In this document: in pieces, positions 1 to 64,000 of the stretch
Layout: each line of letters begins with the position of its first letter
Position numbering within the stretch: the stretch's first letter is position 1
Origin: Paenibacillus swuensis
Lineage (GTDB): Bacteria > Bacillota > Bacilli > Paenibacillales > DY6
NCBI RefSeq assembly: GCF_001644605.1
Contig: NZ_CP011388.1
Span: forward strand, 1,016,501 to 1,080,500
Reading direction: 5' to 3'
DNA length: 64,000 bases
Position numbers and translations under genes: made by a program
Notes under the pieces: generated by a model
The model's database searches: none
What the model saw: the letters and a program-made list of their open reading frames with translations, nothing else
What the model was told of the DNA's origin: nothing

Positions 1-276
1 CGGGATGATATAACCTCAGCAACCTTGAAATTGACCGGAACCGTAGGCGGGAGTCCTGAAATTTATGAGAAGATTAACGCTGATACAGGCCGGGGCGTTG
101 TGTCGCTTTTTGCCGGATCGCCCGGAACTTACAGTTATATTACAGAGAGACCCGTGAGCCCAATCCGCTATGCCAGCGAGGGTGTGACCGTTACCTATGA
201 TCAAGACGGCTACGCGCGAATTGACGCGGAGTTTAGGGAAATGGGCGCACATCTTGTGTTTTTTGGAGTGGAATGA
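1..276 (+). CDS. 3' end of an unidentified protein (5' truncated by the window edge)
   Basis: The frame is open from base 1 and ends in TGA at 274-276, giving about 91 C-terminal residues. A TTG lies at 25 but has no ribosome site in front, so the gene almost surely starts outside the window. The fragment is rich in beta-strand-forming residues (GRGVVSLFAGSPGTYSY and ARIDAEFREMGAHLVFFGVE), which would suit a C-terminal beta-sandwich of a glycoside hydrolase. I do not recognise the family. It lies 140 bp upstream of a sugar-binding lipoprotein on the same strand, so a role in the same carbohydrate pathway is possible but only inferred from position. Confidence 0.55.
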   Translation, partial: RDDITSATLKLTGTVGGSPEIYEKINADTGRGVVSLFAGSPGTYSYITERPVSPIRYASEGVTVTYDQDGYARIDAEFREMGAHLVFFGVE

Positions 277-294
277 GGAAGTAAAGAAGACCTA

Positions 295-308
295 TGAAAA
301 CGTTTTAT
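295..308. promoter_or_regulatory. Candidate CcpA (cre) site upstream of the sugar-binding lipoprotein gene
   Basis: TGAAAACGTTTTAT agrees with the cre consensus TGWAANCGNTNWCA at 12 of 14 positions and contains the perfect palindrome AAAACGTTTT. It lies about 110 bp before the lipoprotein start, in the only long upstream gap of the unit. Carbon catabolite control of a sugar importer is expected, but the last two bases do not fit, so this is tentative. Confidence 0.35.
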
Positions 309-416
309 AAAATAGCGATAACGGACTATGAATAACGAAATTGTTTTATATCGGACGCATTCCCCGTTGAATTAAGATAAAAGTGTAAAGCAGTAGATTA
401 AAAGGGAGGAACACAA

Positions 417-2147
417 ATGAAATCACTAAGAACCAAGGGGATTAGCAAGAAAGTCTTGAATACCGCGTTGATCGCTACATTGTTGTTCGTGTCCGCATGC
501 AGCAACAACGGCGGAGGCAATACCGAGACAACCAACGGAAACAAGCCGGCAAACAATGCCGCCAATGCGAACCAACCGGCGGAGACTGTTGATCCGTTGG
601 GTAAATACGCGGAACCGGTCACCATGACCACAGCCAAGGTGTTGGAAGGCGATGTAAAGTTTAAAGAGGGCGAAAGCATCGACAATAACATCCTGGACAA
701 GACGATTGAGCAAGATCTGAATATCAAGATGAAGTATCTATGGACGGCCGCTTCCGACCCGGAAAACACAGAGAAAGTACGTCTGGCGCTCTCCGCGAAT
801 CAGGAGCTGCCTGATATGCTTTCCACAAGGGATCCGCTTCTGTTCGGTCAACTGGTGCAATCCGGTAAATATATGCCGATTGAGGAATTGTTCGAGAAAT
901 ACGCCATCGATTCTTGGAAACAAGCGGCGGAGAAACATCCGGAAACATGGCGCGGTGTTACCGTAGACGGCAAGAAGTATGGTCTGCCCAGCTATAACGT
1001 CATCGGCGGCAGCAATGTCATGTGGATTCGCGAAGATTGGTTAAAGAAATTGAACTTGCAAGCACCTAAGACCGTTGACGAGATGGATGCCGTTCTGGAT
1101 GCCTTCACGAATAAAGATCCGGACGGAGACGGTAAGAAGGATACGTTTGGTACGGTGATCGCCCCTAAGAATGCCGCAATCAACGCCAGTTGGTTAGGAA
1201 GCGCGAACTTCGCTTTTGCCGGGGACGGTGCGATTCCGAATGATAATATCTGGATTGAGAATGCGGAAGGCAAGATCTACCAGCCGTTGCTTACGCCCGA
1301 AGTGAAACCAGGCTTACAACGTTTGCAAGATTGGATGAAGAAAGGCTATATGCCGAAAGACAGCGGGATCTATGATGAGATGAAGGCCGGTGAAATGTTC
1401 ACGAAAGGCGATGTCGGCATTGTCTTCGGATCGTATTGGTTATCTGTCTGGCCATTCCCTGACTTGCTGAAGAATGTTCCGGGTTCCGAATTCAAACCAT
1501 ACCCTTATCCTACGGGTAAAGACGGCACGTTAAAGGTAACGAAGGAAAGTCCGATTAACGGCAATATTGTCATGATCAAGAAAGATGCGAAGAATCCGGA
1601 AGCGGTTATGAAATACATGAACTGGTTCTACAAAAATTATCTCGATCCGGATAAAGGCTCCAAATACGAATTTGGCTTGGCGGAAGGTTATGATTGGGCA
1701 ACCGTCGACGGGCAACCTACGAATGACAAAGCCAAGCTGGGTGATGCTTATATTGATGTCGTTCGTATATCCGTTCCGAAAGATTTCAGATTCCCGGATA
1801 TGTGGGTGGATATGCTTACGAAATTCACCGCGGGCGGCAAGCCGGAAACACCGCTGGAGGTTAAACAATTCGGCGGTGAAGACACCCATTCTCTTGCGGC
1901 GGCCAAGATGAATCTGGATATGCTGGCAAGCGGCGCGCAGGTGGATTCCGTTGTCGGGGTTCCTGTAACGAAGACGATGCTTGCGAAGAACTCCATGCTG
2001 GATAAGATTCGTAAAGAAACGATTTCCAAAATCATTTACGGTGAAATGACGGTGGACCAATACGACAAGTTCCTTGAGGACTATCGCAAAGCCGGTTACG
2101 CCAAGATTGAAGAAGAAGTGAACGAGTGGTACGCCACAACCAAATAA
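417..2147 (+). CDS. Extracellular sugar-binding lipoprotein of an ABC importer (LplA-like)
   Basis: A 576-residue family 1 extracellular solute-binding protein, the surface receptor of an oligosaccharide ABC importer. It begins with a lysine-rich n-region and hydrophobic stretch ending in the lipobox LFVSAC, so it should be lipidated on the Cys near residue 27. An Asn/Gly-rich linker follows, typical of firmicute lipoproteins. DPDGDGKKDTFG near residue 225 is the Asp-rich calcium-loop-like motif common in the LplA group. The start has the ribosome site AAAGGGAGG. Its permease partners are probably the genes at 5713-7556, although a two-component system on the other strand lies between them. 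The substrate is unknown; nearby alpha-galactosidase-like enzymes suggest a galactoside. Confidence 0.9.
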   Translation: MKSLRTKGISKKVLNTALIATLLFVSACSNNGGGNTETTNGNKPANNAANANQPAETVDPLGKYAEPVTMTTAKVLEGDVKFKEGESIDNNILDKTIEQDLNIKMKYLWTAASDPENTEKVRLALSANQELPDMLSTRDPLLFGQLVQSGKYMPIEELFEKYAIDSWKQAAEKHPETWRGVTVDGKKYGLPSYNVIGGSNVMWIREDWLKKLNLQAPKTVDEMDAVLDAFTNKDPDGDGKKDTFGTVIAPKNAAINASWLGSANFAFAGDGAIPNDNIWIENAEGKIYQPLLTPEVKPGLQRLQDWMKKGYMPKDSGIYDEMKAGEMFTKGDVGIVFGSYWLSVWPFPDLLKNVPGSEFKPYPYPTGKDGTLKVTKESPINGNIVMIKKDAKNPEAVMKYMNWFYKNYLDPDKGSKYEFGLAEGYDWATVDGQPTNDKAKLGDAYIDVVRISVPKDFRFPDMWVDMLTKFTAGGKPETPLEVKQFGGEDTHSLAAAKMNLDMLASGAQVDSVVGVPVTKTMLAKNSMLDKIRKETISKIIYGEMTVDQYDKFLEDYRKAGYAKIEEEVNEWYATTK

Positions 2148-2154
2148 CAGTGAT

Positions 2155-2186
2155 AAGACGCGCAAGGGGCAACCCTTGCGCGTCTT
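2155..2186. terminator. Bidirectional intrinsic terminator between the lipoprotein gene and yesN
   Basis: A perfect 14-bp inverted repeat (2155-2168 and 2173-2186) around a 4-nt loop, followed by CTTT. It lies between two convergent genes and probably ends both transcripts. Confidence 0.8.
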
Positions 2187-2194
2187 CTTTATAT

Positions 2195-3811
2195 CTACAA
2201 ACTGTTGCGATAATCCTGCGGGGTGACGCCGAAGTGTTTCTTGAACATTTTGATGAAATAGGACGTATTCTGGTACCCGAGCAGCTCGCAGATTTCTTGA
2301 ATCTTGTGATTGGAATTTTTGAGATAAAAGGCCGACTTGTCCATACGCAGACGATACAGATAATCGCTGATGTTCTCGCCGGTTTCCAGCTTGTACAGCT
2401 TGGACAGATAGCCCGGATTCAGGTAAACGTGGTTGGCAATCGCCTGCAGCGACACATCATCCGAGAGACGCTCCTCCATAAATTGCTGCGCCTGCTTGAT
2501 AATCGCGGTGTTCGCGTTGCGATTCTCACGGTCGAGCTCATCCCGGATAGCGTTCAGGCCGCTAAGCGCCCACTCCCGAAACCGGTCCATAAAGCGCCGC
2601 TGCGGTAATTCCAACTCCATTTGCTTTAAACCGATAATGTCGACCAACTGCTTGCCGCTCTTGTGCGCGATGTAATTATAGGCGGAAATGATCGTGTAAT
2701 ACACCTCGTTTATGTGCTCCACCGAGTCCCCCCACTTCACGGACAATTCGGCAAAAATCTGGTCGAGCTTCTCCCCCGCTTCCTCCCATCGTCCCGCTTC
2801 CAGCAGTTGACTGAACATCGGCGGCTCATAAAGACTTTGCAAGGATTGAATATACACTTTATTCGCCTGCACCTCTACGGTCTTTAGGAATCCGTTATGC
2901 CCCCGGGCAATTTTGCGCATCTCAAGTAACATCGTGTCATAAACCTCGGCGACACCGCTTGGAAACAGGCTTTGGTTGCTGAGCAACACGGTAACGGTTC
3001 CCTTGAGATATTGCTTCACGCTGCTCTGTAACTCCGCCGCTTTGCTCTCCAATAAGGCTCTGCCGCTGTCTAATGCTTGCGCTGAATTCGAATCTACCTT
3101 GATCAGGAGTACAAGATACGCATGCGTGTCCTTGCCGAACCAAACGTGAAAATCCGCACCGAAAATTTCCTCCGCCATATTAAAAACCGCGTATTCTATC
3201 AGATCAATGCCGTAATTCTCGTATTTGAGAAATTCATCTTCCATCCGAAGCAGCAGCATACAATAGCCGTCTCCCGGCCGAAATGGAATTTCCAACAGAT
3301 GCAGTTTCTCTGACAGGCTGTCGGTATTCATTTTGAATCCGCCTAATAAATCCGTCAATAAGTTGGCTCGCAGCAACGGCAAGTTTTCCTTTAATGTATA
3401 CGAGGCCCGTTGAAAGGAACTGACCTCTTCCCATTCCTCCGCCAATTCTTCCACCAGACGTCTCACAGTGGCGATCAAATCCTCATTGCTGACCGGCTTT
3501 AACAGATAATCGGATGCCTCCGACTGCAATGCCTGCTTCGCGTACTCGAATTCGGCGAAACCCGTCAGCAATACACATTTGGTGCGGCTCTTTAGCGCCT
3601 TAAGCTTCCCGATTAGTTCCAACCCGGTCATACCCGGCATCCGGATGTCGGTAATGACCAGATCGATATTCTCCGCCTGGAACCATTCTATTGCTTCGTA
3701 CGCGGAATAAGCTTTAAACACCTGATCAATCCCCAGCTCCTGCCAGGGAATCCGAATCGCTAACGCGTCTACTACAGATGTCTCGTCGTCTACCAACAAT
3801 ACCTGATACAT
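2195..3811 (-). CDS. YesN-type response regulator (receiver + AraC DNA-binding domain)
   Basis: A 538-residue cytoplasmic response regulator. The N-terminal receiver (about 1-120) has the acidic pair DD near residue 8, the phospho-acceptor D55 in VITDIRMPG, the switch Thr in LLTGF and the Lys in LLKPVS. A long middle region separates it from a C-terminal AraC-type double helix-turn-helix (about 435-538) with YLNPGYLSKLYK and the family end GVTPQDYR. The stop of the upstream kinase gene lies only 9 bp before the start, so the two are co-transcribed. It probably activates the flanking ABC importer genes in response to sugar sensed by the kinase. It is the first of two paralogous systems in the window. 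Confidence 0.92.
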   Translation of the reverse strand: MYQVLLVDDETSVVDALAIRIPWQELGIDQVFKAYSAYEAIEWFQAENIDLVITDIRMPGMTGLELIGKLKALKSRTKCVLLTGFAEFEYAKQALQSEASDYLLKPVSNEDLIATVRRLVEELAEEWEEVSSFQRASYTLKENLPLLRANLLTDLLGGFKMNTDSLSEKLHLLEIPFRPGDGYCMLLLRMEDEFLKYENYGIDLIEYAVFNMAEEIFGADFHVWFGKDTHAYLVLLIKVDSNSAQALDSGRALLESKAAELQSSVKQYLKGTVTVLLSNQSLFPSGVAEVYDTMLLEMRKIARGHNGFLKTVEVQANKVYIQSLQSLYEPPMFSQLLEAGRWEEAGEKLDQIFAELSVKWGDSVEHINEVYYTIISAYNYIAHKSGKQLVDIIGLKQMELELPQRRFMDRFREWALSGLNAIRDELDRENRNANTAIIKQAQQFMEERLSDDVSLQAIANHVYLNPGYLSKLYKLETGENISDYLYRLRMDKSAFYLKNSNHKIQEICELLGYQNTSYFIKMFKKHFGVTPQDYRNSL

Positions 3812-3820
3812 GGTTCTTGC

Positions 3821-5569
3821 TCACTCCTGCCTGTCTTTATCTATAGTTTCGTTATCCCGCCACTGAAGCACGAAGCGCATACCGCCGGTCTCGGACCGCT
3901 CAATCGCCAATCCCGCGTCCTCCCCGAATCGATAGATCAGTCGTTGATGTACGTTCCAGACGCCATACCCCATCTCCTCATGATGGGAGCCATGGATCTT
4001 GTCCAGGAGCGCTTCAAGCGCTTCCTCCGACATCCCGACACCGTTATCTTCAACGATAATGCGGTTGTCCTCCCCTTCTTTAACGCCTGTTATCGTTATG
4101 CGGCCGTCGCCGATTTGGGGCTCGATACCGTGAATGACCGAATTTTCCACAATCGGCTGCAGGCTGAGTCTAGGAATTTCCAAGCCCAGCATGCTCTCGG
4201 GCACCTTAATTTCATATTCAAGTCTCTGCATCCGAAGATGTTGAATCGCAAGGTAATTCTGTACCAGCTTCATCTCTTCTTCCACAGTAGCTCTTTGATT
4301 CTCATTGCGTGTCGTATAGCGGAAGTATTCACCCAGATTAAGCGACATCGCCACCACCGCTTCCTCATCCTTGAGCGTAGCCATATTCATAATATAAAAC
4401 AAGCAATTATACAGAAAATGCGGATTAATCTGCGACTGAAGCTGTTTGAGCTTCGCTTCCTTTGATTGCAGCTGCTCCGTATACACCTTCTCAATCAAGT
4501 GTTGCGTTTCATCCGCCATATAGTTAAAACCGGAGAACAAGTCATCGAATTCGCCCCCGGTTGCTCTCTCCACTCTCACGGAATAATCGCCGTGGCGCAT
4601 CCGTCTGAAGGCCATGAGCAGTTCCTTAATCGGCACCTGCACGTTTCGATACAACCACATGGAAGCCAAGGTTCCCAGCAGCAGCAAGACGGCTATGGAA
4701 GAGTAGAATAAATTCCGGTTCTGCGTAATGGGCGAAAGAATGCTGTTGATCGGCACGACGTCCATCAGGTACCAATCCAGATTATCGGATTTCAGCGCGT
4801 TAACCATATAGGCCTGTCCTTCAAACTCGACCGTCTGATTTCGCATGGATTCAAGCGGTTTCGTCCGCAGGAGTTGCATAAGCTGCGCTTTATGTCTTAC
4901 CGGTTGGTCCGGGTTGGACAAGTCACCGTGAACGGGATGGTACAGGAACGTTTCTCCCGCTTTATTTTGATTAAATTCATGGAGCATGTCCGTTAAGATC
5001 TTGGTTGAGAAATAGGCCTTGGTCACTTGCAAAATCTCGCCGGGATCATCCGAGTAATTGTCCACAACATAATGTGTGAATTGGTAACCGGTGTTGGCTC
5101 CGCCTTCCGCCTTCTCGTACACCCACATCTTCGGCTTGTTGGTGATAATGTCCTTCAGACGAAATGATTCCTTAGACACCAGATTATTCGGTACGATCAG
5201 CCCCGCCTGAGGATAGTACAGCACAATCTGATTCTTCCATTGACTTGCCAGCTGCTGCAGCCTGAGCTTGTGCTCCACCGCGTTGAGGGAAGAAATTTCA
5301 TTATAGGTTGAGAAATTATTTCGGGCTTGCAGCGATTGTACCGAGTAATCCCTGGCAAAAACAGACGTGAGCACCGCGATCTGATCCGTATTGCTCTCCA
5401 CCTGATCCATGAAGAAAGACAGCCTGTTATAGTTCAGCTCCTGAATCTGGGTCTTGATGACATTCACGCTTGTCCAATTGGAATAACCGTAAAGCAGGAC
5501 CACCGGAAACAGGATAAAAGATAACAGTATTAACAGCTTCGAGAATATATTCAGCTTCAAGCTTAGCAC
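3821..5569 (-). CDS. YesM-type sensor histidine kinase
   Basis: A 582-residue membrane sensor kinase. TM1 (about 12-30) and TM2 (about 288-307) flank an extracellular sensor region of about 255 residues; a HAMP segment follows (about 308-362). The phospho-acceptor is H384 in QSQINPHFLYN, the hallmark of the His_kinase group, and the ATPase domain has the N box LQPIVENSVIHGIE and the G1 box DNGVGMS. The start is a GTG (5567-5569) with only a weak ribosome site, and nearby alternatives are no better. It pairs with the YesN regulator just downstream. The ligand is presumably a sugar or a binding-protein complex of the adjacent importer. Confidence 0.9.
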   Translation of the reverse strand: MLSLKLNIFSKLLILLSFILFPVVLLYGYSNWTSVNVIKTQIQELNYNRLSFFMDQVESNTDQIAVLTSVFARDYSVQSLQARNNFSTYNEISSLNAVEHKLRLQQLASQWKNQIVLYYPQAGLIVPNNLVSKESFRLKDIITNKPKMWVYEKAEGGANTGYQFTHYVVDNYSDDPGEILQVTKAYFSTKILTDMLHEFNQNKAGETFLYHPVHGDLSNPDQPVRHKAQLMQLLRTKPLESMRNQTVEFEGQAYMVNALKSDNLDWYLMDVVPINSILSPITQNRNLFYSSIAVLLLLGTLASMWLYRNVQVPIKELLMAFRRMRHGDYSVRVERATGGEFDDLFSGFNYMADETQHLIEKVYTEQLQSKEAKLKQLQSQINPHFLYNCLFYIMNMATLKDEEAVVAMSLNLGEYFRYTTRNENQRATVEEEMKLVQNYLAIQHLRMQRLEYEIKVPESMLGLEIPRLSLQPIVENSVIHGIEPQIGDGRITITGVKEGEDNRIIVEDNGVGMSEEALEALLDKIHGSHHEEMGYGVWNVHQRLIYRFGEDAGLAIERSETGGMRFVLQWRDNETIDKDRQE

Positions 5570-5712
5570 GACCCAGACCCCGTTCCCGATAATTGATGAA
5601 CAAAACGTTATAGATGACCAAATTGTATTCTGGTTCCCGACAAGGCCACAAATTACAATAAAGATATAAATTAATTATACAGCGAATCATACAGAAAAGG
5701 AGCCATGCACCG

Positions 5713-6660
5713 ATGAACGACACGAATATTGAAATCCGACCCGTTGCGCCGAAGATGAACCGCAAGAAAATTTCGCGGAGAAGTAATACGCTGCTTTACG
5801 CGATGATGCTGCCTGCGGTCATTCTAACTTTTATTTTCTCTTACCTGCCGATCGGCGGTTTAGTGATGGCTTTCCAGGAGTATCAGCCATGGCTCGGTTT
5901 TACGAAATCGCCCTGGGTGGGACTTGAGCAGTTCAGAACGATTCTCAGCTTTCCGGATGCGATTCAAGTTATTTGGAATACATTGATTATCGCGAGCGGC
6001 AAAATTATCGCCGGACTCATTGTGCCTTTCGTCTTCGCGCTAATGCTGAATGAAGTACGAAACAAGGCGTTTAAAGGAAGCGTCCAAACTCTGGTGTATT
6101 TACCTCACTTTCTGTCTTGGGTTATTCTCGGGGGTATTTTGCTGGACTTGTTGTCTCCTTCAGGAGGTCTGGTGAATCGCTTCATCGGGGTATTCGGTAT
6201 CGAGCCGATTTTCTTCCTGGGTGACGGCGACTGGTTCCGGTTCACGGCGATTGTCAGTGACGTGTGGAAAGAATTCGGATTCTCGACCATTGTTTATCTG
6301 GCCGCATTGGCCGGCATTAATCCTTCCCTATACGAGGCGGCCGAGGTGGACGGAGCTTCCCGGTGGAAGCAGACGGTTCATGTCACCATTCCCTCTCTGA
6401 TACCGATGGCCATCGTGCTGGGTACGCTTTCGCTTGGCAACGTGCTTAACGGCGGCTTCGACCAGATCTTCAACCTCTACAGCTCATTGGTGTATTCCAA
6501 AGGCGATATTATTGATACTTACGTGTACCGTATGGGCATTGAGAGCGGTCAACTGAGCTTTGGCGCGGCCTTCGGGTTGTTCAAATCCGTTGTTTCCACC
6601 GTATTGATCGTCATTTCTTACGGCTTGGCTTACCGGTACGGAAACTACAGAATCTTCTAG
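5713..6660 (+). CDS. Sugar ABC transporter permease (LplB/YteP type)
   Basis: A 315-residue inner-membrane permease with about six membrane segments. The EAA loop that docks the ATPase reads LYEAAEVDGASRWKQTVHV. The ribosome site AAAAGGAG precedes the ATG at 5713; an ATG at 5704 is followed at once by a stop. It forms an operon with the next permease and is divergent from the yesM gene. No ATP-binding subunit is encoded nearby, which is usual for this group, because a shared MsmX-type ATPase serves several importers. Its binding protein is most likely the lipoprotein at 417-2147. Confidence 0.92.
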   Translation: MNDTNIEIRPVAPKMNRKKISRRSNTLLYAMMLPAVILTFIFSYLPIGGLVMAFQEYQPWLGFTKSPWVGLEQFRTILSFPDAIQVIWNTLIIASGKIIAGLIVPFVFALMLNEVRNKAFKGSVQTLVYLPHFLSWVILGGILLDLLSPSGGLVNRFIGVFGIEPIFFLGDGDWFRFTAIVSDVWKEFGFSTIVYLAALAGINPSLYEAAEVDGASRWKQTVHVTIPSLIPMAIVLGTLSLGNVLNGGFDQIFNLYSSLVYSKGDIIDTYVYRMGIESGQLSFGAAFGLFKSVVSTVLIVISYGLAYRYGNYRIF

Positions 6661-6677
6661 AAGAAAGGATGCCTCCC

Positions 6678-7556
6678 ATGTATTACAAAACAGCGTCATA
6701 TCGCACGTTCACCGTGTTTAATACCATTCTGATCGCTCTTCTCGGGCTGATGTGCATTCTCCCGCTGGTGCATATTCTTGCGGTGTCTTTCAGTGACAAG
6801 GCCTCGGTTAATGCGAATCTGGTCAACTTCTGGCCGGTCGGATTTAACCTCGATGCTTATCAGAAAACCATTAGTAATCCTGTGTTTATCTCGTCTCTGT
6901 GGAATTCGTTCGAGCGGGTCATTCTGGGGACGTTCATCTCTATGGCTGTTGTTATTCTCGCGGCTTATCCCCTGTCGAAGGATTCGACCGCTCTTCGGGG
7001 GCGCTCGGCGTTCGCATGGTACTTCATCATTACGATGCTGTTTAGCGGCGGATTGGTACCAACCTATATCGTCGTGTCCAAATTGGGGCTGAACAACTCC
7101 GTCTGGGCGCTGGTTCTCCCGGGCGCGGTGAGCGTGTGGAACATGATTCTGCTGATGAACTTCTATCGCAATGTGCCTAAGGAGCTGGAGGAAGCGGCTT
7201 TCATCGACGGCGCCAATCAGCTGCAAACGTTGTGGAACGTGTATCTGCCCATCTCCAAGCCGGCTCTGGCCACACTGACCCTGTTCACGCTGGTCGGGCA
7301 CTGGAATTCGTGGTTCGACGGGTTAATTTACATGAACCGGCCGGAGCTGCATCCGTTGGCAACTTACTTGCAGACCATCGTCGTTGAGCAGAATCTGAAG
7401 GATCTGATCACGAACGTTCAGGATGCGGATAAGCTGACCCAGCGGTCGGTGAAGGCGGCGCAAATCTTCATCGCGGTGATCCCGGTGCTGCTGGTGTATC
7501 CGTTCTTGCAGAAGCATTTTGTGAAGGGCATGGTGCTGGGGGCAGTGAAGGAGTAG
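6678..7556 (+). CDS. Sugar ABC transporter permease (LplC/YtcP type)
   Basis: The second permease of the importer, 292 residues with about six membrane segments. The EAA loop reads LEEAAFIDGANQLQTLWNVY, and the C-terminus HFVKGMVLGAVKE is the family signature. I chose the ATG at 6678 over the one at 6669 because AGAAAGG lies 9 nt before the former and abuts the latter. The upstream permease stops 17 bp earlier, so the two are one operon. There is no clear terminator after it; a tandem repeat begins 34 bp downstream. Confidence 0.92.
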   Translation: MYYKTASYRTFTVFNTILIALLGLMCILPLVHILAVSFSDKASVNANLVNFWPVGFNLDAYQKTISNPVFISSLWNSFERVILGTFISMAVVILAAYPLSKDSTALRGRSAFAWYFIITMLFSGGLVPTYIVVSKLGLNNSVWALVLPGAVSVWNMILLMNFYRNVPKELEEAAFIDGANQLQTLWNVYLPISKPALATLTLFTLVGHWNSWFDGLIYMNRPELHPLATYLQTIVVEQNLKDLITNVQDADKLTQRSVKAAQIFIAVIPVLLVYPFLQKHFVKGMVLGAVKE

Positions 7557-7590
7557 GTTTGGTTGTGTGGCGGTAGTTGGCAGGATGAGG

Positions 7591-7708
7591 GCTAGTGCGG
7601 ACGGGTTGTACAAGTTGGCTGAGCGAGGAAAGTAATGCGGAAGGATTGTACGAGTTGACTGGTCGGGCGGCTAGTGCCGGCGGGTTGTACGAGTTGGCGA
7701 GGCGAGGA
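7591..7708 (+). repeat. Three imperfect tandem copies of a 39-40 bp unit
   Basis: Units begin at 7591, about 7630 and 7670. They share the core GGGTTGTACGAGTTG with few changes. Units two and three keep one reading frame and would read as 13-residue repeats around GLYEL; unit one has the same coding sense but is one base out of frame. No start codon or ribosome site drives translation through them. The array lies between the permease operon and the serine-hydrolase gene and ends just inside the ribosome site of the latter. Confidence 0.75.
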
Positions 7709-7718
7709 GCGTATGGTT

Positions 7719-8834
7719 ATGCTTTTGGAACATATTGTAGGCAAGGAATTCGGAGCTTCCTGTTGCTCGATTTCATATCATGTGAAGGGGCAACCGGTGT
7801 ATGAGCAGTTGAGCGGGCGGGCAAGTTTTGCGCTGGATGCTCCCGAGATTACAGAGGATACCCTGTTTAATGTAGGCTCGGTTACGAAACCCGTCACGAG
7901 CGCGCTTATAGTGAAGCTTGCGGAGTTAGGCTTGGTGTCTCTACACGATTCTGTGCAGCGTTATATACCGGAGTTTAAGTTTGCTGAAGTGACCTTACTG
8001 CAACTGTTGACGCACACGAGCGGACTGGACGGGGACATTCAGGTGGAGTGGCCGAAGAAGGGGAAGCGCGATGCGTACCTGAACACCCTTTACGGGATTG
8101 ACTATTTACGCTACGCGCCGGATGAGGCGAATTCGTATTTCACGTTTGGCTATTCCGTTCTGATGGATGTGCTGGAACGTGTCACAGGGCAGAGCTTGGA
8201 GCAATTTGCGCAGGAGCAGTTGTTCGGACCGCTGGGGATGAGGCGGAGCACGTTTGAGCCGGAGCGTGTCTGGGCGAGTGCGGGTGAGGAACGCGAGGAT
8301 GGGACGGGGCGAAAGCCGGCCACGGACGTTATGCAGACGGATGCGGCTGGAAGCGTTCCAGGAGGGGCAGCTATTAAAGTGCTGCCCCTGCATCAAGAGT
8401 CGCTGGAGCCGGAGACGCAGCTCGACGGGCTGGACGTGACGGGCGACAGCGGCTTGCACTCCACGGCGGCCGATCTGATGCGATTCGGCCGCATGCTGTT
8501 GGACGGCGGTCGCTATGAGGACCGCCAGATCTTCTCGGGCGCAGCAACGGCGTTGATGCTGCGCGAGGTGACTGGCGGCCGCTTCGGACGGACGCCGCTG
8601 TTTTGGAAGCGGACGTCGCGCGATCTGCATGGCGCGACGAACGTGGATGTGCACCGCTGCTTCAGCGACTTCGCCTCTCCGGAGGCGATGGGTCATAACG
8701 GCTTCAGCGGGTGCATGTTCTTCCTCGACCCGGCGTGGGACGCGGTCGGGGTGATCTTGACCAACAGCCGGCGCCTGCACAGCGACGGCCGTAACTATGC
8801 CAAACTCAGCAACGTGCTGATGAGTTTGGCATAG
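7719..8834 (+). CDS. Serine hydrolase of the beta-lactamase/class C (DD-peptidase) family
   Basis: A protein of about 371 residues with the penicillin-binding-protein fold of class C beta-lactamases and esterases. The nucleophile motif SxxK is SVTK, followed by LLTHTSGL, which is typical of the family, and MGHNGFSG is the third (HxG-like) motif. The usual YxN is not clear: the region reads NSYFTFGYSVLMDVL. There is no signal peptide, so it should be cytoplasmic. I chose the ATG at 7719 because GAGGAG (7704-7709) is well spaced; ATG 7713 is the alternative. The second half is much more GC-rich than the neighbours. Its substrate cannot be read from sequence: antibiotic, ester and peptide hydrolysis are all possible. 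Confidence 0.82.
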   Translation: MLLEHIVGKEFGASCCSISYHVKGQPVYEQLSGRASFALDAPEITEDTLFNVGSVTKPVTSALIVKLAELGLVSLHDSVQRYIPEFKFAEVTLLQLLTHTSGLDGDIQVEWPKKGKRDAYLNTLYGIDYLRYAPDEANSYFTFGYSVLMDVLERVTGQSLEQFAQEQLFGPLGMRRSTFEPERVWASAGEEREDGTGRKPATDVMQTDAAGSVPGGAAIKVLPLHQESLEPETQLDGLDVTGDSGLHSTAADLMRFGRMLLDGGRYEDRQIFSGAATALMLREVTGGRFGRTPLFWKRTSRDLHGATNVDVHRCFSDFASPEAMGHNGFSGCMFFLDPAWDAVGVILTNSRRLHSDGRNYAKLSNVLMSLA

Positions 8835-8926
8835 TTACCATATCGACACGGGCAGCGCATCGGTAAGTTCCGGTCATTCCGACCAGAACTGCATCCGCTG
8901 GTCAGCGTGCAAGAGGAGGAGCTGGC

Positions 8927-9382
8927 TTACGCCCGCTCCTCTTTGTGTTGCAGTTGGTCGAGTCGGAGACATGGGATTTCTTCAACTTGCTCTAATCGCA
9001 GGTCATTGGTTACAAATACCTCAGCATTCTCAACAATCGCAGTCGCAATTAACAGAGCATCCGGCATTTTTATTCCATATTTCCCCCTTAAAAAAGCGGC
9101 TCTCTCCGCAACTTTCGTGTCAACCGGCGCAACAAATAAATTCGGAAAATGAGCGAACAACAATTTATATTGTTTTTCCAGCGTTAAATTCCCGTCCCGA
9201 ACCGGCTTTACCAGGATTTCAGCTAATGAAATGGCGGAAGTAACCGCAGTGTATAGTCCTTCTTCAACTTGTTCCAATAATTGCTTGGCTTGCTCCCCAA
9301 AGGCCGGATTCTCTTCAAAAACATATATAAAAATATTCGTATCTATCGCTATTTTCTTTACAGAAGAGAAGGGTATCACCAT
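8927..9382 (-). CDS. PIN-domain ribonuclease toxin (VapC-like)
   Basis: A 151-residue PIN-domain protein. The four conserved acidic residues that bind metal in the active site are visible: D14 in AIDTNIFIY, E55 in SLAEIL, D108 in MPDALLIATA and D127 in VTNDLRL. Its ATG overlaps the stop of the upstream AbrB-type gene by 7 nt (ATGGTGA), so translation is coupled, as in type II toxin-antitoxin pairs. VapC toxins cleave RNA, often tRNA. The catalytic set looks complete, so the toxin should be active unless held by its partner. Confidence 0.88.
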   Translation of the reverse strand: MVIPFSSVKKIAIDTNIFIYVFEENPAFGEQAKQLLEQVEEGLYTAVTSAISLAEILVKPVRDGNLTLEKQYKLLFAHFPNLFVAPVDTKVAERAAFLRGKYGIKMPDALLIATAIVENAEVFVTNDLRLEQVEEIPCLRLDQLQHKEERA

Positions 9383-9627
9383 GGATCTCTCTCCTTCCGT
9401 ATGTACTCGTCCCCGGGTTCACCGGCCCATATTTCTTTGCCAAGACCCCATAACTTTTCGGAAAATGACTTAGGCTTTGGCATCACAATAATGTCCTCAT
9501 GCACTTCATCATATTGCCATAATAACGTGTCACCTACGGTTAATTTGGCTTTAACCCGAATCTCTTCCGGTATTGTAATTTGATATTTAGTGCGAATCTC
9601 GCTTTCTAACTTCAAGATGGAATCCAT
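9376..9627 (-). CDS. AbrB/SpoVT-type antitoxin (VapB-like)
   Basis: An 83-residue protein with an N-terminal swapped-hairpin AbrB domain (about 8-50): SEIRTKYQITIPEEIRVKAK followed by LTVGDTLLW is the classic pattern. Its C-terminal part (about 51-83) is charged and has several Trp residues, suiting a tail that wraps the toxin. It is the first gene of a two-gene operon with the PIN toxin. Antitoxins of this type usually repress their own promoter. Confidence 0.85.
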   Translation of the reverse strand: MDSILKLESEIRTKYQITIPEEIRVKAKLTVGDTLLWQYDEVHEDIIVMPKPKSFSEKLWGLGKEIWAGEPGDEYIRKERDPW

Positions 9628-9714
9628 ATCTCACCAACTTCCCGCGTGTCTTACTATTATCTATTTTATCACACAAACCACTTTTTAATCCTACGCATTT
9701 ACGCTTTTATCATC

Positions 9715-10452
9715 TCAATCCCATATCACATGACCCGCAACCGAACCCGTCTCCATAAACCCGGCCATTTGACGCGTTTGGTGCTCAATCGGCTGATTCC
9801 GCCCAACAATCAGGGTGTTGATCACATCACGCTTTCCGTCCGCAGGCAATACAAACCTCTTGGTATACGCGAACACCGCTCCCACCGTCGTATGTATAGC
9901 ATGAATCAGCCTGTCGCCCTCCCCTTTTCCAATCAGGTTCAGTAGCACCATGCCTTCCTCGTCCATCTTCTCTTTGGCCATGTTGAAAAATTCCTTTGAC
10001 GTCAAATGCCGCGGGGTGCCTTGGTCCGTGAACGCATCCAGAATGATGACATCGTATACCGATGCCGCCTCCTGCGACAGAAGCTGCCGTCCATCCCCAA
10101 TCACAACATCATCCTTGTTATATTCAAAATATTGCCGACTCAACGCCACCACTGTCTCGTTCAACTCGGCGATCTTAAAGTGCTTCTCCGAATAGTGGCG
10201 CGCAAGCGTCCCGATCCCGTGTCCGATCACAAACACCCGCTCAAACGACGGATGATTATGTTCCATCAGATGAATCATCGCCCGCGGGTACTCGAATACG
10301 ATTCGCTCTGGATGATTCAGATCCAGTGCCCCTTGAACAGCATCGCCGGAAAACTGCAGCACCCGAAAGTTCCCTCGCTCGCCATACAACTCGTTTGTTT
10401 CGTAGACGAGAATTTCGTGGTGGTTGTCGAACTCTTTTGCCAGTAAACGCAT
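9715..10452 (-). CDS. Spermidine-synthase-like SAM-binding protein
   Basis: A 245-residue protein of the spermine/spermidine synthase superfamily. The SAM-type nucleotide loop is VFVIGHGIGTLARHY, followed by an acidic residue in IAELNE, and DVIILDAFTDQGTPRHLTSKEF matches the active-site region of the stand-alone SpeE-like proteins. It lacks the full N-terminal strand domain of genuine SpeE (about 280 residues), so it may be a methyl- or aminopropyltransferase of other specificity. The ribosome site AAAGGAG precedes the ATG. It is divergent from the glycosidase gene at 10606, with a 153-bp shared upstream region. Confidence 0.75.
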   Translation of the reverse strand: MRLLAKEFDNHHEILVYETNELYGERGNFRVLQFSGDAVQGALDLNHPERIVFEYPRAMIHLMEHNHPSFERVFVIGHGIGTLARHYSEKHFKIAELNETVVALSRQYFEYNKDDVVIGDGRQLLSQEAASVYDVIILDAFTDQGTPRHLTSKEFFNMAKEKMDEEGMVLLNLIGKGEGDRLIHAIHTTVGAVFAYTKRFVLPADGKRDVINTLIVGRNQPIEHQTRQMAGFMETGSVAGHVIWD

Positions 10453-10531
10453 GGTGTTAATCTCCTTTAATGTTCAGTACAAATTGCTCTAACATTCCTC
10501 AGTTTAGGGTATTGATCTTCACTTTCAGTTA

Positions 10532-10545
10532 TGGAAGCGCTAACT
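10532..10545. promoter_or_regulatory. Candidate cre site next to a TATAAT box, upstream of the GH-D glycosidase
   Basis: TGGAAGCGCTAACT agrees with the cre consensus at 12 of 14 positions, with the core AGCGCT. It ends 10 bp before a perfect TATAAT at 10556-10561, so it would overlap the -35 region and block polymerase. No good -35 box is visible. The site would give glucose repression of the glycosidase at 10606. Confidence 0.4.
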
Positions 10546-10605
10546 ACTAGTTTCTTATAATTAGAGTATGTCGTTCTATTCCATAATGATAAAGGAGATC
10601 AGCCT

Positions 10606-12645
10606 ATGATTGAATTAGAAAAAATAAAATTTACGCGCTCAGACACATCCGTTGCCCTTGATAACGGCGTTATTCAACTGTCCTTTGACACTGCACACGG
10701 GACATGGTCTGCTTCATGGTCCGGGCATCCTCTGCTGAGTGAATTACACTATGCTTTCGAAGCTGATGGTGAGCTCATTCGTTCTACGGACGCCATCCAC
10801 CATACCATACAAGAACCTGCTTTAACGCCAATTACTGACGGTCATGGAACAGGAGCTTGCTTCACTATTGCAGCTTTATACGCTAACGGATTAACCGCAG
10901 CCACAACCTTCTGCGTGTATGAAGAGCTGCCTTATTTCTTTCTTCAGTCTGTATTGAGCCATCCTGACGGCATTGCAACCCGCTACATCGCCCCTCTCGT
11001 TATGGACTCTTCCACAGGCGGGCGCTTCGGGATGAAACTGGAACGAACAGCGAAGTCACTGTATATCCCATACGACAACGATATGTATGAAACTTATGGC
11101 GCCTATACGATTGCGGCAGCCCGCGACAGCAGTGAAGTCGGCGGGATTATTGAGCCGCTGAGCGGGCGAGGACTCATTCTCGGTTCGGTCTCGCATGATC
11201 TTTGGAAGACAGGTGTGCGCACGGAGGGCGAAAACAACCATTTGCGCCAATTATCCCTGTTCTGCGGCTTCGCTTCAACAACAACCCGCGATACGCAACT
11301 TCATGGGATCGTCCGTGGTCCATCGGTCTCCTCGCCTCGTATGTTTGTCGGATTTTTCGACGATTACCGAAACGGCTTGGAGGCGTACGGCACGGCCAAT
11401 GCGATTAACGAACCCGCGCTCCCTTGGGACCACGGCGTACCCTTCGGCTGGAACAGCTGGGCGGCTGTCGGCGTTAAGTTGGATGCTGAGGTGTATGTAA
11501 CGGCGTCGGACTTCATTAAGGACCACCTCGAGCATAAAGGTTTCGGCGCCGAAGCAGGTGTATACATCAACTTCGATGCTTTCTGGAACAATCTGTCCGA
11601 AGAGGAGCTCTTGAACGCCGTACAGTATGTTAAGAAGAATGGTCATAAACCCGGCATTTACTGGACGCCTTTTGCCTATTGGTCGAGGGATCTCGATCGG
11701 GTGTTGGAAGATGGCGACGGAACCTGGACGGTTAAGGACATCTTGCTGAAGGATAAGGAAGGCAACGTGTTGCCTCCCATTGACGGAGGTTTGCCTGTGG
11801 ATTCCACGCATCCTTATGTTCTGGAGCAGATCGACAAGAAGATGGATCAATTCGCAGCATGGGGCTTTGACTATATCAAGCTCGACTTCCTCACCCATGG
11901 AGCCCTGGAAGGCGCTCATTACAACCCGGACATCCCTACGGGGACCGCGGCTTACAGCGCTGCGATGAAGCGTCTTGCAGACCGCGTTGCGCCTGGTCGA
12001 ATCGGCCGGCCTTTCTTCATTAACCTTTCGATTGCGCCGATATTCCCTTATGCCTTCGCCCACAGCCGCCGCATTTCCTGTGACGCCTTCGGACATATTG
12101 ATGACACCGCGTACATGCTCAATTCCGTCAGCTTCGGCTGGTGGATGAACAACACATTATACAGATTTAATGATCCTGATCATACCGTACTTTATCAAAG
12201 CTATAACGCCGGCCCCACAACCGAGGAAGAGGCCTATTCCCGCTTCTTGGCTTCCGTCGTAAGCGGTACGGTGATGATGGCGGGGGATGATCTCCGGATG
12301 CCGGAAGCCCGTGAACGCGCAAAGCATATCCTTGGGCATCCGGAGCTTAACCGCATTGCCGCCAATGGCCGCTCTTTCCGGCCGATTCTCTCGGATATCG
12401 GCGAAGGCGCAAGCGACGTGTTCGTCTTAACGGAAAACGATAACAGCTGCTATGTTGCCGTATTTAATTACTCGGATCGATTGGAAGCTGTTAAAGTAAT
12501 CTCTGTGGAAACCCTAGGGCTGTCACCTAAACGAGGGTATATCGTCACCAACGTTTCTACACAACAATCCCTGGCGCACACTACAACGTTTCATGTCCCT
12601 CTTAAACCGGCCGAAGCACAGATGTTCCGTATCGTTTTGTCCTGA
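10606..12645 (+). CDS. Intracellular clan GH-D glycosidase (alpha-galactosidase-like, GH27/GH36 type)
   Basis: A 679-residue enzyme without signal peptide, likely cleaving imported alpha-galactosides. An N-terminal beta-sandwich (about 1-265) precedes a TIM barrel (about 275-590) and a small C-terminal beta domain. Clan GH-D marks are GWNSW (281-285), the nucleophile candidate D427 in YIKLDF and the acid/base candidate D493 in RRISCDAF. The ribosome site AAAGGAGATC is strong. The secreted enzyme encoded convergently at 12701-15178 is a paralogue: both have VPFGWNSW, the YIKLDF(L)(T/S)HG region and HARRISCDAF or HSRRISCDAF. A pair of inside and outside enzymes fits stepwise breakdown of one polysaccharide. 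Exact substrate is inferred only from the clan. Confidence 0.82.
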   Translation: MIELEKIKFTRSDTSVALDNGVIQLSFDTAHGTWSASWSGHPLLSELHYAFEADGELIRSTDAIHHTIQEPALTPITDGHGTGACFTIAALYANGLTAATTFCVYEELPYFFLQSVLSHPDGIATRYIAPLVMDSSTGGRFGMKLERTAKSLYIPYDNDMYETYGAYTIAAARDSSEVGGIIEPLSGRGLILGSVSHDLWKTGVRTEGENNHLRQLSLFCGFASTTTRDTQLHGIVRGPSVSSPRMFVGFFDDYRNGLEAYGTANAINEPALPWDHGVPFGWNSWAAVGVKLDAEVYVTASDFIKDHLEHKGFGAEAGVYINFDAFWNNLSEEELLNAVQYVKKNGHKPGIYWTPFAYWSRDLDRVLEDGDGTWTVKDILLKDKEGNVLPPIDGGLPVDSTHPYVLEQIDKKMDQFAAWGFDYIKLDFLTHGALEGAHYNPDIPTGTAAYSAAMKRLADRVAPGRIGRPFFINLSIAPIFPYAFAHSRRISCDAFGHIDDTAYMLNSVSFGWWMNNTLYRFNDPDHTVLYQSYNAGPTTEEEAYSRFLASVVSGTVMMAGDDLRMPEARERAKHILGHPELNRIAANGRSFRPILSDIGEGASDVFVLTENDNSCYVAVFNYSDRLEAVKVISVETLGLSPKRGYIVTNVSTQQSLAHTTTFHVPLKPAEAQMFRIVLS

Positions 12646-12659
12646 TCATGTTGACACGT

Positions 12660-12695
12660 AAAAACCGTCCCCCGCTTCTGCGGGAGACGGTTTTT
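12660..12695. terminator. Bidirectional terminator between the two GH-D genes
   Basis: AAAAACCGTC begins and GACGGTTTTT ends an inverted repeat that closes on the loop TTCT, with an A run on one side and a T run on the other. It serves both convergent glycosidase genes. Confidence 0.9.
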
Positions 12696-12700
12696 ATGTG

Positions 12701-15178
12701 TTAGTTCAACTTCAGAAGCTTGGACTGGGAAGGTCCGAGCGTCACATTCAACGTTCCGGATGCCGTGGAGCTGCTGTTATCCCATAGGTTTGTGACCGTA
12801 TAGGAGGTGCTTCCGCTCAAACCGGCCCGACCTAAGTTAATCGACATGGACTTGCTGCTCCCGGTGTTATAATTGAATAAAGCTAAGTAATAGATGCCAC
12901 CGTCGTTCAATACAAAGCTGTCTGCCGCTGACGTCCCTGTATTGCCCTCAATCAGCCGGAACGCTTTACCTTTACGCGCAACCGCATTCACATTGGCGTT
13001 GGTCAATAAGGATAAAGCCATGTTCTGCTGGTTTGAATCTTGTAAATCGTTACCGTTCAGAAAAACGGTACCGGCGATAACCGCGGAGTTCACTCGGGTT
13101 CTTGCTTCTTCAAGGTTGGAGCTAAGCTTCATATGATCGGGATCCGTGTACTTGTAGATCGTACCGTTCTGCCACCATCCGTAAGCTACGCTGTTCAGCA
13201 CGTATTCCGAATCTGCGACGGACGCGAAAGCATCACAGGAGATACGCCGCGCGTGCGCATATTGACTTGGAAAAATAGGCGCGATGGATTCCGAAATAAA
13301 CATCGTTCCCCCAATGCGGTCACGGACATATGCCATGCCTTGATTGTACGCCTGTATGCCCGTCTTCACGTTATTGTCATAGTGCAGCCCTTCAAAGGAG
13401 CCATGAGAGAGAAAGTCCAGCTTAATGAATTCGAAACCGTAGCTCTTGAATTTATCAATATAATAATTCATCCGTTGCTTGGCTCCGGGATGCGTAGGAT
13501 CCACCGGGTGGGCTCCGTCGACACTATTTCCGAAATAACTGCCGTCATATTTTTTCAACATGATGTCCCCGTACACGTAATTGGAACCTTCTACAGACTG
13601 TGAAGTATTATCTCCCCAATAAACAAAGGGCGCCCAATAAATCCCTGCCTTCTGTCCGTTATTCTTCACGGTATTCACAAAGTCGGTCAGCTGCTGTTCG
13701 GTCAGATTATCCCAATAGGAATCCAGGTTAATATAAACCGTATTGTTACTGTTAAAGCTGTTGTTCTGCAGGTTATTCTTAATCCAATTCGAATGGAAAA
13801 CGGCATTGTTGTAGTTTAATCCCGTTTGCACCGTGCCCCAGCTGTTCCACCCGAACGGAACACCGCCATTCCATGACATCGTTCCGTTCTGTAGCGCGTT
13901 AATGCGTCCGAACTCCTCCATCCCGTCTCTCCAATCACTGTAGTAGCCCACCGATATTTTTGGCGACCAGATGGAGGTTCCCGTTATACTGCCGTGCGGC
14001 TGTAAGTCACTGGTGTTTCCATCAGCGGCCCCACCGTATACCTGCAATTCGTTAACATTGTTATTTGCGCCGTTGTACCAAATCCCCGTTTTCCATGTTT
14101 CATGGGTTATGGAACCCAGAATGACGCCGTTACGGCTATCGTTGTCATACACAGCAGTTACTTCGTAGCTGTTTCCCGAACCGTTCACGCTAGTTGCGTT
14201 GAATCGCCGGAAACGGTCATTGTCAAAAGGCACGAGCAAAACACGCTTGTTCTGACTTCCGTTCAGAATGACGGCCTGGGCATCGCTCTTGATCGGGGCC
14301 ATATAATTAGAAGTTAACTGAGCGCTGTTCGTAGCGTTCAGATCCGTAAAGAAATAAGGCTTACCGTCATAGAAGTAGAAGTTCTGTCGTAACGCGGGTT
14401 GCCCGCTTGATTGGTTCACGAACGTAATTCGGGTACCCGTTCCGAATGAATCCGTGAACGTTGCCACATCAGAGGTGGAAAACGTATGCGTGCTGTAATT
14501 CTTACTTTTGTAAGTTGCGGAGGAAGCAAACTCACTATAGACATTCGACATTCTCTTCACATTGTTGAAATAGTAATCGGCCAGTCCGCTGGTTTTGTTG
14601 TATATGACCTTGACCGTACCGTTCGTCACGGTGGTTTCCGAACTGCTGTCTACTACTGAAGTTTGATTATATTGGTAGGAAGTACTAGTCCCGGAGGCGG
14701 TATTGACCTCAATCTTATCGATATCCGGCGCATAGCCGCCGTTCCGGTAGAATTTAATCGTGTTGGAGCTGCCGGAATTCAGCGATATCGTCACCGAATG
14801 ACTGCCGACCGTACTCCACCCACCCGAAGAAGGGAATTGAACCGTAGTTACATCGGATCCGTTTACGTTAAGAGTCGCGGCTCTTGTCGCGTCACCCGCC
14901 GTATAATAAATCGTCAGGCTCGCCGTTCCGCCGGTGCCTCCGGCGATGTTGTTAAATTGTAACGTGCCGCCATTACCCAAATATCCGACCTTGGAACCGC
15001 CGGAACACGACGCGCAAGTACCGGCAACGGCCCCGCCTGTCAGCAGGTTTCCGCTTGCCTCCGCCTCATACGCGGTCGGAGCAGCCTGCACAGACGGTGT
15101 CAAGTTCATCGGAGCGATTCCTAACACAAGAACTAATAATACGGTGAACATCCATTGTATGAACCTCTTCTTCCCCAT
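12701..15178 (-). CDS. Secreted clan GH-D glycosidase with N-terminal carbohydrate-binding module
   Basis: An 825-residue exported enzyme. A signal peptide (about 1-32, ending near SVQAAP) precedes a CBM6/35-like beta-sandwich (about 35-158; YEAEASGN at its start and APDIDKIEV at its end are typical). A beta domain and a TIM barrel follow, with GWNSWGTV, the nucleophile Asp in FIKLDFLSHG and the acid/base Asp in RRISCDAF. The C-terminus is a beta domain. It should cut alpha-linked side groups, probably galactose, from a polymer outside the cell. It is the last gene of the permease-permease-SBP-enzyme operon (18908 to 12701) and has a strong ribosome site (AAAGGAGG). A hairpin separates it from the SBP gene. 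Confidence 0.85.
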   Translation of the reverse strand: MGKKRFIQWMFTVLLVLVLGIAPMNLTPSVQAAPTAYEAEASGNLLTGGAVAGTCASCSGGSKVGYLGNGGTLQFNNIAGGTGGTASLTIYYTAGDATRAATLNVNGSDVTTVQFPSSGGWSTVGSHSVTISLNSGSSNTIKFYRNGGYAPDIDKIEVNTASGTSTSYQYNQTSVVDSSSETTVTNGTVKVIYNKTSGLADYYFNNVKRMSNVYSEFASSATYKSKNYSTHTFSTSDVATFTDSFGTGTRITFVNQSSGQPALRQNFYFYDGKPYFFTDLNATNSAQLTSNYMAPIKSDAQAVILNGSQNKRVLLVPFDNDRFRRFNATSVNGSGNSYEVTAVYDNDSRNGVILGSITHETWKTGIWYNGANNNVNELQVYGGAADGNTSDLQPHGSITGTSIWSPKISVGYYSDWRDGMEEFGRINALQNGTMSWNGGVPFGWNSWGTVQTGLNYNNAVFHSNWIKNNLQNNSFNSNNTVYINLDSYWDNLTEQQLTDFVNTVKNNGQKAGIYWAPFVYWGDNTSQSVEGSNYVYGDIMLKKYDGSYFGNSVDGAHPVDPTHPGAKQRMNYYIDKFKSYGFEFIKLDFLSHGSFEGLHYDNNVKTGIQAYNQGMAYVRDRIGGTMFISESIAPIFPSQYAHARRISCDAFASVADSEYVLNSVAYGWWQNGTIYKYTDPDHMKLSSNLEEARTRVNSAVIAGTVFLNGNDLQDSNQQNMALSLLTNANVNAVARKGKAFRLIEGNTGTSAADSFVLNDGGIYYLALFNYNTGSSKSMSINLGRAGLSGSTSYTVTNLWDNSSSTASGTLNVTLGPSQSKLLKLN

Positions 15179-15215
15179 TACATTTCCTCCTTTATATTGG
15201 TTTGTTATATGGAAA

Positions 15216-15236
15216 GGGAGGCTGCTTGAGCCTCCC
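15216..15236 (-). terminator. Intercistronic hairpin between the SBP and secreted glycosidase genes
   Basis: An 8-bp perfect stem (15216-15223 with 15229-15236) and a 5-nt loop lie just after the SBP stop on the minus strand. The T tract behind it is poor, so it is more likely a leaky terminator or a 3' stabiliser that keeps SBP mRNA more abundant than the enzyme message, as is common in sugar importer operons. Confidence 0.55.
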
Positions 15237-15250
15237 GCTCCAACTTCAAC

Positions 15251-16897
15251 TTATTTCCACAACTCCAATCTCTCCTGATACTTTTCATTGATGATCTTCT
15301 CAATCTTCTCGTCTCCGGCCGCCTTCATATCCGCTAACATCTTATCGTAATTGGCTTTAGCATCATTGGCACTGGCGGAAATAATAATTTTTGGAATCTG
15401 TTGCTTGAAGATGTCCTGGATTTTCTGATTAATCAGGGAATCAGGCGTTCCGCCTTCCGGTCCCAGGTTGTCATAAGGAGAGCTGTCCCATACGGAATCC
15501 AGCAAACTCTTCGTGGCCATCTTGGCGTCCGTGCCGCGGTCATATTTGCCCGGCATATCATATGGTGTCCCGTCAGAACCGTTGCCGTTCTTAATGAACC
15601 ACGCCCATTTGCGGACTCCGGTTTTCTTCGCGGTTGCGTCCCAATCTTCTTTGAACTGCTGAATCAATTCCGGTTTCGGCACATGCTTGCCGTCCTTCAT
15701 ATCCCAGTGCACGCCCTCAATACCCCACAAGAGTAGGTACTGTCCTTCCTCACTAGCCAGAAAGTTAATTAACTTCATCGTTCTTTCCGGATCTTTATTC
15801 GTCTTGGAAATGGCAATCGCATCCCAGCCCATCGTGCCGCGCGGACCGAATGTAGTCTGTGCGGGATCTGTTCCCGGCGCAACCACTTTATAAGCGAACA
15901 GTTGCTTCTCTTCGCCGCCGCCCGCTTTCTTCAGGGACGTATTCGAAGCGCCTACATCCCAGTACGCCCCGGGAGAAGAGAATACGAAACCGTTCGACAG
16001 CTTCTGTTCCCAAGTCTGTTTCTTGCTGATCGCCCAATCTTTATCCATCAGCCCTTCCGTATACAGCTTGTTCATATACAACAACATTTCGAGATAACGG
16101 GGATCTTTCACATCAAATTTCAGTTGTCCGTTATCTTCGTAGTACGTCTTCATTCCCCACATCCCTTTGAACGTTGCCAGCATGGCTCCCATGTTCTCAG
16201 CGTTCATCGTTATAGGAACGGTATTCTTCCCGTCGATTTGAGGATACTTCGCTTTAAACGCTTTCAATAATGCCAGGTATTCATCCGTTGTGAACGGAAC
16301 GCCGCCGTCGGCTTTATCCGGGGCTAATTCCCGCAATATATCCTGTCGGATATTCATCCCGAATACCGGATCTTTATCCAGCCCATACCAGTTGGACAAG
16401 TAATAGTTTTTACCGTCTTTATACCGGGTTTTCTTCAATGTGTCGCCGTACATCGTCTTAATATCCGGTCCCAGCTCATCAATCAGGTCATTTAACGGAA
16501 GAATTGCGCCCGCCGCAATGTATTTATTCACGATGTCACTGCCGCGATCCATAAGGATGATATCCGGCAAATCATTACTCGCGAGCATCAGGTTTAGTTT
16601 CTCCGCGGGATTTCCGGTTGGCTGCTGAATCTCCAGCGTTATCCCGGTCCGCTTGGTAATTTCCTTGGCCACGTCATTCGTAAATGTGTCTCCTGTGTTC
16701 TTATCGAAGAAAGTCAGCTTAAGCGGCTCTTCCGTTTCCGGAGCGTTCCCGCCTTCATTCGCTGTTGCGCCTTCCGAAGAATTCGGGGCATTGTTCGCTG
16801 CAGGTTCATTCTTGGTATTGCCCGAGCAGGCTGCCAACAAGGACAAGATCATCATACTAATCAACAACAGCGTTGTGGCTTTATACATTTTGCGCAT
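15251..16897 (-). CDS. Extracellular sugar-binding lipoprotein (LplA-like), second importer
   Basis: A 548-residue family 1 solute-binding lipoprotein. The signal peptide ends in the lipobox SLLAAC (Cys near residue 24), followed by an Asn/Ala/Glu-rich linker. The ATG at 16897 has GGGGGAAC upstream. It is the third gene of an operon with two permeases and the secreted GH-D enzyme, so its ligand is probably an oligosaccharide released by that enzyme. Sequence similarity to the lipoprotein at 417 is limited to the family pattern, so the two importers probably differ in ligand. Confidence 0.9.
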   Translation of the reverse strand: MRKMYKATTLLLISMMILSLLAACSGNTKNEPAANNAPNSSEGATANEGGNAPETEEPLKLTFFDKNTGDTFTNDVAKEITKRTGITLEIQQPTGNPAEKLNLMLASNDLPDIILMDRGSDIVNKYIAAGAILPLNDLIDELGPDIKTMYGDTLKKTRYKDGKNYYLSNWYGLDKDPVFGMNIRQDILRELAPDKADGGVPFTTDEYLALLKAFKAKYPQIDGKNTVPITMNAENMGAMLATFKGMWGMKTYYEDNGQLKFDVKDPRYLEMLLYMNKLYTEGLMDKDWAISKKQTWEQKLSNGFVFSSPGAYWDVGASNTSLKKAGGGEEKQLFAYKVVAPGTDPAQTTFGPRGTMGWDAIAISKTNKDPERTMKLINFLASEEGQYLLLWGIEGVHWDMKDGKHVPKPELIQQFKEDWDATAKKTGVRKWAWFIKNGNGSDGTPYDMPGKYDRGTDAKMATKSLLDSVWDSSPYDNLGPEGGTPDSLINQKIQDIFKQQIPKIIISASANDAKANYDKMLADMKAAGDEKIEKIINEKYQERLELWK

Positions 16898-17011
16898 TCC
16901 GTGTTCCCCCTATAATCATGTTTAAATTTCATTTAGCTTTTTAAATATGCCTGACATCCTACCGTTCGCCGCCCGCTCTGTCACCTCCTTCACCAGCGAA
17001 TCGCCAATCCA

Positions 17012-17902
17012 TTAACTTTTGACTGCGCCCAACGTCATTCCTTTGACAAAATATTTCTGCAAAAACGGATACACCAAGATGATCGGCAATGTGGATACCA
17101 CCGTTGCGGCCATCCGGATCGAATCCGAGGAAACCGCCATTTTCTTGGCTGAATCGGCAATCTTCTGGGCATCGGATACCATGTTGCTGGTCTGATATTG
17201 ATTCAGAATTTTGACGAGAACGGCCTGCAGTGTTTTCAAACTCGGCTTGTAGGTGAACACATAGGAATCAAACCACGCGTTCCAGTGCCCGATTGCGGTG
17301 AACATACCGATTGTAGCCAATACCGGTAAACACAGAGGCAAGATGACTTTGTAGAATATCTGCAAGTCGTTGGCGCCGTCAATCTTCGCGGATTCTTCAA
17401 GTTCGCCCGGCAGCTGCTGCATGAACGTTCGAACGAGTATCATATGAAACACATTCATTAACCCGGGGAGGATGTAAACCCAGAACGAGTCAATGAGGTT
17501 AACACTCTTAAGAATCATATAGTACGGAATCAGCCCTCCGCTGAAATACATCGTGAAGATGAACAGCAGCGTAATCGGCCTTCCGCCCACCAGGTCCTTT
17601 TTGCTAAGAGGATAGGACAACAGACAGATGACAATAAGGGTTAGCGGTGTGCCGATAATCGTCCGGGCAAGCGTAACTTTGATGGCATTCAGAATCTCGG
17701 AATCGGACAAAATTTGGCGGAAACTGCTGAAATCCCATTCACGCGGCCAGAAATAGATGCCCCCTCTCATCGTATCTGAAGCATTGTTGACCGATAAAAC
17801 AAGAATGTTCCAGAACGGATACAATGTGATGAAGAATACGAAGCCAAGGATTGCGTATACCGCCAGGAGGAATACCGATTCTCCGATGCTTCTTGTTTTC
17901 AT
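17012..17902 (-). CDS. Sugar ABC transporter permease (LplC/YtcP type), second importer
   Basis: A 296-residue permease with about six membrane segments, the EAA loop LEESAKIDGANDLQIFYKV and the typical end KYFVKGMTLGAVKS. A GGAGGG ribosome site precedes the ATG at 17902, 28 bp after the upstream permease. It is followed by the SBP gene after 114 bp. Confidence 0.92.
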   Translation of the reverse strand: MKTRSIGESVFLLAVYAILGFVFFITLYPFWNILVLSVNNASDTMRGGIYFWPREWDFSSFRQILSDSEILNAIKVTLARTIIGTPLTLIVICLLSYPLSKKDLVGGRPITLLFIFTMYFSGGLIPYYMILKSVNLIDSFWVYILPGLMNVFHMILVRTFMQQLPGELEESAKIDGANDLQIFYKVILPLCLPVLATIGMFTAIGHWNAWFDSYVFTYKPSLKTLQAVLVKILNQYQTSNMVSDAQKIADSAKKMAVSSDSIRMAATVVSTLPIILVYPFLQKYFVKGMTLGAVKS

Positions 17903-17930
17903 AGATTTCCCTCCTTACTGCTGTGTTGGT

Positions 17931-18908
17931 TTAAAATAGGGATTGCCCATTGGTTCTCCGCGCAATAGAGTTTACGGTTACAACCAAGATGAATGAAACT
18001 ACGGACTTGAATAATCCAACGGCCGCCCCATAGGAGAACATGGAGTTCTGCAAGCCGTAGCGGTACGTATACGTATCAATGACATCCGAATATTGCAATA
18101 CGGTATCGTTCTGAAGCAGGTATTGCTGATCGAAGCCGGCATTGAGAATACCGCCGATGGACAAGATGGCCATAACGACAATGGTGGGTATGAGCGCCGG
18201 TAACGTAATATGAAACATCAGCCGAACACGGTTGGCTCCATCGACGCGGGCAGCTTCGTAAAGTTCAGGATTGATAGAGGAAATGGCCGCAAGATACAGG
18301 ATCGCGCCAAAACCCATCTCCTTCCAGGTGTTCGACAGAGCGATGATCCACCAGAAATAAGGACCTATTTGCAGGAATCGAACCGGTTCGTTCACGAATC
18401 CGAAGAACATCAGTATGTTGTTGATCAGACCATCGGAACTAAGCATGGTGATAATGATGTTAGCCGCAATGACCCAGGAAATAAAATGCGGAAGATACGA
18501 TACAGTTTGGAACACTTTCTTCACCGTGTTGCGGCTAATCTCATTAATGAGCAAAGCCAGGATGATCGGTGCCGGAAAGCCGAAGAGAAGGGTCAGCAGG
18601 CTCTGCGCCAGCGTATTGCGCATGACCAGATAGAAATCGCCGTTATCCAGGAAGTACTTGAACCAATCCGCCCCGATGAACTCACTGTGGAAAAATTGGG
18701 AGAAGAACGAGCCCCCTCCCGGAGAGTAGTTAATAAAAGCCATATACAGCCCGAACATCGGTCCGTAGGCAAATATAATGACCCAGATCAGCGCCGGCAG
18801 GATCATCAGGTACAGATATTTCTGCTCCAGCACCTTCCGCCATAAGCTGCTGCCGCGGTTTAGAGATTTGCCCCGATGGAGCTTCGGTCTCGCTAAAGTA
18901 GTATTCAT
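17931..18908 (-). CDS. Sugar ABC transporter permease (LplB/YteP type), second importer
   Basis: A 325-residue permease, first gene of the operon. The EAA loop reads LYEAARVDGANRVRLMFHI, and the end ARRTNGQSLF is usual for the group. The ATG at 18908 is preferred; a GTG at 18920 directly abuts the only G-rich stretch and is less likely. Transcription should start near the TATAAT at 18971-18976 on the minus strand. The divergent neighbour is the YesN regulator gene, the likely activator. Confidence 0.9.
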   Translation of the reverse strand: MNTTLARPKLHRGKSLNRGSSLWRKVLEQKYLYLMILPALIWVIIFAYGPMFGLYMAFINYSPGGGSFFSQFFHSEFIGADWFKYFLDNGDFYLVMRNTLAQSLLTLLFGFPAPIILALLINEISRNTVKKVFQTVSYLPHFISWVIAANIIITMLSSDGLINNILMFFGFVNEPVRFLQIGPYFWWIIALSNTWKEMGFGAILYLAAISSINPELYEAARVDGANRVRLMFHITLPALIPTIVVMAILSIGGILNAGFDQQYLLQNDTVLQYSDVIDTYTYRYGLQNSMFSYGAAVGLFKSVVSFILVVTVNSIARRTNGQSLF

Positions 18909-18942
18909 ATGTCTTGGCACACCCCGCTTTGTAATGGTTTCA

Positions 18943-18976
18943 TGTAACCGTTTTCGCTTCCATGCTCCACATTATA
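18943..18976 (-). promoter_or_regulatory. Promoter with -10 box and downstream cre site for the second importer operon
   Basis: On the minus strand a perfect TATAAT is read at 18976-18971. The sequence TGTAACCGTTTTCG at 18943-18956 agrees with the cre consensus at 13 of 14 positions. Its position, just downstream of the expected transcription start, would let CcpA act as a road-block. The -35 box is poor, which fits a promoter that needs the YesN activator. Confidence 0.5.
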
Positions 18977-19125
18977 AGTCGACCCTAAGGGGCATATCTA
19001 TACCAAAATATACAGAAACATATTCCGAATTAAAGATGTTGAATCGGCGTCGTTGTGTTCCGGCAGGGTATCCCCTACAATGAAATCAGCACCAATTACA
19101 GCTCAGGAAAGGTGGCATCCAGCTT

Positions 19126-20670
19126 ATGTACCGCATTCTTATTGCCGATGACGAGAGGCTGATTCTGGATTCGCTTGTTGACTTTGTAGACTGGAAATCC
19201 TTAAGTATGGAAGTGGCCGCTACAGCCAAGAACGGCAAAGAGGCGTTGCGCCTGACAGCAATCCACCGACCGGATCTCATCCTGACCGATGTGAAGATGC
19301 CTATTATGGATGGTTTGGAGTTCGCGGCTGAGGCCAGACGCCTGTATCCTCATGTCAAGATTGTCTTCCTGAGCGGCTACGATGAGTTTACATACATTAA
19401 GCAAGCCCTTACGATTCAAGCGTCGGACTATTTATTGAAACCGATCGACTTTGCGGAATTAAATAAAGTGATGAGGGATGCAGTCCGCAGTCTTGAGAAG
19501 GATAAATTCACGGAACAGGACGTCGACCTGCGCAGAATGAAGCTTTGGAAACAGATGCTCTTGGAGAAAGAACCGGTTCTTCAACAGAAGTTCATGCTTG
19601 AGCTTGAGCAGGTGATGCCCTCCTACTCCTTCGAACGTACCCAATTGCGGCTGGCTTGCATGTTGCTGGAGCCCGTTTATAACCACGGTTCGGTTGTTGC
19701 CTGGCTGTTAGATTCGACCCTTTTGAAAGCGCAATCAATTACAGTGATTGAAATGAAAGAGGGCGAGCTTGCTCTCCTTTCATCCGGAGACAAAGCTGCT
19801 TTCGAAGACAGGACTTTCTTAACGGAGTTAAATATAAGGCTTCAAGAGAAGTTCAATACCGCAGCAGCCATCGGCACAGGTCTTAAAGCATACAGCATAA
19901 CTGAACTTCCGCGGCAATACGATGTATGCCGGCAGTTTGCCGAGCATCGATTCTATGCGGGCAGCGATGCCTTGCTTACCCCGATGGAAATCCACCTGCC
20001 AGCGGACGCGGATGTAACGGTATCTTTAGAAGGAATAACGGCACGACTTGGGGATGCTATTCGTAACGGGGATGAGCAGCTTACAATTCAACACTTGGCC
20101 GAACACTTTCAGGTGCTCCATGAGTTACTCATGGATAAGCATTGGGTGTGTTCTCATGCATACCAACTATTGCTTGGAGTGTATGGGGAACTATTCTCTT
20201 CAGACGGGGAGCTTCCGTTCCTGCTCGGAAGCAGAACAAGCTTGTGGGGGCAGATTTCCAAGAGTACCACGGCTCTGGAGTTGCAATCCCTGTTAACTGA
20301 CCGTTTCAAGGCGATGATCCGGCATCTCCTCCTGCGGGACCGCGACCGGTATACTCAGGTGGTAAACCAGGTTAAACAATTCGTTGAGGACAATCTCGGC
20401 AGACCGCTTACGCTAAACGATTTGGCCCAGCAGGTGTACTTGTCTCCAAATTACCTGCGATCCGTCTTTAAGGAAAAGACCGGGGTTACCTTGCATGATT
20501 TCATCACAGATACCAAGATGCGCAAAGCCACCGAACTGCTGAAAGACCATTCTTTGAAGATTCATGAAATATCGAACCGAATCGGATATGAGAATGTATC
20601 CTATTTCTGCTCCCTGTTTCAACGACATAAGGGTACTACGCCGAATGAATACCGCAAGAAATTGTTGTAA
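19126..20670 (+). CDS. YesN-type response regulator, second system
   Basis: A 514-residue response regulator with receiver (about 1-120; acidic DD at 8-9, phospho-acceptor D55 in ILTDVKMPI, Lys in LLKPID) and C-terminal AraC-type DNA-binding domain (about 410-514; YLSPNYLRSVFKEKTG and the end GTTPNEYRKK). The ribosome site GGAAAGG lies upstream of the ATG. It is divergent from the permease-SBP-glycosidase operon, which it probably activates, and its kinase follows 29 bp downstream. Confidence 0.92.
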   Translation: MYRILIADDERLILDSLVDFVDWKSLSMEVAATAKNGKEALRLTAIHRPDLILTDVKMPIMDGLEFAAEARRLYPHVKIVFLSGYDEFTYIKQALTIQASDYLLKPIDFAELNKVMRDAVRSLEKDKFTEQDVDLRRMKLWKQMLLEKEPVLQQKFMLELEQVMPSYSFERTQLRLACMLLEPVYNHGSVVAWLLDSTLLKAQSITVIEMKEGELALLSSGDKAAFEDRTFLTELNIRLQEKFNTAAAIGTGLKAYSITELPRQYDVCRQFAEHRFYAGSDALLTPMEIHLPADADVTVSLEGITARLGDAIRNGDEQLTIQHLAEHFQVLHELLMDKHWVCSHAYQLLLGVYGELFSSDGELPFLLGSRTSLWGQISKSTTALELQSLLTDRFKAMIRHLLLRDRDRYTQVVNQVKQFVEDNLGRPLTLNDLAQQVYLSPNYLRSVFKEKTGVTLHDFITDTKMRKATELLKDHSLKIHEISNRIGYENVSYFCSLFQRHKGTTPNEYRKKLL

Positions 20671-20699
20671 GTCCCACTTTTGGATAAAGAAGGTTGGCT

Positions 20700-22487
20700 A
20701 TGGCTGTAATTCGTAATGTTCTTAACTCTTTTAACCGAGTAGCTCTGAATATGCGCTTGCGCTCCAAGTTGTTTGTTGTTTATTTATTATTGTCCATTAT
20801 TCCCTTATATGTATTTGTCTTTTACTCTTACCACACGATTCGCAATGAGCTGACCGAGCAGACTTATTCCGCCATGTCGAACACGATTAACCAGATCTCA
20901 GAGAACATTCAGGACAAAATGGACAATTACACGAAAATTTCCGCCGCGCTGTATCTGGATGTGAAATTACAGGATTATTTGACGAGGGATTATTCCGAAA
21001 GTGCGGAATACCTGGAGGCCTATGAATATATTAACCGGACCTTTGGCAACATCCGAACAACGCATCCCGACGTGTACGGCATCTCCGTATATATTTCACA
21101 TGACCGTTTTCCCAGTGACGGTTATTACATTAAACCTATAGACGATACCATCCGCCGTACGGCATGGTACAACCAGGTGATTCAAACCTTCGGCAACCCT
21201 ATTTTTGGCACAATTATTACGGATCAAGAACAGACTAATATCTTTACGCTGGCCCGCCTGTTAAACATTAATAGCCTTAATTATCCTTACGGGGTGCTTG
21301 TCTTTCATATGAAGGAAGATGAGATTTATTCACTAATGGCCAAAGAGTCTGCCAATAAAGACATTTTCATTGCGGACCCCCAGGGCGTGATCGTTTCTGC
21401 CAAAAATAAAACTTTATTATCAACCAATCTGCATAGTTTATTGAAGCATACGGTTCCTCAATCGCCAACGGGTACTTTTGACACTGTTTATAACGGTGAA
21501 CGATCGCTGGTTGTGTACCGTACCCTCAAAAACGGATGGCAGACTGTGTCCGTCGTACCCTATAGCAGCTTTCTTGCCAAAGCTCAAACGGCAACGACCA
21601 ACCTTATGCTCATGGCGCTGTCCATTACGGTTTCCGCGATTATTCTGCTTTATTTAACTTCGGGACTGCTAACCAAACGATTCGAGCGTCTGCTGGGCGG
21701 AATTCGCAAAGTAAGCCGAGAGGATTTCAATATCAAGCTACATGATATGGGGAACGATGAAATCGGCCAAGTATCCTCGGCATTCACGAAGATGTCCGAT
21801 AAGATTGATAATTTGATTAATGAAGTTTACAAAAAAGAGATTTCCAAAAAAGAGACAGAACTCCATATGCTACAATCGCAGATTAATCCTCATTTCCTAT
21901 ATAACACCTTAGGATCTATTTCGGCCTTGGCTTTAAGGCAAGGGGACTCCCAAGTCTATGCAATGGTGCAGCATTTGGCTAAATTCTATCGAATATCTCT
22001 GAATAAAGGGAAGAATATCATCACGATCGGTGAGGAGATAGAGTTGACCCGCAACTATATCTCCATTCAACAGACTCGATTTAAAGGCATGCTTCATGTG
22101 GATTATGATGTTGATGAAACCCTTCATCATTGCCAGACGATTAAGCTCATTGTTCAGCCGTTCGTAGAGAACAGTATTAACCACGGGATCTGGGATGATG
22201 AGCGGGGCGTTGGTATTGTTATACGTGTTAGCCGGGACGGATACGAGCGGATCGTTATTGATATAATCGATGACGGAATGGGGATGGACCAAGCCGCAAT
22301 CGAGGCCGCCATCTTGAAGACAGAGGCCGTGTCGGGATTTGGAATCTTTAACGTTAGCGAACGGATCCGGTTGGCCTTCGGTGATTCTTACGGTGTGCAA
22401 GTATTTAGCAGAATCGGGATCGGCACTCAGGTTCGAATTACACTGCCTTTGCACCTGAACGAACAAAATTGTAGTCATAATGAATAA
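20700..22487 (+). CDS. YesM-type sensor histidine kinase, second system
   Basis: A 595-residue membrane kinase: TM1 (about 23-45), an extracellular sensor region, TM2 (about 300-320), HAMP, the phospho-acceptor His in QSQINPHFLYNTLGSIS, the N box VQPFVENSINHGI and the G1 box DDGMGMD. The ATG at 20700 is preferred over the TTG at 20694, because AAGAAGG (20687-20693) is correctly spaced only for the ATG. It is the partner of the YesN gene upstream. A hairpin that reaches into the next gene starts 6 bp after its stop. Confidence 0.9.
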   Translation: MAVIRNVLNSFNRVALNMRLRSKLFVVYLLLSIIPLYVFVFYSYHTIRNELTEQTYSAMSNTINQISENIQDKMDNYTKISAALYLDVKLQDYLTRDYSESAEYLEAYEYINRTFGNIRTTHPDVYGISVYISHDRFPSDGYYIKPIDDTIRRTAWYNQVIQTFGNPIFGTIITDQEQTNIFTLARLLNINSLNYPYGVLVFHMKEDEIYSLMAKESANKDIFIADPQGVIVSAKNKTLLSTNLHSLLKHTVPQSPTGTFDTVYNGERSLVVYRTLKNGWQTVSVVPYSSFLAKAQTATTNLMLMALSITVSAIILLYLTSGLLTKRFERLLGGIRKVSREDFNIKLHDMGNDEIGQVSSAFTKMSDKIDNLINEVYKKEISKKETELHMLQSQINPHFLYNTLGSISALALRQGDSQVYAMVQHLAKFYRISLNKGKNIITIGEEIELTRNYISIQQTRFKGMLHVDYDVDETLHHCQTIKLIVQPFVENSINHGIWDDERGVGIVIRVSRDGYERIVIDIIDDGMGMDQAAIEAAILKTEAVSGFGIFNVSERIRLAFGDSYGVQVFSRIGIGTQVRITLPLHLNEQNCSHNE

Positions 22488-22492
22488 AAACA

Positions 22493-22553
22493 CACCTCAT
22501 AGGAAATCCCATAAAAGGTTCTGCTAAATCTTACCTATGAGGTGATAACTTTG
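22493..22553 (+). promoter_or_regulatory. Hairpin whose 3' arm is the ribosome site of the metallo-hydrolase gene
   Basis: CACCTCATAGG (22493-22503) and CCTATGAGGTG (22534-22544) are a perfect 11-bp inverted repeat with a 30-nt loop. The 3' arm contains GAGGTG, the Shine-Dalgarno sequence of the TTG start at 22551. Folding in the mRNA would hide the ribosome site. There is no T tract, so it is not an ordinary terminator. This is a candidate translational switch; nothing shows what would open it. Confidence 0.6.
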
Positions 22554-23378
22554 GAAAATAAGTCTGATGATTTAATCCTGCCCGTTACATCTGTAACCAG
22601 TGGCGAAGGACAAGAAGTGTTGCCGGATTTATATTGTCTGCCTGTCCAGATTGTAAATGTGTGCTATATTGGTGACGCGGAACGAGGTGGGGTTCTTGTA
22701 GACGCAGCTATGCCAAGGTCGGCGGAAACTTTGATGCGCGGGGCTGAGGAGCGTTTTGGCGGGATGAAGCCGCGGGCTATCATATTGACGCATGGACACT
22801 TTGATCATGTTGGCGCGATTGTGGATCTTGTTAAGAAATGGGGCGTTCCCGTGTACGCGCACGAGCTGGAGTTGCCTTACCTGACGGGCAAAGCGGACTA
22901 TCCGCCGGCGGACCCTACCGTGGACGGCGGAATGGTCACGGAGCTGTCGCCCCTGTTTCCGAATGAGGGCATTAACCTCGAAGGGCATGTCCATGCGCTT
23001 CCTGCCGATGGAACCGTACCGGAGTTGCCGGAGTGGCGGTGGATTCATACCCCTGGGCATACGCCTGGACACATCTCTTTGTTCCGCGAGCGTGATCGGG
23101 CTTTGATTGCGGGAGATGCTTTTGTCACCGTGAAGCAGGAATCCCTGTATAAGGTAATTACCCAGGAGCAGGAGATTAGCGGACCTCCGAAGTATTTCAC
23201 TACAGATTGGGCGGCGGCCAAAGCTTCGGTTCGCGCGTTAGCTGACTTGCGGCCGTTGGTGGCGATCACGGGCCATGGTATCCCGATGACAGGCGATGAA
23301 TTGTTGGTAAATTTGGAGCGGCTTGCTGCGGATTTCGACACCATCGCGGTTCCGGAGCATGGGCGTTACGTGGATTAA
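22551..23378 (+). CDS. MBL-fold metallo-hydrolase
   Basis: A protein of about 275 residues of the metallo-beta-lactamase fold (glyoxalase II-like group). The metal site motif HxHxDH is visible as THGHFDHVG, a further ligand lies in HTPGHTPGHISLF, an Asp in LIAGDAFV, and a late His in ITGHGIPM. I chose the TTG at 22551 because GAGGTGAT lies ideally before it; a GTG at 22542 is part of that ribosome site. No signal peptide, so cytoplasmic. Substrate unknown: thioester, lactone and phosphodiester hydrolysis are all seen in this fold. Confidence 0.85.
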   Translation: MENKSDDLILPVTSVTSGEGQEVLPDLYCLPVQIVNVCYIGDAERGGVLVDAAMPRSAETLMRGAEERFGGMKPRAIILTHGHFDHVGAIVDLVKKWGVPVYAHELELPYLTGKADYPPADPTVDGGMVTELSPLFPNEGINLEGHVHALPADGTVPELPEWRWIHTPGHTPGHISLFRERDRALIAGDAFVTVKQESLYKVITQEQEISGPPKYFTTDWAAAKASVRALADLRPLVAITGHGIPMTGDELLVNLERLAADFDTIAVPEHGRYVD

Positions 23379-23466
23379 GCCACAGGCTAGGCCCCCGGCC
23401 GGGTTCCGGCCCTTCAGTGTCACTGGGGACACTGTTCTCGCGGTTGCGGCCGGGTTTCGGACTTAC

Positions 23467-25092
23467 CTAAGAAGCAAACGTAGCCCGGTTCTTGCCGCTC
23501 CGCTTCGACTGATACAGAGCCCCGTCCGCCAAGCGGATCGCCTCCGCCGGATCAATGTGGCTGTCCGGCCAGACCGCCCCGCCCAAACTGCACGAGATAT
23601 TGACGGTCTCCCCGTCCAAATAGAACGGCTGATTGATGCTGGCGATCATACGGCCCGCGACCATGCGCGCCTCATCCGTCGGTGTCCTGTGCGAAGTGCG
23701 CAACACGGCCACGAATTCATCGCCGCCCAAGCGGACGACCAACTCCCCCGCTCGCACACAGGCTTTAAGCCGAACCGCGACATGTTGCAACAATCGGTCC
23801 CCGAACGCATGGCCGAGGGAATCGTTCACGCTTTTGAACCCGTCCAAATCCATAAACAGAAAGGTGAGCGTCACTTCATCTTTCACCGCCTGCTTTGTTG
23901 CCCCCTCCAAAAACAACTCCAAGCCTGCGCGATTCGGCAAACCGGTCAAACGGTCATGATGGGCTAGATTCTCCATTTGACCCAGCGCGGATTCGGTCTC
24001 GGTCAAGTTGTGCACCAATTTCCGCAACGAAAGCGACAGAATCTCGATATCCTTGATGCCTGTGTGCACGGGAATTTCGACTCTTTTGCCCGAACGCAGA
24101 TCGTCCGCCGCATCCGCAATCCGCTTCAACGGCCTCGCAATCCAGCTTGCCGCGATCCAGCCGATCAACCCGAACAGCAACGTCCCGAGCACACCGACAA
24201 TGACAATAAACCGCTGCAACTGATTCACAGGGAAAAAAGCCGTCTCCATCGGTTGCCGAACCAGAATCGTCCAGCCGAGTCCCGGATAATTCAGGTAGCC
24301 TTTGCCGTAAGCATACCCTGTCAAATACTTCTTGTCATCGGCGAACGTCTCGGTCATCCAGCCGTTACGTCCCTGTTGCGCTTTCGTCGTACTTGCCAGT
24401 TTGATAGCCTTACCTACCGCATCCTTGGGTCCGAGCAGCACCGTGTTGTCTTTCTTACTGATAATAAACGCATCCAATTGCTCCGATCGTTCTTCCAACG
24501 GCTTTAAGATTGATTGCTCCACTTCACGGGACCAAGCCCAGCTTAAATGAGCGGCCAAAACACCCTTGAGCGCGCCTGAAGCATCATAAACCGGCACACT
24601 GATATCCACAAACTGCAGCGGTTCACCCGTAGGATTTGGCAACAATTTGGACAAAAGCACAGCCTCATGGACATCCCCGATGAACATCCCCTTGCTGCCG
24701 TTGAGATACACAGGTCGTTTGGACAGGTCGCCTCCGGTCAGGATCCCATTCGTGGAAGCCAGCACTTTGCCTTGAGCATCGGTATAACCGACCCATGTGA
24801 ACGCCGGAAAGTTGTTCTGCAATTCATCCAGCAGATTACGAATGCGGTCCGGCCGCGCCGTGTCCTGAAATGTCTCCAATCGGCTCAGCACCTGGATCTC
24901 ACCCGCCCGCGACCACATGAAATAGTCCAGCTTTTCGGCCATCTGATATGCCGTCTCGGACAAGGACCCGCCTATGGACCGTTCCACCTGTCTGGTTGAC
25001 TCCTTACTGATGATATAGCCGAATATTCCTGTCAATCCCATAATCAGCAAGCCAAATACAACCGCAAACAGGGTTCGCAAACGCAAAGACAT
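23467..25092 (-). CDS. Membrane-bound diguanylate cyclase (dCache sensor + HAMP + GGDEF)
   Basis: A 541-residue protein that should make cyclic di-GMP. TM1 (about 8-28), a double-Cache type extracellular sensor (about 35-270), TM2 (about 275-298), HAMP (about 299-350) and a C-terminal GGDEF domain (about 375-541) are in the usual order. The active-site motif GGDEF is intact in VVRLGGDEFVAV. The inhibitory RxxD site is changed to RAGE, so product inhibition may be weak. The ATG at 25092 has GGAGG 7 nt upstream and is preferred to the ATG at 25098. No EAL domain is present. Confidence 0.92.
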   Translation of the reverse strand: MSLRLRTLFAVVFGLLIMGLTGIFGYIISKESTRQVERSIGGSLSETAYQMAEKLDYFMWSRAGEIQVLSRLETFQDTARPDRIRNLLDELQNNFPAFTWVGYTDAQGKVLASTNGILTGGDLSKRPVYLNGSKGMFIGDVHEAVLLSKLLPNPTGEPLQFVDISVPVYDASGALKGVLAAHLSWAWSREVEQSILKPLEERSEQLDAFIISKKDNTVLLGPKDAVGKAIKLASTTKAQQGRNGWMTETFADDKKYLTGYAYGKGYLNYPGLGWTILVRQPMETAFFPVNQLQRFIVIVGVLGTLLFGLIGWIAASWIARPLKRIADAADDLRSGKRVEIPVHTGIKDIEILSLSLRKLVHNLTETESALGQMENLAHHDRLTGLPNRAGLELFLEGATKQAVKDEVTLTFLFMDLDGFKSVNDSLGHAFGDRLLQHVAVRLKACVRAGELVVRLGGDEFVAVLRTSHRTPTDEARMVAGRMIASINQPFYLDGETVNISCSLGGAVWPDSHIDPAEAIRLADGALYQSKRSGKNRATFAS

Positions 25093-25134
25093 CTTCATTC
25101 CTCCACTATGGATCCGAAAAGCTCGTTTATGACT

Positions 25135-26400
25135 TTATACAAGAAAGCCGAACAACGTGTGATCCTTATTAATAGCGATAAAGTGCTGATCCCAATCTGC
25201 CAGGCGTTTAATCAGCGGCTCGTAATCATGCGGATACTTTAATTCAATGCCAACCAGTGCGGGACCATGTTCACGGAAGGTTTTTTTAATATATTCAAAA
25301 CGGGTGATATCGTCATTCGGACCTAACACATCTTCCAGGAAAGAGCGCAGAGCTCCGGCCCGTTGTGGAAAGTTTATGATAAAATAATGCTTTAATCCCT
25401 CATAAATCAGCGATTTCTCTTTAAAATCCTGCAAACGATCGATATCGTTATTGCTGCCGCTAATGACGCAGACGACGCGTTTGCCTTCGATCTTATCCTT
25501 GTAGCTCTCCAACGCGGCCACCGGTAAAGCGCCCGCCGGTTCCATAACAATCGCGTTGGAGTTATATAACTCCAGAATCGTCGAGCAGACTTTGCCGTTA
25601 GGCACCGTCACGATATCATCCAGCAGATGTGAGCAGATGTCGTAGGTAAGCTGGCCGACCTTCTTCACCGCGGCGCCGTCTACGAAGCTGTCAATGGTCT
25701 CGAGCATCGTCACCTGTCCTTCGCTGATGGAAACCTGCATCCCGTTGGCAGATTCCGGCTCCACACCAATAATTCGCGTCGCCGGGCTCTCGGCGTTCAC
25801 ATACACAGACAACCCCGCGGCCAGCCCGCCCCCGCCAATTGTAGCGAACACATAATCCACCGGGGCATCCGATTGCTCCAGCATTTCATAGCCCACCGTC
25901 CCCTGACCTGCAATAATCTGCGGATCGTCAAAAGGGTGGATGAACGTCATCCCGTGCATAGCGCCGTGCTCCATCGCATGGGCAGCCGCTTCGTCAAAGG
26001 TGTCTCCAATGAGCTGAATGTTGATGTGTTCCCCGCCGAACAGCTTCACTTGCGTAATTTTCTGCTTTGGCGTCGTCTGGGGCATGAAGATCGTTCCCCG
26101 AATTCCAAGAGCCATGCAGGAATACGCGACACCTTGCGCATGATTTCCCGCGCTGGCACAGACGATTCCGTTCGCGCGCTCTTCTGGCGAGAGGTTAATA
26201 ATTTTATTGTATGCTCCACGTATTTTGAAGGAACGAACGACTTGTAAATCTTCTCTTTTGAGATAAACCTCGCAGTTAAACCGCTTAGACAGCAGATCGT
26301 TTCTCTGCAAAGGGGTGGGCGAGATGACTTGCCTTAGCGCCTGATGCGCCTTTAATATATCTTCAGCTTGGATGATAGCTTCGTATGCGTGTGTGGACAT
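25135..26400 (-). CDS. ilvA: Threonine dehydratase (threonine ammonia-lyase)
   Basis: A 421-residue cytoplasmic PLP enzyme that converts threonine to 2-oxobutanoate, the first step to isoleucine. The PLP lysine is K59 in VRSFKIRGAYNK, and SAGNHAQGVA and the glycine loop GGGGLAAGLS bind substrate and phosphate. The C-terminal regulatory part (about 335-421) is a single ACT-like domain, as in the roughly 420-residue Bacillus form rather than the longer E. coli enzyme. An AGGGG ribosome site precedes the ATG. It is a lone gene with no other ilv/leu genes nearby, and I see no T-box leader in the 125 bp upstream. Confidence 0.9.
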   Translation of the reverse strand: MSTHAYEAIIQAEDILKAHQALRQVISPTPLQRNDLLSKRFNCEVYLKREDLQVVRSFKIRGAYNKIINLSPEERANGIVCASAGNHAQGVAYSCMALGIRGTIFMPQTTPKQKITQVKLFGGEHINIQLIGDTFDEAAAHAMEHGAMHGMTFIHPFDDPQIIAGQGTVGYEMLEQSDAPVDYVFATIGGGGLAAGLSVYVNAESPATRIIGVEPESANGMQVSISEGQVTMLETIDSFVDGAAVKKVGQLTYDICSHLLDDIVTVPNGKVCSTILELYNSNAIVMEPAGALPVAALESYKDKIEGKRVVCVISGSNNDIDRLQDFKEKSLIYEGLKHYFIINFPQRAGALRSFLEDVLGPNDDITRFEYIKKTFREHGPALVGIELKYPHDYEPLIKRLADWDQHFIAINKDHTLFGFLV

Positions 26401-26450
26401 GTAGAGTACCCCTTTAATTAAACGTACATGATATGATTTTGGATCATTCT

Positions 26451-26456
26451 ATTATA
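26451..26456 (-). promoter_or_regulatory. Candidate -10 box of the threonine dehydratase gene
   Basis: A perfect TATAAT on the minus strand, about 50 bp before the ilvA start. The -35 region is AT-rich with no good match. Confidence 0.4.
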
Positions 26457-26480
26457 GCCTATATTTTAGGTATAAAAGAA

Positions 26481-26507
26481 AGCCCCCTGAAAAAATTTCA
26501 GGAGGCT
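26481..26507 (-). terminator. Terminator of the SLH-protein gene
   Basis: AGCCCCCTGAAA and TTTCAGGAGGCT form a 12-bp stem with one imperfect pair and a 3-nt loop. On the minus strand it is followed by TTTCTTTT, and it lies 18 bp after the SLH gene. Confidence 0.85.
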
Positions 26508-26525
26508 TAAAAATAAATGTAGTTC

Positions 26526-28961
26526 TTAGAATTTAGAGATCAGCAATGCGGCTTCGGCGCGTACTGCTGTGCCTTGCGGGCTGAACTTTCCATCTCCGCG
26601 GCCTTCAATGAAACCAAGCTTCTTAGCGGCATTAACATGTTTCTGTGCCCATGTACCGATGAGTGAAGCATCCGTGAAGGTATTTTCGGACAAACTTTCA
26701 AGAGGTTTGCCTGTTTGGATTTCATAAGCTTTCATGAGCATGACAATCATTTCAGCGCGTGTTACTTTTTCTGCCGGTGCGAATGTTGTCGCGGTACGTC
26801 CTGAAACAATTCCCGCTTCCATAACAGCCGCTATTTCATCAGAATACCATTGACTAGCGGGAACATCCGTAAAGCTTACTGCACCTTTAGCTTTCAAGTT
26901 TAACTTGCGCGCTAGTAACGCGGCGAATTCCGCACGGGTCAACTCAAGGTTAGGAGCAAATGCAGTGTCACTCACACCGGTAATCACATGATGTGCAGAC
27001 AGCTTCGTAATAGCTTTAGCTGCCCAATGGTTGCTCGCCACATCAGTGTAGGATTTAGTGTATTCCAACACACCATATCTACCGACACGGGACACATCCG
27101 CTACTAACATGCCGTCTACCATTTGGCTGCTGATATATTCCAGTTCCCCGTTAGTTCCCATGTAATAGAGACCTGTTAGCTCCGCATCAACACCGGCACT
27201 TAGTTTAAATTTCAAGGTGATAGGCGTATCCAGTTGGGATAGTTTCGTTTCTTTATTAGTTCCGATCATCCGATAAGAAAGGTTTAAATCATAAACATCT
27301 CCTGCCGCTTGAAGCTTGACGCTATTCAACTTCGAAGTTGCGGCAGCGATTGCTGTTTGTACCGCTTCAGCTTTAACTTTATCAAAGGAAAACAATAGCT
27401 GTGCATCCTTTAATTCATTGGCAGGAATCAAGCCTTTTAACTTGTTAAGCGTTTCGCTGGAAATATCGGCTTTAAATGTTGAGCAATCATGTTTTAGCAC
27501 GCTGTCTTGAGTCAATCCAGTAGGATTTACTTGTAACGCGGCTTTTTTGGCGTCTTTATCTAAAGTCACACAAGAATCAGGTTGAATCGTTACAGGCGGA
27601 GCCGGTACGTAAATTGCTGTGGCAGCTGCAGGTTTAGGATATCTAAACGCCTGAAGAGATTCGTTACCTACTTTATCCACTGCGGAAACATTGACATGAT
27701 AAGTTGTACCGTTATTTAGACCGTTAATGGAATAGCTGGTAGCCGTAATCGGCTCCGGTGTTAGCAGCTTACCGTCTATGTATACCAGGTAACCGGCAAG
27801 ATCCGCTTCTTTGTTGGCATCCCATGTTAAGGAGACGCTGCTGTCACCGCTAATCACGTTTAGATTTGTTGGTTTTTCAGGTGCGAAAGGATCGCCAATG
27901 ACGATGTTTTTGCGGAATATGTCAATCGCATCATGGTTGTTACCTGAGATAGACATATATACGTAAGTTTTGTTCGAATTAATATTACGCGTTGTTATTT
28001 CGTCGCCTTCACTTAAGCTGGAAAGTCTAAGCGTATACTTTTTGCCTTTCTCGAGCTTTTCTGCAAATTTAAAGTTAATCTGGTTTTCAAAATATACGTC
28101 TATTTTAGTTGGATGCAGGACATTATTATCGTTTACCAACTCCAGATCATCCAGTTCGATGTTGCGCAAGTTGAAGCCACTCATTTGCAAATAAACATAG
28201 CTGTCCGGCTCCGTACGCTCATTCACTGGAATGAAGGAAATGATGTTTTCCTCGGGAAGCAACAAGACATTTGACTCTTTACCATCTACGTGGACTACAG
28301 TGTCCTTCATAATTCCAGGTGTAGTGTATTTTAATAATCTTCTTTCCGATTCTTGCCCTGCCTGATCTACAGCAGAAACTTCAATGCTCGTTGACGTGGA
28401 GGCAGGGACAAAATTGAATTCATAGTGACTGTTTAAGGATGTTTGTTTTAAAACTCCACCGACATATACGTTGTATCCAGTCAGATCGTAATTGTCCTTT
28501 GAGCTATCCCAATGGAAACTTATATTATAACTACCGTTCTTTGGTATGTACGATACGTAAGTCAGGTATGGAGCATACGGGATCGCATCTGCAACCGAGG
28601 TATATACATTACCGTTAACCGTTGTGGCAATTCCCTCCGGCCAGAAGCCTCCGTGGACCATCATTGAAGTTACATTATACCCCGGATAGGTTGTTCCATC
28701 CACCGTATACCAATACACATTGTGATAGACAGAGTACCCTTCATTCTTCAGCGTGCCGTTAATATTCTTTGGATTCATCGCAAATAGATTTACTTGAGGA
28801 TAACGAACTTTTGAATATATCGTGCCGGACACCTTACCCGTGTTAGCATCATATTGCAACTGAATGTGCCCTGCCGCATAAGATAACAAAGGAAAACTGA
28901 GTTGAAGCAATAACATAAAAGCCAATCCCATACTTAATTTGCGAATACCTTGCGATTTCAA
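26526..28961 (-). CDS. Secreted cell-surface protein with fibronectin III and three SLH domains
   Basis: An 811-residue exported protein anchored to the wall. It starts at a TTG (28961) with GAGGGAGAG 9 nt upstream; the signal peptide (about 1-30) ends near LSYAAG. Two fibronectin-III-like domains (about 130-210, FHWDSSKDNYDLTGYNVYV; and about 365-440, PTNLNVISGDSSVSLTW) flank a region that looks like an Ig-type domain. Three SLH domains close the protein (about 637-689, 697-745, 760-811), each with FTDV or YTDV, W and TRAE or VRAE marks. They bind pyruvylated secondary cell-wall polymer. The role is structural or adhesive; no catalytic motif is seen. Confidence 0.85.
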   Translation of the reverse strand: MKSQGIRKLSMGLAFMLLLQLSFPLLSYAAGHIQLQYDANTGKVSGTIYSKVRYPQVNLFAMNPKNINGTLKNEGYSVYHNVYWYTVDGTTYPGYNVTSMMVHGGFWPEGIATTVNGNVYTSVADAIPYAPYLTYVSYIPKNGSYNISFHWDSSKDNYDLTGYNVYVGGVLKQTSLNSHYEFNFVPASTSTSIEVSAVDQAGQESERRLLKYTTPGIMKDTVVHVDGKESNVLLLPEENIISFIPVNERTEPDSYVYLQMSGFNLRNIELDDLELVNDNNVLHPTKIDVYFENQINFKFAEKLEKGKKYTLRLSSLSEGDEITTRNINSNKTYVYMSISGNNHDAIDIFRKNIVIGDPFAPEKPTNLNVISGDSSVSLTWDANKEADLAGYLVYIDGKLLTPEPITATSYSINGLNNGTTYHVNVSAVDKVGNESLQAFRYPKPAAATAIYVPAPPVTIQPDSCVTLDKDAKKAALQVNPTGLTQDSVLKHDCSTFKADISSETLNKLKGLIPANELKDAQLLFSFDKVKAEAVQTAIAAATSKLNSVKLQAAGDVYDLNLSYRMIGTNKETKLSQLDTPITLKFKLSAGVDAELTGLYYMGTNGELEYISSQMVDGMLVADVSRVGRYGVLEYTKSYTDVASNHWAAKAITKLSAHHVITGVSDTAFAPNLELTRAEFAALLARKLNLKAKGAVSFTDVPASQWYSDEIAAVMEAGIVSGRTATTFAPAEKVTRAEMIVMLMKAYEIQTGKPLESLSENTFTDASLIGTWAQKHVNAAKKLGFIEGRGDGKFSPQGTAVRAEAALLISKF

Positions 28962-29079
28962 AATTCTGCACTCTCCCTCAAATGTCCTAAATAATTCCTC
29001 CTTATTGTAAGTCGTAACTACCATTTAGACAATACTATTTTCATAGATTTTAGCAAAATGTGTTACATTTTGTATCTAA

Positions 29080-30240
29080 TTAGTTCTTTGTTCCTATTTT
29101 TAATCTCCAGATATATGATGGTGAATTTCCGTTAAAACATGCCAAACACAGGATGAAAACCCCGAAACAGAGCGAAAAAGAGAAATCGATATCAAATCCC
29201 GCATGAACCAGAAATATAATAATCAACGGAAGATAAAGATGAGTAACCGGACTTTTCCCCCTCAGAGCGCTCCATACTGTAACTCCTACAATACCCAAAA
29301 AAAGCAGCAACCCCGCAACTCCCACATCCAATACCAATTGCAGATAATACTGATGCACATATTTCACAAAATACCCCGGGGGATGCAACGCTTCCCACCC
29401 TCCGCCTCCAAGACCTCTGTACCAGAACCGGCTTGCCATCTCGAAACCGTCTTCCCAATATACACGTCGCAGCTTTAACTCAGGTGTATTCCAGTCCCAA
29501 CGCATTAACCTGCCGCCGATGCCAGCCCATAACACGACAGCCACTGCCGCAACAGATGCTAAACCCAGGAAGATCGCAGTCCTCTTGCGGTTTTCTCCCC
29601 AAAACACTGAAACCATAATCGTATAAATGAGCCAGCCCCCGAAAAGTAGCAGCACCATTCGCGATTGCGTTTGAATGAGTCCTGCCGTCAACACGAGGAT
29701 GGGCAGCCACATGATTCGGTCACCGCCAGACGATAAAGCCCGCCAAGCTACAGCAATCCCCACCAATAAAAGAATAGCCAAAGTATTGGCGTAACCGAAC
29801 GTGGATTCCAGCCGTCCATTCCGGAACAGATGAAAAAACCAACCCCATACCACCAGGAAAGTCCCCACCCAAGCAACTTGACGCATAAGCCGCCATTGCA
29901 AAGTGCTTGTTAAGCGGGAAGCCAGAAAAGCTACAGGAAACACACTTGTGATTTTGGCAGCCTCCTTGACAGCGAGCGAAGGACTTGCGGCGTACAAGCA
30001 AGCACTCCAGTACAGCGTAACCAGCAGCGCAAGCCCCAGATGAAGCCAGGTCAGCTCGATTTTTTTGTCCCGCCAGATGGTAACACCCATGGCCATGACT
30101 AACCCCAGTCCGGATACAACATAAGATGTTGGGAAAAAGTAACCCCCGCACAATGCGCCAACCCATAAGTAAGCCGTCAGGACCCAGAACGGAAAGTTTG
30201 GAGTTTTTATAGAATGGTTGTTTATTGCTACATTAGACAT
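29080..30240 (-). CDS. Polytopic membrane protein of the O-antigen ligase/polymerase (Wzy/WaaL) type
   Basis: A protein of about 386 residues with some ten membrane segments and a large loop (about 270-310: GRLMRWDWNTPELKLRRVYWEDGFEMA) before YRGLGGGGWEALHPPGYFVKYVHQYYLQLVLDVG. The order of a loop with R/W/Y and H-N/H-Q-like motif before the last helices is typical of Wzy_C family proteins, which join glycan chains to a lipid or protein carrier. I place the start at the ATG at 30240, with AAAGGAAA upstream. No other polysaccharide genes adjoin, so its substrate is unknown. A role in glycosylating the S-layer or secondary wall polymer is possible given the SLH neighbour. Confidence 0.75.
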   Translation of the reverse strand: MSNVAINNHSIKTPNFPFWVLTAYLWVGALCGGYFFPTSYVVSGLGLVMAMGVTIWRDKKIELTWLHLGLALLVTLYWSACLYAASPSLAVKEAAKITSVFPVAFLASRLTSTLQWRLMRQVAWVGTFLVVWGWFFHLFRNGRLESTFGYANTLAILLLVGIAVAWRALSSGGDRIMWLPILVLTAGLIQTQSRMVLLLFGGWLIYTIMVSVFWGENRKRTAIFLGLASVAAVAVVLWAGIGGRLMRWDWNTPELKLRRVYWEDGFEMASRFWYRGLGGGGWEALHPPGYFVKYVHQYYLQLVLDVGVAGLLLFLGIVGVTVWSALRGKSPVTHLYLPLIIIFLVHAGFDIDFSFSLCFGVFILCLACFNGNSPSYIWRLKIGTKN

Positions 30241-30271
30241 GATGAGTTTCCTTTGCTTATGTTTTATAGTT

Positions 30272-30807
30272 TCAAAAATAGATAGAGACCGCGCCATAAA
30301 TCAATAATATGCCCATCGTGTAATTAAACGGTCTTTCATATTTGGATAGAAATTTCCTGAATACGAACCCGAAGATAGCCCAGCAGGTGTTGGACAAGAA
30401 TGTAACTACCGCCAACAAGACAGCAAACATCACCAGGCTGATGCTGGATTTATAAAACGGAATGATAAACGTCGATGCCACGGTTAACGCATATAAGATT
30501 CCTTTGGGATTCATAAATTGCAGCATGACACCCGAGAAGAAAGAATTTCGCCCCTCATCCTCCGGATCCTTTTCCTTAAGTGTACTTCTCATGATCTGGA
30601 TTGCAAGATAGACCATATACAAACTTCCGCAAAGACTCATCGTTAACTTAATTTCAGGCATGTATTGGTACAAAATGATATGCCAAATATGAACCGAAGT
30701 GTTTTCTTAAAGCCGTACTGGTGCGCATTGGACATCGACAGCAGATTGTTAGGACCCGGCGTGAACGTAGTGACAAAAACATATAACAAAAACGGAACGA
30801 TTAACAT
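30272..30807 (-). pseudogene. LysE/RhtB-type amino-acid exporter broken by a deletion/frameshift
   Basis: Two frames together give one exporter. From the ATG at 30807 (GGAGGGGG upstream) the start MLIVPFLLYVFVTTFTPGPN and NLLSMSNAHQYGF is the family N-terminus with the conserved TPGPN. After GISF, near 30671, this frame runs into a stop at 30643. The family sequence resumes in another frame at LYQYMPEIKL and continues with GSLYMVYLAIQIM and LQFMNPKGILYALT to the end at 30272. Joined, they give about 180 residues instead of about 200: roughly 20 residues that would form the second membrane helix are missing. Simple slippage would not remove them, so this is a small deletion and a real loss of function. 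Confidence 0.85.
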
Positions 30808-30846
30808 GTAAACCCCCTCCTTATATGCTATACTTGAACAAAATGT

Positions 30847-30858
30847 ACGTTTTAACGT
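30847..30858. promoter_or_regulatory. Palindrome between the broken exporter and the XRE-cupin regulator
   Basis: ACGTT-TT-AACGT is a short palindrome in the 105-bp divergent gap. It is a plausible operator for the regulator, which by its family would control itself and the exporter. The size and single copy make this tentative. Confidence 0.35.
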
Positions 30859-30912
30859 CTGTGCTTTATGAGTATACATATTGGTCGTTATATAGCACAA
30901 GGGGGTTTTGTT

Positions 30913-31464
30913 TTGGAGAATATTAATATCGTCCTTGCCAAAAATCTCAAAATACTACGAGAGCAGAAAAAGTTAAGTCTGGATAAAGTATCGGAACTAA
31001 CAGGCGTCAGCAAAACGATGCTCGGTCAGATCGAACGCGAAGAATCCAATCCAACCATTAATACCGTGTGGAAAATAGCGAATGGGTTGAAGATCTCTTT
31101 TACTTCATTAATTCATGACCCTCAACCGGATACCGTCATTGTTAAGAAAAAGGAAATTCAGCCGCTGGTAGAAGATCAGGGGAGATTCAGGGTATACCCT
31201 TTCTTTCCTTATGAAGAGGGACGGCGGTTTGAAATGTATTCCGTGGAAATTGACAAGGGCGGATCCTGGAGTGCCGAGCCACACCGTGAGGGAACGGAGG
31301 AGTTTATCACCGTATACAAGGGTTCGGTTACCGTTCGCGTGGACAACGAGGAGTACACCGTGGAACAGGGAGATTCTATCCGTTTTCGGGCGGATCGTCC
31401 GCATGCCTATCATCATTCCGGCGATACGAAAACTCGATTGACGATGGTGATTCATTATAGCTGA
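30913..31464 (+). CDS. XRE-family regulator with C-terminal cupin sensor
   Basis: A regulator of about 183 residues. The N-terminal helix-turn-helix (about 5-60) reads LAKNLKILREQKKLSLDKVSELTGVSKTMLGQIE, and a C-terminal cupin (about 105-180) has SAEPHREGTEEFITVYKGSV and DSIRFRADRPHAYHHSG, which would bind a small ligand. It starts at a TTG (30913) with AAGGGGG upstream. XRE-cupin genes divergent from LysE-type exporters are a familiar pair, with the regulator sensing the exported amino acid or analogue. Here the exporter is broken but the regulator frame is intact. Confidence 0.9.
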   Translation: MENINIVLAKNLKILREQKKLSLDKVSELTGVSKTMLGQIEREESNPTINTVWKIANGLKISFTSLIHDPQPDTVIVKKKEIQPLVEDQGRFRVYPFFPYEEGRRFEMYSVEIDKGGSWSAEPHREGTEEFITVYKGSVTVRVDNEEYTVEQGDSIRFRADRPHAYHHSGDTKTRLTMVIHYS

Positions 31465-31580
31465 CAACTTAGTACAATCAACCTAATAAACCATGCCATA
31501 GGATACATGTTTTAAAGGTATTTATAATGATACAGTTTGTATCATATAAGTTATTTTATTACATATGGAGGTTGGATTTA

Positions 31581-33212
31581 ATGAATGTACTTAGAAGAAC
31601 GCTCTCGTCCCTGCTTCTGTTCGCTATAATTTCCCTTTTGGTCCCTTTACAAGGTATTGTCATTGGTGCCGCGGCTCCGGTTCAAGACAAACCACCCTAT
31701 ATTGGCATCCGGTCCCCTTATCCAAATAAATTCGTGACTTCCTCCGTCTACATTAATGCTTATACGGCAGATGACTATTCTCAGGCTTCACTTAAGTTAT
31801 ACTCTAGTGATTCATCAACAAGTTATTTTCTGGCAAGTAGCCCAAATGGTATTATTCAACAAGATATATCCATGAAAGGAAATTTTGGGAAACAGACCCT
31901 AACCTTTGAAGCTTACGACGGTAAACAATATACTCGAACCCTCTTTCCCATTTACGTAGACCCTAGCCTCCGGCTAAAGAAAGAACAGAGCGTAGTTGGA
32001 CGCATTCTTGACTTCAATGAAAATCGAATTCTCTATGTAAACATCTACGGAGCTTTCACTAAGAACCGACACACCGGGGCTAACACACCCATCAAGATAG
32101 CCCGAACGATCCTGAACGGAAAATTAACCCCTCTAGGTTGTCTATTGCAAGATAGTACCGGTTATATGCACGAATATAAGAATGGTACCGTATTATCTTT
32201 AAGACATCACGGTTATGAAACGTTACAAGTGAAGGGCAAATACGCTTTATATAAGAAGTCCGTCAATCATACGGAATTCTATCTGCGAGACATGTTGACG
32301 GGAGTCGTAAGTACTGTTGTTGAAAAGTACAGCGGTAAAGCCGAACTTCTGGCTAACGGTGACGTGTTATATCTTGATAAGACCACCGGTTTTATGAAGT
32401 ATAGTGAAGGAAAGGTAACACTATTACACAAACCTGATGAAACACCAACCGGATTCGTTTATGACGGCGTGAACCTGATGTATGAGACCGTGCATGATAC
32501 ACATAATTTCAAGTTGTATTATAAAAAGGGATCCAATGCTCCCATCCTGTTACACACGTATCGTTTCCACCGCAGAACGCCTCATATCCACTATGAAGTA
32601 CATAACGGGTGGGCTGCTTATAGTACAGCGATGAACAATGAATTTCAAGCCACGATGATTAATACACAGGGGTTACAGAAAACGGTTATAAATTTATCTA
32701 ACATACATCAATTTGGAACCGAAAGAATTCATATTCATGATGATGGCCAGATTATGGTTGACGCGGGGTTGAATCATTATACTTCAAGCTACAACCAACC
32801 TGTAGCTGCTAAGTTTGCCTCAAGCTTGGACAATGCTAAATATATAAACAACAAGCTATATGGGTCCTTTGCTGACACCGTATTGAGCGCCTTGGCGAGC
32901 AGTAACAGCCCCTATGTTTCATCATCACCACTTGGGGAATATACCCCCCCAATAGACAAAATTGTGTTAAAATACAGCGGGAATATTGTACCAGGGCCTG
33001 CTTTTGAACAAATCGAATTTTACAAAAGCAAGGAAATTAATGATGTAACTATTACAACCACCATTCGCAATAATGAACTTACTTTACAGTTCTCTAAGTA
33101 TTTGTTGGTAGGATCTTATTTTGGTTTTACTATTCCTCAGCGAGCTCTCACAGACGAGAACGGTACACCAACGGATGCTTATGCCGTAAGCCAGGATTAC
33201 TACATTCGTTAG
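31581..33212 (+). CDS. Secreted protein of unknown function, possible C-terminal Big_5-type domain
   Basis: A 543-residue exported protein. It starts at an ATG with TGGAGG upstream; the signal peptide (about 1-30) is RRTLSSLLLFAIISLLVPLQ then GAAAP. After an Ig-like stretch (about 38-125) comes a beta-rich region (about 130-420) with recurring patterns such as NGDVLYLDKTTGFMKYSEGKV that could form a beta-propeller. The end (about 450-543; FEQIEFYKS, then NNELTLQFSKYLLVGSYFGFTIPQRALTDENG) resembles the Ig-like SbsA/Big_5 domain found in S-layer-type proteins. No SLH domain or sorting signal. It stands alone after the XRE-cupin gene. Confidence 0.7.
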   Translation: MNVLRRTLSSLLLFAIISLLVPLQGIVIGAAAPVQDKPPYIGIRSPYPNKFVTSSVYINAYTADDYSQASLKLYSSDSSTSYFLASSPNGIIQQDISMKGNFGKQTLTFEAYDGKQYTRTLFPIYVDPSLRLKKEQSVVGRILDFNENRILYVNIYGAFTKNRHTGANTPIKIARTILNGKLTPLGCLLQDSTGYMHEYKNGTVLSLRHHGYETLQVKGKYALYKKSVNHTEFYLRDMLTGVVSTVVEKYSGKAELLANGDVLYLDKTTGFMKYSEGKVTLLHKPDETPTGFVYDGVNLMYETVHDTHNFKLYYKKGSNAPILLHTYRFHRRTPHIHYEVHNGWAAYSTAMNNEFQATMINTQGLQKTVINLSNIHQFGTERIHIHDDGQIMVDAGLNHYTSSYNQPVAAKFASSLDNAKYINNKLYGSFADTVLSALASSNSPYVSSSPLGEYTPPIDKIVLKYSGNIVPGPAFEQIEFYKSKEINDVTITTTIRNNELTLQFSKYLLVGSYFGFTIPQRALTDENGTPTDAYAVSQDYYIR

Positions 33213-33276
33213 ACCTTAAATTAATCATATGATACTACTATTATTTTCTAAAAATTAAGAACAAGTTCCAATTTTA

Positions 33277-33330
33277 ACACCTCCATATATTCAGTAGTTA
33301 AGCCTTATACTATTGGATATTTGGAGGTTT
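33277..33330 (+). terminator. Long imperfect hairpin after the secreted-protein gene
   Basis: The arms 33279-33302 and 33303-33329 pair over more than 20 bases with a few mismatches (ACCTCCATATATTCA against the complement of TGGATATTTGGAGGT), closing on almost no loop. It lies 65 bp after the stop and is followed by TTTAT. It is probably a terminator. Confidence 0.6.
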
Positions 33331-33500
33331 ATCTGTGCTGTGATGCAAATGTATTTCTTCGACTGGCCAACATGCGCTCAACATGAATTGCACCAAAGTT
33401 GGGAAAGTTTACATTTTGGAAACATGGCGATATATCATTGAAATCATTGTTGGGTAAGGTATGAGTAGGAACTGAATACAACTTACGGAGGACATCCATT

Positions 33501-34439
33501 ATGCATACTCAACCATCTTTCCCTGTTCAAAAAGTTGCATTATCCGCCTTGGCGGTGTTAACACTCGCTTTACAGGTCGGACCTGTCGCATCCACTTCCG
33601 CAGCGGCATCTGATGCTCAACCTGTTGCGGTTACCAGTGCGGCTGCATCCAATCAAGTTTATAACAAGTTTGAAGCATTACTGAAAAAAGGGCAGCTGCA
33701 GCAAGCCATTGACTACCTGGATGCGAACATCGGCAAAGCCTCTAAATATCAGGCGACGATCATGGTGTTACATTTAGAGAACGCGCTTGTGAAAGCACTA
33801 CCGGGGAGGGTCGACAAACTGGCTAAACCCGAGTGGCAAACCGAAATTAGCAAAGTGTACAGACCGGGGGATTCGTTCCAGACGGTAGCTAACAAGGTAA
33901 AGAATTCAAGCCTGCGCACTGCATTAAAAGACGCATCCGAAATGAACTATCGTCTGGAAACGGCGGAGGGATTCTACTTCCCGGTCGTGCGTTATGCCGC
34001 ATTTCAGAAGTATGGAAATTACATCACCGCTGACATCAAAACCTACCTTGACATCATGACCGCGGAGTCCGAAAAAGCCGTGGCCAAAGACGCCGCGCTG
34101 TTGCTGGGTTATCAAGAACTGGCGAACCGCGCCTTGGCTCAGGAACGATTCGTTACGATGTATCCGAGTTCCAACCGTACAGCCCAAGTGAAGAATCTCC
34201 TTCACAATTACAAAACAATGACATTTTACGGGCTGAACAACACCCCTCTCTTCGATTACGAGACCAAAACGATGCAGGCCAATGCCAAAAAAGGCTACAC
34301 ACTCATCCTGCAAGCGAATAAGGGCAAATCCTCGGGTTACCTGAAGCTGCTTCAGCAGTTCATGGACGTTGTAGCGGAACATGATTACAAGCTGACGCCT
34401 GAGGTCGAGAAATTTCGTAAGGTGAACGTGCCTATTTAA
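33501..34439 (+). CDS. Secreted helical protein of unknown function
   Basis: A 312-residue exported protein with a clear ribosome site (GGAGG) and a signal peptide (about 1-35, KVALSALAVLTLALQVGPVAS then SAAASDA). The mature part is almost wholly alpha-helical with a repeat-like start (NKFEALLKKGQLQQAIDYLDANI) that resembles a TPR helix pair. It is rich in Lys and Ala and has no Cys, no membrane anchor and no catalytic motif I recognise. It has its own upstream gap of 288 bp and a downstream hairpin, so it is probably transcribed alone. Confidence 0.75.
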   Translation: MHTQPSFPVQKVALSALAVLTLALQVGPVASTSAAASDAQPVAVTSAAASNQVYNKFEALLKKGQLQQAIDYLDANIGKASKYQATIMVLHLENALVKALPGRVDKLAKPEWQTEISKVYRPGDSFQTVANKVKNSSLRTALKDASEMNYRLETAEGFYFPVVRYAAFQKYGNYITADIKTYLDIMTAESEKAVAKDAALLLGYQELANRALAQERFVTMYPSSNRTAQVKNLLHNYKTMTFYGLNNTPLFDYETKTMQANAKKGYTLILQANKGKSSGYLKLLQQFMDVVAEHDYKLTPEVEKFRKVNVPI

Positions 34440-34495
34440 TCTTCGTGGACAAAAAAGCCTGTTGGCACCCATGGTTAATAGCATATAGCCGCAAA

Positions 34496-34534
34496 AATAG
34501 TCCGCTACCCGGTTTTAACCTGGGGCGGGCTATT
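34496..34534 (+). terminator. Hairpin after the helical secreted-protein gene
   Basis: AATAGTCCGC pairs with GCGGGCTATT (one G-T pair), and the inner GGTT pairs with AACC around a 2-nt loop. It lies 57 bp after the stop. The T run is short, so termination strength is uncertain. Confidence 0.55.
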
Positions 34535-34691
34535 TGCGCGTTTGGAGCATCATGTGAAAGCCGCTTCGTCCGGGAGTTTATTTTCTTCTAAGCCCTCAAA
34601 TGCCGGATTTCCCATTGAATCAGCTAAGTGTATTACTACTGTTCCCTGTCACTTTGGTTGTGTGATGTGTTCACTTCATGACAAAAAAACA

Positions 34692-34734
34692 TGGAGTAAG
34701 CAGTGCCGGCTCGTTGCCAGCACTGCTTACTCCA
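34692..34734 (-). terminator. Strong terminator of the minus strand, downstream of the dioxygenase remnant
   Basis: A perfect 15-bp inverted repeat (34692-34706 and 34720-34734) continues with three inner pairs. On the minus strand it is followed closely by a run of seven T. It would end transcription of the truncated dioxygenase gene. Confidence 0.85.
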
Positions 34735-34758
34735 ATGATTCTCACCAATCAAGCCTAA

Positions 34759-34816
34759 GCTGAGTCAATGGGATATCGCCATCGATCACCCTTTGCTGAG
34801 TCAAGGGGATATCGCC
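34759..34816. repeat. Two direct copies of a 22-bp sequence
   Basis: GCTGAGTCAATGGGATATCG plus CC occurs at 34759-34780 and again, with one base changed, at 34795-34816; the period is 36 bp. The copies lie in the non-coding gap before the end of the dioxygenase remnant. No function is evident. Confidence 0.75.
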
Positions 34817-34826
34817 TTTTTTCGCC

Positions 34827-35411
34827 TCAGAAAGACATACAAAGGTAGCTCAAGGACCCGAATTCATAGCTGCGGTGGATAACCTGCGGCTTCGTTTCCG
34901 GATTCCCGCTTCCATAAGCAATCAGGATCGGCACAAAATGCTCCGCACGCGGCACCGCGCGACGAGCTTCCGGAGCCAACTGCATATAGTCGAACAGCTC
35001 CTCATTCCGGCGGCTCTGCATCCGCTCGACGATCCAGTCGTCAAACGCAACCGCCCAAGGCTCCGCCGTCTGGCTGCCCCAGTCCAGAATACGCAGATTG
35101 TGCACCGTCGCCCCGCTACCGATGACCAGAATGTCTTCCTCGCCCAGTCCGCGTAACGCCTCGCCAATCGCAAAGTGCTCAGCCGGATCCGCATCCGGAT
35201 TCACCGAGATTTGCACTACCGGAATATTCGCCTCCGGAAACAGACGGGACAAGATGACCCAGGAGCCGTGGTCGAGTCCGCGTGAGAAATTTTGTTCATG
35301 TGCCAATCCGTTACGTTTCAATCGCTCCGCTACTTTACCTGCCACTTCCGATGACCCGCGCGCCGGGTATTTCATAGCGAACAAGGCGTCCGGAAACCCT
35401 CCGAAATCATA
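34827..35411 (-). pseudogene. N-terminally truncated LigB-type extradiol dioxygenase (4,5-DOPA dioxygenase-like)
   Basis: Family-like sequence begins abruptly at YDFGGFPDALFAMKYP (35411) and runs to the stop at 34827, with LDHGSWVIL, PVVQISVN and VIGSGATVHNLR in family order. Members are about 260 residues long and begin with an HGSP motif and a SAHW motif that carry metal-binding His residues; both are missing. Upstream the frame meets a stop at 35451-35453 in AT-rich DNA that serves as the promoter region of the next gene. The first usable ATG (35375-ish, at AMKYP) has no ribosome site. I infer that a deletion removed the first 60-75 residues, so it is inactive. Confidence 0.8.
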
Positions 35412-35499
35412 TTTTAAGCTTTTAAATTCATATAAAAATAGATATTCCCTTTAACAATTTGTACTTTTCGTTTATTAGTTGAACGGGATGGAGGCTCTT

Positions 35500-36309
35500 A
35501 TGTCTACCGCGTACCATATTTCATTAATTGGAATGAATACTCCGCATCATCCGGACTTTGTCATTGACCGCCCCCAGGGTGAGGGATGTTATGTGTTACT
35601 GTGTTTCTCGACCCCTTTCTTCACAAGAACGGAATCCGGGATCGAATACGGTTTGCCCGGCGATTGTATTCTGTATGATCCGATCTTCCCGCAATATCAC
35701 GGAACGGTGTTACCCGCAGATGAAGGGTTTCGTAACGATTGGATGCATTTCGGCGGCCCTATCATTCCGCATTGGATTACTGCCTATGAACTGCCTGTAA
35801 ATCAGCTGATCCGAACGAATCAAAGCCTGTTTCTCCGCAGCCATTTTAAATCCATGGATTCGGAAATGTCTATGAGCCGGCCGTTCTGGGAGCGGAAAGT
35901 ACAACTCATCCTGGAAGATGTGTTCTTCACCTTGGGAAGGTATTCCGCAACGTCATATCAATTGGAACAGTTCAGCGTTTCTGAACGTGAATACCAGCAG
36001 CCTTTTATAGAGGCAAGGACCGAAATTCATCGGGAATTCAGTCGGCCATGGACAGTAGAACAGATGGGGAGTCTTGTGAATTTAAGCGCGGAGCGATTCT
36101 CTGTGTTATATCAGAAGTTTTTTCGGACAAGTCCCAAAGAGGATCTGATCGCAAGAAGGATCGAGGAGGCGAAGATTCGATTGATCAACAGCCATGACAG
36201 CATGGAGGTTATCGCGGCGGAGTGCGGGTTTAACAGCTTGTACTACTTTTCTAAATTGTTCAAAAAGCGCATCGGTAACTCACCGACCCTTTACCGTAAA
36301 GCCAAATAA
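35500..36309 (+). CDS. AraC-family transcriptional regulator
   Basis: A 269-residue regulator with an N-terminal cupin-like sensing domain (about 10-90; YGLPGDCILYDPIFPQYHG) and a C-terminal double helix-turn-helix (about 170-269; TVEQMGSLVNLSAERFSVLYQ and YYFSKLFKKRIGNSPTLYRK). I chose the ATG at 35500 because TGGAGG lies 6 nt before it. It is divergent from the dioxygenase remnant and convergent with the DUF2264 operon. Its target is unclear, but the operon at 36353-42120 has its own regulator at the other end. Confidence 0.88.
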   Translation: MSTAYHISLIGMNTPHHPDFVIDRPQGEGCYVLLCFSTPFFTRTESGIEYGLPGDCILYDPIFPQYHGTVLPADEGFRNDWMHFGGPIIPHWITAYELPVNQLIRTNQSLFLRSHFKSMDSEMSMSRPFWERKVQLILEDVFFTLGRYSATSYQLEQFSVSEREYQQPFIEARTEIHREFSRPWTVEQMGSLVNLSAERFSVLYQKFFRTSPKEDLIARRIEEAKIRLINSHDSMEVIAAECGFNSLYYFSKLFKKRIGNSPTLYRKAK

Positions 36310-36314
36310 ATGAA

Positions 36315-36344
36315 GAACCCCGCAGATCGAACGCTGCGGGGTTC
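36315..36344. terminator. Bidirectional terminator between the AraC gene and the DUF2264 operon
   Basis: GAACCCCGCAG and CTGCGGGGTTC are a perfect 11-bp inverted repeat with an 8-nt loop, between two convergent genes. Confidence 0.85.
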
Positions 36345-36352
36345 ATTGTCAT

Positions 36353-38251
36353 TTAGAATCTTTTTAGCTCCAACACGTTTGCATCCAAACTTCTCACTAT
36401 CATCGTATCGTTAACGACTTCAAGAACCGGACCTTGCTCATAAGCTTCCCGCGCATGTTCCGTCTCGGTACCGGTGCTGACGAAGATGGAGGAAGCGATC
36501 CAATGCGTACCCGGCTCCAGTTGCTTCGTTAACATTGGCAGGATGGTCATGGGGTGAATCAGATTGGTGTTTGGCTCGGGGTGAAGCAGCACGGCTTTCA
36601 TTTCTCCCAGCAATGACTTGATCCCGGTACCGCCCCAAGGAGATAATGCCGCGATCTGTTCATCGGATTGGATAAGCTCTCCCGTATGGTACGGCGCGTG
36701 ATTCCGCTCTCGGGGAATGGCAAATCCGCCTTCCGCGATGTCCAGCTCACGGGCTGTCTCGATGCGGTGAATCCGGACATGCCATGGCAGCCCCGGCACA
36801 AGCCAGGAGCGCACCTCAACATCCTTCCACGGCTTCCACCGTGAGTAGATCAGCCGATCCTCGATGCGATACTGTTCACATCTCCGGCGGGTGCGGTAGA
36901 GATTGTCGCGCTCCGCCAAGGCCAAGTCGTTGTCGTAGGCGCCTTGCTCCAACCCGAAGTTGCCCTTAGGCACACTGAAGCCCAACACATTGGAATAGGC
37001 GAACTTCGCGTATTTGGCCGACGTATGAGCCGGCTCGAAAGCGGCATGCTGCCCCGAAGTAAAGGCGACCGCGTGATCGCCCGCCTCGTTCCGGCATAAG
37101 GTCATCCGCGCTTCTTCCTGAACCGACACCGGCGGCAACTCCGGCAACGTAAGTTCTTCCGCCATCCAGAACGGATGGTCATCGGGAAGCGCCAACGGGA
37201 TGAAGGATTTCAACGCCCAGTAAGGAGATCCCGGCGCATTGTAGCTTTCAGCCATGATCAGGTTCGGGTAGGCGTAACCGATCGTAAGGATGCCTTCCGT
37301 GGTAAAGATGGGTTGCTTAAACCACCAGCGAAGATTCCGCAACAGCAAGCCCTTCATCTCGCCCCAAGGCACAGCTTCCACGTCCGCGAAGGCAAGAGCG
37401 CCCCAGAAGCAGCTTTGCGCGAACCTGTAACTGAGACTCCGTCCGAAAGCTAATGCGGCTCCGTCCGCCCCAAACCAATGGACAAAGTCCTTGGCGAACA
37501 AAGCGGCGCGCTCCTTATACGTTGCGCTGCGAGCGGGATCCTCTTGCTCCATCACCTTCGCGTAGATCAAGCTGTAGAAGTGAAAGGCGAACGGAATATA
37601 ATAATCCATCTGCTCGGTGTCGCCGTCTTTATACCATCCCTCGGACAGGTAAAATTCGTCCAGACGGTTCAAGTCCTGCTCCATCCGGTGCTCATCATAT
37701 TCGGCGCCGACCTTCTTCAACGCCACATTGACCAGTACTCGGAAAAACAGCCAGTTCGTATCCACGGTAACCCGCTTGTTCGTCTGTCCCATCCAAGCGG
37801 TCAAATTCGCTTTTTCCTGCGCGTTCAGCGGTTCCCAGCAATGCTCCGGCGCGAGAATGAGCGTAAGAGACAGCGAGGCGAGCTCCACCATCTTCTGATC
37901 ACAATCATGCAGATCATGCCAATATTCCGCATGGTTCGGATCCGTGCCGCTGCGAATGCCCCGGAGATACACATCCCAGTGCTCCCAAGACCCGCCGCCG
38001 CCCATGAGGGGAGCCAAGCCCCATAACGGTCTTGCGAATCCTTCCATCCGAGCTGTTCGGACGGACGCTCTGGAGGCGGTGGGCCCGATGTCCAACATCG
38101 AACCATCCGGGCTGTAATAAGGAACCAGAGGGTCGCACAGGTCCTTGACGGCCTGGGCGAGATCTTTTTTGCTTATTAAAGGGTTGGCGGCCAGTAGTTG
38201 ATCATTTCGTTGCATGGAGTTTCCCCGATTCTTCGTCATCGTCATCCTCAT
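36353..38251 (-). CDS. DUF2264 family protein, putative glycan-processing enzyme
   Basis: A protein of up to 632 residues, last gene of the operon. The N-terminal half (about 20-370) is the DUF2264 domain, a helical barrel with RMEGFARPLWGLAPLMGGGG, WLFFRVLVNVALKKVG and DYYIPFAFHFYSLIY; the C-terminal half is beta-rich. The fold resembles (alpha/alpha)6 barrels of heparinase-type lyases and hydrolases. DUF2264 genes often adjoin genes for breakdown of uronic-acid glycans, as here with GH88. The start is uncertain: ATGs lie at 38251, 38245, 38239 and 38215, and none has a strong ribosome site. No signal peptide, so intracellular. Confidence 0.82.
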   Translation of the reverse strand: MRMTMTKNRGNSMQRNDQLLAANPLISKKDLAQAVKDLCDPLVPYYSPDGSMLDIGPTASRASVRTARMEGFARPLWGLAPLMGGGGSWEHWDVYLRGIRSGTDPNHAEYWHDLHDCDQKMVELASLSLTLILAPEHCWEPLNAQEKANLTAWMGQTNKRVTVDTNWLFFRVLVNVALKKVGAEYDEHRMEQDLNRLDEFYLSEGWYKDGDTEQMDYYIPFAFHFYSLIYAKVMEQEDPARSATYKERAALFAKDFVHWFGADGAALAFGRSLSYRFAQSCFWGALAFADVEAVPWGEMKGLLLRNLRWWFKQPIFTTEGILTIGYAYPNLIMAESYNAPGSPYWALKSFIPLALPDDHPFWMAEELTLPELPPVSVQEEARMTLCRNEAGDHAVAFTSGQHAAFEPAHTSAKYAKFAYSNVLGFSVPKGNFGLEQGAYDNDLALAERDNLYRTRRRCEQYRIEDRLIYSRWKPWKDVEVRSWLVPGLPWHVRIHRIETARELDIAEGGFAIPRERNHAPYHTGELIQSDEQIAALSPWGGTGIKSLLGEMKAVLLHPEPNTNLIHPMTILPMLTKQLEPGTHWIASSIFVSTGTETEHAREAYEQGPVLEVVNDTMIVRSLDANVLELKRF

Positions 38252-38252
38252 T

Positions 38253-39449
38253 CTACCAGTACAACGCCCAGTCCTTCTTCAGTCGGACCAGCGCTTCAAA
38301 GTAATAATAATCGCCCCAGATGTTGCACTCGTCAATGCCCTTGTCATGCGGCTTAGCGTACACGGCGTGCAATAATACACCGTTCGATTCCGGCACATCT
38401 ACGCTGGTGTAATGGTCGGCCAGGGATTTCACCATCGACATCGCCGCATTCTCGTACAATCGCTTGTCCGGATCCGTTAACGGCAGATGCTTGGCAAGCT
38501 CCAGCAAGCCGCATGCCGCGATCGCCGCGGATGAACTGTCGCGCTCTTCCGGTCCGGACGTGAATACCAGATCCCAGTAAGCCACATCATCCTCAGGCAG
38601 GCGGTTGATAAAGTAGTTGGCTACTTTTTTGGCCAGATCGATCAAGCCGTTGTCTCCTGTGTAAATATAGCTAAGCGGGAAGCCGTAGATGCCCCAAGCC
38701 TGCCCCCGCGCCCAGCAGGACTGGTCGGAGTAACCTTGAACGGTTCGGCCGTATTTCGGTTCGCCGGTATAGATATCCATGAAGAACGTGTGATAGCTGG
38801 ATGCATCTTCACGAATGATGTACTTCTCCGCCATCTTCACATGAGTGTAAGCCGCGTCCGCGTATTTCTGATCCCCTGTAACTTCGCTGGCCCAATAGAG
38901 CAGCGGCAGATTCATGCAGCAGTCGATAATCATCCGTCCGCCGTTCTCGGGATCATCCGCACCGCCCCACGCCTGAATAATGCCCGCTTTCTCGAAATAG
39001 CGCTCCATCAATAAATCCGCAGCCTTGATACCGGTTTCCTTAGCCTCTTCACTGTTCGTTAGCTTGTACCCGGCAACACTCGATAACGTATACAGGAAGC
39101 CCAGATCGTGCGTACCGGTGTGAATTCGTCCATCGACCCGTTCCTTGTAGCTCTCCAGCTGGATCTCCGCGACTTTGCGGTATTTCTCATCGCCTGTCAC
39201 TTCATACGCCAACCACAGCATTCCCGTCCAAAAGGAGGATGTCCATTCGACATTGTCAATCGCCGGATAGACGTTGTTGACACTCGCGGGGGCTGGATAT
39301 TGGTGAGTAAAGGTTTCCAGATTCTCATCGATTTTCTTTAAAATATAAGAGATAGCATCATCACAAAATGCTGCGGTAACAGCAGGGGTTTGCTCGTACT
39401 TGGCCGCATGGCGAATGCCTTCATTACGTACTTGATATACTTGGTTCAT
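38253..39449 (-). CDS. GH88 unsaturated glucuronyl hydrolase
   Basis: A 398-residue cytoplasmic (alpha/alpha)6-barrel enzyme that removes the 4,5-unsaturated uronic acid left by polysaccharide lyases. The two active-site Asp residues are D115 in HDLGFLY and D176 in IIDCCMNLPLLYWA; their spacing of 61 equals that of D88 and D149 in the characterised Bacillus enzyme. WTSSFWTGMLW and WARGQAWGIYG are further family marks. GGAGGAATC precedes the ATG, which overlaps the stop of the upstream gene by 4 nt. No lyase is in the window, so the oligosaccharide must come from elsewhere. Confidence 0.92.
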   Translation of the reverse strand: MNQVYQVRNEGIRHAAKYEQTPAVTAAFCDDAISYILKKIDENLETFTHQYPAPASVNNVYPAIDNVEWTSSFWTGMLWLAYEVTGDEKYRKVAEIQLESYKERVDGRIHTGTHDLGFLYTLSSVAGYKLTNSEEAKETGIKAADLLMERYFEKAGIIQAWGGADDPENGGRMIIDCCMNLPLLYWASEVTGDQKYADAAYTHVKMAEKYIIREDASSYHTFFMDIYTGEPKYGRTVQGYSDQSCWARGQAWGIYGFPLSYIYTGDNGLIDLAKKVANYFINRLPEDDVAYWDLVFTSGPEERDSSSAAIAACGLLELAKHLPLTDPDKRLYENAAMSMVKSLADHYTSVDVPESNGVLLHAVYAKPHDKGIDECNIWGDYYYFEALVRLKKDWALYW

Positions 39450-40669
39450 AGGGATGATTCCTCCATTACTGTAATCTTTGAGAGTTCCTGCCGCAGGGCT
39501 TCCGTCATGTTTCGCTGCAACTTCTCGACCCGTTCTTTCGCTAGTACAGCTTTCTTCTTGGCTTCTTCAAGGTTCGTAGCAAGGCCAAGGACCGCCGGAA
39601 CAACTTGGGCCCGCTCCTCGGGCAGATCCAGATCGAAGAGCCACTCGTCCAGGCCGATATCCCGCCACATGATGCCCTTCGTGGATTGCTCTTGCCACCG
39701 GCATACGATGGCGGGGATCCCGTTGCCGATACACATGATCGGCGAATGCATTTCGCTGCCGAACAGTCCGGCGGAACGAACATAGACGCTTAATGCCTCA
39801 TCGGGTTGCCAGAAATGCTCGCGCCACACCACACGCGGCTTCACATCCTCAGGCAGCTTGTCGTACAGCATCTCCTTAGTAAGTTCCATCTGAGTCATGT
39901 CTTCAGGGCAGATCAGCACCTTCAGCGTTGTATTCCTGACAACTTCGATGATCGATTGACGCAACTCCGCATGATCCTGTTCCTTCATCGCTTCATTCCG
40001 GGCGTGTTTCTCTTCGTGGAAAGGGACGTCTTTCACCTCCCAGAACGGGGTGTACCGGTATCTGGAGATGCAGCAGAGAAACCGGCCGTGTTCAAGACCG
40101 TTCTCAGCCAAGAAAGCCTCGGCGCGGGCATCGTCCCGCAAATCAACGGCGAAAGCGCCATCCGGACCGAATGCCATCAGCGGACTGGTGATGCCGTCGC
40201 TCTTCGCTTTCTCGAGGGAGACGGAATCTCTGAAGTAGATGAACGCGGCCTGCGATAAGATGCGCTGCACATCCGGCCAATTCGATTCATTGTAACCGCC
40301 GTAGGTAATGCCGAACACGCCAGTGGGCTTGCCGTAGTGCCGGGTGTAAGCGTCCATATCCTCGTGCCCGACGAGTAATGGACCCGAGCCGTGAAGCAGG
40401 AAGCCGCTCCGATCCAGCGCTTCTTGAAGCTGCTGGTTATCGGCCCGGCCGTCGTTTCCGATGCGTCCTTTGACGGTCTGAAGATCAGGGAAGCGCTTGC
40501 GAATAGCCGCTTCCGCTTCCTCTGTAAAGCAATCGGACGCCCAGAGAATAACTTCCGTCCCGGGCAGATCGCGCTCCAACAAAGTGAGCACGCCGGGTGT
40601 ATGCGCAATATCCCCGATATTTATAACCTGCCAGGATGAACGAAGAAGGATGGTAGTTTTTCTGCTCAT
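39446..40669 (-). CDS. Polysaccharide pyruvyl transferase family protein
   Basis: A 407-residue protein of the PS_pyruv_trans family, with a GT-B-like double Rossmann fold. Marks are the N-terminal NIGD segment (INIGDIAHTPG), FLLHGSGPLL and the late motif GSEMHSPIMCIGNGIPAIV, equivalent to the RxHxxxxxxxxGxP motif but with Glu-Met for Arg-Leu. Known members add pyruvate ketals to wall glycans or exopolysaccharides. Its place in a catabolic operon, overlapping both neighbours by 4 nt (ATGA), is odd, so it may have another activity or act on the operon's own glycan. No membrane segment. Confidence 0.8.
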   Translation of the reverse strand: MSRKTTILLRSSWQVINIGDIAHTPGVLTLLERDLPGTEVILWASDCFTEEAEAAIRKRFPDLQTVKGRIGNDGRADNQQLQEALDRSGFLLHGSGPLLVGHEDMDAYTRHYGKPTGVFGITYGGYNESNWPDVQRILSQAAFIYFRDSVSLEKAKSDGITSPLMAFGPDGAFAVDLRDDARAEAFLAENGLEHGRFLCCISRYRYTPFWEVKDVPFHEEKHARNEAMKEQDHAELRQSIIEVVRNTTLKVLICPEDMTQMELTKEMLYDKLPEDVKPRVVWREHFWQPDEALSVYVRSAGLFGSEMHSPIMCIGNGIPAIVCRWQEQSTKGIMWRDIGLDEWLFDLDLPEERAQVVPAVLGLATNLEEAKKKAVLAKERVEKLQRNMTEALRQELSKITVMEESSL

Positions 40670-41037
40670 GATTTCACCCCTGTCGAGGGCACCACATACA
40701 CCTGATCGTTCTCTACAACGACGGGATATCCCCGTAACTTGGTCGATGGATCAGCCAGATGCTCTCCGGATTTCAGGTCGAATTCCCAGCCGTGCCAAGG
40801 ACAACGAACCACTTCGGAGTCTTTCCCGTATTGATACTGGTACACATCCGAGAGCAGGTAAGTCCCGCAAACCGGACCTTCACAAACCGGAGCTGCCGCA
40901 TGCGGACACAGATTACGGTAGGCGTAAAATTCCCCGTCCACATAGAAAATGCCCAGCTCCATGCCTTTTACATTCGCGATCACTCGCTTCTTTTCCTTAA
41001 TGTCAGACGCGTTTCCTATAAGATGACGTGTTGTCAT
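40666..41037 (-). CDS. Small Rieske [2Fe-2S] protein
   Basis: A 123-residue stand-alone Rieske domain. The cluster ligands are C44 and H46 (LCPHAAAPVC) and C79 and H82 (RCPWHGWEFD). The 32-residue spacing between the halves is longer than the usual 15-20 and includes an extra Cys pair (C52, C57). Such proteins pass electrons to oxygenases or reductases, but no oxygenase subunit is encoded here. GGAGGAATC precedes the ATG. It follows the amidohydrolase gene after 21 bp and overlaps the next gene by 4 nt. Confidence 0.9.
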   Translation of the reverse strand: MTTRHLIGNASDIKEKKRVIANVKGMELGIFYVDGEFYAYRNLCPHAAAPVCEGPVCGTYLLSDVYQYQYGKDSEVVRCPWHGWEFDLKSGEHLADPSTKLRGYPVVVENDQVYVVPSTGVKS

Positions 41038-41058
41038 GTTCCGATTCCTCCTATCCCT

Positions 41059-42120
41059 TTAGCTCAGGCCGTATAGTTTAATGGCGTTGCCCGCCTTGAT
41101 TTTGTCTCGCATTTCTTTCGGAAAACCCTTTAACACCATTAACGGATTATCGAAATCCCAGTGCGGATAATCCGTGGAGAACATCACCATGTCCTCAGCG
41201 CCGGTCATTTCGAAGATCTGCACCAGGTGCTCCGGCTTCGCCGGTTCTTCAATCGGCTGGGTGGTCAGTCGAATATGCTGTTTGATATACTCCGATGGCA
41301 TCTTTTTCAGCCAAGGCGTCGTATCCCGCAACGCTTTGAAGTTCTTATCCATGCGCCACATCAGATGAGGTAACCAGGCGATGCCGCCTTCAATGGCAAC
41401 GAATTTCAGACCAGGGAATTTCTCGAACACACCTTCGCAGACCAAGCTGTTGACATGCGTCATATAATTGATCGGCAGGATGTTGTGCCATTCCATATAG
41501 CGTGTAGGGATGCCTGACGGCGTCGGCGCACCCGCGGTTCCGCGGCCTTCCGTGCCGGGATGAATGGCAATCGGCAACCCGTGACGTTCGGCGGCTTCAT
41601 AAATCGGATGATAGAATCGTTGGCCGTAAGGCATACGGGCGCCGGAAGCCATAATGACCTGAATCATGTCCTTGTTGGAAGCCATTCTGTCAATTTCCTT
41701 GGCGGCCGCTTGGGGATCGGAATTGTTGATCAAGATCGACCCCTTGTAGCGAGGGCTGACCTTAAGCCAAGTATTCGAAAGCCAGTCATTGTAAGCTGAG
41801 GCTATCGCATTCGCATAATCCGGGTCGACATGCAGGGAAATGCCCAGAATACCCGAACCGGTCAGAATCGCGTAATCAATGTCGTATTTGTCCAAATGGT
41901 GCTTTAACATGTACTCCGGATCGGATCCGGCTTCGCCGCCGGAAGGAGGGGTTGCGTCTTTACGCATCACACCGATCGGGGAGTGAAACGGGTTACCGAC
42001 CCCGGACCCCGTCCACAGCCATTGTTGATGCCACTCTCTTGCCAGATAAGGAAGTAGATTCTCGTTCGCGCCTATAGCGTTATGGACATCTGTATCAATC
42101 AATTTAGGCAATTCTTTCAT
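41059..42120 (-). CDS. Amidohydrolase_2 family metal enzyme (ACMSD/resorcylate decarboxylase-like)
   Basis: A 353-residue TIM-barrel metal enzyme, first gene of the operon. The metal site has DTDVH at residues 9-13, H in IAIHPGTEG and D in FSTDYPHWD. Amidohydrolase_2 members hydrolyse lactones or decarboxylate aromatic and muconate acids. Its neighbour is a Rieske protein rather than a hydrolase cascade, which suggests action on an aromatic or lactone intermediate. This is inference from the family. The promoter probably lies in the 200-bp gap shared with the divergent AraC gene; TTCAAC-N17-TAGTAT on the minus strand near 42160-42190 is a weak candidate. Confidence 0.85.
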   Translation of the reverse strand: MKELPKLIDTDVHNAIGANENLLPYLAREWHQQWLWTGSGVGNPFHSPIGVMRKDATPPSGGEAGSDPEYMLKHHLDKYDIDYAILTGSGILGISLHVDPDYANAIASAYNDWLSNTWLKVSPRYKGSILINNSDPQAAAKEIDRMASNKDMIQVIMASGARMPYGQRFYHPIYEAAERHGLPIAIHPGTEGRGTAGAPTPSGIPTRYMEWHNILPINYMTHVNSLVCEGVFEKFPGLKFVAIEGGIAWLPHLMWRMDKNFKALRDTTPWLKKMPSEYIKQHIRLTTQPIEEPAKPEHLVQIFEMTGAEDMVMFSTDYPHWDFDNPLMVLKGFPKEMRDKIKAGNAIKLYGLS

Positions 42121-42320
42121 GCTGGTTCGCCTCCGGTTATGGTTTGTATATCCTCATACTAACCAGAATTGAGGCAACGTTGAATAGAGAATAATGTGAA
42201 ATAACTGGAGTATTGTTTGATTGAAAAAGTCACTTTTCTGCCGATACTTCGTCTATAATGGAATTTGGAATGATATAGCTGTATTTTTGTACTTAAAAAA
42301 TAAAGAGGTGTGGGTTAACG

Positions 42321-43160
42321 ATGTGGAATACGGAGCTGCTGTCCCAGTTAAATCCCAAGATTATAGAGGTTGTATACCGGGACAAGCCCTTCTGGGAATC
42401 CAATGATTATGTGCTGGCCAGGGGCCAGACAGGGATCCATACGTTGGTGTGGGTTGAATCCGGCGAGGGTTCGCTTCGATTGAATCAGCAAGCTTATGAG
42501 CTTGTGCCCGGCACTGTTTTCATCATGATTCCCGGACAAGAAATGGTCATTCGGACCGAGCCGACAAATACGCTTCACTTCATTTCTTTTCATTACTATC
42601 CGGCATTTGTAACGTGGGAAGGGAAGACGCCGCGGATTTCCGAAAGGATGCCGGACCATTTCCAGTTCAGTCCCATTGTCCAGTTGGAAGTATCGTCCCG
42701 TGTAAACCGTTTGTTTCGGGAAGCCTATGAGACCTGGCATGAGAAGAGTTTGGGGTATGAATGGCGGGCGAAGCTCCTGTTTCTCCGGGTATGGAATGAG
42801 CTGTCCAAGTTAAACTCCGTGTCGGCCGAAGCCTATGGGGAAGATCTTCAACAGTCGATTGAGCATTGCATGGACTACATGAGAGAGTATTATCAGGAGA
42901 AAATCACACGCGGCGATCTGGCGAAAGAAGCGGGATTATCGGAAAGCTATCTCTCCACCGTGTTCAAAAAACATACAGGGATCTCCCCCGTACAGTACCT
43001 GAATAAGCTTCGTTTGGATGCGGCCAAAAGATTGCTGCGCACAACAGAGCTGCCCATCGTAGAGGTTGCCAGGCTGTCGGGGTATGCGGACTCGTTCTAT
43101 TTTGCGCGTATGTTTGCCCGAGAGATTGGGATGTCGCCCAGTGAGTATCGTAAAGCTTAA
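42321..43160 (+). CDS. AraC-family regulator, likely controller of the Rieske/GH88 operon
   Basis: A 279-residue regulator: N-terminal cupin-like sensor (about 15-150; WVESGEGSLRLNQQAYELVPGTVFIMIPGQ) and C-terminal double helix-turn-helix (about 180-279; GDLAKEAGLSESYLSTVFKKHTGISP and FYFARMFAREIGMSPSEYRK). AGAGGTG lies before the ATG. It is divergent from the five-gene operon, the usual position of a local activator. Confidence 0.9.
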   Translation: MWNTELLSQLNPKIIEVVYRDKPFWESNDYVLARGQTGIHTLVWVESGEGSLRLNQQAYELVPGTVFIMIPGQEMVIRTEPTNTLHFISFHYYPAFVTWEGKTPRISERMPDHFQFSPIVQLEVSSRVNRLFREAYETWHEKSLGYEWRAKLLFLRVWNELSKLNSVSAEAYGEDLQQSIEHCMDYMREYYQEKITRGDLAKEAGLSESYLSTVFKKHTGISPVQYLNKLRLDAAKRLLRTTELPIVEVARLSGYADSFYFARMFAREIGMSPSEYRKA

Positions 43161-43244
43161 CTGAAAGGCTTATGCATAGGGTATATTTTAATATGATATA
43201 AAGTTATAAAATATGGGGTGTGACGGATACTTATTGGAACTGGA

Positions 43245-43341
43245 ATGCTGGGTTATCCCGAAAGCTCAGTGGTTTATTTACAAGTGTTTTTTGAGCATAA
43301 CGAAAATTATGTTTACTTGATTCTTCGGGATAACCCAGCAT
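43245..43341. repeat. Pair of perfect 18-bp inverted repeats, 61 bp apart
   Basis: ATGCTGGGTTATCCCGAA (43245-43262) is repeated exactly in reverse at 43324-43341. The 61 bp between are AT-rich and pair poorly. There is no T run, and no target duplication is evident at the ends. It lies in the 320-bp gap between the AraC gene and the MFS gene. It could be a MITE-like element of about 97 bp, a large cruciform, or two facing operator sites for the MFS gene. Apart from it the gap holds only the MFS ribosome site. Confidence 0.8.
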
Positions 43342-43480
43342 CCGCTGAAATGCATGTAATACGTGGCAGTTGCCCAAGCAACATATCCAACAGAGACAAG
43401 AATTTTTTTAAGAAAAGGTAAATATGGGTAAAGTATAGGCATTAGCATTCCAAAATGTACCTATCTTAAGGAGAATGACC

Positions 43481-44731
43481 ATGTCATCACTTACTTTACT
43501 GCGTGATCCGAAGCAGCGTAAGCTCATGTTCAGCGCGGGACTCAGCTGGTTGTTCGACGCGATGGATGTGGGCATCATCTCGTTCATCGCGGCCGCGCTT
43601 GCGGTGGAGTGGAAGCTGGACGGGGAGCAGATCGGACTCCTCGCGGCGACCAACTCGATCGGCATGGCCGTGGGCGCCGCCGTTGCGGGCTCGATGGCCG
43701 ACCGCTACGGCCGGCGCGCGGTGCTGCTGTGGACGCTGCTGATCTTCTCCGCGGCCAGCGGGCTGTCGGCGCTCGCGACGAGCTTCGCCTTCCTCTGCGT
43801 GCTGCGCTTCATCGCGGGCTTCGGCCTCGGCGGCGAGCTGCCCGTAGCGTCCACGCTCGTGTCCGAGTCGGTGCGGCCGGATGACCGCGGCCGTGCGGTG
43901 GTGCTGCTCGAAAGCTTCTGGGCGGGCGGCTGGATTCTGGCCGCGCTCATCGCTTACTTCGTCATCCCCGCTTACGGATGGCGCACCGCCTTTGTCATCG
44001 GCGCGTTTCCGGCGCTGTATGCCCTGTACCTGCGGCGGGCGATTCAGGATCCGCCGAATTTCCAGCGGCAGCGGGTGAAGCTGCCGTTCAAGCAGCGCTT
44101 CGCGTCCGTCTGGTCGGACAAGTACCGCAAGTCCACCATTACGCTGTGGATTCTGTGGTTTACCGTCGTGTTCTCTTATTACGGCATGTTCCTGTGGCTG
44201 CCGACGGTGATGGTGTTGAAGGGCTTCACGTTGGTGAAGAGTTTCCAGTACGTTCTCATCATGACGTTGGCTCAACTTCCGGGCTATTTCACCGCCGCTT
44301 ACTTTATTGAACGTTTCGGCCGCAAGTTCGTGCTTGTCGTCTATCTGCTGCTGACCGCGGTGAGCACACTGTGGTTCAGCAACGCCGATACCGACGGGAT
44401 GCTGATAGCGGCGGGGATTTCGCTATCCTTCTTCAACCTCGGTGCCTGGGGCGGCATGTACGCTTATACGCCGGAGCTCTACCCGACGGCGATTCGCTCC
44501 ACGGGCGTCGGTTTTGCGGCTTCGTTCGGCCGGATCGGCGGCGTGATCGGGCCGTATCTGGTCGGGGTGCTGGTGGCGCGTGAGGTCGCCATTGCCTCGA
44601 TCTTCACGATCTTCTTCGTGGCGATCGTTATCGGTGCGCTGACGGTGTTGTTCTTCGCCAGGGAAACGAAGGGGTTCGACCCCGACAAGGATGCCCCTGT
44701 GTTGGTGCCGGCGGAGGGCACGGTACGCTAA
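43481..44731 (+). CDS. MFS transporter (aromatic acid/NiaP-type metabolite:H+ symporter group)
   Basis: A 416-residue carrier with about 12 membrane segments. Family marks are the loop 2-3 motif GSMADRYGRRAVLLW, the helix-4 stretch RFIAGFGLGGELPVASTLVSE, PPNFQRQ in the central loop and YTPELYPTAIRSTGVG. This pattern belongs to the metabolite:H+ symporters that carry organic or aromatic acids and nicotinate-like compounds. The ATG at 43481 is preferred, with AAGGAG 8 nt upstream. The first half is strikingly GC-rich (GC-ending codons nearly throughout) against AT-rich flanks, so recent transfer from a high-GC donor is plausible. Its position suggests uptake for the operon on the other side of the AraC gene. 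Confidence 0.87.
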   Translation: MSSLTLLRDPKQRKLMFSAGLSWLFDAMDVGIISFIAAALAVEWKLDGEQIGLLAATNSIGMAVGAAVAGSMADRYGRRAVLLWTLLIFSAASGLSALATSFAFLCVLRFIAGFGLGGELPVASTLVSESVRPDDRGRAVVLLESFWAGGWILAALIAYFVIPAYGWRTAFVIGAFPALYALYLRRAIQDPPNFQRQRVKLPFKQRFASVWSDKYRKSTITLWILWFTVVFSYYGMFLWLPTVMVLKGFTLVKSFQYVLIMTLAQLPGYFTAAYFIERFGRKFVLVVYLLLTAVSTLWFSNADTDGMLIAAGISLSFFNLGAWGGMYAYTPELYPTAIRSTGVGFAASFGRIGGVIGPYLVGVLVAREVAIASIFTIFFVAIVIGALTVLFFARETKGFDPDKDAPVLVPAEGTVR

Positions 44732-44734
44732 GAG

Positions 44735-44769
44735 ATTCGATCCTGTTCGTCAGGGTCGGATTTTTTTTT
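44735..44769 (+). terminator. Terminator of the MFS gene
   Basis: ATTCGATCCTG pairs with CAGGGTCGGAT (with G-T pairs) around TTCGT, followed by nine T. It lies 3 bp after the stop. Confidence 0.92.
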
Positions 44770-44818
44770 GTAAACGGAGTTAACTATCTTATTTGCTCAT
44801 CAATCAACCAATCTCCCC

Positions 44819-45928
44819 TTAAGCGCGCAAGGCCTTTTGAAGCCAAACGATCCACTGCAACATATGGGCTTCTTGAAATTTTTGGGGATTATAACCGCTT
44901 AGCTTATGTATTTGTTCCAGCCTATAAAGCATGGTATTCCGGTGGATACCGAGCATCTTGGCGGACTCTGCAATATTAAGATCGGATGCAAAAAACGCCT
45001 TAAGGGTTTCCTCGATTTTGTCATCCCAGTACGCTTTGGACGCTTTAATAAGTTTTTCCTTGGTCTGGCTAGGCAGTTCATGAATGATAAGGGGACCTTG
45101 AATCTGGCGGTATGTGAGGACTCGTTCATCCTTGCTTGGGTAGCGAAGCGCCGCTTCCGCTTCTTCAAAGCTGGAACGCACCTCATGAAGCGATTGGATT
45201 AAGGATCCGATCCCCATGCGATAGTCTGATGTATAAGAGGTTACAACCTGGCGTACCTGATCAATATTATATGATAACGAAGAAGACGCATTTCCATAGC
45301 ACAATAATAAGGTTCGATGGGGACGATAGGCGCTTAGGAAGACGGACCTGTCTGCTATCCCCCGACTCATTACATCAAAAAATCTCTCTGCGGTATTAAA
45401 CTGGAGAGAGGATTCGTGTTCAATCACAATGGCTTGATATGGGGGGGTGATGCTGCATCCAATGGCTTGAAGCCGCTGACGCATATTCCCCTCATCGATT
45501 TCTGTACTTTCCACAAGTTCCTTCAGAATCCAGTCGATATGCAGCTGCCTCCATTCCTGCTGCAGCTTCAGTTGGCTCTGTTTAATCATCAGCTCTGTAG
45601 TCATCTTCACTAACTGAGCAACCGGTTCAATCTGCTCCATCCTTCCTGAAATTCCAATGACACCAACAACCTGTCCATGAATGATAATCGGTAAATTCAA
45701 TCCGGGCTGAGATCCCTTCCAGCGGGATTGATTTGTTTCATCGATCAGCAGTTCCTGGCGCTGTCGAATAACGTAAGCTGCCGCGGCGTGATAATGTCCA
45801 AGCCTTGATGAGTCGCCGGAAGCGATAATATACCCTCTCGCATCCATGACATTGATGTTGAAATGCGTACGGAACATCGTTTCCCTAACAATCTCCGTCG
45901 CTAGCTCATTTGTAATCAAAAAGTTCAC
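44819..45928 (-). CDS. cdaR: CdaR-type sugar-diacid regulator
   Basis: A 369-residue regulator. The N-terminal diacid-recognition domain (about 1-135) has NVMDARGYIIASGDSSRLG and GVIGISGRMEQIEPVAQLV; the C-terminal PucR/HTH_30 domain (about 300-365) has AFFASDLNIAESAKMLGIHRNTMLYRLEQI. It should activate use of glycerate, galactarate or glucarate. It is divergent from a glycerate kinase gene, the normal target. The start has a GAGGTG ribosome site. The symbol is given by family resemblance. Confidence 0.9.
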   Translation of the reverse strand: MNFLITNELATEIVRETMFRTHFNINVMDARGYIIASGDSSRLGHYHAAAAYVIRQRQELLIDETNQSRWKGSQPGLNLPIIIHGQVVGVIGISGRMEQIEPVAQLVKMTTELMIKQSQLKLQQEWRQLHIDWILKELVESTEIDEGNMRQRLQAIGCSITPPYQAIVIEHESSLQFNTAERFFDVMSRGIADRSVFLSAYRPHRTLLLCYGNASSSLSYNIDQVRQVVTSYTSDYRMGIGSLIQSLHEVRSSFEEAEAALRYPSKDERVLTYRQIQGPLIIHELPSQTKEKLIKASKAYWDDKIEETLKAFFASDLNIAESAKMLGIHRNTMLYRLEQIHKLSGYNPQKFQEAHMLQWIVWLQKALRA

Positions 45929-45972
45929 CTCGAATGAGTGTTTATATGTGAGTAGTTGTGAGTATTATACAA

Positions 45973-46009
45973 AAATTATCATAATTTAATATGCATTTGT
46001 TGTGCATAT
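45973..46009. promoter_or_regulatory. Two palindromes in the divergent CdaR/glycerate kinase gap
   Basis: AAATTAT-C-ATAATTT (45973-45987) and ATATGCA-N7-TGCATAT (45989-46009) lie back to back in the 151-bp gap. A TATACT that could be the -10 of the kinase gene is at 46032-46037. They are candidate CdaR binding sites; the motif is not matched to a known one. Confidence 0.4.
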
Positions 46010-46079
46010 GTGCTAATGACTTTATGAAAATTATACTCTAAGATCAATTTATCGGTAATCGGATAGGAGGTCAGCCCAT

Positions 46080-47237
46080 ATGAAATTTCTTATCGCATCG
46101 GATTCCTTCAAAGGCAGCCTGACTTCTCTACAGGTCGGAAACATCATGTCGCAAGCCATAGTGGAAGAAATTCCAGACGCCCAAGTTAGAATCATTCCGA
46201 TGGCGGATGGAGGGGAGGGCACGATCGATGCCGTAATTGGCGCCGGTCGAGGAGACCTGATTCCTGTGTCTGTTACGGGCCCCCATGGAAGTAAGGTGAT
46301 TTCACATTACGGAAAACTACATGCGCATGGGGCACAACCTGAGGCGGTAGTTGAGATCGCCAATATTTGCGGATTAACGATGGTAGATGAGGGGCATAGG
46401 GATCCGTTAATGGTGTCCAGCAGGGGACTTGGAGATATGCTGGTTGCTTTACTCGACCAAGGAATCCGGCATGTTGTCGCAGGCTTGGGAGGAAGCGCAT
46501 GCAATGACGGCGGTATGGGAATGCTGGCTGCCCTTGGCGTACAATTTTACGATGAGCTGGGACATGAATTATCCGGCAGCGCCGCGGATTTGCTAAGAGT
46601 TGCTTCTGTCGACTGGAGCCGAATGGATCGCCGTATTATGGATACCGAGCTAATCATTGCCAGTGATGTAACCAACCCTTTAGTGGGTCCATCCGGAGCC
46701 ACGCATGTCTTTGGTCCGCAGAAGGGACTCCTTCCCGAGATGATTGAGCCGTTAGATCAAGCTATGGTTCGATATGGAAGACTGCTGGAGGTTGGAAACG
46801 GCCGCGATTCTGATCAATCACTCCTGCTTTCCCCTGGCTCCGGCGCAGCGGGAGGACTTGGTTTCGCTCTACAAATCATAGGTGGACGTATCGTTCCGGG
46901 AGCTGAGAAAGTTGCTGAACTGACGGGGCTGAAGAATGCCGTCCGGGAAAGCGATTGGGTCCTGACAGGGGAAGGCAGGAGCGATTACCAAACGCTCTGC
47001 GGCAAGCTTCCCAGCTATGTGAGCACATTGGCAGCGGAGTCTGGAAAGCCTGCGGTGCTTATTTCCGGCAGTCACGGTGAAGGCGTCGAGTCGCTGTACG
47101 CTCATTTTGCCGGTTGTTTTGCCACAGTGAATAAACCGGCGACACTCGCACACTGTATGCAAGAGGCTGAGAATCTATTACGGCAATGTACACGAAATGT
47201 GGCACGGTTAATTGATGCCAGTCGAAAATTCAGATAA
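46080..47237 (+). CDS. Glycerate kinase (GarK/GlxK family)
   Basis: A 385-residue kinase that phosphorylates glycerate and so feeds glycolysis. The N-terminus IASDSFKGSLTS and IPMADGGEGTIDA are the family signatures, and VVAGLGGSACNDGGMGMLAALG and LSPGSGAAGGLGFAL are glycine-rich phosphate loops. Ribosome site AGGAGG. It is the first gene of a two-gene operon; the dehydrogenase gene starts 15 bp after its stop. Whether it gives 2- or 3-phosphoglycerate cannot be read from sequence. Confidence 0.92.
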   Translation: MKFLIASDSFKGSLTSLQVGNIMSQAIVEEIPDAQVRIIPMADGGEGTIDAVIGAGRGDLIPVSVTGPHGSKVISHYGKLHAHGAQPEAVVEIANICGLTMVDEGHRDPLMVSSRGLGDMLVALLDQGIRHVVAGLGGSACNDGGMGMLAALGVQFYDELGHELSGSAADLLRVASVDWSRMDRRIMDTELIIASDVTNPLVGPSGATHVFGPQKGLLPEMIEPLDQAMVRYGRLLEVGNGRDSDQSLLLSPGSGAAGGLGFALQIIGGRIVPGAEKVAELTGLKNAVRESDWVLTGEGRSDYQTLCGKLPSYVSTLAAESGKPAVLISGSHGEGVESLYAHFAGCFATVNKPATLAHCMQEAENLLRQCTRNVARLIDASRKFR

Positions 47238-47252
47238 AAGGAGTTCTTCCCC

Positions 47253-48212
47253 ATGAACATTGTTGTGCTAGATGGATATACCTTGCAGCAAAATGACCTT
47301 AGTTGGGCACATCTGCAAACCTTAGGTGATGTAACCGTTTATGATCGAACCGCATCCGAAGAGATCCTAACCAGAGCTCAAGACGCAGATATCATTTTGA
47401 CCAATAAAACACCTCTAACAGCTGAAACACTGGAACACTTGCCCCGGCTTCGTTACATAGGCGTTCTAGCCACCGGCTACAATATCGTTGATGTGGAAAC
47501 AGCCCGCAAACGCGGGATACCCGTGACCAATGTGCCTGCTTATGGGACGAATTCCGTGGCACAGTTCGTATTTGCGCTGATTCTTGAGCTCGCTCAGCAG
47601 GTAGGGAAGCATGCTTCTGCCGTTGCTTCGGGAACATGGGCTAACTGCCCCGATTTCAGCTTCACGTGCACACCATTAATGGAGTTGGCTGGCAAAACGA
47701 TCGGGCTGATCGGGCTCGGTAAAATCGGAAACCAAACAGCGGTGATCGCCCGCGCTTTTGGGATGAAGGTCATTGCTGTAGGCAGTGGACGCAGATCACC
47801 TGCGCCTGTCGAAGGTATAGAATGGGTGGAGTTGCCGGAGCTGCTGACACGTTCCGATGTTATAAGTTTGCATTGCCCACTTACCCCGGATACATTCGAA
47901 TTGATCAATAAAGATCGGCTTCAGCTTATGAAATCTACAGCATATATAATCAATACATCACGAGGACAGATTATTGTGGAGCAGGACCTTGCCGATGCGC
48001 TCCATAACGGAGAGCTTGCAGGCGCCGCTTTGGATGTACTGTCTGTAGAGCCTCCTCATCCGGATAATCCGCTGTTACACGCACCAAACTGCATCATAAC
48101 ACCGCACATTGCCTGGGCAAGTAAAGAGGCGCGCGAGAACCTGATGGACGCTGCTGTTGAGAACGTGCGTCAGTTCCAGGCGGGGACACTGATTAATGTG
48201 GTTAATTTATAA
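47253..48212 (+). CDS. D-2-hydroxyacid dehydrogenase (hydroxypyruvate/glyoxylate reductase type)
   Basis: A 319-residue NAD(P)-dependent enzyme of the D-isomer-specific family. The dinucleotide loop is LIGLGKIGNQ, and the catalytic Arg, Glu and His lie in INTSRGQII, LSVEPPHPDN and TPHIAWASKE. It probably interconverts hydroxypyruvate and D-glycerate, supplying the kinase gene just upstream. An AAGGAG ribosome site is present. A hairpin closes the operon after its stop. Confidence 0.9.
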   Translation: MNIVVLDGYTLQQNDLSWAHLQTLGDVTVYDRTASEEILTRAQDADIILTNKTPLTAETLEHLPRLRYIGVLATGYNIVDVETARKRGIPVTNVPAYGTNSVAQFVFALILELAQQVGKHASAVASGTWANCPDFSFTCTPLMELAGKTIGLIGLGKIGNQTAVIARAFGMKVIAVGSGRRSPAPVEGIEWVELPELLTRSDVISLHCPLTPDTFELINKDRLQLMKSTAYIINTSRGQIIVEQDLADALHNGELAGAALDVLSVEPPHPDNPLLHAPNCIITPHIAWASKEARENLMDAAVENVRQFQAGTLINVVNL

Positions 48213-48237
48213 AATAAATCGTGAAAATTGGAACCCA

Positions 48238-48272
48238 AAAGACCTGGCGCATGCGTCCTGCGGCAGGTCTTT
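48238..48272. terminator. Terminator after the glycerate operon
   Basis: AAAGACCTGGCGCA and TGCGGCAGGTCTTT pair over 14 bases with one mismatch around a 7-nt loop, between this operon and the convergent AraC gene. Confidence 0.85.
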
Positions 48273-48294
48273 CTGTGGGATGTCATCCTTTGCG

Positions 48295-49128
48295 CTATCC
48301 CTTGCGATATGCACTGGGGGACAGTCCAACTTCGCGAGTGAACAGCTTGGAGAAATAAAGGGGGTCCTCGTAACCTACCTCGGACGCCACCTCGGATATC
48401 GGAGCAAGTCCGCTGAGCAGGAGAATTTTGGCCTTGTCCATTCGGACCTTATGCACATATTTCACATAGCTGTAACCCGATATTTTCTTGAATAATAAGG
48501 CAAAGTAACTGACGGACATGGAGCAAATACGCGCCATCTGGTCCCGGTTGACAGGCTGCTTGTAATGGTCATGTATGTGCTCTATGGCCTTTCGGATGGC
48601 TTCCTCGGCTCTCAGTACCGCCAACGACGGAGCCGCTTGTTTCTTCTCCATCCCACCCAGCAGCTCCATTAGGAGAATTCGGGACCGCCATTCATACCCG
48701 GGCTGCTTCCCGTTCCATAACTGATGCAGCCTGCGAAACTGCTCCTCCGCCCCGGACACGGGATCCAGCGCCAGCATATGAGGCATAGGGATCCCGGATC
48801 CGGATTCCTTGGAGGAAATGGACATTCCTTCCCACTGCGCCAGCCGATAGTCGAAATGCACGGCAACGTATAGCAGCGGATTGGCTTCATTCGTCGTAAA
48901 TTTCATGCTGCTGCCCGGCGGTGAAATCTGGTAATAGCATCCGGGGCCCAAATCATAGGAATTCCCGTTAACCTCCAAAACGCCATATCCCCGGACGACA
49001 AAACCCAGATTGCACATCCTGGTGGAGTGGATGGTCACTTGATAGGCGTGACTGCGCCAATGCTCCTCATCCCGGAACAATATATCATGAATCCGGGGGG
49101 TGAAACGATTCATAAAATCCTGGTCCAT
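48295..49128 (-). CDS. AraC-family regulator downstream of the FAD-protein pair
   Basis: A 277-residue regulator with a cupin-like sensor (about 10-120; YGVLEVNGNSYDLGPGCYYQISPPG) and C-terminal double helix-turn-helix (about 180-277; DQMARICSMSVSYFALLFKKISGYS and YFSKLFTREVGLSPSAYRKG). I chose the ATG at 49128 because GGAGGGATCAGG abuts it at the right distance. It is on the same strand as, and 78 bp after, the FAD oxidoreductase gene, so it may be co-transcribed and regulate that unit. Confidence 0.88.
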   Translation of the reverse strand: MDQDFMNRFTPRIHDILFRDEEHWRSHAYQVTIHSTRMCNLGFVVRGYGVLEVNGNSYDLGPGCYYQISPPGSSMKFTTNEANPLLYVAVHFDYRLAQWEGMSISSKESGSGIPMPHMLALDPVSGAEEQFRRLHQLWNGKQPGYEWRSRILLMELLGGMEKKQAAPSLAVLRAEEAIRKAIEHIHDHYKQPVNRDQMARICSMSVSYFALLFKKISGYSYVKYVHKVRMDKAKILLLSGLAPISEVASEVGYEDPLYFSKLFTREVGLSPSAYRKG

Positions 49129-49206
49129 CCTGATCCCTCCATGCGTAAGCATGAAACATTAGAGCGCTACTCTACCATTATAAAGTCTACGCCAATCGAA
49201 TCAAGG

Positions 49207-51102
49207 TCAATTCCAACGGCTTGTATAAGCGCTGTATATACGATGAACACGTTCATTCATCTTGTTCTTGAGGAACCCATTGGCCTCTTTAATGTGAGTC
49301 TTCAGGGTGATGATCAATTCGAAATTCGGATCGGAGAACCTTCCGGTAACAACCTCGTCGATCTGCGGTCTCCACTCTTCATATTGGTCAGCAATCCGCA
49401 GGGCGGCCATCATGGAAAAGCTGAAAAATTGGAAATACAGTTCTGTCCGGTCAAAAATAAACTCATCATTGCTGCTGTCAGCCTCAAGCGTCTCCATGAA
49501 CGTTTCATTTCTCATGAAGCGCATTAACTCAGGCATGATTTCAAGGTCTTTCAGACGCCCCAGTAAATAAATAGCCGCGAAGAGATGAGGTTGGTTGTAT
49601 TTACGGCTGGTTCGCGGCAAATATAAATCCCGAGAATAAACAATTTCGCGCAGGACGGGCAGGGATGCGCTTTCCCCCATTAAGCCCAGTGCAAGCGCAC
49701 TGTTCTTCCGGAGCAGAGGCTCGTCGTGTTGATCTGTCCACTCCTTTAAAGAAGCTATGATAGAGCCGCCCAATCGCTTCGCTGACCAGATGGCAATCCC
49801 CGGTTTATCACCTGAGAGGCCCTCTTTAATGGCTTGGGGATCTGTCAGCCACTTGGAAGCTGGAATCGGCTTCCGTTCATGGTCCTCTTGGGGAGTAATC
49901 TCTTGGAATTCCAAAGTTTGCCCGACCTTCAGACATTTCGTCTCGACCAGTAATTCCTTCAGCTTGGCATAGGGAACTTCCTTGACATGCACATGATCCC
50001 GAATGGCCAGGTAGGCGATATTGGCGGCAACCTCACCGGATTTTTCCATATCCCTCTTCTGACGGATCGCGGAGGCAATATCGTGATCCAGCGAAATACA
50101 GCGTCCCGCCGCGAGCAATCCGTCAAACCCCTGGGGAATTAACGCCCCCATAGGAACCGGAACATTCATGTTTGGTCCGAACAGACTCGCCGCGACCAGC
50201 CAATCCTGCTGATTTTCGCTTTCGAATGCCATATCTTTTCCGTGATTGTCCAGATTGGAGAAGCCAAAGAATACAGGCTCCGCAGTTAATCGGTCCTCCA
50301 GCACATCCGCAAACGTGACCCGTTCTTCACCGACGATTCTGCGGCTCTCCCGAATCCCCAGTAAAGCAGCCGTTTTGAGCAGGAGCGCTTCCCCGGTGAA
50401 AGTCTCTTGCAGATGCGTACCGAGCAGATTGGAGTCGATAATCGCCTGGGTCACGCTGTCGGGATCCGCAACATGAATGTAGCCGGAATCGGTATAGAAA
50501 TTGCCCACCGCTCCGTTCGGGTAGAGCTTCATCTGAACATTCGAGAACGGCTGGCATTCTCCGTCAAGCTCTCGTCCCATATCCAATGCACAACCGGCAA
50601 GTTCACAAACCTCCGCATTGCCCGTACTGTCTATAACAACGCTTGCTGAGGTCCGGTGAATACCGGCCGGGGACACCCAGCATAAGCCTCTGACCTTGTG
50701 CTCATCCCGGTAAACCCCGATTACAAACGATTCGTAGCTTACCTCCGTACCGGCTTTTACTGCTTGGGTATCCATAATCCAGTTCTTGATCTCAGCATGG
50801 ACTCCTTGGAACGGGGCGAAATCGTCCTGCCTCTGATAAGCAGCAACCTGACTGTCGATATCCTCAAATATGCCGCCGCGGTTCCCATAGTAGTACCCCA
50901 CGACGCCGCCGACAGTTCCTGTCCCTCCCATGCAATTCAGGCGCTCAATACCCAACACGCTAAGGCCTTTTCTGGCCGCGGCAATGGCAGCCATGGAACC
51001 CGCTGTCCCAAGCCCTACCACTATGACATCATAATGCTTCTCGAATACACCGTCTGCGGGTAAAGCTATAATGCGGCCATCCCGTTTCTCCATGAGCTGC
51101 AT
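49207..51102 (-). CDS. FAD-dependent oxidoreductase with HEAT-like C-terminus
   Basis: A 631-residue FAD_oxidored family protein. The dinucleotide fold begins with DVIVVGLGTAGSMAAIAAARKG (GLGTAG at about 31-36), then a Glu in LGIER and the loop CMGGTGTVGGVVGYYYGNRGG. A second FAD segment GFDGLLAAGRCISLDHDIASAI lies near 340. From about 440 to 560 there are HEAT-like helical repeats (LRKNSALALGLMGESASLPVLREIV). It has no signal peptide. It starts 2 bp after the stop of another FAD-fold protein, so the two probably act together. Substrate unknown; members often adjoin glycan or polyol genes. Confidence 0.82.
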   Translation of the reverse strand: MQLMEKRDGRIIALPADGVFEKHYDVIVVGLGTAGSMAAIAAARKGLSVLGIERLNCMGGTGTVGGVVGYYYGNRGGIFEDIDSQVAAYQRQDDFAPFQGVHAEIKNWIMDTQAVKAGTEVSYESFVIGVYRDEHKVRGLCWVSPAGIHRTSASVVIDSTGNAEVCELAGCALDMGRELDGECQPFSNVQMKLYPNGAVGNFYTDSGYIHVADPDSVTQAIIDSNLLGTHLQETFTGEALLLKTAALLGIRESRRIVGEERVTFADVLEDRLTAEPVFFGFSNLDNHGKDMAFESENQQDWLVAASLFGPNMNVPVPMGALIPQGFDGLLAAGRCISLDHDIASAIRQKRDMEKSGEVAANIAYLAIRDHVHVKEVPYAKLKELLVETKCLKVGQTLEFQEITPQEDHERKPIPASKWLTDPQAIKEGLSGDKPGIAIWSAKRLGGSIIASLKEWTDQHDEPLLRKNSALALGLMGESASLPVLREIVYSRDLYLPRTSRKYNQPHLFAAIYLLGRLKDLEIMPELMRFMRNETFMETLEADSSNDEFIFDRTELYFQFFSFSMMAALRIADQYEEWRPQIDEVVTGRFSDPNFELIITLKTHIKEANGFLKNKMNERVHRIYSAYTSRWN

Positions 51103-51104
51103 GA

Positions 51105-51911
51105 TTAGAAGCCCCCTTTCCCATAATGGAAGCCTTGATCGAAGGCTTCAAGAGGGGATGCGTAATAAGCCGAGGGAAGCCATTCCCATCCTGGAGCGAT
51201 CTGTTGGCAACTGTCCTCGTACTCTATATCAAATTCCTCCGCATGTGTGACGAATGCATACGGCTGCAGCGAAAGCGGCCGATTCAACCAGAATTGGAAT
51301 AGTCTGTTCCTTGCTGAAATCCAGTCTTCATGGGGATCCAGCGGAAATCGGAGGAAGATTTCGGAATCAAACCGGCCGCGTCGAGTTTCATATCCCTCGA
51401 TCTCGGCAGCATCTAAGTCCTTCGTCTTTCCCTTGATCATGACATTCAGGCTCTTTGCCTTCACTCGAAGGCATTCTGGCTTGGTGGAGCAGGGGATAGA
51501 AGTATCCACTAAAGTGTCTGTTGTTATGCTCCTGAGTCCCGAGGCATCATAGTACAATACCTTAAATTTCCCTTCCTGCCTGCTGACGTCTACAATGGAA
51601 GACTGCATTCTCACTTGGAGACGGTGTTCCTTAATGTGCTTAATCATGACAGGCATTAACCCGGGAAGGTGGAGGCTGCCTTCTTCACTCATGATGTTCC
51701 GAAGCATTAGTTCTTCACGGATCTCCCGGCTGGTTGAAGATTTCTCCGCGGAAATCCACGGGCGGTTCATCTTGAAGCTTCGGATAAACTCGCTGCCGAC
51801 GCTGTTGCCGGACTCCAGCACCACGGCTTCGGCCCCCTTGGCGGACGCCAGCCCCAGGCCCAGCATGGACGCTCCTATAATCAAATTCGGTACGTGGTCA
51901 ACTTGTTGCAT
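51105..51911 (-). CDS. Second FAD/NAD-fold protein, partner of the FAD oxidoreductase
   Basis: A 268-residue protein starting with a Rossmann-type segment (LIIGASMLGLGLASAKGAE, then the ribose-binding Glu in VVLESG). This is a divergent version of GxGxxG. The middle has VDTSIPCSTKPECLRVK with two Cys, and the end is rich in aromatic residues. It is much shorter than usual FAD oxidoreductases. I do not recognise the family. GGAGGG precedes the ATG. It is the first gene of a unit with the 631-residue oxidoreductase (2 bp gap). A subunit or accessory cofactor role is likely but inferred. Confidence 0.7.
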   Translation of the reverse strand: MQQVDHVPNLIIGASMLGLGLASAKGAEAVVLESGNSVGSEFIRSFKMNRPWISAEKSSTSREIREELMLRNIMSEEGSLHLPGLMPVMIKHIKEHRLQVRMQSSIVDVSRQEGKFKVLYYDASGLRSITTDTLVDTSIPCSTKPECLRVKAKSLNVMIKGKTKDLDAAEIEGYETRRGRFDSEIFLRFPLDPHEDWISARNRLFQFWLNRPLSLQPYAFVTHAEEFDIEYEDSCQQIAPGWEWLPSAYYASPLEAFDQGFHYGKGGF

Positions 51912-52074
51912 ATGCCAAACCCTCCTGCTTTGTGTCCCCTGAAATGCTTAGATATCAAGTTATCAGGGGGGTTAGGATGTGATATATGCTCCATTATACG
52001 CCGGGTCCACCAGGAGTAAATGGACGATCCAAGTTGAAATATGGAGGATTCTCCACTCATATCAAAGGCTTGTT

Positions 52075-52122
52075 ACGCAAAGAAGATCCGATCCTGTGAT
52101 CAGGATCGGATCTTCTTTGCGT
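52075..52122. terminator. Perfect 22-bp hairpin downstream of the HxlR gene
   Basis: The arms 52075-52096 and 52101-52122 are exactly complementary with the 4-nt loop TGAT. It lies 13 bp after the end of the HxlR gene on the minus strand and about 150 bp from the FAD unit on the other side. The arms carry T/A-rich ends (TCTTCTTT). It is most likely a bidirectional terminator. The rest of the 51912-52135 gap holds the promoter region of the FAD unit, without clear boxes. Confidence 0.75.
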
Positions 52123-52135
52123 GCATAGCTATCGG

Positions 52136-52519
52136 CTATATTTCTTCCCCTGCGATAACTGTTGTTTGCAAACTTCGCACTCTGTCTTTATGTTGTTCGC
52201 CCCAGTCCTTCATCAGCAGTATGATAGGCTCCAAAGTTCTCCCAAACTCCGTGAGAGAATATTCTACTTTGGGAGGAATCTCTTTATATACCTCGCGATG
52301 AATGATGCCGTCCCGCTCCAATTCTCTTAGTTGTAGAGTAACCATACGCTGAGTCATATTAGGCTCCAATTTTCGAAACTCATTGAACCGTTTTGTGCCG
52401 TCAATGAGATGATATAGGAGGAGACCTTTCCACTTACCGCCGATGACATCCAATGTGATTTCCACAGGACATCCTTCAAAGTTAGAAGAATCATCAAATT
52501 CAATCTTTCGATTTCTCAT
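52136..52519 (-). CDS. HxlR-type winged-helix regulator
   Basis: A 127-residue winged-helix regulator. The hallmark Cys near residue 16 (SNFEGCPVEITLDVIGGKWKG) is present, followed by the HTH with RFNEFRKLEPNMTQRMVTLQLRELERDGI and the wing EVYKEIPPKVEYSLTEFG. I chose the ATG at 52519 because AGGAGTGATC lies before it. HxlR proteins sense electrophiles or redox state through that Cys. It is divergent from a reductase-like gene, the likely target. Confidence 0.92.
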   Translation of the reverse strand: MRNRKIEFDDSSNFEGCPVEITLDVIGGKWKGLLLYHLIDGTKRFNEFRKLEPNMTQRMVTLQLRELERDGIIHREVYKEIPPKVEYSLTEFGRTLEPIILLMKDWGEQHKDRVRSLQTTVIAGEEI

Positions 52520-52533
52520 GTCGATCACTCCTA

Positions 52534-52606
52534 ATAGTATACTCCTTGATACTATATGCATTGAATGTGCGTACTTACTATATTTCAGTATACAACTTAT
52601 ACTGAA
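52534..52606. promoter_or_regulatory. Two inverted repeats in the HxlR/reductase gap, likely operators
   Basis: ATAGTAT-N8-ATACTAT (52534-52555) and TTCAGTATA-N5-TATACTGAA (52584-52606) lie in the 148-bp divergent gap. They share the core AGTAT/ATACT, which fits two sites for one dimeric regulator, here HxlR. Confidence 0.6.
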
Positions 52607-52667
52607 GTCATATAAGGCGGTAAGCAGGTTTTAACTGACTTGTCCGTACAAAAGGAGCGAAATAACC

Positions 52668-53750
52668 ATGTTCAATTCCCATTCTGCAACCCGCAAAGGC
52701 GGGCACACCGTCGCCGTATTCGGAGCCACAGGCCATACGGGTCAGTTCGTCATTACAGAATTGCTGCGCCGCGGGTTAACGCCGATTGCAATCGCGCGCG
52801 ATGAGAAGCGCTTGTCTGCGTCAGGGTTTCAAGATCGCAGCGTGGAGACGCGAGTCGCCACGATTAATAGTTCCTCGTCGCTCGATCAGGCCCTTGCAGG
52901 CAGCGCGGCCGTCATCAACTGCGCCGGTCCGTTCCTGGATACGGCGGTGCCTGTTCTGGAGGCGGCTTTGCGGGCGGGCATTCATTATCTGGATGTCACA
53001 GCAGAGCAGATGAGCGCACTGGAGCTCTTTGAACGATATGCAACTCCTGCGCGCGACGCCGGTATCATTGCCGTACCCGCCATGGGATTTTACGGAGGGT
53101 TGGGTGATATGTTGGCCACCGCCGCGATAGGGGACTGGACCGAGGTGGACGAGATTAATATCTCCATTGCCTTGGACAGCTGGGAGCCGACTCAGGGAAC
53201 GCGTCTAACCGGAAAACGCAACACACATCGCAGGCTACATGTTACCGACGGAAAGCTGGCGCAACTGCCTGATCCGGCGCCGACGGCTTCATGGCAATTT
53301 CCCGAACCTTTCGGCATTCAGGAGATTGTTGAACTGCCGTTTACTGAAACCGTCTTGATCCCGCGGCATGTGCAGGTTTCCGCACTTCACTCTTATTTGA
53401 ATTTAACGCCGCTGCGCGATTTGCGCGATTCATCTACCCCGCCGCCGACGCCATCCGACGACACCGGACGTTCAGCGCAAATTTTCATGGTGGATGTAGT
53501 TGTCCGCAAGGGGACGGAAACACGGCGTGTCATTGCGCAGGGTCGCGATATCTATGCGTTTACAGCGCCGCTTGTTGTCGAAGCGACATTGCGCATCCTG
53601 GGCGGCGAGGCTGAAGAACGCGGTGTTCTTGCGCCTGGTTCCATGTTCGATGCGCTGAACTTCTTGCAGTCCCTGGCCCCGAGTCATCTGACGTTCGACG
53701 TGATTTCCGCGGGCGATCCCCGGAGCGCGGTGCTCGGTCACCAGTTATAA
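52668..53750 (+). CDS. NADP-binding reductase-like protein (saccharopine dehydrogenase-like)
   Basis: A 360-residue protein of the saccharopine dehydrogenase/trans-acting enoyl reductase-like group. The N-terminal Rossmann fold has VAVFGATGHTGQFVITELLRRG, then AVINCAGPFLDTAVPVLEAAL and HYLDVTAEQ, and the hinge AGIIAVPAMGFYGGLGDML. The C-terminal part is a mixed alpha/beta domain. Substrate unknown. The gene is divergent from the HxlR gene with shared operators, so it is probably induced by the compound that HxlR senses. The ribosome site AAAGGAGCG precedes the ATG. Confidence 0.85.
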   Translation: MFNSHSATRKGGHTVAVFGATGHTGQFVITELLRRGLTPIAIARDEKRLSASGFQDRSVETRVATINSSSSLDQALAGSAAVINCAGPFLDTAVPVLEAALRAGIHYLDVTAEQMSALELFERYATPARDAGIIAVPAMGFYGGLGDMLATAAIGDWTEVDEINISIALDSWEPTQGTRLTGKRNTHRRLHVTDGKLAQLPDPAPTASWQFPEPFGIQEIVELPFTETVLIPRHVQVSALHSYLNLTPLRDLRDSSTPPPTPSDDTGRSAQIFMVDVVVRKGTETRRVIAQGRDIYAFTAPLVVEATLRILGGEAEERGVLAPGSMFDALNFLQSLAPSHLTFDVISAGDPRSAVLGHQL

Positions 53751-53781
53751 CGCGCTGACTTTAAGCTGGTACTCATCCAAT

Positions 53782-53976
53782 CTAAGGAACCCAGTTAACG
53801 CTAAATTGACGAATCGGGCAACGGTGGAATTGTAACGAACTGAGGCAACGCTATTAGGTTGAGATAACCCTGATTCATGCTGATTATAGCAAAATAAGGT
53901 GACTGGAGTTCCTTAGAATAGAAATGGGACGAAAAACGGGCAATTAGCGTGTCTGAGATTCCTTAGCGGGCTAAGG
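53782..53976. repeat. Dispersed 22-bp motif ending in TTCCTTAG, three copies
   Basis: Copies are seen inverted at 53782-53803 (TAGCGTTAACTGGGTTCCTT plus AG on the minus strand) and direct at 53896-53916 and 53944-53966 (TAGCGTGTCTGAGATTCCTT plus AG). The last copy runs into the hairpin CCTTAG-CGGG-CTAAGG (53961-53976). It looks like an intergenic repeat family rather than a single-copy regulatory site. Confidence 0.6.
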
Positions 53977-54046
53977 TCGATCGTTTCCGGCCAGGAGCGG
54001 CGCCTCAGTGGAGGCCAAAGTTGCAACGGAAGCCCAGCAAACGCCA

Positions 54047-54292
54047 CCGTCACCGCAAACGCAACCGTGACCACCGCGACCACTACCAAACTGCGGCCGA
54101 GACCGCCGCAGCAGCGACCACCGCCGAACCGCAACCTCAACGACCACCGTCACCACAGCGGAATACTCCACCACCACCAAACCGCGGCCGCCGCAGACAT
54201 AGCAGCGACCACCGCCGAACCGCAACCTCAACCACCACCGTCACCACAGCGGAATACGCCGCCATCAAACCGCGACCGCCGCAGCCGCAACG
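54047..54292. repeat. 91-bp CCA-rich tandem repeat
   Basis: Two well-kept copies run from 54111 to 54201 and from 54202 to about 54292, with few differences; a degenerate third copy precedes them (54047-54110). One strand is almost purely C, A and G (CCACCACC and CCGCCGCAG runs). The period is not a multiple of three, so a protein read through it would change frame. Open frames cross it on both strands but have no ribosome site. It directly abuts the stop of the membrane-protein gene at 54297. Confidence 0.8.
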
Positions 54293-54296
54293 CGTC

Positions 54297-55406
54297 TCAC
54301 ACTAACCACACCGCTAACAGAATCGGGATCGCCACGATTACCGCACTGACTACCCACACCGCTGGCCTGGCATTGTTGACGGTCCAGCCGACGCCGAATC
54401 TTTTTTCAACAAACAAGGAAGGGTCCTCGGGGTTGTAGTACAATACACCCAGCTTCCAGAAGCGGTCGTCATCCACCTGGATGTTACCGGTCTGCTCACC
54501 GTCCCGGGGCAGCTTGATGCGGCTGCCGCCTTGGCCGGTTGTAAACGACAGCCAGATGCTGTAAATCAGAATGATGCCAACGATCCCGAGTGAAACAGAA
54601 ATGACAATGGTATGATCCCATGTGAACAGGAAGTTCAGCTGAACAAAGTAAAATAAACTCACGAGCAGGAATCCGATAATGAACATGTAGCGTTCCATGA
54701 TGTTGCGAAACAGCACGCTGCGCATGTGGGAGGTTTCCGGATCGGCGGGGTCAATCTGCTGCTTGGCGCGGGTGATGGAGTAGTGGATCAGGATATGCAT
54801 TATGAGGATGAAGCTTTGGACAGCCGCCGGGAACAAAATATTTCTGTACGATTTATCCTCAATCCGCAGGGGTTGGCCGTTCAGATCCAATTTCATAACC
54901 AGCTTCGCAGGGAAATCATCATAGAACAACAGCCCGGTAGCAACCGTTGCCGCCACTACGAGAATATGGGGGATATACCACAGGGCGGACAACCTCGAAC
55001 GGGGCGTCTTCCTGTTCATGTTGACGACGATCCGTTGAAGCTTCGGATCCATCCAGTTTTGAGCTGTTTTCAGCACCCTCATTCTGCGATGAAACCAAGT
55101 GTAAAGTAAGAAGGAGAAGAGGGTCAGCGCGAAAATGTGCACAAGGAGAAGGATCATTTGGCCAGTCTCGCTTAAACTCAATAACGTATGGAACAGGATC
55201 AGAGAACCCGGAATCAGCATGCTGCCAAGGCCGTTCGTCCAGGCATATCGCTTCCGCATACGGCGCAGTTCGGGAGAATGATAGATCTCCTCGGTAACGG
55301 ATACACCGAAGCTCTCGGTCTTACGGGTTAAATAGGGCGTAAAGGATAGCAGTACCACCGTTGGAATATAGATGATGCAGAGAATCAGGATAACAATCAG
55401 ACTCAT
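54297..55406 (-). CDS. Membrane protein with DUF1648- and DUF5808-type regions
   Basis: A protein of about 369 residues with some eight membrane segments. The middle (about 150-190; ALWYIPHILVVAATVATGLL then YDDFPAKLVMKLDLNGQP) is the DUF1648 pattern. The C-terminal part FWKLGVLYYNPEDPSLFVEKRFGVGWTVNNARP is the DUF5808 pattern, followed by a last helix. Such genes adjoin small GntR regulators and may deal with envelope stress. AAGGAGG precedes the ATG at 55406. The GntR gene lies 20 bp upstream, so they form an operon. Confidence 0.82.
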   Translation of the reverse strand: MSLIVILILCIIYIPTVVLLSFTPYLTRKTESFGVSVTEEIYHSPELRRMRKRYAWTNGLGSMLIPGSLILFHTLLSLSETGQMILLLVHIFALTLFSFLLYTWFHRRMRVLKTAQNWMDPKLQRIVVNMNRKTPRSRLSALWYIPHILVVAATVATGLLFYDDFPAKLVMKLDLNGQPLRIEDKSYRNILFPAAVQSFILIMHILIHYSITRAKQQIDPADPETSHMRSVLFRNIMERYMFIIGFLLVSLFYFVQLNFLFTWDHTIVISVSLGIVGIILIYSIWLSFTTGQGGSRIKLPRDGEQTGNIQVDDDRFWKLGVLYYNPEDPSLFVEKRFGVGWTVNNARPAVWVVSAVIVAIPILLAVWLV

Positions 55407-55426
55407 GCAGACCAACCTCCTTGTTC

Positions 55427-55807
55427 TTAGTTCAAAATGTCCCGATATACCGCCCTATAAAGCTTCTCGAAATCATCCTCGGACAACCCCTTGCAGATCG
55501 CTTCGGAGATCAGCGGCCGCAGTTCGGCTTGGATGCGCTCCAGGTCCTCTTCCGTGGCGGCCGGGATTGGATCCGGGTTGACGATAACCCCGCTTTTGCG
55601 GTGAACCTGAACATATCCGCCTTGCTTCAGCAAGTTGTAGGCTTTGTTCACCGTGTGCAAGTTCACGCCGATGTCGGACGCCAGGCTGCGTACGGAAGGC
55701 AGGGGCTCCCCGGGCTTAAGCTCTTTCCTGGCAATGCCTTCCATAATCTGGTGCAAAATTTGCGTGTATATGGGTACTTCCGATTGCAGATTCAGTTGAA
55801 GATACAC
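55427..55807 (-). CDS. YtrA-type GntR regulator
   Basis: A 126-residue GntR regulator with an N-terminal winged helix (about 8-75; PIYTQILHQIMEGIARKELKPGEPLPSVRSLASDIGVNLHTVNKAYNLLKQGG) and a short helical C-terminus, as in the YtrA group. It starts at a GTG (55807) with GAGGTG upstream. YtrA-type regulators repress the operon they belong to, here with the DUF1648 membrane protein. The operator is probably the palindrome at 55836-55854. Confidence 0.9.
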   Translation of the reverse strand: MYLQLNLQSEVPIYTQILHQIMEGIARKELKPGEPLPSVRSLASDIGVNLHTVNKAYNLLKQGGYVQVHRKSGVIVNPDPIPAATEEDLERIQAELRPLISEAICKGLSEDDFEKLYRAVYRDILN

Positions 55808-55835
55808 GGCCACACCTCGATAAATTGTTATATTT

Positions 55836-55854
55836 GTTATACATATAGTATAAC
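55836..55854. promoter_or_regulatory. Operator/promoter of the GntR operon
   Basis: GTTATAC-N5-GTATAAC is a perfect 7-5-7 palindrome that overlaps a TATACT -10 candidate on the minus strand, about 29 bp before the GTG start. It is the expected site for autorepression. Confidence 0.65.
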
Positions 55855-55897
55855 AGATCTGTACACCAGTCAATACAATATCTTTACTATGTTCAAC

Positions 55898-55948
55898 AGA
55901 AATAGAGCAGTACAAAACTATTCATTAGTTTCGTACTGCTCTATTTCT
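55898..55948. terminator. Long hairpin between the GntR operon and the RelE remnant
   Basis: Arms 55898-55919 and 55927-55948 pair over 22 bases with one mismatch around the loop ATTCATT. On the minus strand it lies just after the RelE remnant and would serve as its terminator, insulating the GntR promoter. Confidence 0.75.
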
Positions 55949-55981
55949 ATTGTTATTAGCTTAGATTGTGTAATTAGCATG

Positions 55982-56200
55982 TTAATCTTTATATGCATTC
56001 CCTCGACTCGAAATTTTCAATACGAGGATGATCAGTTGTTTATCAACAATCTCATAAATAATTCTATAATCACCGACCCGTTTCCTGAACGGTCCTTGCC
56101 TTCCTTTTAAGCGCTTTACTTCAGAGGCATGAAATGGATTTTCAGCAAGTTCTATGAGCGCATCACGTATTCTGCGGCGAATAGTCGCGTCTTGTTTATT
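55982..56200 (-). pseudogene. RelE/ParE-type toxin remnant
   Basis: The minus-strand frame from 56200 to the stop at 55982 reads IRRRIRDALIELAENPF, then EVKRLKGRQGPFRKRVGDYR, IIYEIVDKQLIILVLKISSR. This is the core and end of a RelE-family toxin: RLKG, R-GDYRIIYEI and the final LKI-SR are clear. The frame has no start codon. Upstream, FYYGEINK lies in another frame, so a frameshift near 56190 and loss of the first residues are likely. No antitoxin gene adjoins. It is a decayed toxin. Confidence 0.8.
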
Positions 56201-56222
56201 TCACCATAATAAAAGTCATTCT

Positions 56223-56249
56223 TGTCACAGAATCACCCCCTCAGTCGTT
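56223..56249 (+). promoter_or_regulatory. ECF41-type promoter of the oxidoreductase/sigma operon
   Basis: TGTCACA (56223-56229), a 16-bp spacer and CGTT (56246-56249) lie about 33 bp before the oxidoreductase start. Published ECF41 targets have TGTCACA, 16 bp and CGTC. The sigma factor encoded two genes on is an ECF41 member, so it should switch on its own operon from here. Confidence 0.7.
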
Positions 56250-56281
56250 ACATGTTCAAACACGCGGAGAGGATGATTGAA

Positions 56282-57577
56282 ATGACAAGAACGGATGTAG
56301 CGATCGTAGGCGGAGGGATCGCGGGATTAACGGCTGCGATCTATGCGGCGCAAGCGGGGAAGCGGGTCATGGTGCTGGAACAGCAGAAGCAGATGGGCGG
56401 AAGAGCGGCCACGAACCAGAAGGAAGGGATGTATTTCAATCTTGGGGGACATGCGCTATATAAGGGCGAAGCTTACGATGCGTTTAAGGAATTGGGGTTG
56501 CGGCTGGAGGGAAGCGCCCCTTCCGTAGATGCTCATGGGTTATGGAAGAATGAGTTACGGACGATGCCGATGAGTGTCGGTTCCTTATTTCAAACGCCGC
56601 TTCTGTCGTGGAAAGGCAAGCTGGAGTTGGCCAAATGGCTCGCGAAACTGGGTAAAGCGGACACAAGTGTGTGGAACCGAATCAGTGTACGGGATTGGAT
56701 TGAAGGAGAGCTGCGCGATCCTATGCTACGAAACCTGTTCTACGCTTTGCTGCGAACAGCAAGCTATGTAGTCGCGCCGGAATTGCAGTCGGCGGGCCCC
56801 GTTCTTAAGCAACTGCAACATTCGCTGCAAGGCGTGCTGTACGTGGACCGCGGTTGGGGAACCCTCGTGGAACAACTTCGGGAGCTTGCCGTTCAATCCG
56901 GCGTAACCTGTGTCACCGGTTGTAAAGTCGTTTCCGTGGAACATCAGAACGGGAAAGTGCAGTCGATTCTAGACGAAGACGGACGCAGCATTGAGGCAAC
57001 GCATGTGATTATGGCCATACCGCCGTCAGTGGCTCATAAGTTGGTGCCCCATGCGGATCGGACCGCCCTGGACACTTGGGTCAAGCAAGCGATTCCTGTG
57101 ACTGCGGCCTGTCTGGATGTGGGACTAAGCCGTCTTCCGAAGCCGGAGCATTCCTTCATCTATGGCTTGGATCTCCCTGTCTTTCTCACGAATCAATCTC
57201 GCAGCGGTAAACCGCGCGCAGCTATCCTCAGCGATAACGGGGCTTACTCGGTATGCTTGCTGAAATATCAAGGTCCGCAAACGGATGCGAAGCAGGATGA
57301 ACAAGATTTAGAGCGGGTGCTGGACCTTGCCCAACCCGGCTGGAGAGATGTGCTGGTAGCCAGACAGTACCTGCCGCGGATGACCGTTGTGCATGACTTT
57401 CCGCATATGAAGCGGGTCGTAAATCCAGGTCCTGCTGTACCGGAGATCCAGGGACTCTACGTAGCAGGGGATTGGGCTTCCCACGGAGAATTACTGGTCG
57501 ACGCATCGGTGGCGAGTGCCAAACGAGCCGTTGAACATCTTGTAGCGGCAGAGCACGCAATCACTGTCACCGCATAG
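56282..57577 (+). CDS. FAD-dependent amine-oxidase/phytoene-desaturase-like protein
   Basis: A 431-residue flavoprotein. The FAD fold begins TDVAIVGGGIAGLTAAIYAA, with Glu in VMVLEQQ and the loop MGGRAATN, and ends GLYVAGDWASHGELLVDASVASAKRA, the typical closing motif of the amino-oxidase/CrtI group. I chose the ATG at 56282, with GGAGAGG 9 nt upstream. No signal peptide. It is co-transcribed with the ECF41 sigma gene (15 bp gap); ECF41 sigma factors are usually paired with an oxidoreductase, decarboxylase or epimerase gene. Substrate unknown. Confidence 0.87.
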   Translation: MTRTDVAIVGGGIAGLTAAIYAAQAGKRVMVLEQQKQMGGRAATNQKEGMYFNLGGHALYKGEAYDAFKELGLRLEGSAPSVDAHGLWKNELRTMPMSVGSLFQTPLLSWKGKLELAKWLAKLGKADTSVWNRISVRDWIEGELRDPMLRNLFYALLRTASYVVAPELQSAGPVLKQLQHSLQGVLYVDRGWGTLVEQLRELAVQSGVTCVTGCKVVSVEHQNGKVQSILDEDGRSIEATHVIMAIPPSVAHKLVPHADRTALDTWVKQAIPVTAACLDVGLSRLPKPEHSFIYGLDLPVFLTNQSRSGKPRAAILSDNGAYSVCLLKYQGPQTDAKQDEQDLERVLDLAQPGWRDVLVARQYLPRMTVVHDFPHMKRVVNPGPAVPEIQGLYVAGDWASHGELLVDASVASAKRAVEHLVAAEHAITVTA

Positions 57578-57592
57578 AGAGGAAGTGCATGA

Positions 57593-58462
57593 ATGAGTAC
57601 GGAAACGATCTATACCGCTTATCAGCCTATGCTGTTTTCCTTGGCCTACCGGATGTTAGGCAGTGTGATGGATGCGGAGGATATGGTGCAGGAGACGTTC
57701 ATCACCTTTGAACGGCTGCCGAATAACGAGGAGATTGAGCATAAGAAAGCTTATCTGTGCCGGATGGTTACCAATCGCTGCATAGATCTCATCCGCTCTT
57801 CGGCTAAGCAGCGCGAAGTGTATGTCGGGCCATGGCTCCCGGAGCCGCTGCTGGACTTGAGAGACCGGGCGGATGACCCTTCCGTGCAGTATCTGCAGGA
57901 AGAATCCATCTCCACAGCCTATCTGCTTCTGCTGCAACAACTGAACGCTACGGAACGAGCGGTGTTTCTGCTGCGCAAAGTGTTCCACTACTCTTATGAA
58001 GAAATTGCGGATATGCTGGGCAAAAGCGTGCCGAACTGCCGCCAGATCGCCCGCCGCGCCAAGAACAGTATTCATTATGAGCCTGCCGAGCAGCCGTCGG
58101 TGTCCGTCCTGGAGTCCAAAGTGAAAGAGTTTGTAGATTCTATTATGAATGGAAACATCGACAAGATTCTGGAACTGGTTCGCGAGGATGTTGTGTTCTA
58201 TTCGGATGGAGGCGGGAAAGTCAAAGCTGCCGGTGTCCCTATATACGGAGCTGCCAGCGTAATTCAATTGATGCAGAGTTTGCGGAAGATGTACACGGGG
58301 AAATTCACGTGTACGTTTACAACGGTTAACGGCTCGCCGGGACTGATTTTGACTATTGATGAACAACAGTCCTATGTTTACTCGTTCGCTTGGAGCGGGA
58401 ATCAGATCCAGAACATCTACGCGGTGGCCAACCCCGATAAATTGCGGCATTTGAAGGGGTAA
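57593..58462 (+). CDS. ECF41-type RNA polymerase sigma factor (SigJ-like) with SnoaL-like C-domain
   Basis: A 289-residue sigma factor. Region 2 (about 8-75; PMLFSLAYRMLGSVMDAEDMVQETF) and region 4 (about 105-160; NATERAVFLLRKVFHYSYEEIADMLGKS) flank the ECF41 linker YVGPWLPEPL. A SnoaL-like domain of about 100 residues is fused at the C-terminus (VKEFVDSIMNGNIDKILELV, then VFYSDGGGKVKAAGVPIYGA). In ECF41 this extension both activates and restrains the sigma factor in place of an anti-sigma protein; none is encoded here. It sits behind a matching promoter at 56223. Confidence 0.93.
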   Translation: MSTETIYTAYQPMLFSLAYRMLGSVMDAEDMVQETFITFERLPNNEEIEHKKAYLCRMVTNRCIDLIRSSAKQREVYVGPWLPEPLLDLRDRADDPSVQYLQEESISTAYLLLLQQLNATERAVFLLRKVFHYSYEEIADMLGKSVPNCRQIARRAKNSIHYEPAEQPSVSVLESKVKEFVDSIMNGNIDKILELVREDVVFYSDGGGKVKAAGVPIYGAASVIQLMQSLRKMYTGKFTCTFTTVNGSPGLILTIDEQQSYVYSFAWSGNQIQNIYAVANPDKLRHLKG

Positions 58463-58484
58463 TTATTAACCAAATAAACCAAGG

Positions 58485-58508
58485 ATAGTGCCCTTGACGG
58501 GGCACTAT
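58485..58508. terminator. Hairpin between the sigma-factor gene and the convergent glycosidase
   Basis: ATAGTGCCC and GGGCACTAT pair perfectly around a 6-nt loop; the right arm covers the stop codon of the glycosidase gene. It is a plausible shared terminator, though without a T run. Confidence 0.6.
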
Positions 58509-61219
58509 TCGGCGTTCACGATGACGGTACCCTCCCAAGTTCCTGCAGGCAATTCCACCTCAATCGTGCCGGTATGCAAGATGCGATGAGAAAGTTGCAT
58601 CCCCCGATGATCCCTAGCCGCATAATCGCCAACCGTTTCTTCTAATACAACCAGCATGATGGCGGGATCGTCATTGGTTTTGATAAGGTCCGCCTCCACA
58701 TGGAGCTTACCCTTGTATCGGATATCCCTGAACCAAGTGTCAAATCCGCCTGTAACGGTTCCTGGTCGATACAAGGCTGTAAACCAATGGACTACCGGAC
58801 TGGATAAGCCGCTGAAATGATGCCACCCTCCGCTTTTGCCGGTCTCAATAATGAAATGCTCCGCCGTGTTATAGTTGTCTTCTACGGAATTTTTCCACAC
58901 GTCAAGCGCTGTTCGGGCGATCTGTTCCGCAAACTCCCCCTTGCCTAGATCGAGCAGCGTTTTCCATATGAACCATTGATGAGGCATCCAAACACAGCCG
59001 TTCCAATATCCGTCTGATACATAATAAGGCGCGCTCTGGTCCACGGTGGAAAGCCCAAGCTTGCTCCAGATGCGTTCAGGATCAGACAAGTTGGATACAA
59101 TTCGTGCTGATTGTTCCGGTGTAACCGCTCCGGCAACGAGAGGCTGCACGCCGTCTAAACCCATATTATAGTTCTGTCCGCTCTCGTGTTTGTAGATAGT
59201 GGTTGGGTGACCGTCCTGATCGTGAAGAACATATCCGAAATAACCGGAGGTTTCGTCCCAAGCATACTTGTGCAAAGCTTCAGTCCACTCCAGGATGTCT
59301 TTATCGTATCGCTCGATATCATGTTCCATGCCGCATAGTTCCAAAGCCGCCATACGCATGATTTTCGCAATTCGAATGCCGTGAGAGGTAGTCACCGCGG
59401 GCGCGATCCGATCGGCCAGCTTCTTGGAATGCATGTCATGTTGCGCCGGATAATCGTCCCAGCCTCCGGAATTGTAGAAGTATGCAAAAGGATTTAATAA
59501 ACCCGAGTGGAAGCGGCGCATCTGTGACCCTGCCTGATGTCCGGCATAGAACAGATAATAATCGCGCAAACCGGCGTAAAAGCGGGCGAGCGTTTCTTTG
59601 GAGCGTGTCTGATTCCATAATTCCATATACAAGTAATGCTGAACAGGCAGAACAGTACCATGATGAAGGAAGGAAGCATGAGGATCATCCGCGTCCATAA
59701 CATAAGTGTTCAGGGCATCGATAGCACGTTCTATACTGAAATTAGCCATCCCGATCCCAATAAAGCCAGAATCCCAAGTATACAGAGAGTCCCAGAATCG
59801 CCCGGGCGTAAAGTGTCGGATATAAGAACGACGAACATAGATGGGATAGACAACATTCTGCATCATGGCAGCGATCATCCGCTGCTGACTGAAAGCATAA
59901 GTTTCGCCAGCGCTGAGAGTCTGCAGTTGAATGGCTCGTCCTCTGCGATCCTCATAATGGGATTGACAAATGTTTAAATCTGCCGGGAAGTGGGATAGCT
60001 GCCGCAAAACTTCATCCTTGGAGCCGCTGCATACAAAGGCGAATATAGCTCGGGATGAATTAGGCTGCACATTCACAGGCCTCAAGTATATCTCGGTATA
60101 GTGACCTTCCTTGTTCCCGACAAACTGTGTTGTTCCGTTCCTGCGGGAGTGGATCCTCAGAAATTCATCCAGAGGCTCATGATGGATTTCTCGGATGACA
60201 GCAGGCTCATACAGCCAAGCCAGTCCGTAATATACGTCCGTATGGTCATACTTAAGCAGAATACTATGCTCATGGGGACCCTGAATTCGCTCAGGTACCA
60301 GATTCCATCGGGTTTCCTCCCAATAAATCTGTTCCGCCAATACGTCTTCCGTCAGAACAAAGCCGTCGAGGTACATCTCATCGCCATATTCAGAACATAA
60401 GCGGAGTTCATAGCGTCCGGCGGGAAGGGTTCCCATAGCGAGTGAGTCTCGAGCCAGTTCACCGTTTCCCTCCAGCGCAATGGAGCGGGTTTGAACAGAG
60501 TTGTGCTCGGAGGCAAGTTGTATGTGCACACCTAGAGTGGAGAGAGGTTTACCCTTGTATCGAATCAGCAGGATTGCTTCTTTCAGGGGAAATGGAATAT
60601 GAATGTCGTATTTCAAAGTATCCTGCGGATCTTTACCGAATCGCACACCGGACCCTTGAACAAACCCATGGTCCCGATGTTCGCCGCGAAGCTGTCCGCC
60701 CGAGATAAGCTTGGTATTCTCTAAAGCATCTGTATAATGAATATTTGAGTAGTCGAGGGCATCGATCCAATTTACTTCGGGTGGTAATACTGGATTACCT
60801 GGACGAAGAGGCATGTACCCATGCAATTTATGAAGCATATTGTGCGGATGCAGCGAAGCAAGAAAGTGAATGGATAAACTCTGCAACTGAGGGGTTTGAT
60901 TCGTACATTCACAGCGGATCAGTCTTGAGCTTGAAGTCCACTCTGAGAACGAAACATCGCAGAAGACGCGGTCTTTCCATTCAATTTGATGACGGTGACT
61001 GTAATAGGTTAAATCGTCAGATGCTTCCGTTGGATGATATCCGCAGTCGATCGAGCCGTGCGGAAGCAATATTTTGTTGCGAAACACGCCGGGAGCTGCA
61101 GTGAGATCGAAGCGCAGCCCGGTTTTTTGATTCGTGACATGAGACACACCGGCATAATCCTTAGAGTAAGGTCCCCATTCAGGCAGTCGGGAATCATGAT
61201 TTTTCTTAGGCGGAATCAC
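58505..61219 (-). CDS. Large (alpha/alpha)6-barrel glycosidase (GH63/MGH1-like)
   Basis: A protein of about 904 residues without signal peptide. The N-terminal half (about 1-430) is beta-rich, with a jelly-roll-like insert (about 215-300; LPAGRYELRLCSEYGDEMYLDGFVL). The C-terminal half (about 450-810) is an (alpha/alpha)6 barrel with FWDSLYTWDSGFIGIGMA, NSGGWDDYPAQ and WNGCVWMPHQWFIWKTLLD, the motif order of GH63/GH37-type inverting enzymes. GWDDYP and a later Glu could be the catalytic acids. The GTG at 61219 is chosen since GGGAGG is 9 nt upstream; a TTG at 61228 abuts it. Divergent from an AraC gene. Substrate is not evident: an alpha-glucoside or mannoside is the family norm. Confidence 0.8.
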   Translation of the reverse strand: MIPPKKNHDSRLPEWGPYSKDYAGVSHVTNQKTGLRFDLTAAPGVFRNKILLPHGSIDCGYHPTEASDDLTYYSHRHQIEWKDRVFCDVSFSEWTSSSRLIRCECTNQTPQLQSLSIHFLASLHPHNMLHKLHGYMPLRPGNPVLPPEVNWIDALDYSNIHYTDALENTKLISGGQLRGEHRDHGFVQGSGVRFGKDPQDTLKYDIHIPFPLKEAILLIRYKGKPLSTLGVHIQLASEHNSVQTRSIALEGNGELARDSLAMGTLPAGRYELRLCSEYGDEMYLDGFVLTEDVLAEQIYWEETRWNLVPERIQGPHEHSILLKYDHTDVYYGLAWLYEPAVIREIHHEPLDEFLRIHSRRNGTTQFVGNKEGHYTEIYLRPVNVQPNSSRAIFAFVCSGSKDEVLRQLSHFPADLNICQSHYEDRRGRAIQLQTLSAGETYAFSQQRMIAAMMQNVVYPIYVRRSYIRHFTPGRFWDSLYTWDSGFIGIGMANFSIERAIDALNTYVMDADDPHASFLHHGTVLPVQHYLYMELWNQTRSKETLARFYAGLRDYYLFYAGHQAGSQMRRFHSGLLNPFAYFYNSGGWDDYPAQHDMHSKKLADRIAPAVTTSHGIRIAKIMRMAALELCGMEHDIERYDKDILEWTEALHKYAWDETSGYFGYVLHDQDGHPTTIYKHESGQNYNMGLDGVQPLVAGAVTPEQSARIVSNLSDPERIWSKLGLSTVDQSAPYYVSDGYWNGCVWMPHQWFIWKTLLDLGKGEFAEQIARTALDVWKNSVEDNYNTAEHFIIETGKSGGWHHFSGLSSPVVHWFTALYRPGTVTGGFDTWFRDIRYKGKLHVEADLIKTNDDPAIMLVVLEETVGDYAARDHRGMQLSHRILHTGTIEVELPAGTWEGTVIVNAE

Positions 61220-61351
61220 TTGGCACAACCTCCCTCTTTCATGCTCCTCAGTTTACAGGGAAAAGAGCGGCCTAACCATTCCGGGGTCTGTTCAAAAATT
61301 ATCGAATTCTGTTATCAGTAAATATGGGATGTTGGAGGGGCAGCTATAATT

Positions 61352-62248
61352 ATGGACATTTACGAAGAGAATATCGAGTATTTAACGCCATTGTTGTCCG
61401 CCAAAGTGGTCCGTATTCACAAATCAGGCAGTCGTGATCTGACCCGTTGGAATATTCATGATGAGACCGAGATCATTTATGTTCTTGAAGGCGGTATGGA
61501 TATGTTCATTGAGCAAAAGCCGCATACTCTGCTTACGGGGGATGTGCTTCTCATTGGATCCAGACAACTGCACCGATCCCAAAAACACGAAGATGATCTT
61601 CAATATTTGGTGCTCCAGTTTGATATCAAGCAATATTTTGACCGGAATACGATGATCTACCTGCCTTATTTCAACAATCCTTTGCGGCCCATTTCATTAA
61701 GGAATGGAATTCTGGCCTCCAGCCGCAAGTTACGAAGCGCGATCGGACAGGACATACTTGGCATTGAGCGGGAAGCGAAGCATAAACTTATGGGTTTCGA
61801 AATGGCCATCTCGAATGCGATTCGCAATATTCTGTTTCAAATCATCCGAGCGGATCCGGAAACCGCCATGGTGTCTCCTTTGTTGGAGAGGCTGCAACCT
61901 GCTTTGGAGTTCATTGAAAATCATCTGTCCGAGAAAATCACCACATCCGAAGTCTGCCGGCAATTGAATTTAAGTTATGATTATACGGCGCATCTGTTCA
62001 AAAAAGTGATCGGTCTTCCTATGGTCGATTATATAAACTATAGAAGAATCAAGTTGGCGGAGATTTTCCTGGTCACGAGGGATATTTCGGTAGCGCAAAC
62101 CGCGCAGGAGGCAGGTATTCCGAATTTGCCTCACTTCATTCAACTGTTCAAACGCTGGAACCAAATGACGCCAAAAGCTTATCAACTGAAAATGAATACG
62201 ACCGTCACTATGCAACAAACGATCCGCAGAGAGGAACCTGAACGATGA
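61352..62248 (+). CDS. AraC-family regulator of the large glycosidase / AEC transporter locus
   Basis: A 298-residue regulator: cupin-like sensor (about 20-110; IIYVLEGGMDMFIEQKPHTLLTGDVLLIGS) and C-terminal double helix-turn-helix (about 195-285; TSEVCRQLNLSYDYTAHLFKKVIG and LPHFIQLFKRWNQMTPKAYQ). GGAGGGG lies before the ATG. It is divergent from the glycosidase gene and overlaps the AEC transporter gene by 4 nt (ATGA), so it probably controls both. Confidence 0.88.
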   Translation: MDIYEENIEYLTPLLSAKVVRIHKSGSRDLTRWNIHDETEIIYVLEGGMDMFIEQKPHTLLTGDVLLIGSRQLHRSQKHEDDLQYLVLQFDIKQYFDRNTMIYLPYFNNPLRPISLRNGILASSRKLRSAIGQDILGIEREAKHKLMGFEMAISNAIRNILFQIIRADPETAMVSPLLERLQPALEFIENHLSEKITTSEVCRQLNLSYDYTAHLFKKVIGLPMVDYINYRRIKLAEIFLVTRDISVAQTAQEAGIPNLPHFIQLFKRWNQMTPKAYQLKMNTTVTMQQTIRREEPER

Positions 62249-63168
62249 TTCAAACTGTACTATTAACGTTGCTGGGCGTAACGGTACCTTTATCCATTCC
62301 CGTAATAGCCGGCATGCTCCTGAAGAAGTATCAAAATCTCGATACGAAACCATTGCTTACTCTCTATCTCTACTTCCTGACGCCCGCGCTCATTCTGGAC
62401 AGTCTCAGCAAGGCGAAGCTTTCGTATGGGGATGTCTTTCAGACGTTGGCATTCAGTGTGCTGAATTTGCTCCTCTTGTGGGCGGCGGCATGGGGCATCG
62501 GTAAGGGAATGAAGTTGTCCGCGCCGGAAACCGCGGGACTTACGCTCATCTCTACATTCACGAACAGTGTGAACTACGGCTTGCCGTTGGTGCTGCTGGC
62601 TTTTGGGCAGATGGGGTTGGATAAGGCCAGCGTGTATGTCATTGCACAGATGCTGATCGTCAACACGGTGGGGGTTTACTTCGCGGCACGCTCCCATTTC
62701 TCAGTCCGACAAGCGATTCGCTCGGTGTTCGCTTTGCCGGCGATTTACGCGGCCGTCTTCGCCATGCTCTTGCGCGCGTTGGATCTACAGTTGCCTGTTG
62801 GGATTGCCAAAGGAATATCCATGGTCGCCGCGGCCTATGCTCCGGTTGTCTTAGCTCTGCTGGGAGCGCAGATGATGAGCGTCAGCAGGCATAAGCTGGA
62901 GGGGGAAGAGCGAAGGACATTCGGGCTGGGCATGGCGGTGCGGTCGTTGCTGTCACCGGTCATTGCGTTGGCAGGGCTGACCCTGCTCGGGATTGAAGGA
63001 ATCCTCTTCAACGTATTGTTTATTCTGGCCTCCATGCCGGTGGCGGTCAACGCGGTGGTGTTAGCCGAGCGGTATGACGCTTCACCGAAGATCGTATCCG
63101 CCTGCATACTCTGGTCAACGTTGTTGTCGTTCGTGATCCTGCCTGTGTATATCGTATGGGTGCAATGA
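62245..63168 (+). CDS. AEC-family (auxin efflux carrier) transporter
   Basis: A 307-residue membrane protein with about ten helices: VTVPLSIPVIAGMLLKKY at the start, TFTNSVNYGLPLVLLAFGQMGL with the conserved N-x-G-x-P, and a mirrored second half ending VLAERYDASPKIVSACILWSTLLSFV. AEC proteins carry malate, malonate and similar anions. Its start overlaps the AraC gene by 4 nt, so they are translated together. A carboxylate carrier beside a glycosidase gene is unusual. Confidence 0.88.
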   Translation: MIQTVLLTLLGVTVPLSIPVIAGMLLKKYQNLDTKPLLTLYLYFLTPALILDSLSKAKLSYGDVFQTLAFSVLNLLLLWAAAWGIGKGMKLSAPETAGLTLISTFTNSVNYGLPLVLLAFGQMGLDKASVYVIAQMLIVNTVGVYFAARSHFSVRQAIRSVFALPAIYAAVFAMLLRALDLQLPVGIAKGISMVAAAYAPVVLALLGAQMMSVSRHKLEGEERRTFGLGMAVRSLLSPVIALAGLTLLGIEGILFNVLFILASMPVAVNAVVLAERYDASPKIVSACILWSTLLSFVILPVYIVWVQ

Positions 63169-63182
63169 AATACGGCTGTAAA

Positions 63183-63231
63183 CACAACAAAGATGCGGTT
63201 CCATCCGATGAGGAACCGCATCTTTGTTGTG
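63183..63231. terminator. Strong bidirectional terminator between the AEC and agr genes
   Basis: A perfect 20-bp inverted repeat (63183-63202 and 63212-63231) with a 9-nt loop, placed between convergent genes 15 and 10 bp from their stops. Confidence 0.88.
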
Positions 63232-63240
63232 CCTGTGAAA

Positions 63241-63366
63241 CTAGTCTTTCTTCTTCATACTAGCTGGCGTGTCTATCTTACCAATCCCGACTTTAAACGT
63301 AAGACTGAACAAGGACGCCATGCCTGCCAAGATAGACATCGTGCGAATTACAATAGCTTTCTTCAT
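63241..63366 (-). CDS. AgrD-like autoinducer precursor, internal start within the agrB frame
   Basis: A 41-residue peptide starting at the ATG at 63366, with an excellent ribosome site GGGGAGG 9 nt upstream, inside the agrB frame. It begins with MKKAIVIRTMSILAGMASLF, an amphipathic or hydrophobic leader as in AgrD, then FSLTFKVGIGKIDTPASMK and a charged tail. The position right after AgrB and the leader/middle/charged-tail plan fit AgrD. There is no Cys to form the usual thiolactone; S18, S21 or T23 could form a lactone instead. It may be made alone, as a fusion to AgrB, or both. Confidence 0.6.
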   Translation of the reverse strand: MKKAIVIRTMSILAGMASLFSLTFKVGIGKIDTPASMKKKD

Positions 63367-63897
63367 GCGAATAAACCTCCCCCAATGCATAATGGTCAAA
63401 GCCTGAGATATAAATGCAAGAGTGAAAACCTCTTGTTGAAACCAGAGAAAGTTGGATGCCACAATCATGCAGGAAGTATATTTATAGATGTGCCGAAGCT
63501 TGGGGGTTATGAGATTCTGTTCGGTGCTCCGGGGGGCATATCGCAATATGAGCAGGAGAGAAACCAAGTCCAGATAACGTATGTAGGGGATATGAAGCAG
63601 CAGGACCAGCGGTAATGTAACAAATAACAGGCAAGAAATCAGCAGGCACGCTTCCAAGGAGGAAGCGTGAAAGCCGCCGCTGAATAAGCGCAGCAGGCAA
63701 AAACCGAACATGAACAGCAGGGCTTGTCCCGGATGGCCAAGGAAGAAACCAAGCATAACCGTGCCCGCCAACATTAAGATGAAGTGAATCAGAATGCTGA
63801 TACTGTAAGCCAGCTGATCCTGCGGAACGCTTGGCGTCTCTTTCTCTTCCAAGCTTACCAGATAAGCGGCCGCGCGGTTACTCCAGCCCGTGATCAT
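63241..63897 (-). CDS. AgrB-type pheromone-processing protease, fused in frame to an AgrD-like segment
   Basis: A 218-residue membrane protein. Residues 1-177 are AgrB, which cleaves and exports the cyclic autoinducer peptide: several membrane helices, and GFCLLRLFSGGFHASSLEAC with catalytic H77 and C84, the same numbers as in S. aureus AgrB. The family end is FISQALTIMHWG. No stop follows; the frame goes on into a 41-residue AgrD-like segment to the stop at 63241. The ATG at 63897 has AGAAAGGA upstream and overlaps the stop of the preceding membrane-protein gene (ATGA). The AgrC/AgrA receptor genes, if present, lie outside the window. Confidence 0.85.
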   Translation of the reverse strand: MITGWSNRAAAYLVSLEEKETPSVPQDQLAYSISILIHFILMLAGTVMLGFFLGHPGQALLFMFGFCLLRLFSGGFHASSLEACLLISCLLFVTLPLVLLLHIPYIRYLDLVSLLLILRYAPRSTEQNLITPKLRHIYKYTSCMIVASNFLWFQQEVFTLAFISQALTIMHWGRFIRMKKAIVIRTMSILAGMASLFSLTFKVGIGKIDTPASMKKKD

Positions 63898-64000
63898 ATA
63901 TCGAATTCCTTTCTGTAGGTCAAGTGAACCAAAGCCGCTAGGGTTAGTGTTAATGACGGCAGAATGAAGTATAAATACATCGATGAATTCAACAGCCAAT
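63894..64000 (-). CDS. 3' end of a membrane-protein gene upstream of agrB (truncated by the window edge)
   Basis: A minus-strand frame open from the window edge to TGA at 63896-63894 gives about 35 residues: LYFILPSLTLTLAALVHL and the end TYRKEFDI. It looks like a final membrane helix with a short cytoplasmic tail. Its stop overlaps the agrB start by 4 nt, so the two are translationally coupled. Identity unknown. Confidence 0.6.
   Translation of the reverse strand, partial: WLLNSSMYLYFILPSLTLTLAALVHLTYRKEFDI

Follow-up and report, generated by a model that had tools for sequence, protein, structure and literature searches.

The agr signals known so far are thiolactones or, in rare cases, lactones, and are prone to hydrolysis or rearrangement. 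Classical agr systems pair AgrB (PF04647) with the precursor peptide AgrD (TIGR04223). In S. aureus AgrD, L41 of the C-terminal PxEL recognition motif is essential, and in Staphylococcus intermedius AgrD a serine replaces the cysteine and the product is a lactone (PMC10482373). S. aureus AgrD-I is cut between M32 and D33 (PMC10196373), which lie at positions -6 and -5 when peptides are numbered from the conserved proline of the recognition motif (position 0); on this scale, with offsets counted by hand, Cys28 of S. aureus AgrD-I is -10. In the LytTR Regulatory Systems HdrRM and BrsRM, a LytTR regulator is encoded with a membrane inhibitor (PMC6193735).

The locus considered here lies at one end of a 64,000-nucleotide stretch of the Paenibacillus swuensis genome (NZ_CP011388.1, positions 1,016,501 to 1,080,500), referred to below as the window. 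Like classical agr, it has adjacent AgrB and AgrD segments and the AgrB catalytic residues, and its AgrD segment shares with classical AgrD a length of about 40 residues, a hydrophobic leader, and the conserved proline of the C-terminal recognition motif. Unlike classical agr, it has lysine at -9 rather than Cys/Ser at -10, its two genes are fused, PASM stands for PxEL, and neither an AgrC kinase nor AgrA adjoins it. As in S. intermedius AgrD, the cysteine is exchanged for another residue while AgrB is retained; the window lysine, however, is one residue nearer the cleavage site than the S. intermedius serine and would give an amide instead of a lactone. Ser- and Cys-type agrBD loci of the Paenibacillales (e.g., L027 and L063) have the same layout of membrane protein gene, agrB, and agrD, but their peptides carry Ser/Cys at -10 and match TIGR04223, and their AgrBs fall on the other side of the AgrB tree. 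Relatives of the window locus resemble LytTR Regulatory Systems (PMC6193735) in that a single-domain LytTR protein is encoded in an operon-like cluster with a membrane protein that lacks a kinase; they differ from HdrRM and BrsRM in the addition of AgrB and AgrD and in gene order, with the LytTR gene downstream, and the window locus has no LytTR gene.

The fused reading frame

A 218-codon open reading frame on the minus strand extends from an ATG at 63897 to a TAG at 63243-63241 with no internal stop. Residues 1-177 (63367-63897) are AgrB, as judged from the PF04647 match and conserved residues. Residues 178-218 (63241-63366; 41 amino acids plus the TAG), in the same frame, are a Lys-type AgrD assigned from the sequence, peptide alignment, and a profile search; this tail reads MKKAIVIRTMSILAGMASLFSLTFKVGIGKIDTPASMKKKD and contains no cysteine. 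The agrD segment retains its own ATG (63366-63364) and a ribosome site, GGGGGAGG (63383-63376), 9 nt upstream. Together these form the junction GGGGGAGGTTTATTCGCATG (63364-63383, minus strand), and the fused junction as assembled reads GGGGGAGGTTT. The separate ribosome site and start codon of agrD mean that a free AgrD peptide could be produced as well as the fusion. The first-pass annotation had described exactly these features: AgrB with H77 and C84 (both found in residues 1-177), no stop before an AgrD-like segment, a separate ATG and ribosome site for that segment, and the absence of cysteine from it. Its description of the agrB start needs correction, as the open frame extends beyond the ATG at 63897 in the upstream direction; that ATG, which overlaps the stop codon of the preceding gene (ATGA) and follows a plausible ribosome site, is nevertheless the likely start.

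The AgrB portion matches PF04647 over residues 10-151 (72.6 bits, cut-off 23; E 3.4e-20); a sequence search of the PDB with AgrB gave no match. R70, G75, H77, C84, P122, and Q165 (window numbering) are invariant or nearly so among the AgrBs compared (91/91), and the first four, all present in the window protein, have equivalents that are needed for the peptidase activity of S. aureus AgrB (PMC10196373). On the AgrB tree, Lys-type and Ser/Cys-type loci are separated by one change, and many inner branches are weak. The AgrB positions that differ most between the two types are 123-127 and 134, a loop that may correspond to K129-131 of S. aureus AgrB. Mutation of K129-131 is reported to leave cleavage in place but to abolish AIP formation (PMC10196373). 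The differences between the types may reflect mere kinship, since the split is a single phylogenetic contrast.

Identity of the tail

Against a profile of the peptides of 19 relatives, from which the window was left out, the tail scores 18.3 bits, and none of its 2000 shuffled versions exceeds 10.1 bits. The tail is the sole match to this profile among the 1826 open reading frames of the window (E 0.008). An alignment with the AgrBs and AgrDs of 14 relatives is gap-free across the AgrD part, and the counterpart of the tail in relatives is a separate agrD gene. With a score above that of every shuffle and a gap-free alignment, the AgrD-like character of the tail is well founded, and the frame is very probably a fusion of AgrB with a homologue of Lys-type AgrD.

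The first-pass annotation had also considered that the tail might be simply the last AgrB helix while a separate Cys-containing AgrD gene lay elsewhere. The helix is ruled out: the AgrBs of relatives stop just upstream of the point that corresponds to the agrD ATG, and the corresponding segment is carried as a separate, homologous agrD. The other part stands, in that the genome has a second locus with a Ser/Cys-containing AgrD (described below).

The tail has the features that define a Lys-type AgrD, namely lysine at -9 (residue 202 of the fused frame), proline at 0 (residue 211), no Cys/Ser at -10, and the gene context of agrB and a membrane protein gene. Position -10 is phenylalanine, so that the Cys/Ser ring nucleophile of TIGR04223-type peptides is missing, and the tail has no match at the cut-off of TIGR04223, the model for classical AgrD with a cyclic (thio)lactone product. 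In its PASM motif the proline of PxEL is kept, whereas E(+2) is replaced by serine and L(+3) by methionine. By analogy with S. aureus, cleavage is predicted between Ile205 and Gly206. In an AlphaFold2 model, the fusion has a mean pLDDT of 80.8, with values of 63-71 within the tail, and shows an AgrD helix at 180-204 and a loop at 205-211; the tail is too uncertain for the lysine to be placed relative to C84. A fold search of the PDB with this model returned nothing significant.

Lys-type AgrD peptides in the Paenibacillales

Within the same order, the peptides of 90 agrB loci that have a recognizable agrD were aligned on the conserved proline. Lysine at -9 without Ser/Cys at -10 occurs in 57/90, including the window tail, and Ser/Cys at -10 without Lys(-9) in 27/90 (21 serine, six cysteine); two peptides have both and four have neither. 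Lys(-9) is thus present in 57 of the 61 peptides that lack Ser/Cys(-10) and in two of the 29 that have it (Fisher p 1.6e-16), although neither the p value nor the proportions are population estimates because the loci are related and were selected by likeness to the window AgrB. Among 20 divergent Lys-type peptides, Lys(-9) and Pro(0) are the sole invariant columns, and Lys(-9) is the sole conserved residue of the pheromone part; lysine at other positions from -14 to -6 is rare (6/472). The absence of cysteine is a family trait by this sequence comparison, not a local oddity of the window.

A profile alignment (hhalign) of Lys-type and Ser/Cys-type AgrDs gives a probability of 97.8, indicating homology, and places the lysine in the nucleophile column, followed by a one-residue gap. 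TIGR04223 matches all 11 Ser/Cys-type peptides but only five of the 20 Lys-type peptides, and these weakly (best E 0.002); since most score too low for this standard model, Lys-type peptides may escape annotation. Named carriers are mostly Paenibacillus species, and a search using the Lys-type profile found such peptides in other families of the class as well (L118, L119, L122, L123, L124, L126, L128, and L131). The open literature searched, of which coverage was incomplete, has no description of a Lys-type AgrD or a natural lactam autoinducer, and the peptides apparently constitute a widespread, undescribed group.

Three agrD peptides outside both types (L086, L004, and L094) have serine at -9 rather than -10; with an unchanged cut site, their rings would be smaller. 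The position of the ring residue is therefore not rigid.

Ring chemistry and the linear alternative

The first-pass annotation had proposed that a Cys-free AgrD would yield a Ser/Thr lactone or a product of new chemistry. As a general rule the lactone fails: Ser/Thr positions are not conserved, Lys(-9) is the only residue kept in the pheromone part, and seven of the 59 peptides with Lys(-9) have no Ser, Thr, or Cys at all from -14 to -6.

The known agr thiolactone ring is 16-membered (PMC4979651), in keeping with the 16 ring atoms counted for closure from Cys(-10) to -6. Closure from Lys(-9) to -6 also gives 16 atoms by hand count, seven from the lysine and nine from three residues, and on account of this match in ring size AgrB may make a lactam. 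From the homology of the peptides, the one-change tree, the kept catalytic residues, and the ring size, the simplest mechanism would be attack of the lysine on a C84 acyl-enzyme. As in S. aureus, C84 of AgrB would cleave after residue -6 (Ile205) to form the acyl-enzyme. The side-chain amine of Lys(-9) would then attack, in the role otherwise played by the thiol of Cys or the hydroxyl of Ser, closing a 16-membered Lys-Val-Gly-Ile lactam, and N-terminal trimming and release would follow. The membrane protein encoded upstream of agrB, which has no kinase, would serve as the receptor and act on a LytTR regulator, whose gene in this genome is not beside the agrBD locus. The fusion would be unnecessary for this mechanism.

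The assignment of the lysine as the ring-closing residue is tentative, being judged from its position. A protonated lysine is a poor nucleophile, and its role could instead be in receptor binding or in processing of a linear peptide. A linear product is nearly as likely as the lactam: AgrB might cut Lys-type AgrD without cyclizing it, and the lysine might serve in binding to the receptor, in placement at the membrane, or in a second cleavage. This possibility, held with about the same reserve as the ring-closing role, accords with the lack of a nucleophile at the classical position, with the great variation of the sequence around the lysine, and with the fact that, while the lysine is the sole conserved residue, its reactivity is purely deduced. 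The evidence to the contrary is indirect. A mere peptidase would not require the entire conserved AgrB frame unchanged, and the lysine occupies the nucleophile column of the profile alignment at a spacing that preserves the 16-atom ring. A still broader proposal, that Paenibacillales and a few other Bacilli have a class of AgrBs making Lys-closed macrolactam autoinducers perceived by way of a LytTR regulator and a membrane protein that lacks a kinase, with enzyme and precursor fused in two lineages, is put forward with slightly greater caution than the ring closure itself. Either product would be informative, as these AgrDs lack Cys/Ser and their AgrBs retain the catalytic site. An amide ring, if real, would make the signal stable and give AgrB a new use; if the peptides are not cyclized, agr-type units would also produce linear signals.

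Origin and meaning of the fusion

In most relatives, agrB and agrD have a stop/start overlap in another frame. The first-pass annotation had supposed that the two genes are otherwise always separate or in different frames, yet in 11/90 loci agrD follows an agrB stop in the same frame. A search for the same read-through in relatives, which it had suggested, gave a second fusion, L016, but the arrangement is rare (2/90). Among the matches listed, all with open frames of at least 225 codons were retrieved, and the window and L016 alone are fused. The two are not nearest neighbors on the AgrB tree. L098, the one clear relative of the same genus as L016 that was checked, lacks the fusion, and the collection contains no genome of the same genus or family as the window by which its own fusion could be dated.

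Removal of one G (from GGGGG) or one T (from TTT) at the window junction produces an agrB TGA overlapping the agrD ATG (ATGA), the arrangement of most relatives. A one-base change at an overlapping agrB/agrD junction is the most likely origin of the fusion. Alternatively, an in-frame stop within the ribosome site, AGG AGG TGA, may have become GGG AGG TTT. In the junctions of L031, L023, and L034, agrB seems to terminate (Arg-Arg-stop) on a TGA that closes the agrD ribosome site, so that this site may be what puts agrD in frame.

The window fusion may be a recent mutation. An assembly error is the less likely source, as the genome assembled into a single contig and frameshift debris is absent from the window. 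That the read-through is unreal, with an extra base assembled at GGGGG or TTT masking the usual overlap, is improbable. Deletion of the G or T would give agrB the ending ...MHWGGLFA* or ...MHWGRLFA*, restoring the commonest arrangement, and K-type relatives have similar junction endings (WKGGE.. compared with WGGLF); the coincidence is weak, since any one-base deletion at the junction yields a stop. The genome is also 99.97% complete, long intact reading frames cover 92% of the window, and L016 is a second instance. A somewhat better prospect, though still an unlikely one, is that the locus is decaying and makes no signal, the fusion, the loss of PxEL, and the absence of LytTR being steps of loss. 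Both E(+2) and L(+3) are replaced, position -4, which is E34 in S. aureus, is lysine, the locus contains no LytTR gene, and the window AgrB has one of the longest branches of the tree and unusual residues at several near-invariant positions (14, 38, and 155). Decay sits poorly, however, with the retention of the catalytic residues, the agrD ribosome site, Lys(-9), Pro(0), the operon overlap, and an intact membrane protein, and L016, which is likewise fused and without E(+2), has a LytTR neighbor.

The opposite reading, that the fusion is a working adaptation in which the tether replaces PxEL binding and supplies one signal per enzyme, with free AgrD made from the internal start, is the least probable of these. 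It draws on two fusions that are not neighbors on the tree, both without the E(+2) that 55/59 peptides with Lys(-9) keep, a loss that could reflect a recognition need relaxed by tethering. It also fits S. aureus models, in which the AgrB termini and AgrD processing are cytosolic (PMC10196373). Two cases are few, though, the L016 fusion is missing from L098, and the unfused L052 and L053 also lack E(+2). Given the same rarity and possible recency, the earlier suggestion that the fusion fixes the ratio of enzyme to substrate is not supported. Taken as a whole, the locus is best explained as an agr-type signal unit whose agrB, without a stop codon, runs into a Lys-type agrD, an account with roughly even chances of being right in full. 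Even if it proves recent, the fusion supplies structural studies with an enzyme and its substrate in one naturally occurring chain. It is rare, and the group of Lys-type AgrDs is the more interesting point.

Neighborhood of the locus

Upstream of agrB is a gene for a 222-amino acid membrane protein, whose 3' end lies at 63894-64000 on the minus strand and whose stop overlaps the agrB ATG (ATGA); its start is outside the window (L003 3894-4562). The protein has no Pfam match and no PDB sequence match. By a home-made profile, a gene for a membrane protein of about 220 amino acids lies upstream of agrB in 90/90 loci with an identified agrD, and its product is a candidate receptor. Beyond it is a divergent RND-type transporter open reading frame. 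The first-pass annotation had looked to the region past position 64000 for agrC and agrA, but these two genes are the neighbors found there; neither agrC nor agrA was found beside the agrBD locus, which is not a classical agrBDCA operon. On the 3' side is a convergent permease-like gene. A long hairpin with a near-perfect stem (63180-63234; RNA fold -39.4 kcal/mol, z -10.1) separates it from agrBD and probably acts as a two-way terminator for both convergent genes.

A LytTR gene is nearby in 71/90 related loci (home-made profile) but not at the window locus, which has the membrane protein of a LytTR Regulatory System without the adjoining LytTR gene. PF04397 matches in the same genome include an orphan single-domain LytTR gene far from agrBD (G000:C1:5009669-5009938; L101), which is therefore a possible partner in trans.

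Elsewhere in the genome is a second AgrB, with a separate Ser/Cys-containing AgrD gene joined by an ATGA overlap. This second agr locus is followed by a gene (L004 5190-7004; G000:C1:4624189-4626003) for a 604-amino acid protein that combines LytTR, GGDEF, and EAL domains and might couple a peptide signal to cyclic-di-GMP; the start in L094 is similar. Shortly upstream of the second locus is a gene for a LytTR protein with a helix-turn-helix-like N-terminus (L106/L102; G000:C1:4620832-4621080).
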